Origin: Acetobacteraceae bacterium
Lineage (GTDB): Bacteria; Pseudomonadota; Alphaproteobacteria; Acetobacterales; Acetobacteraceae
DNA: 33,706 bases
Assembly: GCA_025352375.1 (NCBI GenBank)
Contig: JANXTL010000002.1
Coordinates: 1-33,706, forward strand
Reading direction: 5' to 3'
Both the position numbers and the translations under genes were made by a program. The notes under the pieces are model-generated. The model ran no database searches. It saw only the letters and a list, made by a program, of their open reading frames with translations, and had not been told where the DNA came from. This document shows, piece by piece, positions 1 to 33,706 of the stretch (its first letter is position 1; every line of letters begins with the position of its first letter).

Positions 1-1756
1 GGGGCTGACGTCGGTGATCGTCGGTTCCGCCGGATACGCGGAAAGCCTGGACGCGGGAGGGAAAGAACGGCAGCGGGAGCTACAGCGCGTTGCGGTTGAA
101 GAAAAAATCCGTATCGTCGGCCCCAACTGCAACGGCATCTACAACGCGCATCACCCACTCTCGATCGGTTTCAACACCGCCCACGCTAAACGGCAGAATC
201 CGGGCGGGGTGTCGATCTTCTCCCATTCCGGCGCGCTGTTCGACGCGATGGCGGGGCGGCTGGCGATGCTGGGGGCGGGATTGTCGCTGTTTGCCTCGGC
301 GGGGAATGAGGCCGATCTGTCGGTGCTGGACTACATGGAATACGGCATCGCCCACGCCCAAACGCGGGTGATCGCGCTGCTGATCGACAGTCTGGAGGAC
401 GGGCCGAGGTTCCGGCGTCTGGCCTTGCAGGCCCATGCGGCAGGCAAGCCCGTGGTGGCGCTGAAGATCGGCGGATCGGCGGCCGGCGCGGCGGCGGCGG
501 TGGCCCATTCGTCCCGCATGGCCGGGGATGCTGCGTCGTACCAGGCGCTGATGGACGCCAGCGGCGTGGCCACCGTCAAAACGCTGGAGGGTTTGATGAC
601 CGCCGCCGCGTTGCTCGACAAATATGGCCGGCATCCGGGCAGGCTCGGCGCGCTATCGACCTCCGGCGCCGGGGCGTCGTTGATCGCCGACCGGTGCGAA
701 GCACTGAGCGTCCCACTGGCGACGCTGTCCGACGAGACGCATGCAGCGATAGACGCGCAGAAAATGTTCTCACGGGTTGGCAACCCGCTGGACATGGGCA
801 TTTTTGGGGGCATGCGCCGAGCGGGGCAAATCCCGGCGTTGCTGATGGCCGACCCCGGCGTATCGGTGGCGCTCGGCCTGATGCACTCGATGAATCCCTG
901 GCAAGGCGACCCGATCCGCGACGCTATGGCCAAAGGACGGGAAATGTCCGGAAAACCGCTGCTGATCGTGTCCCCCGGCGGGATGCCGGCGTCGGAGCGG
1001 GAGTCCTACACATCTCGCGGCATGGATGTGTTCACCGAGACCGATATTTTGCTGGAGGGCATTGGCGCGATGCTGACGCCTCCTCCAGCCGCGATCCCCA
1101 CTGCGATGGCGGGTGCGGCGTCGGTCATGCCAAACCGGCAGCTGACTGAACCCGAAAGTTTGAACCTCCTGCTGGGCTTCGGCGTGCGTGGCGTGCCGAC
1201 GGTGGAGTGTCCGTCCCTCGCCCACGCGCTATCGGCGGCCCGTGCCGTGGGCTACCCCGTGGTGCTGAAGGGTGTCGTCGAAGGTGTGGCGCACAAAAGC
1301 GATAAGGGCCTGGTGCACGTCAACCTGACCGACATCGATGCGTTGGAGGCGGCTTACGTCTCCCTCGGCTGCCCCAACGTGATCGTCCAGAAGATGATCA
1401 AGGGCGATCTGGAGGCCATCGCCGGCGTGACCCGTTCGGAAGGCGTGGGCCTTGTTCTCCTGGCAGGGCTCGGCGGCATCTATGCCGAGGCGCTGGGCGA
1501 CGCGGTCGTGTGGCCCATTCCCGTCAGCCGCGCGGCGATCGAGGAAAAACTGGCGGACAGCGTCCTCGGGCGTGTGTTGGCGAGCGATCGCTGGCGGCAT
1601 GAGGGGGCGGCCAACGCGATGGTGGACCTGCTGCTGGCGCTTCAGCGTGCGGCTCTGGCCATCGGCGACCGGTTGGAAGCGATCGACATCAACCCCGTGA
1701 TCCTGGGTGCCGCGGGCGCCGTGGCAGTGGACGCGCTGGTGATCCCGCGCGCATGA
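1..1756 (+). CDS. NDP-forming acyl-CoA ligase (acetate-CoA ligase family), 5' partial
   Basis: The open frame runs off the left edge, since codons upstream of the GTG at 14 stay open; the N-terminal part of the CoA-binding domain is therefore missing. What remains (about 580 residues) has the layout of ADP/GDP-forming acyl-CoA synthetases. There is a succinyl-CoA-ligase-like flavodoxin domain with FSHSGALFD and GNEADLSVLDY. A second subdomain holds AHSSRMAGD, whose His fits the phospho-relay histidine of the family. The last third is an ATP-grasp domain with GYPVVLKGV, AHKSDKGLV and the terminal EAIDINPVIL. The reaction is reversible acyl-CoA formation coupled to NTP; the acid is not readable from sequence. 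The stop codon overlaps the start of the RuBisCO-like gene (ATGA), so the two are translationally coupled and probably act in one pathway. Confidence 0.88.
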   Translation, partial: GLTSVIVGSAGYAESLDAGGKERQRELQRVAVEEKIRIVGPNCNGIYNAHHPLSIGFNTAHAKRQNPGGVSIFSHSGALFDAMAGRLAMLGAGLSLFASAGNEADLSVLDYMEYGIAHAQTRVIALLIDSLEDGPRFRRLALQAHAAGKPVVALKIGGSAAGAAAAVAHSSRMAGDAASYQALMDASGVATVKTLEGLMTAAALLDKYGRHPGRLGALSTSGAGASLIADRCEALSVPLATLSDETHAAIDAQKMFSRVGNPLDMGIFGGMRRAGQIPALLMADPGVSVALGLMHSMNPWQGDPIRDAMAKGREMSGKPLLIVSPGGMPASERESYTSRGMDVFTETDILLEGIGAMLTPPPAAIPTAMAGAASVMPNRQLTEPESLNLLLGFGVRGVPTVECPSLAHALSAARAVGYPVVLKGVVEGVAHKSDKGLVHVNLTDIDALEAAYVSLGCPNVIVQKMIKGDLEAIAGVTRSEGVGLVLLAGLGGIYAEALGDAVVWPIPVSRAAIEEKLADSVLGRVLASDRWRHEGAANAMVDLLLALQRAALAIGDRLEAIDINPVILGAAGAVAVDALVIPRA

Positions 1757-2826
1757 GCGGTCGGCTTTCGGTCACCTACCGCGTGCGGAGCGACGCGGCC
1801 GGCATCGAAGCCCGCGCCCGTGGTATCGCGGTGGAACAAAGCGTCGAGATGCCGGTGGAGGCCATCGATGATCCGTCCGTCCTGTCCGACATCGTCGGGG
1901 TGGTTGAGGCGATCGAGCCGGCTGGCGAGGGTGTTTTCTCAGTCCGGATCGGACTGGCGCTGGACACCGTCGGCGCCGATGCCGGGCAGCTGATGAACAT
2001 GCTGTTCGGGAACACGTCGTTGCAGGACGATGTTGTGCTGCACGATGTGGACGTTCCGCCGGTGTTCGCCGGGCCTCGGCAGGGATTGGCGGCGCTGCGG
2101 TCGCGGCTTGGGGTTTCCGGGCGGGCTTTCACGGGTTCGGCGTTGAAGCCGCAGGGGCTGCCGGTGGAACGGCTGGCGCAACTGGCCGAGCGGTTCGCAC
2201 GCGGCGGGCTGGACTTCATCAAGGACGACCATGGACTGGCAAATCAGCACTACAGCCCGGCCGCCGAACGTATTCCCGCCGTCGCCAAGGCCGTCGAGCG
2301 GGCCGTGCGGGTCACTGGGCATCCGACACGCTACATCCCCAGCCTGTCCGGCGATCTCGACGCAATGCGGGCGCAGATGCGGCTCGCGCGGGATTGCGGG
2401 CTAGACTGTGCCATGCTGGCGCCAATGATCGCGGGGTTCGCGACATTGCAGACCCTGGCGGGCGAGTTCCCGGCGTTCGTGCTGTTCGCCCACCCGGCGT
2501 TGGGCGGGGCAGCCCGCATAAGCCCCGACCTGTTGATCGGGAAGCTTTTCCCGGCGTTCGGGGCCGGGGGCGCGATCTTCCCGACCTATGGCGGGCGGTT
2601 CGGGTATTCTCAGGACACCTGCCGGCGGTTGGCGGAGAACGCGCGGGGTTACGGCGCCCTCCCGATCCCGGCCGGCGGCATGACCCTGGCGCGGACGGCG
2701 GAAATCCTCGATTTCTACGGGCCGGACACGATGTTGCTAATCGGCGGTAACCTGCTCGCGGCGCGGGAGCGCATCACCGAGGAAGCCGAACGGTTCGCTC
2801 GGGCGGTAGCCAATCATTCTTATTGA
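1753..2826 (+). CDS. RuBisCO-like protein (form IV)
   Basis: A 357-residue protein with the RuBisCO large-subunit fold, shorter than true large subunits (about 470). The N-terminal alpha/beta domain ends near GN at 86-87, and the TIM barrel follows. Aligned by eye, Asn87, Lys132 (GSALKP), the carbamylation Lys157 and Asp159 (IKDD) are kept. The metal-ligand Glu is His160, the second Lys of KPK is Gln134, the HRAMH stretch reads HPALG at 247-251, and the loop-6 Lys motif is replaced by YGGRFGY at 279-285. Together these exclude CO2 fixation and fit a form IV protein. Known form IV members act in methionine salvage or in apionate catabolism as isomerases, decarboxylases or transcarboxylase/hydrolases. 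The overlap with the CoA ligase gene suggests a product passed to, or derived from, an acyl-CoA. The specific reaction is unknown. Confidence 0.9.
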   Translation: MSGRLSVTYRVRSDAAGIEARARGIAVEQSVEMPVEAIDDPSVLSDIVGVVEAIEPAGEGVFSVRIGLALDTVGADAGQLMNMLFGNTSLQDDVVLHDVDVPPVFAGPRQGLAALRSRLGVSGRAFTGSALKPQGLPVERLAQLAERFARGGLDFIKDDHGLANQHYSPAAERIPAVAKAVERAVRVTGHPTRYIPSLSGDLDAMRAQMRLARDCGLDCAMLAPMIAGFATLQTLAGEFPAFVLFAHPALGGAARISPDLLIGKLFPAFGAGGAIFPTYGGRFGYSQDTCRRLAENARGYGALPIPAGGMTLARTAEILDFYGPDTMLLIGGNLLAARERITEEAERFARAVANHSY

Positions 2827-2828
2827 CC

Positions 2829-2880
2829 GGGGCGGTCGTCCGCCCCAAATCGTCATGGCCGACACAAGGCCGGCCATGAC
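2829..2880. repeat. REP-like double palindrome between the RuBisCO-like and cupin genes
   Basis: Two adjacent inverted repeats lie just after the RuBisCO-like stop. The first has a 7-bp GC stem (2829-2835 with 2840-2846) and loop TCGT. The second has a 9-bp stem GTCATGGCC / GGCCATGAC (2852-2860 with 2872-2880) and an 11-base loop. The second resembles the ATGGCCGG...CCGGCCAT intergenic repeats common in alphaproteobacteria. It could stabilise or attenuate the operon mRNA. There is no U-tract, so a classical terminator is less likely. Confidence 0.6.
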
Positions 2881-2893
2881 TGGAAAGAAGCCG

Positions 2894-3355
2894 ATGGAGT
2901 CCGAGCAACCCCCCTCCCTTTTTCGCCCCACCGACGGTGGCTACCGGTGGGACGGCGTGCCGTACCAGCCCTACAAGCAGGACGGCAGCGCGCCATTCAA
3001 GGATATCTCCCGCCAGACGCTGTTCAACGATCCTTCGTTGGGCTGCGAGTTGCGGTATTTCGAGATGGACGCCGCCGGCTACTCCACGCTGGAGCGGCAT
3101 GAGCACACCCACGCGGTGATGATCTTCCGCGGCCGCGGTCAATGCCTGCTGGGCACCGAAGTGCGGGAGGTCGAGGAACACGACCTGATCACCATCCCCG
3201 CCTGGACCTGGCACCAGTTTCGGGCCTCGGGCGATGCGCCGATGGGGTTCCTGTGCATGGTGAACACCACGCGGGACCGGCCGGTTTTGCCGACCGAGGC
3301 GGACTTGGCGGAGATCCGTTCGGTGCCGGCGGTGGCGCGGTTTCTGGCGGGGTAG
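2894..3355 (+). CDS. cupin-domain protein
   Basis: A 153-residue single-domain cupin. The metal-binding half-motif is HEHTHAVMIFRGRG, and the second motif is LITIPAWTWHQF with its histidine. I place the start at 2894 because GGAAAG sits 6-12 bases upstream and because the longer frame from 2855 begins inside the palindromic repeat. Cupins of this size bind Fe, Mn or Zn and serve as small isomerases, dioxygenases or sensors; nothing here decides between these. It lies within the apparent catabolic operon, so a metabolic role such as a sugar-acid or keto-acid conversion is a reasonable inference only. Confidence 0.8.
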   Translation: MESEQPPSLFRPTDGGYRWDGVPYQPYKQDGSAPFKDISRQTLFNDPSLGCELRYFEMDAAGYSTLERHEHTHAVMIFRGRGQCLLGTEVREVEEHDLITIPAWTWHQFRASGDAPMGFLCMVNTTRDRPVLPTEADLAEIRSVPAVARFLAG

Positions 3356-3385
3356 CCATTCCCGCGGCGTAATGGAGAGAAAACG

Positions 3386-3850
3386 ATGTCCCGCCCGCCT
3401 GTGCCACCGTTCATTGCCGAAACCGCCGCGCAAAAAGCCCGCATGGCCGAGGATGCCTGGAACAGCCGCGATCCCGCGCGGGTCGCGCTGGCCTACACAC
3501 CGGACAGCCGATGGCGCAACCGAGCGGAGTTCGTCGCAGGACGGGCGGCGATCGAGGCGTTCTTGACGCGCAAATGGCAGCGCGAGCTGGATTACCGGCT
3601 GATCAAGGAAGTCTGGGCCTTCCGCGACAACCGCATCGCCGTCCGTTTCGCTTACGAATGGCACGACGACAGCGGCCAGTGGTTTCGCAGCTACGGCAAC
3701 GAAAACTGGGAATTCGACGAAGCAGGCCTGATGCGCATCCGAATCGCCAGCATCAATGATTCTCCAATGGCCGAAAGCGCACGCAAGTTCCACTGGCCGG
3801 CCGGGCGGCGCCCCGACGAGCACCCGGGTCTTTCCGACCTCGGTTTGTAA
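3386..3850 (+). CDS. DUF1348 / NTF2-like (SnoaL-fold) protein
   Basis: A 154-residue protein with the features of DUF1348 proteins: an N-terminal helix with [10 protein letters not shown], then [11 protein letters not shown] and the Trp/Arg-rich [35 protein letters not shown] and a C-terminal FHWPAGRRP follow. The fold is an alpha+beta cone like SnoaL and ketosteroid isomerase, cytoplasmic, with no signal peptide. Members lack an assigned reaction. Start ATG at 3386 follows a GGAGAG ribosome site. Only 13 bases separate it from the next gene, supporting co-transcription. Confidence 0.82.
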
Positions 3851-3863
3851 GGACACGCAATCG

Positions 3864-4913
3864 ATGCAACTCACCTCCAGGACGTACGATGCCGAGGATG
3901 TCTGGGCGGTGCAGGAGATGTACCACGCCAACGGCTGGACCGACGGGTTGCCCATCGTGCCCCCGGTGCGGGAGGCGGTGGCCGCCTGCCTCGAATGGGC
4001 AATGACGTCACCGGAACAACTCATCGGCATCGAACCCGTGCGAGGCGTAGCGATCACGGCCGAGAAGCTGGCGATCAACGCCGTCATGGCCGGCTGCCTG
4101 CCGATGCATTTCCCGGTGGTTCTGACCGCGTTCGCGGCGATGCTGCAAGAACCGTTCCTGCTGCACGGGGCGACGTCATCCACCGGCGGCTGCGCGGTCC
4201 TGATCGTGCTGAACGGCCCCATCTGCCGCGAGTTCGGTGCCGCCGGCCGGTTCAACGCGCTGGGCAACAGCGACCGAGCAACGGCGGCGATCGGGCGGGC
4301 GATCCGGCTGGCGCTGATCAATATTTTGGAGGTCCGGCCGGGCGGCATCGACCGCTCCACCCTCGGGCATCCCGGAAAATTCAGCTTTTGCGTGGCTGAG
4401 GATGAGGACGACTCGACCTGGCTGCCGTTGGCCGAGCAGCGTGGGGTGCCGCCGGGTGCGTCCGGGGTGACGGTGATGGCGGCCGGTGCGCCCCGGCAGA
4501 TCATGAACGAATGGACCACCGATCCGGCGGAAATCCTGGAAACCTTCGCCGCCGAGATGCGCGCCAACATGCGGCATTACTCGTTGTACGCCGGCAATTA
4601 CGCGCTGATCGTTCCGAAACAACTGCGCGACCATTTGCAGGCCGCCGGCTGGACCAAAGCCGACATCGCCGCGCGTATTCATGAACGCGCGCGGGTGCGT
4701 CGTGCCGAATGGGCCGAGGTCGGCAAGGGCGCCGTTGTGCGCGACCGGGGCGAGACCGTGCATACCGCCTTGCGCGGCCCCGAGGATCTGCTGATCGTCG
4801 CGGCCGGCGGCCCGGCAGGGGGCTTCGGCGCCGTCATTCCGCCCTGGTTCGGCGGCAAAAGCGCGGCGGTCACGCTGCCGGTCGGCGTGTGCGTGGACTG
4901 CGAACCTTTGTAG
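3864..4913 (+). CDS. conserved 'TDGLPxVPP' protein, partner of the UGSC selenoprotein
   Basis: A 349-residue cytoplasmic protein of a family I recognise only by its N-terminal signature WTDGLPIVPPVREAV. Other visible landmarks are EKLAINAVMAGC, a Gly-rich STGGCAVLIVLNGP near the middle, and a C-terminal CVDC (a CxxC pair) three residues before the end. The start at 3864 is preferred over an upstream in-frame ATG at 3756, because the latter lies inside the previous gene and TAAGGA is positioned before 3864. The stop codon TAG (4911-4913) is part of the AGGAGG ribosome site of the selenoprotein gene, so the two are tightly coupled. The cysteines could exchange electrons with the selenoprotein; this is inference. 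Function is unknown. Confidence 0.75.
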   Translation: MQLTSRTYDAEDVWAVQEMYHANGWTDGLPIVPPVREAVAACLEWAMTSPEQLIGIEPVRGVAITAEKLAINAVMAGCLPMHFPVVLTAFAAMLQEPFLLHGATSSTGGCAVLIVLNGPICREFGAAGRFNALGNSDRATAAIGRAIRLALINILEVRPGGIDRSTLGHPGKFSFCVAEDEDDSTWLPLAEQRGVPPGASGVTVMAAGAPRQIMNEWTTDPAEILETFAAEMRANMRHYSLYAGNYALIVPKQLRDHLQAAGWTKADIAARIHERARVRRAEWAEVGKGAVVRDRGETVHTALRGPEDLLIVAAGGPAGGFGAVIPPWFGGKSAAVTLPVGVCVDCEPL

Positions 4914-4923
4914 GAGGCAATGA

Positions 4924-5466
4924 ATGGTTATCCAGGTTTTAGACCCTGCCAACGAAACGGCCCCGCCGTTGGGACGAACAGCGGAACGATTGGTATCGTT
5001 GGTTGGGAAAACCGTCGGATTTATCTCCAACGGCAAGGAGGGGACGAAGGGTTTCTTCGCCCACCTCGACCGCATGTTGCGGGATGAATTCGGTGTCGCC
5101 GACGTGATCTGGCGGACCAAATCCAACTACAGCGCGCCCGCCGGTGCCGCCATCGTGGCGGATATCGCTGGCTGGGACGTCGCGATTTCCGGGATCGGGG
5201 ACTGAGGCAGTTGCTCGTCGTGCAGTTTGCATGACGCCGTGACAGCCGAACGTCTTGGTATCCCGGCAATCGGTGTGATGACGGAGCGTTTTGCCAGCGC
5301 GGCGGAGCTAATGGCGCGCGTGCTGGGGTTTCCGGGTTATGGGTTCGCGACGATCGCGCACCCGATCAGCAGCGCGACGGATGCGGAGTTGCGTGCGATG
5401 GCGGCGGCGGTGATCGTTCGGGTGCCAGCGTTGCTGATCCACTACCGCCAGTCGTCGATCACGTAG
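4924..5466 (+). CDS. UGSC-family selenoprotein (in-frame UGA = selenocysteine)
   Basis: One continuous frame of 181 codons interrupted only by TGA at 5203-5205. Reading TGA as selenocysteine gives GIGD-U-GSCSSCSLHDAV, the hallmark of the UGSC (seleno)protein family. Sec94 is followed by Cys97 and Cys100. The N-terminal part has VGKTVGFISNGKEG, LRDEFGV and DVAISGIGD; after the motif come ERLGIPAIGVMTERF and FATIAHPIS, which continue the same fold. A perfect AGGAGG (4912-4917) lies six bases before the ATG at 4924. A hairpin with SECIS properties begins 10 bases after the UGA. The motif implies redox or thiol/selenol chemistry, but no reaction is established for the family. The 3' end overlaps the convergent GNAT gene by 25 bp. 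Without recoding, the product would be a 93-residue truncation. Confidence 0.9.
5203..5205 (+). other. UGA selenocysteine codon
   Basis: TGA in frame with both the upstream 93 codons and the downstream 87 codons of the UGSC protein. It sits at the first position of the U-G-S-C motif. Similarity to UGSC proteins continues without a gap across it, which argues against a true stop. Confidence 0.88.
5216..5236 (+). promoter_or_regulatory. bacterial SECIS element
   Basis: Bases 5216-5223 pair with 5229-5236 in eight consecutive pairs (one G-U wobble), closing a five-base loop AGTTT. The loop has G as its second base, followed by U, and starts 18 bases after the UGA. A short stem, a small loop with G in the first two positions and a distance of about 16-37 bases are the known properties of bacterial SECIS hairpins that bind SelB. 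The hairpin lies in coding sequence, as is normal in bacteria. Confidence 0.82.
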
Positions 5467-6380
5467 ATTCCCGGCCGGCAATAGCCGGGTTCGTTGCGTC
5501 GGTGCATGTTCACACCCTGGATCGCGGTGCGATAGCCGCGGGCGGCCAGGGCCTCATACGCCTCCTGTCGCGCCAGATTGGTTCCGGCCAAGACGGTCGG
5601 CATACCCACGCCAACCGCCAGGGATTCGCAGGCGTCCAGTAACCGTTGGTAATCCGCACTGGCGATCGCGGTGTCGCGCACGGCCCCGAATTTGACGAAG
5701 CAGGTGTTGGCGCCGGCCTCACTCGACGGGCCGTAATGGCAGATGGCGAAGGCGGTGATTCTCCCATGGCCTTCGACCAGCATGGTGTCGCCGAGGCTTT
5801 GGGCGTGGGCGGACCGGATTTCCTCGGTCAAATCGAGGCCGGGGTAGATGGAGTCCGCGACTTCCCGGCAGCCGGCCAGTGCCGCGGCCTTGTCTGCGTC
5901 GGATAACGCGCTGTAACGGGACCAGCCGGCGACGGCATGGTCCGCCGCGGGCGCGGTCATGATGGCGGTCAGGAAGCGCGGATAGAATCCGAATTTCCTA
6001 TAGAGGCCGACATGTTTGGCACTTTGGGCAAATGTGAAAAGACCAATGTGGGTGGTGCCCCAGGCGTCGAACTGTTCCATGGTGCGGGCCAGCAGCGCCT
6101 GGGCGATCCCGCCTTCCTGAAGGTCCGGGCGAACGGTGATCGGGCCGAAAAACCCGACACTGCCCCAGCGCGTCGCGAAGTTCGATCCGACGAATTTCTC
6201 ACCGAGGTGGGCGCCGAACGAAGCGACGTGCGGCGCGTGCCAGCGGCCATGCAGGTAGTCGCGGTCGCTCCAGAAGGTTTCTGGATCGGGGGCGCCCAAG
6301 AAGGTGCCGAATGCGACGCGGAAGATCCGGGTCGCTTCCGGCAGGTCGGTTTCGACGAGGGGAGCGATGGTTGCGGTCAT
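5442..6380 (-). CDS. GNAT-family N-acetyltransferase
   Basis: A 312-residue protein starting at MTATIAP (the longer frame to 6422 lacks support). The N-terminal half is a GNAT domain with the acetyl-CoA loop region VRPDLQEGGIAQALL, followed by HVGLYRKFGFYPRF. The C-terminal half (LVEGHGRITAFAICHYGP, YEALAARGYRT) looks like a second, degenerate GNAT fold. The substrate cannot be inferred. It is transcribed convergently to the selenoprotein gene and overlaps its last 25 bases. It is divergent from ccdAB, with about 115 bp between the two starts that hold the ccdAB promoter. Confidence 0.85.
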   Translation of the reverse strand: MTATIAPLVETDLPEATRIFRVAFGTFLGAPDPETFWSDRDYLHGRWHAPHVASFGAHLGEKFVGSNFATRWGSVGFFGPITVRPDLQEGGIAQALLARTMEQFDAWGTTHIGLFTFAQSAKHVGLYRKFGFYPRFLTAIMTAPAADHAVAGWSRYSALSDADKAAALAGCREVADSIYPGLDLTEEIRSAHAQSLGDTMLVEGHGRITAFAICHYGPSSEAGANTCFVKFGAVRDTAIASADYQRLLDACESLAVGVGMPTVLAGTNLARQEAYEALAARGYRTAIQGVNMHRRNEPGYCRPGIYVIDDWR

Positions 6381-6434
6381 GCCGGTGTCCTTACGTGCCG
6401 CGGGCGATGGAATGGGGCGCATCGGGATTGTGCG

Positions 6435-6471
6435 TTGTAATGCGCCTGCGAATGCGTATATTCTATGCGCA
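6435..6471 (+). promoter_or_regulatory. ccdAB promoter with overlapping inverted-repeat operator
   Basis: TTGTAA (6435-6440), a 16-bp spacer and TATATT (6457-6462) form a plausible sigma-70 promoter. An inverted repeat TGCGTATA-TTC-TATGCGCA (6453-6471, one mismatched pair) covers the -10. This is the arrangement expected if CcdA, alone or with CcdB, represses its own operon. The call rests on position and symmetry only. Confidence 0.5.
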
Positions 6472-6496
6472 CGACAGCTGGCAAAGGACGGCTTGT

Positions 6497-6742
6497 ATGA
6501 GCATTCCGGATATAGACCCCGGCCAACGTCGCGCGACCAACGTCACATTGCCGGCGGCGCTGGTAGCTGAGGCCAGGGAGCGCGGGATTAACGTGTCGCA
6601 GGCGTGCGAAGCGGGTCTGCGCGCGTCGGTGGCGGAACGACGTCGGGCGCAGTGGCTGGCCGAAAACCGAGCGGCCATTGAGGGATACAATCGGCGAATT
6701 GAAAGCGAGGGTCTCACACTTGCGGCCTATCGCCGGTTCTGA
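6497..6742 (+). CDS. ccdA: type II antitoxin, CcdA family
   Basis: An 81-residue protein with an N-terminal ribbon-helix-helix DNA-binding part (RRATNVTLPAALVAEARERG, NVSQACEAGL) and a charged C-terminal tail (WLAENRAAIEGYNRRIE) that would wrap the toxin. The start at 6497 follows AAAGGA by eight bases; longer in-frame starts lie in the promoter. The stop overlaps the toxin start in TGATG, giving translational coupling typical of toxin-antitoxin pairs. It should neutralise CcdB and repress the operon. Confidence 0.9.
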   Translation: MSIPDIDPGQRRATNVTLPAALVAEARERGINVSQACEAGLRASVAERRRAQWLAENRAAIEGYNRRIESEGLTLAAYRRF

Positions 6743-7041
6743 TGGCGCGATTTGCTGTCTATGCCGGGATCGGACCCGGCGAAGGCTACGTCGTCGATGT
6801 GCAAGCGTCTCTTTTGGACGAACTGAGCACCCGCGTCGTGATCCCGCTTTTGCCGGCGGGCGGGGGTGGAACCATCCGGGACCTGAACCCGGTTGTCGAT
6901 ATCGATGGGCGCCCGTTTGTCGTGATGACGCAAGAACTCTCGGCGGTCCCGCGGACACTGCTGAGGCGCAGTGTCGGGTCGCTGGATGCCTGGCGCGATG
7001 AGATCGTGCGGGCACTGGATGTTTTACTCACGGGGTTCTGA
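6742..7041 (+). CDS. ccdB: type II toxin, CcdB family
   Basis: A 99-residue protein resembling CcdB along its length: ARFAVYAG at the start, YVVDVQASLLDELSTRVVIPL, LNPVVDIDG and MTQELSAVP. In F-plasmid CcdB the C-terminal Trp-Gly-Ile poisons DNA gyrase. Here the last residues are Thr97-Gly98-Phe99, so the key tryptophan is absent and gyrase poisoning may be weaker or altered. The gene begins inside the ccdA stop and ends 11 bases from the convergent imuB stop. Confidence 0.88.
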   Translation: MARFAVYAGIGPGEGYVVDVQASLLDELSTRVVIPLLPAGGGGTIRDLNPVVDIDGRPFVVMTQELSAVPRTLLRRSVGSLDAWRDEIVRALDVLLTGF

Positions 7042-7052
7042 GCGCGGCGCGA

Positions 7053-8579
7053 TCAGAAAAACCCATGTAAAAACCACCGCCTGTCCCCCGTCGCCGGATC
7101 GTCTCCATCGCCCCGGCGGAAGAGCCAGAAGCGGCGGCCTTCGTCGTCCTCGACCCGGAAATAATCGCGAACCGAGCGCATTTCGCCATCGCGTTTCCAC
7201 CATTCGCCGGCGATGCGTTCGGGGCCGTCGGCATGGCGCACGCGGTGGCGCACGCGGCGCCAGGTGAAGGCGAGCGGGGGATGATCGGGCAGCAGCGCCA
7301 TCGCCTCGACCGGTTGCGGCGGGTCGAGCAGCCGGATGGGCCGCGGCAGATCGGCGGGCCACGTCGCACCCCCCGCCCGTTCCAATGCTGGCACCCGCCG
7401 CACCGATCGTTCCGGGACGTCGCTTTCCACCGGTTCGTTGCGGAAAACGCGTGATGCGCCCAGCCGGTTCGACAACCGATCCACCAGTTCGGCGATGGGG
7501 GCCTCGGTTCGTTCCGCCAACGCGGCGGTCTGCGTCTGCGGCGCCGCATCGGTGCGGGTTACGATCAACCGCATCGCCTCGACGCCCAGTCCTGGATCGA
7601 TCCGTTCCAGTCTTTCATCCAGCATGCGCGCCAGATGGCGGGGGTCGCGGGATGGGCGGGCGGTGCCGACGCGGATGACGGGGATGGCGCCGTCCACCCG
7701 CTCGAACAGCAGATCGAGCCGGCGGGCACCCTGGCCGGATTTTTCCAGATCCCCACAAACCAAAGCGGTCAGCCGAGCGATGACGGCGGAGAAAGCGGGT
7801 TCGGTCAGCAGAGGCTCGACGAAGGTCAGGCGGGCCTGGATGAGATCGGGCGGAATGACCGGCACGATCGGCTCGAACACGGCGCCGGACAATTGATCCA
7901 GCCGGGTGGCGACGACGGTGCCGAAGCGGCGGACCAGGGGACCGCGCGGGGTGGCGGCCAGTTGGCCGATTCGGTCGAAACCCATGAGGTGGAGCCCGTC
8001 GCAGATGGCGGGGGGCAGGCGGAGGGCTTCGATGGGGCATTGTAAAAGCAGCTTCTCCCCGGCCCTCTCCCGCAAGGGAACAGGGAGCATCCTTGCTTGC
8101 TTCTGCCCACCTCCGAACCGTGCCAAAGCATGCGCCGCCCCCGGGGTATCCGCGATGGCCGCCCGCGCCGCCATGCCGAATGCGGCGAAGCGCGCGGTCA
8201 AATCCCGCAGCATCGCGGCCTCCCCGCCATGCAGATGCGTGCTGCCGGTGGCGTCGATCCAGATCCCGTCCGGCGGATCGGGGGACGCCAGCGGGGCGTA
8301 ACGCAAACACCAGGCGGCCATGCGGCGCAGCGTCTCGGCGTCGGCGTCCGGTTCGGCGGGATGGATCGCCAACCCTGGCACCAGCGCCTGTGCCTGAGCC
8401 AGCGGCATCCCCGGCCGCAACCCCAGCCCCCCCGCCGCCGCATCCGCCGCCGCGACCACCTGCCGCCGCCCGTCGCTCCCGGCGGTAACCAGCGGAGTCC
8501 CCTCAGGCGCGCACCCGTTGCGTTGCCGCAGCCGATCCGTCGGCAGCGTCGAAAACCAGATGGACACGACCCGTCGCAT
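7053..8579 (-). CDS. imuB: Y-family DNA polymerase-like protein ImuB
   Basis: A 508-residue protein starting MRRVVSIWFSTLPTDRL, the typical ImuB opening. The palm and finger regions contain VVAAADAAAGGLGLRPGMPLA, DGIWIDATGSTHLHGG and LPPAICDGLHLMGF. The C-terminus has the YFRVEDDEGRRFWLFR stretch common to this family. ImuB is a catalytically weak or inactive Y-family relative that bridges the beta clamp, ImuA and DnaE2 during SOS translesion synthesis. The start codon lies inside imuA (77-bp overlap). A repeat-derived segment around residues 165-176 is described separately. No dnaE2 follows; the ccdB gene is only 11 bp away. Confidence 0.92.
   Translation of the reverse strand: MRRVVSIWFSTLPTDRLRQRNGCAPEGTPLVTAGSDGRRQVVAAADAAAGGLGLRPGMPLAQAQALVPGLAIHPAEPDADAETLRRMAAWCLRYAPLASPDPPDGIWIDATGSTHLHGGEAAMLRDLTARFAAFGMAARAAIADTPGAAHALARFGGGQKQARMLPVPLRERAGEKLLLQCPIEALRLPPAICDGLHLMGFDRIGQLAATPRGPLVRRFGTVVATRLDQLSGAVFEPIVPVIPPDLIQARLTFVEPLLTEPAFSAVIARLTALVCGDLEKSGQGARRLDLLFERVDGAIPVIRVGTARPSRDPRHLARMLDERLERIDPGLGVEAMRLIVTRTDAAPQTQTAALAERTEAPIAELVDRLSNRLGASRVFRNEPVESDVPERSVRRVPALERAGGATWPADLPRPIRLLDPPQPVEAMALLPDHPPLAFTWRRVRHRVRHADGPERIAGEWWKRDGEMRSVRDYFRVEDDEGRRFWLFRRGDGDDPATGDRRWFLHGFF
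8052..8087 (-). repeat. REP-like sequence embedded in imuB
   Basis: On the + strand, CTTCTCCCCGGCCCTCTCCC followed by GCAAGGGAACAGGGAG matches the well-known intergenic repeat of the form CTCTCCC-GCAAG-GGGAGAGGG with a degraded 3' arm. It sits inside imuB, in frame, and encodes LPVPLRERAGEK. A related repeat lies at 26915-26953. Confidence 0.5.
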
Positions 8580-9264
8580 CGCAAGCCTCCGTTATCCATG
8601 TGCCGGGCTCGCCGCCCCGGCAGCGGGTCAGTGTCAGCCGCCAGCGCGCCGGCCCCAGCCCCGGCACCGACGGCGCGTGAGCCAAAGCGGGCGGGGAGGG
8701 CAGGGCGGCCACCCGCCATCGCGTCATCGCCGCCGTCGGTTCCATCAGGGCGGGGTCGTCGAACTGCCGGCTACGGCGCAGCGCGATGGCCAGCACGCCG
8801 GTTTGCTCCGCCGCCAGTTGCAACCGGCGGGAGGCAATCAAACTGAACCGCCCCGCGATTTCCCCCACCACGGCGGCAAGGCCGGTGTGGCGCAGCCCTT
8901 CCTCCATGGTGGCCAGAACCTCCTTGCCGGCTGCGGCGAACACGATCCGGTCCGGGTGCAGGCCGGCGGCGGCGAGGCCGGGGGCAAACAGATCGGCGTG
9001 CTCCATTGTCCAGAGGACCGGTCCGGTGAGGCGCGCGAGGATGCCGGCGGTCAGCAGCGCGGCGGCGGCGCCGTGTTCGGTGTCCGGCCCGGCGCCGGCG
9101 ATTTCGTGCAGCGCGCCCAGCGTCAGGCCGCCGTTCGGCAGGGCGGCGTCGATCTCAGCCGAACCCATGGATACGGTTTGCCCGGGGGCCGCGACCGGCC
9201 CGCGCTCGATCCGCGCGATCTGGGCGCGCAGGTCGTCCAAACGGGCGCGTTGGGTTGAGAACAT
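8503..9264 (-). CDS. imuA: SOS mutagenesis protein ImuA (SulA/RecA-like)
   Basis: A 253-residue RecA-like protein with the N-terminal LDDLRAQIARIE helix, MGSAEIDAALPNGGLTLGALHEI, a VLWTMEHADLFAPGL strand region and DRIVFAAAGKEVLATMEEGL. The C-terminus carries RWRLTLTRCRGGEPGTWITE. ImuA works with ImuB and DnaE2 in error-prone DNA repair. A LexA box covers the ATG, so the gene is expected to be induced by DNA damage. No good ribosome site precedes the ATG, which fits a leaderless or very short-leader mRNA. Confidence 0.9.
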   Translation of the reverse strand: MFSTQRARLDDLRAQIARIERGPVAAPGQTVSMGSAEIDAALPNGGLTLGALHEIAGAGPDTEHGAAAALLTAGILARLTGPVLWTMEHADLFAPGLAAAGLHPDRIVFAAAGKEVLATMEEGLRHTGLAAVVGEIAGRFSLIASRRLQLAAEQTGVLAIALRRSRQFDDPALMEPTAAMTRWRVAALPSPPALAHAPSVPGLGPARWRLTLTRCRGGEPGTWITEACDATGRVHLVFDAADGSAAATQRVRA

Positions 9265-9273
9265 AATAAGAAC
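9259..9273 (-). promoter_or_regulatory. LexA box at imuA
   Basis: GAAC-ATAATAA-GAAC on the + strand (GTTC-N7-GTTC on the coding strand) is an exact match to the alphaproteobacterial LexA site. The imuA start codon (9262-9264) lies within it, so LexA would block transcription at or just before the translation start. Confidence 0.85.
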
Positions 9274-9462
9274 TTAAGCCTGACTGTCGGACGAGTCGAG
9301 TCGGAAATCCAGCATGAATTTGGGCTGACTGTGCCGTTGGCCGGGCCGAAAGATTCTGCGTGACGAACCGGCACGGCCGGATCGATCGACACGTCGGGAT
9401 GGGTGATCAAATAAACCGTCGGCACCTGTTATGCTCGTAAAACCCATTCGGAGACTCCGACC

Positions 9463-10260
9463 ATGCTCCCACAAGCCGCCGATTTCAAAGCCGAGGCCGA
9501 TGACCTGCACGCGCTGCTGGTCACCCTGTCGGATGCCGACTGGGCCCGCCCGACCCTGTTCAAGCGCTGGACCACCAACGACATCGTGCAGCATCTGCAC
9601 GCCGGGGACCTGATGGCCGCGGCATCCGTAGCCGGTGAAAACCCCTTCCGGCAGATGCGGGCCGAGATCCAGGAAGCGCGCGACAACGGCCTGACCCGCG
9701 TGGAGGAAACCCGCCAGCGCCTGGGCAACCCCACCGGCAAGCGGCTGCTGGACATGTGGCATGCGACGATGACCGGCCTCTGCGACAAGCTGTCGGCGAT
9801 GCCCCCCGACACCCGCCTGAAATGGGCCGGCCCCGACATGGGCGTGCGCATGTTCACCACCGCCCGCCAGATGGAGACCTGGGCGCACGGCCAGGCGATC
9901 TACGACCTGATGGGGGCGACCCGCGAACCGACCGGCCGCCTGCGCAACATCGCCGAGATCGGCGTGCGCACCTACGGTTGGACCTTCGTCAATCGCGGCC
10001 AGGAACTGCCCGGCCCGGCGCCCTACGTGCGGTTGGCGGCGCCCGACGGCGGCGCATGGGAATGGAACGACCCCTCGACCGACAACAAGGTCGAAGGGAG
10101 CGCCCTCGCATTCTGTCAGGTGGTCACCCAGACCCGCAACGCCGCCGATACCGATCTGCAAGCGACCGGTGCCCCGGCGAAAGAATGGATGCGCCTCGCC
10201 CAATGCTTCGCTGGCCCGCCGGAGGACCCGCCGCCGCCCGGTTCCCGCCATTCATCGTAA
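9463..10260 (+). CDS. TIGR03084-type DinB-fold metal-binding protein
   Basis: A 265-residue protein of the mycothiol-dependent maleylpyruvate-isomerase/DinB-like fold. It shows LVTLSDADWARPTLFKRWTTNDIVQHLHAGD near the start (the His residues suit a metal site), RQMETWAHGQAIYDLMG in the middle, and TYGWTFVNRGQ later. The family is widespread in actinobacteria and some alphaproteobacteria and has no established reaction. The C-terminus ends in a Pro-rich tail. It begins the + strand run that continues with a small exported protein and a P-type ATPase, but co-function is not evident. Confidence 0.75.
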   Translation: MLPQAADFKAEADDLHALLVTLSDADWARPTLFKRWTTNDIVQHLHAGDLMAAASVAGENPFRQMRAEIQEARDNGLTRVEETRQRLGNPTGKRLLDMWHATMTGLCDKLSAMPPDTRLKWAGPDMGVRMFTTARQMETWAHGQAIYDLMGATREPTGRLRNIAEIGVRTYGWTFVNRGQELPGPAPYVRLAAPDGGAWEWNDPSTDNKVEGSALAFCQVVTQTRNAADTDLQATGAPAKEWMRLAQCFAGPPEDPPPPGSRHSS

Positions 10261-10275
10261 CAAAGGAGCTGCCCC

Positions 10276-10593
10276 ATGCGAAAGCTGCTTCTCCTCGCTT
10301 TGCTCGGCATTGCCGGCTTCGTCGCGCCGTCGTCCGCCGAAACGGTGGCGCAAATCGCCGCACGATGGGGCATCGTCGGCACCGGGCAGAAAGATTGCCA
10401 CGCCCCGGTCGGCCCGGACAACGATCGACAGGCCTTCGCCGTGCGGGAGGGCAAGCTGTTCCTCGAACGCTCCACGGGCACTTCCCACGATTCAAATCCG
10501 GTCCCCGCCGTGTCGGTCAACGCGCGGGGGGAACGCGAACTGCTGGTCATCTCCACCGGCCAGCCGGTGCCCTGGGAGACCCGCTGCGATTGA
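10276..10593 (+). CDS. small exported protein of unknown function
   Basis: A 105-residue protein with a clear Sec signal peptide (MRKLLLLALLGIAGFVAPSSA, cleavage expected before ETVAQ). The mature part of about 84 residues has two cysteines (KDCHAPV and the C-terminal ETRCD) that could form a disulfide. GGAGCTG precedes the ATG. The gene lies 15 bases after the TIGR03084-type gene, so they are probably co-transcribed. I do not recognise a family. Confidence 0.7.
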   Translation: MRKLLLLALLGIAGFVAPSSAETVAQIAARWGIVGTGQKDCHAPVGPDNDRQAFAVREGKLFLERSTGTSHDSNPVPAVSVNARGERELLVISTGQPVPWETRCD

Positions 10594-10655
10594 ATAATAA
10601 TGCAGGCCATACGATGCCGAAGGCTGCGTACGGGATGCTGGCATGGAGATAGATC

Positions 10656-13097
10656 ATGACCGATCGCGGCCTGACCGAAGCAGAGGCTCAGACTCGTCTC
10701 AAGACCGAAGGCCCGAACGAACTGCCGCGCCCCGGCCGCCGCACGCCGCTGCGGATCGTGTGGGAGGTGCTCCGCGAACCCATGCTGGCCCTGCTGCTCG
10801 GCGGCGGCGCGGTCTACATGGTCCTGGGCGACCTGAAGGAAGCCATCATCCTGCTGGGGTTCGCGACACTCTCGATCACGATCGCCGTGGTACAGGAAAC
10901 CCGCACAGAACGCGTGCTGGAGGCGCTGCGCGACCTCACCAGCCCCCGCGCGCTGGTGATCCGCGATGGCGCGCAAAAGCGCATCGCGGGGCGGGAGGTC
11001 GTTTGCGGCGACATTATCCTCCTTGCGGAAGGCGATCGCGTGCCGGCGGACGCCGTGCTGACCGAATGCCATGACCTGCAAACCGACGAATCGCTGCTGA
11101 CGGGTGAATCCGTGCCCGTGCGCAAAATCGCTGGCACCCCACTGACAGAAACCCAACGGCCCGGCGGCGACGATCTGCCGACGGTCTTCTCCGGCTCCCT
11201 GGTCGTGCGCGGCAATGGCACCGCCGAGGTGACCGCCACCGGCCCGCGCAGCGAAATCGGGCGCATCGGCCAGTCGCTGAGCACGATGGAAACCGAACCG
11301 CCCCGCTTGCAGGCCGAGACCGCAAGGCTGGTACGCCTGTGCGCCATTGCCGGCGGCGTGCTCTGCCTGTTGACCGTGGTGCTTTACGGAACGATGCGCG
11401 GCGGCTGGCTCGACGCCCTCCTCGCCGGCATCGCACTGGGCATGGCGATGCTGCCCGAGGAATTCCCCCTCGTCCTCACGGTCTTCATGGCAATGGGGGC
11501 CTGGCGCATCTCCCGCGCCCGCGTCCTGACCCGGCGCGCCGCGGCGATCGAGACGCTGGGTTCCGCCACGGTTTTATGCACCGATAAGACCGGCACCTTG
11601 ACCGAAAACCGTATGACCATCGCGGAGGTTTCGCCAACGGACGGCGACATCGTGGCGTTCGGGGTGCTGGCCAGCGCACAAGAGCCGACCGATCCGATGG
11701 AGAAGGCGTTTCACGCCGCCGGCCCGCCACCGAACGCCGGCTGGGAACTGGTGCATCGCTACGGCCTGCGCCCCGATCTGTTGGCCATGTCGAATGTCTG
11801 GCGGACACTGGACGGCATCGTCGTTGCGGCCAAGGGCGCGCCGGAAGCCATCGCCGCGCTCTGCCACGCCGAAGTGGACAAACGCGCCATCGACGACATG
11901 GCGGCGCGCGGTTTGCGGGTGCTGGGCGTGGCGCGCGCGGTCTTCACCGGAACTGAATGGCCGGAATCGCAACGGGATTTCGCGTTCGAATTTCTGGGCC
12001 TCGTCGGCCTCGCCGATCCCCTGCGCCCGAGTGTCGTGGGTGCGGTCAAGGAGTGCCGCTCGGCGGGCATCCGGGTGGTCATGATCACCGGCGATTACCC
12101 GGCGACGGCGCGCGCCATCGCGCGCCAGGCAGGTCTCGATGCCGAGGAAATCCTCACCGGGACCGATCTCTCGAAGATGGACGACAAGCAGTTGGCCGAG
12201 CGGGTGCGAACCGTAACGGTGTTTGCCCGCATCATGCCGGAACAGAAGCTGCGGATTGTTACCGCGCTGAAGGCGGATGGCGAAATCGTCGCCATGACCG
12301 GCGATGGCGTCAACGACGCGCCATCGCTGAAAGCCGCGCATATCGGCATCGCCATGGGCGGACGCGGCACCGACGTGGCGCGAGAGGCCTCTTCCATTGT
12401 CCTCCTGGACGACGATTTCGGCTCCATCGTGCAGGCGGTACGGTTGGGCCGGCGTATCTACGACAATCTGCGCAAGGCGATGGGCTTCATCTTCGCCGTC
12501 CACGTTCCCATCGCCGGTTTGGCCCTGCTGCCGCTTCTGTTTGGGTTGCCGGTACTGCTGGGTCCCATGCACATCGCGTTCCTGGAAATGGTGATCGATC
12601 CCGTGTGCTCCCTGGTGTTCGAGGCCGAAACGGAAGAAGCCGATGTCATGCGCCGCAAGCCGCGCAACCAGAACGATCCACTGTTCTCGGGCAGTCTGAT
12701 TGTATGGGGTGTCTTGCAAGGCGCGATGGCGTTCGCGCTGGTCGGCACGATTTTCGTACTGGGCTTGCGGCGAGGCATGCCGGAGGACGAGGTGCGGGCG
12801 CTGACATTCTTCTCCCTGGTGCTGGTGATTGTCGCGCTGATTTTCGTCAACCGTTCCTTCAGCGCTTCGCCGCTCGTTGCGTTGCGCCGGCCCAATGCCG
12901 CGCTGGCATTTGTTCTGCTGGCCGTTACCGCCATGCTGGGTTTGACGCTGCTCTGGCCCTTCGCCCGCGATCTGTTCCGCTTCGGGCCGCTGCACGCGGA
13001 CGATCTGGCGTTGACGTTTGGGGCGGGCGTTCTGGTCCTGGCGCTGCTGGAAAGCGCGAAGGCACTGTGGCTTGGGCGGCTGTTTACCTCAAGGTAA
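10656..13097 (+). CDS. cation-translocating P-type ATPase (type II-like)
   Basis: An 813-residue membrane pump. An N-terminal cation-ATPase domain (GLTEAEAQTRL, GPNELP) precedes TM1-2. The actuator domain carries LLTGESVPVRK. TM4 has the motif LPEEFPLVLTVFMAMGAWR. The phosphorylation motif is DKTGTLTENRM with Asp310 as the phosphorylated residue, then a nucleotide domain with KGAPEA, MITGDYP and MTGDGVNDAPSLKAA, and a C-terminal block of TM helices. There is no N-terminal heavy-metal CxxC domain. PEEFP in place of the Ca-pump PEGLP makes the ion uncertain. The gene ends in a 14-bp convergent overlap with tonB. Confidence 0.9.
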   Translation: MTDRGLTEAEAQTRLKTEGPNELPRPGRRTPLRIVWEVLREPMLALLLGGGAVYMVLGDLKEAIILLGFATLSITIAVVQETRTERVLEALRDLTSPRALVIRDGAQKRIAGREVVCGDIILLAEGDRVPADAVLTECHDLQTDESLLTGESVPVRKIAGTPLTETQRPGGDDLPTVFSGSLVVRGNGTAEVTATGPRSEIGRIGQSLSTMETEPPRLQAETARLVRLCAIAGGVLCLLTVVLYGTMRGGWLDALLAGIALGMAMLPEEFPLVLTVFMAMGAWRISRARVLTRRAAAIETLGSATVLCTDKTGTLTENRMTIAEVSPTDGDIVAFGVLASAQEPTDPMEKAFHAAGPPPNAGWELVHRYGLRPDLLAMSNVWRTLDGIVVAAKGAPEAIAALCHAEVDKRAIDDMAARGLRVLGVARAVFTGTEWPESQRDFAFEFLGLVGLADPLRPSVVGAVKECRSAGIRVVMITGDYPATARAIARQAGLDAEEILTGTDLSKMDDKQLAERVRTVTVFARIMPEQKLRIVTALKADGEIVAMTGDGVNDAPSLKAAHIGIAMGGRGTDVAREASSIVLLDDDFGSIVQAVRLGRRIYDNLRKAMGFIFAVHVPIAGLALLPLLFGLPVLLGPMHIAFLEMVIDPVCSLVFEAETEEADVMRRKPRNQNDPLFSGSLIVWGVLQGAMAFALVGTIFVLGLRRGMPEDEVRALTFFSLVLVIVALIFVNRSFSASPLVALRRPNAALAFVLLAVTAMLGLTLLWPFARDLFRFGPLHADDLALTFGAGVLVLALLESAKALWLGRLFTSR

Positions 13098-13794
13098 ATC
13101 GTACCGAAGTTGTAATGGTGACGCGTCCCTGAGGCATCGGCGCGGGAAACGCCGGTAACGACGCGCCCCGCAACAATGCCAGCGTGGCTGCGTCCAGCCG
13201 CGCCGACCCCGACGAACCCACGACTTCCGCGTCCACCACTTGACCGGAACGTTCGACAGTGAAACGGATAACGACACGCCCTTCCTCGCCGCGGCGGCGA
13301 GCGTCCTCCGGGTAGGATTTGTTTGCTGCAAGCCATGCCGCCACCCCGGATTGCCAGGAAGGTTCGATCGTTGGTGCCGATTGTGCCTCAGCGGGCGCTG
13401 GCGCGGGTGCGGTTGGCGGCCGAGCGGCGGGCAACGGCCGGGACGGCGCGGGTCGGGGCTTCGGCAGTGCCATGGGCGGCGGCAACGGTGCCGGCATCGC
13501 CACCGGCGGCGGTTCAAACGTGGGCGGTTCGGGAGGCGGCGGCTCGGGCGTGGGGGCTTCCGGCAAGGGCACATCGGGGGCCGCCGGCTCCGCCGGTGCG
13601 GCGGCTGGCTGAAACACCATCTCCACCGCGACCTCATCGCGAATGGGTGGCGGCACCCGCGTTCCCAGCCAGGTAAGCCCCGCCAACACCGCCAGATGCA
13701 GCAACACCGAGGCCGCCCCCGGCCCGACCCGTTGGCTTTTCCAGTTTGAGGGGGCTTGCGGCGTCGGCCATTTCAGGATGTTATAACATATCAT
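13084..13794 (-). CDS. tonB: TonB-like energy transducer
   Basis: A 236-residue protein with one N-terminal membrane segment (SVLLHLAVLAGLTWLG), a long Pro/Ala/Glu-rich periplasmic spacer, and a C-terminal TonB domain (SYPEDARRRGEEGRVVIRF, VVGSSGSARLDAATLALLRG, TTSVRFTLR). It couples the proton-motive force to an outer-membrane receptor. The frame extends further upstream, but the ATG at 13794 is the sensible start because the rest overlaps the divergent receptor gene. The palindromic operator falls within the first codons. The stop overlaps the P-type ATPase end. Confidence 0.88.
   Translation of the reverse strand: MICYNILKWPTPQAPSNWKSQRVGPGAASVLLHLAVLAGLTWLGTRVPPPIRDEVAVEMVFQPAAAPAEPAAPDVPLPEAPTPEPPPPEPPTFEPPPVAMPAPLPPPMALPKPRPAPSRPLPAARPPTAPAPAPAEAQSAPTIEPSWQSGVAAWLAANKSYPEDARRRGEEGRVVIRFTVERSGQVVDAEVVGSSGSARLDAATLALLRGASLPAFPAPMPQGRVTITTSVRFTLR
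13778..13789. promoter_or_regulatory. Zur-like palindromic operator between tonB and its receptor gene
   Basis: ATGTTATAACAT is a perfect 12-bp palindrome, part of an AT-rich island in otherwise GC-rich DNA. It resembles the core of Zur (zinc uptake regulator) boxes, which contain TGTTATA/TATAACA half-sites. It overlaps codons 2-6 of tonB and lies 53 bp before the receptor start, so one bound repressor could control both. Assignment to Zur rather than another Fur-family member is inference. Confidence 0.5.
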
Positions 13795-13842
13795 ATTTAC
13801 GCCAGTATCGCCCCCCAACGGAAAAAAGGGAAGAGCCCCGCC

Positions 13843-15953
13843 ATGACCATCGCCCCTCGCCTTGCCATTGCGTGCGCTCTGCTCGCCGCTCCCCCTGCCC
13901 TCGCGCAGGGCAAGCCCACCGATTTGGAACTCGACATCGACATCGTGGCCAAGCGCCTCGACGCCGCCCGCCTCGCGATTCAGCCTTCGCTCGGCGCCAC
14001 CAGCTACGGCTTCACGCCCGGCACGCTCGCGACCATCCCGCAGGGCGATAACGCGAGGCTGGATCAGGTCCTGCTGCGCGCGCCAGGGGTGGCGCAGGAC
14101 AGCTTCGCCCAGCTGCACGTGCGGGGCGACCACGCCAACCTGCAATACCGCCTGGACGGCGTCGCCCTGCCGGAGGGGCTGTCTCGGTGTTCGGCCAATC
14201 CATCGAGGGGCGCTTCGCCCGCGGCCTGACCCTGATCACCGGAGCGCTGCCGGCCCAGTATGGGTTCCGCACGGCGGGCATCGTCGACATCCAGATCAAA
14301 ACCGGCCTGTCCGATCCCGGCTTCGAGGTTTCGATGTACGGCGGCATGGCAGGATGGTTACAGCCGTCCTTTTCTTATGGCGGCCACCAGGGTGCGGTGA
14401 ATTGGTTCGTGACCGGCGATGTCCTGCGCAACGATATCGGTATCGAGAATCCCACCGGCAGCCGGAACGCACTTCACGACCGAACCGGCCAGTTCCACAG
14501 CCTGGCGCATATTTCGGCGGTGCTGGACCCCGACACCAGGCTCAGCCTCATAGTCGGCGGCTTCGGCGGGCAATTCCAAATCCCCAATGTCCCCGGTCAG
14601 CCGACGCTCGGCTTCGCGGTGCGTGGCCGAGCCACGTTCGGCAGTGCGCACCTGAACCAAAATCAGCACGAGGCCAGCGAGTTCGCCATTCTGTCATTGC
14701 AAAAACACGCCGATCACGCCGATCTGCAAATCTCGGCCTTCACCCGCCGGAGTACCTTGGCTTATTCCCCCGACTGGCTCGGCGAACTGCTGTTCGACGG
14801 CATTGCCCAGCAGGCTACGCGCGAAAGCATCGCTTATGGTATTCAGGCCGACGGTTCGTATCGGATTAACGATGCTCATACCATCCGCTACGGCATCGCT
14901 TTGCAGCAGGAGCAAACCCGAGCAAAGACGTTCTCCCAGGTGCTGCCGACCGATGCTGGCGGCATGCCGGTGACGGACCAACCCATCGGCCTTGCCATTT
15001 CCAGCAGGAAAACCGGCGGTCTTTACGGTGTGTATGTGCAAGACGAGTGGCGTATCCGGCCTACCGTAACGATTAACGCCGGCCTGCGATTCGACGCGGT
15101 GGCCGAATATACCCATGAAAGCCAGGTTAGCCCGCGCCTGAACATCGTCTGGAAACCCACCGATGGCACCACCCTGCACGCCGGTTACGCGCGGTATTTT
15201 ACCCCGCCGCCCTTCGAACTGGTGACCGCCGCGTCGGTGGCGCAATTCGCCAACACGACCGGCGCGCCGCGCGGTACCGGCACCGCCACGCCCAAGGCCG
15301 AACGCGCCGATTATTTCGATGCCGGGATCAGCCAGATCGTGTTGCCCGGCCTGACGATCGGCGTGGATGCCTATTTGAAGCAAGCGAAGAACCTGCTGGA
15401 CGAGGGCCAGTTCGGGGCGCCGGTTGTTCTGACGGCCTTCAATTATGCCAAGGGATACGCGAAAGGCGTGGAACTGTCGGTATCGTACGACCGGGGCCCG
15501 TGGTCGGCGTACGCCAACGCCGCCTGGTCGCAAGCGATGGGGAAAAATATCGTCACGTCGCGGTTCAATTTCGATCCCGGCGATCTGGCCTACATCGCTG
15601 GTCATTACATCCACCTCGACCACGACCAGACCTGGACCGGTTCGGTGGGGCTGGCCTGGACGATGGACAATGGCAGCGATCGCACCACCCGGTTTTCCGG
15701 CGACCTCCTGCTCCAGAGCGGCCTTCGCGCGACGGCGCCGAACGGTCCGCCGAATGGGACGGCTCTGCCCGGCCGAGCGGTGTTGAACCTGTCCGTTACG
15801 CATCGGTTGCCGAGCAGGACGGAGTTGCGACTGGACGCGATTAACGTGGGGGATTCGGTCTACAAAATCCGCGACGGCTCCGGCGTGGGCGGCGGCGCGC
15901 CGCAGTTCGGCCTACGACGCACGATTTTGGCCGGGGTCACGCAGCGGTTCTGA
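13843..15953 (+). pseudogene. TonB-dependent outer-membrane receptor, frameshifted
   Basis: Two frames make one receptor. The first (13843 to about 14183) has a signal peptide ending APPALAQG, then DIVAKRLDAARLAIQPSLGA and the plug start (LDQVLLRAPGVAQDSFAQLHVRG, YRLDGVALPEGL). The second (about 14184 to 15953) continues exactly with VFGQSIEGRFARGLTLITGA, AQYGFRTAGIVDI, then the beta-barrel with GLYGVYVQDEWRI, LHAGYARYFTPPP and the C-terminal LAGVTQRF ending in Phe. The break is a duplicated TC at 14182-14185; removing one TC restores L-S-V-F. Either the gene is recently inactivated or the base pair is an assembly error. The zinc hypothesis depends on the Zur-like box. Confidence 0.85.
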
Positions 15954-16026
15954 CGAACCTTCGTCGAAACTTGACACCCCGCCCCCCCACCGAGAGGATC
16001 GCTGGGCTTAAGTTAAAGGAGTTCCC

Positions 16027-17205
16027 ATGGCGGTGCTGCCGCTCGAGGGTGTCACCGTCCTCGAATTTTCCCATACCGTCATGGGGCCGTCCTGCGGCGT
16101 CGTGCTCGCTGACCTCGGCGCCGACGTCATCAAGATCGAGCCGGCGCCGAACGGCGACCACACCCGCGCATTGCGCGGCTTCGCCAGCGGCTTCTTCTGC
16201 TATTTCAATCGCAACAAGCGCGGTATTTGTCTGGACCTGAAGTCCGAGGCGGGACGGTCGGTCGCACTCGACATGGTGCGCACCGCCGACGTGTTGATCG
16301 AGAACTTCGGCCCCGGAACCATGGACAAGCTCGGTATGGGGTGGGACGCGGTGAGCGCGGTCAATCCGAAGCTAATCTACTGCGCGCTGAAGGGCTTCCT
16401 GCCCGGGCCTTACGAGCACCGGCCGGCGCTGGACGAGATCGTGCAGTATATGACGGGTCTGGCGTATATGACCGGCCCGCCCGGCCAACCGCTGCGCGCC
16501 GGCAGCTCGGTCGTGGACATCATGGGCGGGGTGATGGGGGTGATCGGCATCCTCGCCGCGCTGCGTCAACGCGACAAAGACGGGGAGGGGCGCAAGGTCA
16601 CCAGTTCTCTGTATGAGTCGTGCGCCTTCCTGGTGGCGCAGCACATGGCGGGGGAGGCCGCGACCGGCACCCCGTCGCCACCGATGCCCGCCCGCAGCGG
16701 TGCCTGGGGAATATATGAGACGTTTGCGACAAAGAACGGAGAAAAACTTTTCATCGGTATAACGTCCGACAACCATTGGCGCAGCTTCTGCAAGTACTTT
16801 GCGTGCGAGCATCTACTGACCGATCCCCGCTTCCTGACCAACCCGGAACGCGCCACCAACCGCGACCAACTGCGCACCTACGTGACTGAGATCGTGGCGC
16901 GCTACGATATCGCGACGCTGGAGCGCATCATGGACGAGATCGCCATCCCTTTTTCGCCCGTCCGGACGCCGTCCGATCTGTTCGACGACCCGCAGCTCAA
17001 CGCCCACGGCCGGATGATGAATGTGCGCATGCCCGACGGCAGCCACGCCAAGCTGCCGGGCACGCCCATCTGTTTCGGCGAGGAGGCGCCGAGCCTGCGC
17101 ATGCAGCCGCCTATGACGGGCGAGCACACCGACTCGATTCTGGCGGCGTTGGGCTATTCGCCAGAGAAAATCGCGGCGCTGCGCGTCGCCAAGTCGATCC
17201 GGTAA
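16027..17205 (+). CDS. CaiB/BaiF-type (family III) CoA-transferase
   Basis: A 392-residue enzyme of the formyl-CoA transferase type. It opens with LEGVTVLEFSHTVMGPSCGVVLADLGADVIKIE, has YFNRNKRGICLDLKSEAGR and VDVLIENFGPG-like text, and contains the catalytic Asp in SSVVDIMGGVMGV. It transfers CoA between carboxylic acids via an aspartyl-CoA intermediate in the cytoplasm; the acid is not predictable. AAGGAG lies six bases before the ATG. The EamA transporter gene begins immediately after its stop, so transport and activation of one substrate is plausible. Confidence 0.9.
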   Translation: MAVLPLEGVTVLEFSHTVMGPSCGVVLADLGADVIKIEPAPNGDHTRALRGFASGFFCYFNRNKRGICLDLKSEAGRSVALDMVRTADVLIENFGPGTMDKLGMGWDAVSAVNPKLIYCALKGFLPGPYEHRPALDEIVQYMTGLAYMTGPPGQPLRAGSSVVDIMGGVMGVIGILAALRQRDKDGEGRKVTSSLYESCAFLVAQHMAGEAATGTPSPPMPARSGAWGIYETFATKNGEKLFIGITSDNHWRSFCKYFACEHLLTDPRFLTNPERATNRDQLRTYVTEIVARYDIATLERIMDEIAIPFSPVRTPSDLFDDPQLNAHGRMMNVRMPDGSHAKLPGTPICFGEEAPSLRMQPPMTGEHTDSILAALGYSPEKIAALRVAKSIR

Positions 17206-18111
17206 ATGCCGATCTGGATCCCGATCGCGGTCACCGCCGCGCTGTTCCAGTGCTGGCGGACCGCGTTGCAGCAGAAGTTGCGGCATCTGCTGTCGGTGAA
17301 CGGCGCTGGCTTCGTGCGATTCCTGTATGGTGCGCCCACGGCCAGCCTGTTGCTGATCCTGTCGCTTCAGGTCACCGGGGCGCCATTGCCCGAGGCCAAC
17401 TGGCGATTTGTCGCTTTCTGCGCGGCTGGTGGGGTGGCGCAAATCCTGGCGACCAACCTGCTGATCATGGCCTTCGGCTATCGCAATTTCGCCGTCGGCA
17501 CCGCCTACGGCAAGACCGAGACGGTGCAAAGCGCCGTGATCGCGTTCATTTTCCTGCACGAAGTCCTCAGCGGCCTCGCCTGGGTCGGCATCGGCATCGG
17601 GCTGGGTGGGGTGATGACGCTGTCGCTGGCCGGGCGCGGTTTCAAGCCGCGCGACCTGCTGATGGCCTCGGTGCAGCCGGCGGCGCTCTGCGGGCTGGGG
17701 GCGGGGTTCATTTTCGCCTTCAATATCATCTTCATCAAAATGGCATTTTACGCGCTGCCCGGCCCGAGTCTGTTGGTGCGCACCATGTTCGGACTGGTGA
17801 TTACCAACACCCTGCAAATCCTCATGCAGGGGACTTTCCTGTTGCTGCGGGAACCTGGGCAGCTCGCGAAGGCGTTTAGCACCTGGCGGACATCGATGTG
17901 GGCGGGAACGCTGTCGGCATGCGGATCGGCGTGCTGGGCGACGGGGTTCGCGTTGACGGATGTGGCGTTGGTAAGGTCCGTTGGGCAGGTGGAGCTGGTG
18001 TTCACCCTGCTATTCAGCCGGTTCTATCTGAAAGAAACGTTGAAACGGTCGGATGTCATGGGGCTTGTTATGGTTGTCGCCGGCGTGTTACTCATCGTCT
18101 TACGGCATTGA
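17206..18111 (+). CDS. EamA/DMT-superfamily transporter
   Basis: A 301-residue inner-membrane protein with about ten hydrophobic segments in two repeated EamA halves. The first half includes RFLYGAPTASLLLIL, ATNLLIMAFGYRNFAVGTAY and KTETVQSAVIAFIFLHE. The second has CGLGAGFIFAFNIIFIKMAF, FALTDVALVRSVGQVELVFT and a final MGLVMVVAGVLLIVL. These drug/metabolite exporters and permeases move small organic molecules. The ATG directly follows the TAA of the CoA-transferase gene, indicating one operon. Substrate unknown. Confidence 0.85.
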   Translation: MPIWIPIAVTAALFQCWRTALQQKLRHLLSVNGAGFVRFLYGAPTASLLLILSLQVTGAPLPEANWRFVAFCAAGGVAQILATNLLIMAFGYRNFAVGTAYGKTETVQSAVIAFIFLHEVLSGLAWVGIGIGLGGVMTLSLAGRGFKPRDLLMASVQPAALCGLGAGFIFAFNIIFIKMAFYALPGPSLLVRTMFGLVITNTLQILMQGTFLLLREPGQLAKAFSTWRTSMWAGTLSACGSACWATGFALTDVALVRSVGQVELVFTLLFSRFYLKETLKRSDVMGLVMVVAGVLLIVLRH

Positions 18112-18218
18112 TTTAAGATATTTTTTCATTAAGACATCAATCTGAGGTTGTGTTTCGAACGGGTGCTTCCCGAAAAATACCGGCTGACGTTTGGTTTTCC
18201 GACCGCTCCATAAGGGGA

Positions 18219-18247
18219 TTGCCTAATCTCTGGGAACAGGATATTTT
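18219..18247 (+). promoter_or_regulatory. possible promoter of the haloperoxidase-like gene
   Basis: TTGCCT (18219-18224), a 17-bp spacer and TATTTT (18242-18247) lie about 45 bp before the preferred start, in an unusually AT-rich intergenic stretch. Based only on similarity to the sigma-70 consensus. Confidence 0.3.
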
Positions 18248-18292
18248 TTGAAGCAATCGTTAAATGCCGTGCTACGTTTAAGGTTTAAGGTC

Positions 18293-20047
18293 ATGCGCGC
18301 CATTGGAAACTGTCTCGGAATGGGCCATTCAGGAAGGTCTCTTCGGAAAGCGCTGCTGCTGGCCGCTGTGCCGGCCGGCTTGTTCGCCTTCGGCGGCGAG
18401 AGCCGCGCGGATGTGATCGCCGACGTCAATGCCGATCTTCTGAATATTATTCAGTACACCTCGCCCGCGCTCATCGACGGGCCGCCGAACGTGGCGCGTG
18501 AAATCGCCATGGTGAACGGCGCCATGTACGACGCCGTGAACGCAGCGTCCGGCGGCACCGGATCGACCGGGTCGCTCTATTATCAGGGGGGGCCGGTTTC
18601 GAACGCCTCGGCGACCACGGCCGCGCTTTCGGCGGCCTATTCGGTGATGAACAACCTGTATGGCACTTCGTCCATCTTTAGAACCATGCAGGGCAACACC
18701 ATTTCGTACAATGGCAACACGCTGCAGGTGGCGCCGAGCGCCGCGCAGTATGCCGGGATCACCGCTCAGCTGAACGCGTTGTCCACCGCGCTCTCGAATT
18801 CCATCGCCTTGGACAACAGCGCCGTCTCCGGCAGCGGCACGAACGGAAGCGCTCTTGGCGCCGCGGCGGCAACTGCGATGATCAACGGCCGCGCCGGCGA
18901 TGGCGGCACCGCCGCGATGTTGTCCACGCTGACCGCGCCGTATGTGCCGGTCACCACGGCCGGTGTTTACGCCACCCCCGAAGGCCGGCCGCCGCTGGAG
19001 CCGACTGCTGGCACCGTGACGCCGTTCGTGATCGATACCACGGCACAGAATAGCGTCGCGGCGACAGTGCCGGTGCCGCCCCCGGTCGCCTCGGCAGCGT
19101 ACGCGGCTCAGGTCCTGCAGACTGGTTGCCAGGGCTCGTCGGGCGCGCTGACCGCCAACATGATCACCGCCTGTCAAACCGCCGGCTGGGCGCCGCAGAC
19201 CGCCGCGCAGGCGCAGGCGGCGCTTTACTGGAACGATCCGGGCGGCACCTACCAGCCGCCGGGGCACTGGCTGCAAATCGCCGACTCCGCAGCGCAGTCG
19301 ACCAATCTGAGCCTGCTGCGGCACGCACAGGAAGACGCCCTGCTTGGCGCCGCCATGTCCGACGCCGGTGCGGTGGCGTGGCAGGTCAAGTTCGCCGACA
19401 ACCGGTGGCGTCCGATCACGGCCATCCAGAATTGCGCGACCTGGAATTCCCCGATCTATCCGTCGGGCGCGTGCGATCCCCTCTGGAACTCGCTGATCGC
19501 GACGCCGCCGCATCCGGATTACCTGGCGGGGCATCCGGCGTTCAGCGGTGCCGCCGCGACCGTGCTGGATAATTTCTTCCAGGCCGACAATATTGCGTTC
19601 ACCTCGGCTTCGCAGGTCTATTGCAACGCCGGGACCACGAACCGCGACGGTCTGGGCAACATCGTGTCATGCACGCTGAATGCCACGACTTATTCCGCCA
19701 ATAACCCCGCCGACTGTAACAACGCCGGCTCCCAGGCACCGCTGAACGCCGATTTCACCGTCAACACGAGCTACAATCGTAGCCCGCTGATTTGCCCGAT
19801 TACCATCGCGTTCGCCGGCTTCCAGGCGGCGTCCAGCGGCGATCTGGGATCGACGTTCAGCCGGGTGGTCGGCGGGATTCATACATCGCAGGCCGTGACG
19901 GGTGCGCTCGCGATGGGCAACGCGATCGGGCAAGCAGTGTCCAACGAAGGCAATGTCCCCGAACCCGGCACGCTGGCCGTGCTCGCGGTCGCGCTCGCCG
20001 GCGTCGTCGTGTCGCGCCGCCGCGGCGTGCTGGGCATGGTGCGTTAG
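18293..20047 (+). CDS. vanadium-dependent haloperoxidase-like (PAP2) protein with PEP-CTERM anchor
   Basis: A 584-residue exported protein. I chose ATG 18293 over a TTG at 18248 because AAGG precedes it and the signal peptide then starts normally (KALLLAAVPAGLFAFGGESRA). The vanadate/phosphate pocket is visible: Lys366 and Arg373-Pro374 (K-x6-RP), His414 in AGHPAFSGA, and Arg524/His530 in SRVVGGIH. These match the Lys, Arg, His, Arg, His set of vanadium chloroperoxidase with the same Lys-Arg and Arg-His spacing. The protein ends with VPEPGTLAVLAVALAGVVVS and Arg-rich residues, a PEP-CTERM sorting signal handled by exosortase. It may halogenate or act as a phosphatase at the cell surface. No exosortase gene is in the window. 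Confidence 0.87.
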   Translation: MRAIGNCLGMGHSGRSLRKALLLAAVPAGLFAFGGESRADVIADVNADLLNIIQYTSPALIDGPPNVAREIAMVNGAMYDAVNAASGGTGSTGSLYYQGGPVSNASATTAALSAAYSVMNNLYGTSSIFRTMQGNTISYNGNTLQVAPSAAQYAGITAQLNALSTALSNSIALDNSAVSGSGTNGSALGAAAATAMINGRAGDGGTAAMLSTLTAPYVPVTTAGVYATPEGRPPLEPTAGTVTPFVIDTTAQNSVAATVPVPPPVASAAYAAQVLQTGCQGSSGALTANMITACQTAGWAPQTAAQAQAALYWNDPGGTYQPPGHWLQIADSAAQSTNLSLLRHAQEDALLGAAMSDAGAVAWQVKFADNRWRPITAIQNCATWNSPIYPSGACDPLWNSLIATPPHPDYLAGHPAFSGAAATVLDNFFQADNIAFTSASQVYCNAGTTNRDGLGNIVSCTLNATTYSANNPADCNNAGSQAPLNADFTVNTSYNRSPLICPITIAFAGFQAASSGDLGSTFSRVVGGIHTSQAVTGALAMGNAIGQAVSNEGNVPEPGTLAVLAVALAGVVVSRRRGVLGMVR

Positions 20048-20167
20048 GATCGCGGTGCGACTCGTTCGGGCACGGCGCGACGTTAGGTATGGACGGTATT
20101 CCCTCAGCGGGTACACTGTTCATGCGGGTCAAGCTGGCCGCCCGGCCGGCAGCAGGGGAAACACCGA

Positions 20168-22605
<2,438 letters not shown>

Positions 22606-22609
<4 letters not shown>

Positions 22610-22724
22610 TCCACGATCGTTTGAGGCTGCACGCGATCTCGGCGTGGGATCGCACTTTAAGCCTTTGTTCGAGAGGGTCATTCACGCCCGAGGTTGAAGT
22701 CAACCTCAAGCGACCACGCTCTAA
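22606..22724 (+). repeat. 119-bp CTAG-ended MITE-like element, copy 1
   Basis: This stretch matches the reverse complement of 24998-25116 over 119 bases with no gaps and about 15 mismatches. The ends are CTAG and CTAA, followed inward by imperfect terminal inverted repeats (clearer in copy 2). Inside is a hairpin GAGGTTGA-AG-TCAACCTC (22690-22707). The left CTAG provides the histidine-kinase stop and the right CTAA provides the convergent MFS stop. No coding capacity. Confidence 0.8.
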
Positions 22725-23941
22725 CCCATTGCCGGGCGAAGCAACAGGCTACGAGTCCGGATCACCATCGGCAGGATCACCACCACATTCATCAGATTGA
22801 ATGCGACTCCAACCGCGAAGGCCGGGGTGTAGAAGCCGAAGAAATCGTACAGGGCGCCTGCCGCCCAGCCGCCGCCCGCCATGCCCAGCAGGCCGGCAAA
22901 CAGCACGGTGGGCACGCGCCAACTGGCCTCCGCTGCCGGGTACAGCGCCCGCACCGCCAGCACATAGGCCGGGATCAGCCCGGCGTATCCCAGCCCGAAC
23001 GCGGCCGACACGGCGAACAGCCCAGCCTCGTTGCTGGTAATCAGGAAGCCCGACATCGCGACTGCCTGCGCGATGGAGCCGCATAGCACCGTCTGCAATC
23101 CCCCGATCTTGTCCGATAGCCAACCCCAGAACTGGCGGGCCAGGAACGCGGACCCCAGCAGCACCGACAGCATGGCCGCGCCGTGGCCGGGACTGATGCC
23201 GAGGTCCCCGCAAAGCGCCACGACATGTCCCATCGGCATGGACATGGTCATGCAGCAACAGAAGATGGCGGCGGACAGCGCGACCATGGCCCATTCCGGG
23301 TGCATGCCGGCAACCCGCGTGCCGCTGGCGGGTCCATGATGGACGGTGCCGTGCGATGGGGCGACCGGCGGCGGGCGCAGGAAGATCAGCGCCAACGGGG
23401 CCACCACCACGGCCACCACCGCCCCGAATAGCACCATGCAGCGGCGCCAGCCGATGGTCTCCACCCCGAGTTGGAAGATCGCTGGCCATATAATCCCGGC
23501 GACGTATTGGCCGGAGGAGATCAGTGCGACAGCCGTCCCGCGCCGCTTGTCGAACCACCGGCTGACATAGGTCATGATGGGGGAAAACATGCAGGACGTC
23601 CCGAACAGCCCCATGAGCACGCCATAGCCCACGTAAAGCTCGGTTACCCCGCCGGACGACGCCAGCCACATCCCGGCGCCGATCATGATCGCGCCGAAGG
23701 TGACGACGATGCGGATGCCGATCTTTTCCGACAGCCAGCCCATGAAGATGCCGCCAACGCCCGCGCCGATGAACGACAACGACGTCGCCAGCGTCGGCAC
23801 CGACCTTGGCGCACCCAACTCGGCGGCGATGGGCTTCAGCGCCACCGCCGCGAGCAGCGGCCCGCCATACGCCACCGCCAGGATCGCCAGCGCGACGATC
23901 GCGATGACCCAGGAGGCGCGGCTTTCGACGCTGTCGTTCAC
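22721..23941 (-). CDS. MFS transporter
   Basis: A 406-residue major-facilitator protein with about 12 membrane segments. It begins with a GTG that overlaps the hydrolase stop (GTGA), then WVIAIVALAILAVAYGGPLL. The loop 2-3 motif is GWLSEKIGIR, and the second half repeats it as GWLSDKIGG. VSRWFDKRRGTAVALISSGQYVAG is typical of the oxalate/formate-antiporter-like monocarboxylate group. It shares an operon with 3-hydroxyisobutyryl-CoA hydrolase, so a carboxylic acid of branched-chain amino-acid breakdown is a possible cargo. The stop codon lies in the end of the dispersed repeat. Confidence 0.88.
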   Translation of the reverse strand: MNDSVESRASWVIAIVALAILAVAYGGPLLAAVALKPIAAELGAPRSVPTLATSLSFIGAGVGGIFMGWLSEKIGIRIVVTFGAIMIGAGMWLASSGGVTELYVGYGVLMGLFGTSCMFSPIMTYVSRWFDKRRGTAVALISSGQYVAGIIWPAIFQLGVETIGWRRCMVLFGAVVAVVVAPLALIFLRPPPVAPSHGTVHHGPASGTRVAGMHPEWAMVALSAAIFCCCMTMSMPMGHVVALCGDLGISPGHGAAMLSVLLGSAFLARQFWGWLSDKIGGLQTVLCGSIAQAVAMSGFLITSNEAGLFAVSAAFGLGYAGLIPAYVLAVRALYPAAEASWRVPTVLFAGLLGMAGGGWAAGALYDFFGFYTPAFAVGVAFNLMNVVVILPMVIRTRSLLLRPAMG

Positions 23942-24945
23942 GTAAACATGGCCGCGACGACGGCGGGATCGACGTCTTCCAACCGAGCGGGCTGCCACTT
24001 GGGGGTGCGGTCCTTGTCGACGACCATGGCGCGCACGCCCTCGGCGAAATCGGGATAGGCCATGGTGGTCTTGGTCAGGGCAAACTCGGCGTCCAGCGCA
24101 TCCGATAACGTCAGGTTGCCGCCGCGCCGCAGGGCCTCCAGCGTGAAGCACAACGCGGTGGGGGACACCGCGCGCAATGCCTTCAGCGCGGTCTTGGCCC
24201 AGTCGGACCCGTCGGCTTCCAGACGCGCCACGACCCCCGCCATCGTGTCGGCGCCGAAGCAATAGTCGATGGTGTTTTTATGCGCGGCCAGGGAGAACGC
24301 CGGCAGCGGTTGCGTAAAGCGGGCAAGCGCGGACAGGCCGTCTTCCGCCAGCGCCTGGGACAGCGCGGGCAACGCGGCGCGGGGCACGAAATGGGTGCCG
24401 AATCCGGCATGCACCGAATCGGTGCCCTTGATGCGCAGGCCGGTCAGGCCGAGGTAGATGCCCAGATTGCCGGGCAGGCGTGGCAATAGGTATGTCCCGC
24501 CGATGTCGGGGAAGAAGCCGATGATGGTCTCGGGCATGCCGAAATCGGCGTGTTCCGTCGCCACCCGGTACGACCCATGCACCGCCATGCCGATGCCGCC
24601 GCCCATACAGATGCCGTCGATCAGGGCGATGTAAGGTTTCGGGTAGTTGGCGATCAGCAGGTTGAGCTCGTACTCCAGCGTGAAGAAGGCGTCCGCCAGA
24701 TAGCGGTTGCCGCCGGTCTGCCATTCCCGCAGCGCGCGCACATCGCCCCCGGCGCAAAACGCTCGGTCCCCCGCGCCCTCGATCGTCACCGCGTGGACGA
24801 GGGGGTCGTTGGCCCATTCCTTCAGCACCCGCAGGCTGCCCTGGATCATGTCGAGGTCGAGCGCGTTCAGCGCCCGCGGCCGGTTCATCAGAATGCGGCC
24901 GATGCGGCCGTCTTTGCGGGTGATCAGGGTGGCGTCGTCGGTCAT
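23938..24945 (-). CDS. 3-hydroxyisobutyryl-CoA hydrolase / enoyl-CoA hydratase-isomerase family
   Basis: A 335-residue crotonase-fold protein with the long C-terminal part typical of 3-hydroxyisobutyryl-CoA hydrolase rather than of a 260-residue hydratase. Visible landmarks are GRILMNRPRALNALDLDM, GAGDRAFCAGGDVRAL (oxyanion hole), IDGICMGGGIGMAVHGSYRV, and FGMPETIIGFFPDIGGTY with the catalytic Glu and Asp. The enzyme hydrolyses 3-hydroxyisobutyryl-CoA in valine degradation. The start at 24945 is preceded by CAGGAG. Translational coupling (GTGA) links it to the MFS transporter gene. Confidence 0.9.
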   Translation of the reverse strand: MTDDATLITRKDGRIGRILMNRPRALNALDLDMIQGSLRVLKEWANDPLVHAVTIEGAGDRAFCAGGDVRALREWQTGGNRYLADAFFTLEYELNLLIANYPKPYIALIDGICMGGGIGMAVHGSYRVATEHADFGMPETIIGFFPDIGGTYLLPRLPGNLGIYLGLTGLRIKGTDSVHAGFGTHFVPRAALPALSQALAEDGLSALARFTQPLPAFSLAAHKNTIDYCFGADTMAGVVARLEADGSDWAKTALKALRAVSPTALCFTLEALRRGGNLTLSDALDAEFALTKTTMAYPDFAEGVRAMVVDKDRTPKWQPARLEDVDPAVVAAMFT

Positions 24946-24997
24946 GCGGTTGGTCTCCTGGATTGAGGAACCGTCTAGCAAGGCAGGGTTTTGGGGG

Positions 24998-25116
24998 CTA
25001 GAGCGTGATCGCCTGAGGTTGACTTCAACCTCGGGCGTGAATCACCCTCTCAAACAAAGGCTTAGACCATGATCCAACGCCGAGATCGCGTGCAACCTCA
25101 AAAGATCATGGTCTAG
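24998..25116 (-). repeat. 119-bp CTAG-ended MITE-like element, copy 2 (inverted)
   Basis: Inverted partner of 22606-22724, the same length. Both ends are CTAG, followed inward by matching ends: CTAGACCATGATC and CTAGAGCGTGATC read from each side, with two mismatches. It also holds a 12-bp inverted repeat TAGACCATGATC / GATCATGGTCTA and the GAGGTTGA/TCAACCTC hairpin. The CTAG at 25113-25116 supplies the stop of the DUF4286-like gene. Confidence 0.8.
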
Positions 25117-25433
25117 AGCGCCGCCACGACCTGGGTACGGGCTCGGATGTACGGCGTGAACTGGTACCAGCCGCGCATAGCCTGGAACTCCGGTGTGTTT
25201 ACCACGTCGGGGCCGGCGATTTCGTAGATCGCGGTGTAGATGCGGGCCGCGTTCGTGGTGCGGTCGCCGCGCCAGGTGGTGCCGACCGATCCGGTGGAAA
25301 CGTAACGTTTGCCGCTGAGCACGCCAGGGCAAGCCAGCGCATCGGGGAGGTGCACGGTATCGTACCAGAGGTTCCACTCGGCCTCGACCGACGGATCGAT
25401 TTCGGCGGTGACGATCAGCAGGTGTTTGGCCAT
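25113..25433 (-). CDS. DUF4286-like small protein (dimeric alpha-beta barrel)
   Basis: A 106-residue protein: LLIVTAEIDPSVEAEWNLWYDTVHLPDALACPG at the N-terminus, LSGKRYVS, IYTAIYEIAGPDVVNTPEF and a C-terminal YIRARTQVV. This pattern (xxxVxVDPxxExExNxWYDxxHLP) is that of DUF4286 and EthD-like ferredoxin-fold proteins, which often act as small oxygenases or stress proteins; no reaction is assigned. AAGGA lies before the ATG. The TAG stop coincides with the terminal CTAG of the dispersed repeat. Confidence 0.75.
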   Translation of the reverse strand: MAKHLLIVTAEIDPSVEAEWNLWYDTVHLPDALACPGVLSGKRYVSTGSVGTTWRGDRTTNAARIYTAIYEIAGPDVVNTPEFQAMRGWYQFTPYIRARTQVVAAL

Positions 25434-25443
25434 GGGTCAGTCC

Positions 25444-25593
25444 TTATGCGGGGCGCAACGCGTCCAGGTATTCCGCCAGTGTGGCGTCCAGGCGCGCGTG
25501 CGGCAAGCTTTGGAACGGCAGGAGGTCGTCGGTCAACGAGGCATGCTCCAGCGCGCCGAGATAGGCTGTACGGTCCTCCGGTCGGAACGCCAC
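25444..25593 (-). pseudogene. C-terminal remnant of a Fic-family gene
   Basis: Read on the minus strand, 49 codons are open between an upstream TGA (25594-25596) and TAA (25444-25446). They encode FRPEDRTAYLGALEHASLT, then LLPFQSLPHARLDATLAEYL. This looks like the C-terminal helices that follow the catalytic Fic motif in Fic/DOC proteins. The HPFxxGNGR motif itself and the rest of the gene are absent. The neighbouring 25594-25718 holds no recognisable coding sequence, so this appears to be a deletion scar. Confidence 0.5.
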
Positions 25594-25718
25594 TCAAAAA
25601 GCCTTTTTTCCCTGTGGCCTCGGTGGCCCGCTTCGCTGCCCCCGTGTTGAAAATGCCGACCCCGCGAATCGAACAGGCGTCGGAAGCGAGCCGCCGGTCC
25701 CCCCCCAGGAGGGGCACG

Positions 25719-26972
25719 CTAAACCCGCCGAATCATAACGATCCGGTTCGTATTCGTCCCCTTCGCGTTATTCCCCACCCCCCAGCAATTCGCCGTCTTG
25801 GTAAACGCCTGCTGGTTCACCATCACGCCGAGAACCTGGAACGAAAGACCTTCGATAGCAGCGACAACATTGCGCTCCAGCAGAATTTTTCCCCCGCGCA
25901 CCTCCCCGACCTCGAACCCGATGAACCCGCCGGGCCGCACGACGCGGGCGAACTCCTCGAAACAGCCCCGCACAAACCGTTCCCAGGCCGGGATGCCGCC
26001 ATGGCGGGCGATGCGCACTGTCGCCGGATCGATCCCGGCGAACCAGCAGCGGAGCCAGTTGTCGCCCTCGTAGTCCACGATATCCAGGAACGGAGGGGAC
26101 GTGACCAGCAGATCGACCGAAGCGTCAGCCAGCAGTGGTGTGGATGAAGCCGCCCCTGTCATCAGTAACGCGGGCGGATGTGCCGGTGGCATCCCATCCG
26201 ACAACAGCGATTTCGACTTCTTCAGGATGATCCCGGCAACATCCCGCGGCGGCGGCACCTGGTCGCGCGCCGCGTTGATCTTCCGCTGCGAAACGACCGA
26301 CGCCGCCTGATTGGGCGGCAGCGTATACACCGAGAAAAACCCAGGCGAGTGCCCGGTCAGGCGGTTCAGCGCCACCATCCGGATCCACGCATCGACCGGG
26401 TCCACTTCGCGCCCCAGCAACCAGGTCCGCAATCCCCGCAAGCGCCGCAGTGTGTCAGGATGGTAGAACACTGACAGCTCAGGCTCATTGGCATCGGGTG
26501 TATCCATCGGCGGTATGGACTCCAACCGGTCCCGCAATGCCGCCAGACCCGGCGGCGCCAAGCGGGGTCCCACCAGCATCGCCGTTAACGGGTTGATGTC
26601 GTTCGCCGCCGCCCGCCGCCCCATCAGCGCGGCTTGTAGCGCGGTGGTGCCGCGCCCGGAAAACGGGTCGTACACCGTGTCCCCTGGCGCGCTGAGCCGC
26701 TCGATCAGGAATTCAGGCAGTTGTGCCTTAAAGCACGCTCGGTAGCTGACCTCATGCAGGCTGTGGCTACGGCGTTGGCCGGATGTCCAGTATTCGTTCA
26801 CGAAATAACGCAGGCCCTGGTCTTCGAATTCGACCGTCGCCGCACCGAAGCCGGTGAACTGACGGAGGTCTTCGATAAAGCTCGCGGGGGATTTGGGAAC
26901 CAGGGTGTCGTTGCGCCCTCTCCCGCCAACCCCCTCCCTCAGGGGGAGACGGAGCGATTTCGTTCCGCTCAC
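25719..26972 (-). CDS. site-specific DNA methyltransferase (amino-MTase)
   Basis: A 417-residue S-adenosylmethionine-dependent DNA methyltransferase. The SAM motif DPFSGRGTT is at 102-110, AANDINPL follows, and the catalytic motif TSPPF is at 291-295. The FxGxG-like VVRPGGFIGFEVG comes after it, a beta-type order giving N4-cytosine or N6-adenine methylation. The GTG start overlaps the stop of the upstream hydrolase gene (GTGA). The first 25 residues (SLRLPLREGVGGRGR) are encoded by a REP-like repeat and are probably a non-conserved extension. No restriction endonuclease gene is adjacent, so it may be a solitary methylase. Confidence 0.88.
   Translation of the reverse strand: MSGTKSLRLPLREGVGGRGRNDTLVPKSPASFIEDLRQFTGFGAATVEFEDQGLRYFVNEYWTSGQRRSHSLHEVSYRACFKAQLPEFLIERLSAPGDTVYDPFSGRGTTALQAALMGRRAAANDINPLTAMLVGPRLAPPGLAALRDRLESIPPMDTPDANEPELSVFYHPDTLRRLRGLRTWLLGREVDPVDAWIRMVALNRLTGHSPGFFSVYTLPPNQAASVVSQRKINAARDQVPPPRDVAGIILKKSKSLLSDGMPPAHPPALLMTGAASSTPLLADASVDLLVTSPPFLDIVDYEGDNWLRCWFAGIDPATVRIARHGGIPAWERFVRGCFEEFARVVRPGGFIGFEVGEVRGGKILLERNVVAAIEGLSFQVLGVMVNQQAFTKTANCWGVGNNAKGTNTNRIVMIRRV
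26915..26953 (-). repeat. REP-like sequence at the 5' end of the methyltransferase gene
   Basis: GCCCTCTCCCGCCAACCCCC followed by TCCCTCAGGGGGAGACGGAG contains the CCCTCTCCCGCC and CTCCC-TCAGG-GGGAG elements of common proteobacterial intergenic repeats. It is translated as LRLPLREGVGGRGR in the methyltransferase. Confidence 0.5.
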
Positions 26973-27598
26973 CTTAAAAACGGGTTACTCTCCCGCTCCG
27001 CCCCAATCGAAGACCCCGGCCCATGCCCGCAAATGAACGAGAAATCGTCGCCCAGCGGCAGTAGCTTGGTTTTGATGGCCTCGATCAACGCGGCTGTGTC
27101 GCCGTAGGGAAAATCCGTGCGGCCCACCGATCCCTGGAACAGCACGTCCCCCACCAGCAAAAACCGCGCAGCGTGGTTGACGTAGACGAGGTGCCCGGGG
27201 GTGTGGCCGGGGCAGTGGAGGATGTCGAACCGGTGCTCCCCCAGCGAAACGGATTCACCCTCGGTCAGCCAACGATCGGGAGTACAGTTGTCCGCTTCGA
27301 AGCCGTATCCGGCGGCCTGTGCGGCGATGCCGTCCAGTAGGAATTTGTCGCGGATATCGGGGCCCTCGACGGGTACATGAAGCGCCTCGGCCAAGGCCGC
27401 CGCGCCGCCGGCGTGATCCAGGTGGCCGTGCGTCAGCAGGATGCGTTCCACGGTGACCTTGCTCTGCTCGATCGCCGTGAGGATGCGGTCCACATCGCCG
27501 CCGGGATCGACGACGATGGCTTTCATTGAAGCATCGTCCCACAGGATGGCGCAGTTCTGCTGAAACGGAGTGACCGGAACGATGGCGCCGCGCAGCAT
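26969..27598 (-). CDS. metallo-beta-lactamase-fold hydrolase (glyoxalase II-like)
   Basis: A 209-residue protein starting MLRGAIVPVTPFQQNCAILW. The zinc motif is THGHLDH (residues 56-62), with HCPGHTPGH and GDVLFQGSVGRTDFPYGD completing the metal ligands, and NPFL near the C-terminus as usual in this subfamily (hydroxyacylglutathione-hydrolase-like). It likely hydrolyses a thioester in the cytoplasm. A longer frame to 27733 overlaps the preceding gene and is rejected. It is coupled on both sides: TGATG with the pseudoprotease gene and GTGA with the methyltransferase gene. Confidence 0.9.
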   Translation of the reverse strand: MLRGAIVPVTPFQQNCAILWDDASMKAIVVDPGGDVDRILTAIEQSKVTVERILLTHGHLDHAGGAAALAEALHVPVEGPDIRDKFLLDGIAAQAAGYGFEADNCTPDRWLTEGESVSLGEHRFDILHCPGHTPGHLVYVNHAARFLLVGDVLFQGSVGRTDFPYGDTAALIEAIKTKLLPLGDDFSFICGHGPGSSIGAERESNPFLR

Positions 27599-28623
27599 CA
27601 GTGCAACCGGGGCGACTTCAGGAAGCTGGTGCGATCCGCCGACCGCATGCTGACCCGCATGGCGTCGCCATCGCGTTCGATCCGCAGGCGCACCTCCGCG
27701 CCGGCGCTGCCGGACGACCAAACGTGGCGCCACAGGCCCACGAGATCGGGGATTTCCTCGTCGTTCACGGTCAGGATCTTGTCGCCGGGGCGCAGTCCCG
27801 CCTGCTCCGCCGGGCCGTTATCGGCGATGCCGCCGACGACGATGGAATCGCCCGATTCGGTCGCATACAGTCCCAGCCAGGGGCGGGCGGGACGGTTGAC
27901 GCGGCCGTAGCTGAGCAGGTCCGACAGGATCGGCGCCAGCATGCCGATCGGCACCACCATGTTCATATCCATCCGGCGACCGCGCGTGTCCCCCTGCTGG
28001 AGGATCAGCGACCCGATGCCCATCAGTTTGCCGTCGGTTCCGATCAGCCCGCAGCCGCCCCAGAACGGGTGTGCGGGGGCGATGAACAGGGCTTCGTCCA
28101 ACGCGTATTCCCAGTAGCCGGCGAATTCCTGCCGTCCGACCAGCCGGGTTTCGACCGCGTGGTGGCGCCCGCCGCCGGCTGCGATCACCGCCTGATCGCC
28201 GACCTTGATGCTATCGGAGTCTCCCAGCTCCATATGAGGCAAGTCGAGCTTGCCGAGCGCCTGGACCAGCCCGAAGCCAGTTTCCTGATCCATGGCCAGG
28301 GCGTGGCCAGGCACGACCTGGCCGTCGTTGCCGGTGATCCAGATGGTCTCAGCTTCGGTGATCAAATACCCGATGGTGGCGATCAATCCAGTATCGCGGA
28401 TCAGCACGCCGCTGCCCGCACGTTCCGTCCCCAAGGTGTTCGCGGTGAACGCGTCGTTGGGGGCGTAGGTTTTCAGGCTGACCACGGCCTTTAGCGCACG
28501 TTCCAGGTCGAACGAGTAGTCGTTCGGATTGGGACGCAGGGCTGGGGGGATTTCCCAGTCCTGATCCTTTGTGCTGCGGCGCCGTCCCTGGTTGGGGCGG
28601 TCTTTGGGGGGGTCATCGCTCAT
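27598..28623 (-). CDS. HtrA/S1C-like pseudoprotease with PDZ domain
   Basis: A 341-residue protein with a trypsin-like S1C domain (about 40-240) and a C-terminal PDZ domain (WLGLYATESGDSIVVGGI, GPAEQAGLRPGDKILTVNDEEI). Aligned by eye to DegP, the catalytic His (TNNHV) is Tyr86 in TIGYL, the Asp is Gly116 in DQETGFG, and the Ser (GNSGG) is Trp188 in PFWGG. All three residues are lost while the fold markers GSGVLI, VGDQAV and the GG of the oxyanion loop remain. There is no signal peptide; a charged N-terminus suggests a cytoplasmic scaffold or peptide-binding role. It heads the operon with the hydrolase and methyltransferase. Confidence 0.85.
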   Translation of the reverse strand: MSDDPPKDRPNQGRRRSTKDQDWEIPPALRPNPNDYSFDLERALKAVVSLKTYAPNDAFTANTLGTERAGSGVLIRDTGLIATIGYLITEAETIWITGNDGQVVPGHALAMDQETGFGLVQALGKLDLPHMELGDSDSIKVGDQAVIAAGGGRHHAVETRLVGRQEFAGYWEYALDEALFIAPAHPFWGGCGLIGTDGKLMGIGSLILQQGDTRGRRMDMNMVVPIGMLAPILSDLLSYGRVNRPARPWLGLYATESGDSIVVGGIADNGPAEQAGLRPGDKILTVNDEEIPDLVGLWRHVWSSGSAGAEVRLRIERDGDAMRVSMRSADRTSFLKSPRLH

Positions 28624-28667
28624 GCCCCCAATATCGGACCTTTTGCCGTCCGCGGCAATCGGGACCT

Positions 28668-29225
28668 TTACCGTCCGGGACCCCGCTGCTTGTTGGTCGC
28701 CAGTTCCGCGGGCGTCAGCTGGAATCCGCCGATGATGGCGAACGCCGCGGGCGATTTGGTTCGGCTTGTCGGCAGGGTCAGGCGCACTTTCTGGCTTTGC
28801 AGCGCGACGCGGTCGATGTTCGGCGGGAATTCGACCGGGAAGTCGATGACTTGCTTGTCAATCACGGTGTTACCTTCGGTCACCGCGATGAACACCGCAA
28901 CGGTCGCCGTCCTGCCCTGCATGGCGGGGCCGCGCAGGAACTCGGCGGATACCGTCACGGAGGTTTCTACCGTCTGGCTGCCCTTTTCGGTGAACCGGCA
29001 TTCGCCGCCGATGGCGATAATACGGCCTTGAACGACCATGTCAGTGATGTCGTGGCTGGCATCGGAACGGTAGCGGGTCACATCCGCCAAATTCTGCACC
29101 ATCGTCGCTCGGGCACAGGGCGGGGCGAACTCATTCGCGCCCGGACCAAACAGGCCGCTCAACGAGGAACAGCCGGCGAGCGCCGCGGTCAGCAGCAGGG
29201 GCGTCAATAGGGACAGCAGGCGCAT
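28668..29225 (-). CDS. lipoprotein of unknown function
   Basis: A 185-residue protein with a lipoprotein signal (MRLLSLLTPLLLTAALAGC, lipobox LAGC). The mature part contains ARATMVQNLADVTRYR, DMVVQGRIIAIGGECRFTEKG and VTVSAEFLRGPAMQGRTATV, followed by predicted beta strands. It should be anchored in a cell-envelope membrane. I start at MRLLSLL rather than seven residues upstream because the signal peptide then begins correctly. No named family is recognised. Its stop is 44 bp from the pseudoprotease start, same strand. Confidence 0.78.
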   Translation of the reverse strand: MRLLSLLTPLLLTAALAGCSSLSGLFGPGANEFAPPCARATMVQNLADVTRYRSDASHDITDMVVQGRIIAIGGECRFTEKGSQTVETSVTVSAEFLRGPAMQGRTATVAVFIAVTEGNTVIDKQVIDFPVEFPPNIDRVALQSQKVRLTLPTSRTKSPAAFAIIGGFQLTPAELATNKQRGPGR

Positions 29226-29248
29226 CGGGGGCACTCCGAGAAACATTA

Positions 29249-30325
29249 TTACACGGCCGCGCGCAAATATTGCGGCAGAAGGTCGGGCTTCATGCCTAGC
29301 GTCTTGGCGGCGCGGATGGGCCAGGCGGGGTCGGCGAGCAGCGTGCGCGCCAGCAGCACCACGTCGGCACGCCCGTTCGCCACGATTTCGGCGGCATGTG
29401 TGGCTTCGGTGATCATGCCCACCGCGCCAGTGGCGATTCCGGCCTCGCGACGGATCGCGTCGGCGAATGGCACTTGATAGCCGGGGTGGAGCGACGGGAT
29501 TGTCTGCTCCATCGACACGCCGCCCGAGGAACAGTCGATCAGATCCACAAGGCCGGTCGCCTTGAGCCGTTTCGCGGTTTCGATCTGGTCGGTCAGCGTC
29601 AGGCCGTTCGGCATCCAGTCGGTGCAGGACAGGCGCACCCAGAGCGGCAGGTCGTCAGGCCACGCGCCACGAACGGCCTCGACCGTCTGCATCAGGAAGC
29701 GGGAGCGGCCGGCGAGGTCCCCGCCATACTGGTCGTTGCGGTGGTTGGAGATGGGCGAGAGGAAGGAATGCGCGAGATAGCCATGCGCGGCGTGGAGTTC
29801 GATTATTTTGAAGCCGGCCTCCCGAGCGATGCGGGCGGTGGCGGCGAACTGGTTGGAGATTTCCGCGACCTCATTGGCGGACAGCGGGTGCGGGTCGACG
29901 CCGCCTGCGATCATCGGAATGGCGGAGGGTGCGACCGGCACCCAGCCGCCATCTTGCGGCATGATGGGTTTGCCGCCTTCCCAGGGCACGTTGCAAGACG
30001 CTTTGCGACCGGCATGCGCGATCTGGATGGCCGGCACGGCGCCGCATTTGGTTATGATCGACGCAATCCGGGTCAAAAGCTTGCGGTGTTCGTCGTTCCA
30101 GGCGCCAAGGCAACCCGGGGTGATGCGACCGATGGCGGACACATGCGTCGCCTCCACCATCACGATACCGGCGCCGCCGGCGGCCCGCGCACCGAGGTGC
30201 TGGATGTGCCAGTCGTCCCCCAGGCCGTCGATGGCGCTGTACTGGCACATTGGCGCCACCACGATGCGGTTACGCGCGGTGATGGAGCGGAATTCGATCG
30301 GCTGGAAAAGAAGCGGTGTGTGCAT
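29249..30325 (-). CDS. NADH:flavin oxidoreductase, Old Yellow Enzyme family
   Basis: A 358-residue FMN-dependent TIM-barrel enzyme of the YqjM-like class. Visible are the N-terminal LFQPIEFRSITARNRIVVAPMCQYSA, IQIAHAGRKAS, ELHAAHGYLAHSFLSPISN with the substrate-binding His residues, RNDQYGGDLAGRSRFL, and VGMITEATHAAEI plus VLLARTLLADP for the FMN phosphate. It reduces activated C=C bonds using NAD(P)H. It lies 23 bp upstream of the lipoprotein start on the same strand. The biological substrate is unknown. Confidence 0.92.
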   Translation of the reverse strand: MHTPLLFQPIEFRSITARNRIVVAPMCQYSAIDGLGDDWHIQHLGARAAGGAGIVMVEATHVSAIGRITPGCLGAWNDEHRKLLTRIASIITKCGAVPAIQIAHAGRKASCNVPWEGGKPIMPQDGGWVPVAPSAIPMIAGGVDPHPLSANEVAEISNQFAATARIAREAGFKIIELHAAHGYLAHSFLSPISNHRNDQYGGDLAGRSRFLMQTVEAVRGAWPDDLPLWVRLSCTDWMPNGLTLTDQIETAKRLKATGLVDLIDCSSGGVSMEQTIPSLHPGYQVPFADAIRREAGIATGAVGMITEATHAAEIVANGRADVVLLARTLLADPAWPIRAAKTLGMKPDLLPQYLRAAV

Positions 30326-30414
30326 GGGATAAGGGCGCCCGGCGAGAGAGAGTGTGTCGCCGGGCGGGATAGGGGTTTCCCCGCGTTATGACAACGGCCC
30401 GGGGAGGCGGTTGG

Positions 30415-31482
30415 TTAGATTCCCAGCAGCCGAGCCGCCGTGCCGCCGAGGATGCCGATGCGCTCGTCGTCGGTCAGGCCAGGCGTGCTCATCACCAGCT
30501 CGACCTCGGTGTGGGTCCAGGGGAACGGATAGTCCGTGCCGATCATGATCTGGCCGGGGCCGGTTTCGGCGATCAAATGCCGCAGCGCCTCGGGCGTGAA
30601 GACGATGGTGTCGAAGAACAACTGCCCGTCGCGCAGGTATGCGGTGGGGTTCTTCTTCGGCAGTGGGCCCACTTTGTCGGGGAAGCAACGGATCACCGCA
30701 TCCGAGCGGTTGGCGTAGGAGGGCAGGAAGCCGCCGCCGTGAGCGGCGCAGATTTTCAGGCCGGGGAAGCGGTCCAGCGTGCCCTCGAAGATCAAGTGCG
30801 ACAGCGCGATGGTGGTTTCCAGCGGGTTACCGATCGTGTTGGTCAGCAGGCCGCTGCCGCCGAGGCGGCCGGACGGCTCCAGTTCGCGGGTACCAAGGGG
30901 GTGCATGAACACGAGAACGCCGAGTTCCTCGCACTTGGCCCAGAACGGGTGGAAGCGGGGATTGGCCAGTTCCTCCCCGGCGACGGAACCGCCGACACCC
31001 ACGCCTTTGAAGCCCAGCTTCTTCACCGCGTATTCCACCTGCTCGGCCGCGAGTTCCGGGTGTTGCAGCGCGGCGGTGGCAAAACCGACGAACCGGTCGG
31101 GGTTGGCGGAGCAGAATTCCACCAGCGTTTCGTTCTGGATTTTGATGAGTTCGGCCGCTTCGTCTTTGCTCGCTTTGTACCAGAAGGGGTTGATGCTGAG
31201 GGCTTCCACGTCGATGCCCTGCGCGTCCATGGCGGCGAGGCGGGTGGCCAGGGTGGCGCCCTGCATCATCAAAGCGGGGGCCTCCAGCGGGTGTTTGACG
31301 ATCGCGGCGGCCTTGGGGACGATGCAGTGGGCGTGGATGTCGATGGTTTTGATGCGCTTGCCGTTGATGATTGTTTCGCGCCGGCGGGCGGCCGCCGTGG
31401 GGGGCGGGACGGCGATGGTGGCGCCGAGCGCGCAGCCGACGAAGGTCAGGGCGGTGGCGAGCAGGTCTGCGGTCAGGGGCAT
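30415..31482 (-). CDS. amidohydrolase-family protein (ACMSD-like)
   Basis: A 355-residue metal-dependent TIM-barrel protein similar to aminocarboxymuconate-semialdehyde decarboxylase and related 2,3-dihydroxybenzoate-type decarboxylases. It has TIDIHAHCIVP (metal HxH), FVGFATAALQHPELAAEQ, VFMHPLGTRE, KICAAHGGGFLPSY and GTDYPFPW with the metal Asp. GGAGGA lies eight bases before the ATG at 31482, excluding the longer frame. An N-terminal hydrophobic stretch (LLATALTFVGCALGATIAV) before the RRRE segment is unusual and may be a signal anchor. It is probably a decarboxylase or hydrolase of an aromatic or unsaturated acid. Confidence 0.85.
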   Translation of the reverse strand: MPLTADLLATALTFVGCALGATIAVPPPTAAARRRETIINGKRIKTIDIHAHCIVPKAAAIVKHPLEAPALMMQGATLATRLAAMDAQGIDVEALSINPFWYKASKDEAAELIKIQNETLVEFCSANPDRFVGFATAALQHPELAAEQVEYAVKKLGFKGVGVGGSVAGEELANPRFHPFWAKCEELGVLVFMHPLGTRELEPSGRLGGSGLLTNTIGNPLETTIALSHLIFEGTLDRFPGLKICAAHGGGFLPSYANRSDAVIRCFPDKVGPLPKKNPTAYLRDGQLFFDTIVFTPEALRHLIAETGPGQIMIGTDYPFPWTHTEVELVMSTPGLTDDERIGILGGTAARLLGI

Positions 31483-31633
31483 CTGGGCGTTCCTCCGGGT
31501 GGTTTTGCAGAGTTGTATCATGGGCGGGCGGGGGAGTCGCGTGGGGGCTGTCCTTTCCACTCGGCATCCTAATTGCTTGTCACGAGGACACCGTCGGCAC
31601 GAACCACGCAATGTGAGTGGCGACAGAGCTGTT

Positions 31634-32116
31634 CTAGGGAATGGTGAATTTCAGGATGCTGTAGAGGCGGAAATCGTTGATCGCCACGATACCGAGGTCC
31701 TTGCACACATCGGGAACCTTGCGGTTCGCTCGATTCTTGCTTGGTTTTGATACTTCCTTAGTGACAACGACCCGATCCGGTGCGGCCCGCGCCGCCGCAA
31801 TGAGGAATGGGTCTTTGCCGATCGTCTCAATTTCGACATCGTCGAGGTCCGGAGCGTAGCCGGTAACCAGCACGTCCCTCACACCGACGGTCTGTTCTCT
31901 CAAGATGAAGGCCTCTTTGACATCCGGTCTCTTGAGCCAGTCGGCAAGGGGGCCAGGTTCCGGCCGCACTTCTTCGAATATCCGGTGCGGCATTTTGATA
32001 ACGCCGGCAGTCGCCTGCTCAAGTAACCATTCCCAATAGCGAGGGATCCGATGAACCGGATAATAAGTTTCGTGCGCCGTTATGACGACGTTCGCATCCA
32101 GAAGGTAGAGGGTCAT
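31634..32116 (-). CDS. DUF4411 PIN-domain protein (likely toxin)
   Basis: A 160-residue PIN-fold protein: LYLLDANVVITA with the first acidic residue near the start, RIPRYWEWLLEQ, IFEEVRPE, and a later IGKDPFLIAAA carrying a conserved Asp, then VVVTKE and the C-terminal INDFRLYSIL. PIN domains are Mg-dependent RNases, and DUF4411 members are typically paired with an XRE-ImmA gene as here. The start overlaps the upstream gene's stop in ATGA, supporting a toxin-antitoxin-like unit. Confidence 0.82.
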   Translation of the reverse strand: MTLYLLDANVVITAHETYYPVHRIPRYWEWLLEQATAGVIKMPHRIFEEVRPEPGPLADWLKRPDVKEAFILREQTVGVRDVLVTGYAPDLDDVEIETIGKDPFLIAAARAAPDRVVVTKEVSKPSKNRANRKVPDVCKDLGIVAINDFRLYSILKFTIP

Positions 32117-33327
32117 CTCGCGGCACGCTGCCCTTCATCCAGCAGTGCGGAAATTGAGGCTGGCCCGACGCCGAGGATTTTGGCGGCCTTCGTATGGGTC
32201 AACGCTTCTTCTTGCAGCGCGCGCCGGACAACGCCAAGTAGCCCGGCCCCAAGCTGGAATGTGCGAAGCACGTAAAAGGAAGGCCCGGTGGCGTTGGGCT
32301 GGCGCTGGTCCTTCGCGCGCTGCTTCTCGCGCTGCCACCTATCGCGGTACATGGCAAAGAGCGATGATGCGACGGCGTCCGAAATCCAGCCTTCTTTCGC
32401 GAACCGATAGGCGACGGCGGGCTCGCTGACTTTCCACATGGCGGCGAGAGATTGAATGGCGCTGGTCACGTCATTTTGAGGCGCTGTGAACAACCACGAG
32501 TAATTGCCCACCTCAGAGGATGGCAGCAGGAATTCGCTCGCGGTATCGTTACAAAACCGCTCGATAGAATTTTTAGGAACACCGCGCAGAGGGCCGCTCA
32601 CGCCGCTCGCGCCAAGCCAGATGTGGGCGAGCTCATGGAGGAGTGTGAAAGGGCGAGCCGCCGCGGCATCGTTGTCGTTTATAACGACAAACGGCACCAC
32701 GTCATCTGCGAGCGCGAAGCCACGGAACACATCCTCGCCGATATCGGTATGATACGAGCCGAGATCGCCGCGCATGAGAACGTAAATGCCGGCGCGCTCG
32801 GCGGCGCCGCGGAGCATACCGAACAGCGCCCCGGCATCTTGGCTGTGGCGTTGCTGGTATTCCGTTATGCTGAGCGTAGCGCGAATCGACGCCGCCATCT
32901 TTGCATGGCCGTCGGTAATTCGAGCGGAACCGACGAATATCCGCCGCTGGGCCTCCTCCGTATCCTCCAGGACCTGCCGCACCATCTGCTGGCGGGCTCG
33001 GCTATCGCGCAGCAGGGCGTCGAGTGTGCCGTTGGCCCGAGCCGAGGCCGATTTGGATGACCGGAAATCGTCGCCCCGGTCGCCACGGCGGGGCGGGGCG
33101 GAGAGATAGAAGGCTACCAGCGGTCGGCGGTAGAGAGACGCGGCCTTCTGGAGCGTGGTCGGCGCGGGATCTCGGGTTCCGTCCTCAAGTGCCAGGAGTT
33201 TTTCGATTGCCGACTGCTTGGCGGTATCCTTAAGGCCGAGCTTCTCCGCGGCCTCCGCGACCGTGAGGCCGGCGGTCTCCCGCGCCCATTTCAGAACGTC
33301 CGGATTGATGTGTTCAGATTCGATCAT
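32113..33327 (-). CDS. XRE-family regulator fused to ImmA/IrrE metallopeptidase
   Basis: A 404-residue two-part protein. An N-terminal helix-turn-helix (LKWARETAGLTVAEAAEKLG, then LLALEDGTRDPAPTTLQKAA) is followed by the RRPLVAFYLS linker and an ImmA/IrrE zinc protease domain with the HELAH motif (HExxH) in TLLHELAHIWLG. The rest contains FCNDTASEFLLPSSEV and VAYRFAKEGWISD. Such proteins cleave a repressor or a partner protein, or act as the antitoxin component beside PIN proteins. An AGGAGG lies 14 bases before the start, rather far; a four-codon frame MLHI lies between and overlaps the start. Confidence 0.88.
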   Translation of the reverse strand: MIESEHINPDVLKWARETAGLTVAEAAEKLGLKDTAKQSAIEKLLALEDGTRDPAPTTLQKAASLYRRPLVAFYLSAPPRRGDRGDDFRSSKSASARANGTLDALLRDSRARQQMVRQVLEDTEEAQRRIFVGSARITDGHAKMAASIRATLSITEYQQRHSQDAGALFGMLRGAAERAGIYVLMRGDLGSYHTDIGEDVFRGFALADDVVPFVVINDNDAAAARPFTLLHELAHIWLGASGVSGPLRGVPKNSIERFCNDTASEFLLPSSEVGNYSWLFTAPQNDVTSAIQSLAAMWKVSEPAVAYRFAKEGWISDAVASSLFAMYRDRWQREKQRAKDQRQPNATGPSFYVLRTFQLGAGLLGVVRRALQEEALTHTKAAKILGVGPASISALLDEGQRAAR

Positions 33328-33706
33328 ATGTGAAGCATGATCCTCCTAATCGTCCCGTCGGGCTAGTCCCAGGGCAAGGCGAGTGCCCGCTGCGGGTCGG
33401 ACCGTCTGCATCGATTGGGGGTGCAAGAATGGGGTGAGCGATGGGTGCGGGGGCAAGAAAGCCCACCGCGCCAACGGCACCAAGCACGGCTACCGAGGTC
33501 ACCTCGGCCGGGTGCTCGGGGACATCGGGCGCATCCTGCCAATCCAGACGCGTTACGCCGTCCTGCGCGTCCGCGACCACCCCATCCACAAACCCGCCGC
33601 CACGACCACCCCAGACCCGACCCAGGTCATCGTATCCGGCAACTGCCCAAACATCATGAACCCCACCCCCACCGACCCGAGCAGCTGAAAGTACTGAAAC
33701 GGCGCG
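33328..33706. other. terminal 379 bp without a supported gene
   Basis: The first 30 bases carry the ribosome site (AGGAGG on the minus strand) of the XRE-ImmA gene. From about 33440 on, the DNA is very C-rich on the + strand and contains several open frames in both directions, none matching a family I recognise. One frame with NGTKHGYRGHLGRVLGD could be a mobile-element remnant, but this cannot be supported. No tRNA or attachment site was seen. Confidence 0.4.

Follow-up and report, generated by a model that had tools for sequence, protein, structure and literature searches.

A UGSC selenoprotein and its constant partner gene: a likely relative of the selenium enzymes that split glycine and proline

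A gene divided by an in-frame TGA in an Acetobacteraceae genome almost certainly, to judge from its sequence, encodes a selenoprotein of the UGSC family with selenocysteine at residue 94 (Sec94), and it is accompanied, here and in its relatives, by one partner gene, P385. The pair is, in our view, likely to be an enzyme with kin among the selenium enzymes that cleave glycine and proline. The model as a whole, in which UGSC is read with selenocysteine (Sec) and would serve as the GrdB-type Sec subunit, and P385 as the second subunit, of a reductase, has in our estimate a probability of about 60%. The features that carry the argument lie in one window, by which we mean the whole stretch of DNA analysed (33,706 nucleotides):

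14..1756, + strand: acyl-CoA/acetate-CoA ligase-like gene, first of six in a row; its start may fall outside the window
1753..2826, + strand: RuBisCO-like protein gene (NCBIfam/Pfam), in a possible operon
2855..3355, + strand: cupin gene (Pfam), in the same possible operon
3386..3850, + strand: DUF1348 (SnoaL-like) gene, in the same possible operon
3864..4913, + strand: partner gene P385, 349 codons from the start favoured by homologues, with a C-terminal CVDC
4912..4917, + strand: ribosome-binding site AGGAGG of the UGSC gene, from the sequence, 6 nt before the ATG at 4924
4924..5466, + strand: UGSC selenoprotein gene, 180 codons through the TGA, stop TAG (translation; PF24696 at 154.8 bits)
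5203..5205, + strand: TGA read as selenocysteine, Sec94 (translation, TGA of homologues, conservation of the hairpin)
5206..5247, + strand: bacterial SECIS hairpin, upper stem 5216-5224 with 5228-5236, loop GUU at 5225-5227 (folding and conservation)

The label P385 was coined here after the 385-codon open reading frame that begins at 3756. The original prediction for this DNA concerned the TGA and included neither the SECIS hairpin, nor the partner gene directly upstream, nor kinship with GrdB/PrdB.

Reading through the TGA

Two open frames in the same phase, parted by TGA, had been the starting point of the original prediction, and this arrangement was confirmed: with TGA translated as U, the product has 180 residues and U94 is its sole recoded codon. 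The split-frame layout alone is no evidence, since the GC-rich window holds, across its six frames, 31 TGA stops with more than 80 open codons on either side, the TGA at 5203 being among them by its lengths. Homology across the TGA is what raises recoding above chance. The predicted family motif, U-G-S-C-S-S-C, begins at U94, and the family-like sequence claimed for both sides was borne out by PF24696 (UGSC), which spans residues 5-171 and scores 154.8 bits with the full-length product (cut-off, 25), compared with 48.9 bits for the 93-residue fragment alone. NCBIfam model NF041046 matched the product at 117 bits (E 7e-34; model positions 2-145 of 147), 8 bits short of its equivalog/naming cut-off of 125 bits. 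When the product was aligned with 56 homologues, D93, position 94, G95, S96, and C97 were invariant. On these matches the window gene is a further member of the already known UGSC family (PF24696, NF041046) of marine selenoproteomes, having the same motif, a TGA-coded Sec, and a full-length family match, and in itself showing no difference from that family.

The genome, a draft of 355 contigs that is 98.3% complete, also bore out the expectation of Sec machinery: it encodes selA (551 bits), selB (390), selD (300), and tRNA-Sec (74.7), all above cut-offs, with selA and tRNA-Sec sharing a contig, the latter 33 nt beyond the selA match. Three UGSC genes, including that of the window, are present in the genome, and every one of them contains a single TGA. 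Homologues continue past this codon, whether they are paralogues, genes of related genomes, or genes in partner-bearing loci, and sequencing error is no explanation because the identical TGA recurs in the paralogues and in distant homologues. A hand count across 193 related genomes found one TGA in 72 of 84 UGSC matches and none in the other 12; of the latter, five are full-length, high-scoring matches with TGC, another has full length but a weak score (41 bits), and the remaining six are partial, among them one that sits in a GRDB-type gene (G065:C70). Among the best 80 of at least 579 relatives found through P385, 78 loci have a UGSC gene, with TGA in 78 of 78; of the two misses, L110 ends 8 bases behind the partner match and L117 inside it. 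TGA-bearing UGSC homologues span many phyla. One homologue (L137, 9634-10116) has U-A-A-C in place of U-G-S-C and retains the TGA.

Starting at the UGA, 45 nt form a hairpin of -21 kcal/mol (z -3.29 relative to dinucleotide shuffles) with a 9-bp upper stem and a GUU loop that starts 19 nt behind the UGA. The bacterial SECIS model, as described in the relevant passages of a 2026 review (PMC13188914), has a G in the first two loop positions, a spacing of 16-37 nt, and an energy of -7.5 kcal/mol or lower, and the window hairpin agrees with these values. Conservation was examined in 82 UGA segments, namely those of the 78 loci (best 80 of at least 579; one locus with a second copy) and the three of this genome. 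Compared with the average of its own synonymous-codon shuffles, the natural segment folds better in 79 of 82 cases; the z values average only -1.35, with 56 of 82 below -1. The five inner stem pairs form in 76, 75, 76, 73, and 76 of the 76 distinct UGA sequences, with two-sided changes at pair 19-29 (T-A in 70, A-T in 3) and pair 18-30 (G-C in 42, A-T in 5), and loop residues G23-U24 occur in all 76; the outer pairs, which form in 43 to 55 of 76, lack such conservation.

Codon usage at the loop differs between UGA and Cys forms. Counting the TGA as codon 1, codon 8 is AGT in 16 and TGT in 6 of the 22 distinct UGA forms of this genome and its relatives; AGT makes up 12 of 294 serine codons in 11 window genes. 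In the five Cys forms read, codon 8 is TGC in every case and the SECIS loop sequence is gone. The hairpin contrast between the two forms is not a clean one, because four of the six stem pairs can still form in all five Cys forms, pair 18-30 in one, and pair 21-27 in three. At the Rfam gathering threshold there was no match within the window.

The miscalling anticipated by the original prediction is a real risk: the UGA form of UGSC on a Paracoccus plasmid has been annotated as two short hypothetical proteins, and the UGSC case illustrates how recoded genes are lost in annotation. On that plasmid (L184, 6360-8017 and 11332-13107) the UGA-coded UGSC adjoins P385, and selB lies about 4.5 kb away, a clustering that would render the Sec trait partly mobile.

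A constant partner gene

P385 ends ten nt upstream of the UGSC gene. Its 385-residue translation matched no Pfam family even at E 10 and no NCBIfam model, and 58 homologues scanned against Pfam and NCBIfam gave scattered matches only, each in one to three proteins. The pyruvoyl partners of the glycine and D-proline reductases, GrdE and PrdA, were candidates that these scans did not support; P385 showed likeness to neither, and any kinship with them would have to be very distant. Alignment of P385 with GRDB likewise gave no match.

In this genome each of the three UGSC genes is preceded, about 10 to 230 nt upstream and in the same orientation, by a P385 homologue. UGSC and P385 each occur in 50 of the 193 related genomes, and the two sets, compared by eye, are identical; in 398 genomes drawn from the phylum the two again coincide, in 5 genomes that include the window's own. 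Searched with the P385 alignment, GTDB contigs yielded at least 579 confirmed relatives; the best 80, which were analysed, range from Alphaproteobacteria to Chloroflexi, Acidimicrobiia, Binatia, SAR324, and Bacillus. Sheuella amnicola and Bacillus piscicola are among the carriers. A UGSC gene stands within about 2.5 kb of P385 in 78 of these best 80 and on the same strand in 76. No third neighbour is fixed, every other gene group appearing in at most 16 of 83 loci. Genomics shows the pairing of the genes, and their products would form a complex. Two loci have a tandem pair of differing P385 copies with one UGSC gene (G128:C14, 65248-67699; G182:C1, 4572238-4574632), which suggests a heteromeric form.

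The predicted structure of P385 is of high confidence (mean pLDDT, 93.3; pTM, 0.92). Its invariant residues include D27, C78, R145, N153, D163, K172, and E179, with C176 nearly invariant (349-residue numbering), and they look like those of an active site. The best Foldseek match was chain A of the two-subunit fumarase of M. jannaschii (E 1.2e-3); by VIA the fumarase (Z 6.1, 165 residues at 5.0 A) was tied with chorismate mutases. Fumarase, chorismate mutase, and cyclic amide hydrolase were accordingly set aside as kin, a Foldseek E of 1.2e-3 and a VIA Z of about 6 being in the range of chance.

Predicted fold and kinship of UGSC

The AlphaFold model of UGSC, built from 57 sequences (mean pLDDT, 90.0; pTM, 0.84), has five strands alternating with five helices in the order E-H-E-H-E-(U)-H-E-H-E-H. 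Sec94 lies between strand 86-92 and helix 95-110, opening the third helix. The nearest solved folds are receiver and Rossmann-like domains; in a second look the closest was a designed protein (VIA Z 11.0, 129 residues at 3.2 A), and Rv1626 scored Z 10.2 over 115 residues at 2.6 A. The fold is thus predicted to be Rossmann-like and not thioredoxin-like. A thioredoxin (Trx)-like fold had been supposed for the family in the passages of a 2008 study that deal with it (PMC2398784), but a Trx fold runs beta-alpha-beta and then beta-beta-alpha with the redox motif at the first core helix, and the predicted model disagrees with that order, casting doubt on the published assignment. Sequence searches of the PDB with UGSC, P385, and the GRDB alignment found no usable relative; the sole match below 1e-3, to a designed protein over 30 residues only, was set aside.

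A blind scan pointed to the selenoprotein B enzymes. When 57 UGSC proteins were compared with 18,950 NCBIfam models at E <= 1e-3, all 57 matched their own model, and otherwise only selenoprotein-B types appeared: GrdB in five (best E 1.3e-6), general selenoprotein B in three, GrdF in two, and GrdH and PrdB in one each. The window's own UGSC matched no GrdB model at 1e-3, NF041046 being its sole NCBIfam match, and no GrdB or PrdB model was matched at its cut-off over full length; PF07355 was absent from a Pfam scan of the same 57 proteins at E up to 10. In the reverse direction, 17 GRDB-type proteins of the relatives matched GRDB in 17 cases and UGSC in three (best E 6.4e-4), and eight other listed families were matched by one protein each. 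The UGSC profile reached 10.4 bits on the best GRDB protein, compared with a maximum of 4.2 among 1,700 shuffled sequences; the next two scored 4.6 and 4.3 bits and the remainder near or below zero, the top three being of one type. Direct comparison of UGSC with GRDB by hhalign was weak (E 0.017; probability, 2.6).

Wherever the site was aligned, the UxxC of UGSC fell onto the UxxC or CxxC of GrdB-type proteins. UGSC has a Sec-bearing domain in common with the selenoprotein B subunits of glycine, sarcosine, betaine, and D-proline reductase (GrdB, GrdF, GrdH, and PrdB; PF07355). In a full-length GrdB-like protein (L186; 365 bits, below its model's cut-off of 602) the site reads U-G-T-C-x-x-C, the pattern shared with UGSC being U-G-[TS]-C-x2-C, and a helix with E-x2-GIP comes next, just as in UGSC. 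The GrdB site is given as UxxCxxC in the part of the 2026 review that treats it (PMC13188914). GrdB and UGSC differ in extent, UGSC having only 180 residues and lacking the N-terminal half of GrdB. By these comparisons the window protein is a relative of GrdB/PrdB and not GrdB or PrdB proper, with the caveat that it reaches no GrdB model itself at 1e-3, that each such model is matched by just 1 to 5 of the 57 UGSC proteins, and that the scores of individual proteins are modest. The window's genome also holds a weak GRDB-family match (G000:C121:2439-2648), and relatives of that match such as L158 and L161 are probably selenoproteins with U-P-x-C.

Proposed reaction, alternatives, and neighbourhood

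In the model that we favor, the TGA at 5203 would be read as Sec through the adjoining SECIS and the genome's SelA, SelB, SelD, and tRNA-Sec, a step that is well supported. The product would be a single Rossmann-like domain akin to the Sec-bearing part of GrdB/PrdB, as sequence scans and the predicted model suggest, its Ux2C(x2C) site following the third strand of that model. UGSC would be the stand-alone selenocysteine subunit and P385, in the putative complex, would hold the substrate. By analogy with the glycine, sarcosine, betaine, and D-proline reductases, the selenolate would attack the bound substrate and cleave or reduce a carbon-heteroatom bond, and Cys97 would resolve the oxidized Sec; the same analogy suggests reductase chemistry for the pair as a whole. 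The reduced state might be restored by a CxDC tail of P385, a Trx-like domain fused to P385, or neighboring TrxA/TrxB. The reductant of the Grd and Prd systems is a low-molecular dithiol or Trx, and either may serve the UGSC system too.

Dithiol modules on P385 are consistent with such a relay. Across 79 rows a tail of the CxDC/CxxC type was found in 51 and an N-terminal Trx-like extension with C-x-T-C in 7; the relay has to be read with the caveat that 21 of the 79 have neither and that a trxA/trxB-like match occurs in only 4 of 80 loci (best 80 of at least 579 relatives). L108 was counted as a tail row, the CxxC behind its automatic "Trx?" label being chance, and L095 (tail out of frame) and L137 (U-A-A-C motif) were left out of the tree. 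The tree calls for two changes for the tail and one for the Trx-like fusion, from which we infer that dithiol modules were probably joined to P385 more than once. The genome's third P385 (L018, 15-1457) has an N-terminal thioredoxin-like domain (CPTC), which matched thioredoxins (best E 0.0034) and gave no match to the Pfam thioredoxin model. A third Cys at U+6 is present in all 51 tail rows and all 7 Trx rows, and the 10 rows lacking it have neither module. This correlation was rejected as evidence: it rests on two tree changes, a test by independent pairs had no usable pair, and it may stem from RNA pairing, because, within the hairpin, the U+6 codon has its first base paired to the middle base of codon 10, which encodes Leu instead of His in rows without the third Cys.

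UGSC might instead be a thiol-disulfide or peroxide reducer that keeps P385 reduced or regulated, P385 being the sole catalyst, a reading that we regard as doubtful. The UxxC site, the Trx links, the conserved C78 and nearly invariant C176 of P385, and the Trx-like fold suggested in the 2008 passages on the family (PMC2398784) would all fit it. Among eight plasmid loci read, five have Cys forms (two haloarchaea, Arthrobacter, Roseovarius, and Variovorax), one has UGA (Paracoccus), and two are fusions; the Cys-form pair has TrxB or TrxB and TrxA nearby in Arthrobacter, Roseovarius, and Variovorax. Against this reading, the fold predicted for UGSC is not thioredoxin-like, the kin found by blind scans are substrate-reducing selenoproteins, and a single partner in 50 of 50 UGSC genomes would be unexpected for a general reductase.

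It is unlikely that P385 is a hydratase, lyase, or hydrolase of the fumarase or cyclic amide hydrolase kind, with UGSC in a structural or activating role and Sec needed in some branches only. Chain A of the M. jannaschii fumarase and cyclic amide hydrolases resemble P385 weakly in structure, with scores in the range of chance, and the two fusions lend this reading some weight. In L181 (6314-8038) and L183 (6371-8056), on plasmids of Sporomusa termitida and Vibrio europaeus, a UGSC domain precedes P385 with Met-Gly-Thr-Ser at the redox site, and aconitase X and DUF126 genes lie near both. Such a fusion supports a physical pair; Met and Ser at the site make Sec or Cys chemistry impossible in that branch, and the loss speaks against a redox role there. 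In contrast, Sec is found at 78 of the 78 UGSC-bearing loci (best 80 of at least 579), which a structural role would not demand. Only these two were counted as fusions, since annotated genes span both parts; in one set, 14 frames that join UGSC and P385 were not counted, because the TGA is read through there. The 2008 study, in the passages concerned, reports UGSC joined to a conserved domain of obscure function, Unknown_1 (PMC2398784), and P385 may be that domain.

It is very improbable that this TGA ends translation or arose by sequencing error, which would leave a broken gene or two short proteins. In favor of this reading, open flanks of comparable length surround 31 TGA stops of the window, and the genome is a draft in 355 contigs; against it, two paralogues and homologues from many phyla carry the same TGA, the hairpin is conserved with its loop sequence altered in Cys-coded forms, and the full Sec set is present.

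Extending the preferred reading of a Sec-dependent two-subunit reductase, we tentatively propose, at less than even odds, that UGSC-P385 is a further widespread lineage of Sec-dependent reductive C-X cleavage beside the glycine and D-proline reductases, lacking GrdA, GrdC, and a known pyruvoyl partner, which would act in catabolic operons of soil, freshwater, and marine bacteria, take a Cys form in haloarchaea, and have gained its dithiol modules (CxDC tail, Trx-like fusion) more than once. As far as we have seen, the constant partner, the Rossmann-like fold, and the GrdB/PrdB tie are new: the portions of PMC2398784, PMC13188914, and PMC9312934 covered mention neither this fold nor a kinship with GrdB, nor the partner either, Unknown_1 apart should the two be identical, subscription papers and supplements lying outside that scope. 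The constant partner, GrdB-like site, and possible dithiol modules make UGSC a candidate two-protein enzyme that could be purified and tested.

The ligase-like, RuBisCO-like, cupin, DUF1348, P385, and UGSC genes follow one another on the + strand at spacings of -4 to 30 nt and may form one operon. Neighbors elsewhere vary, representatives of the commoner groups being ABC transporter, SDR, CoA-transferase III, acyl-CoA dehydrogenase, TctC, LysR, amidohydrolase, TauD, and luciferase-like genes. This variety would fit catabolism with more than one substrate, and the neighbors point to a possible role in organic-acid catabolism via CoA esters. The ligase-like and RuBisCO-like genes (14-2826) overlap by 4 nt, an unusual pairing that may hint at a pathway. 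Farther along the window, on the - strand at 7053-9264, lie translesion synthesis genes for a Y-family polymerase (ImuB-like) and an ImuA-like protein.
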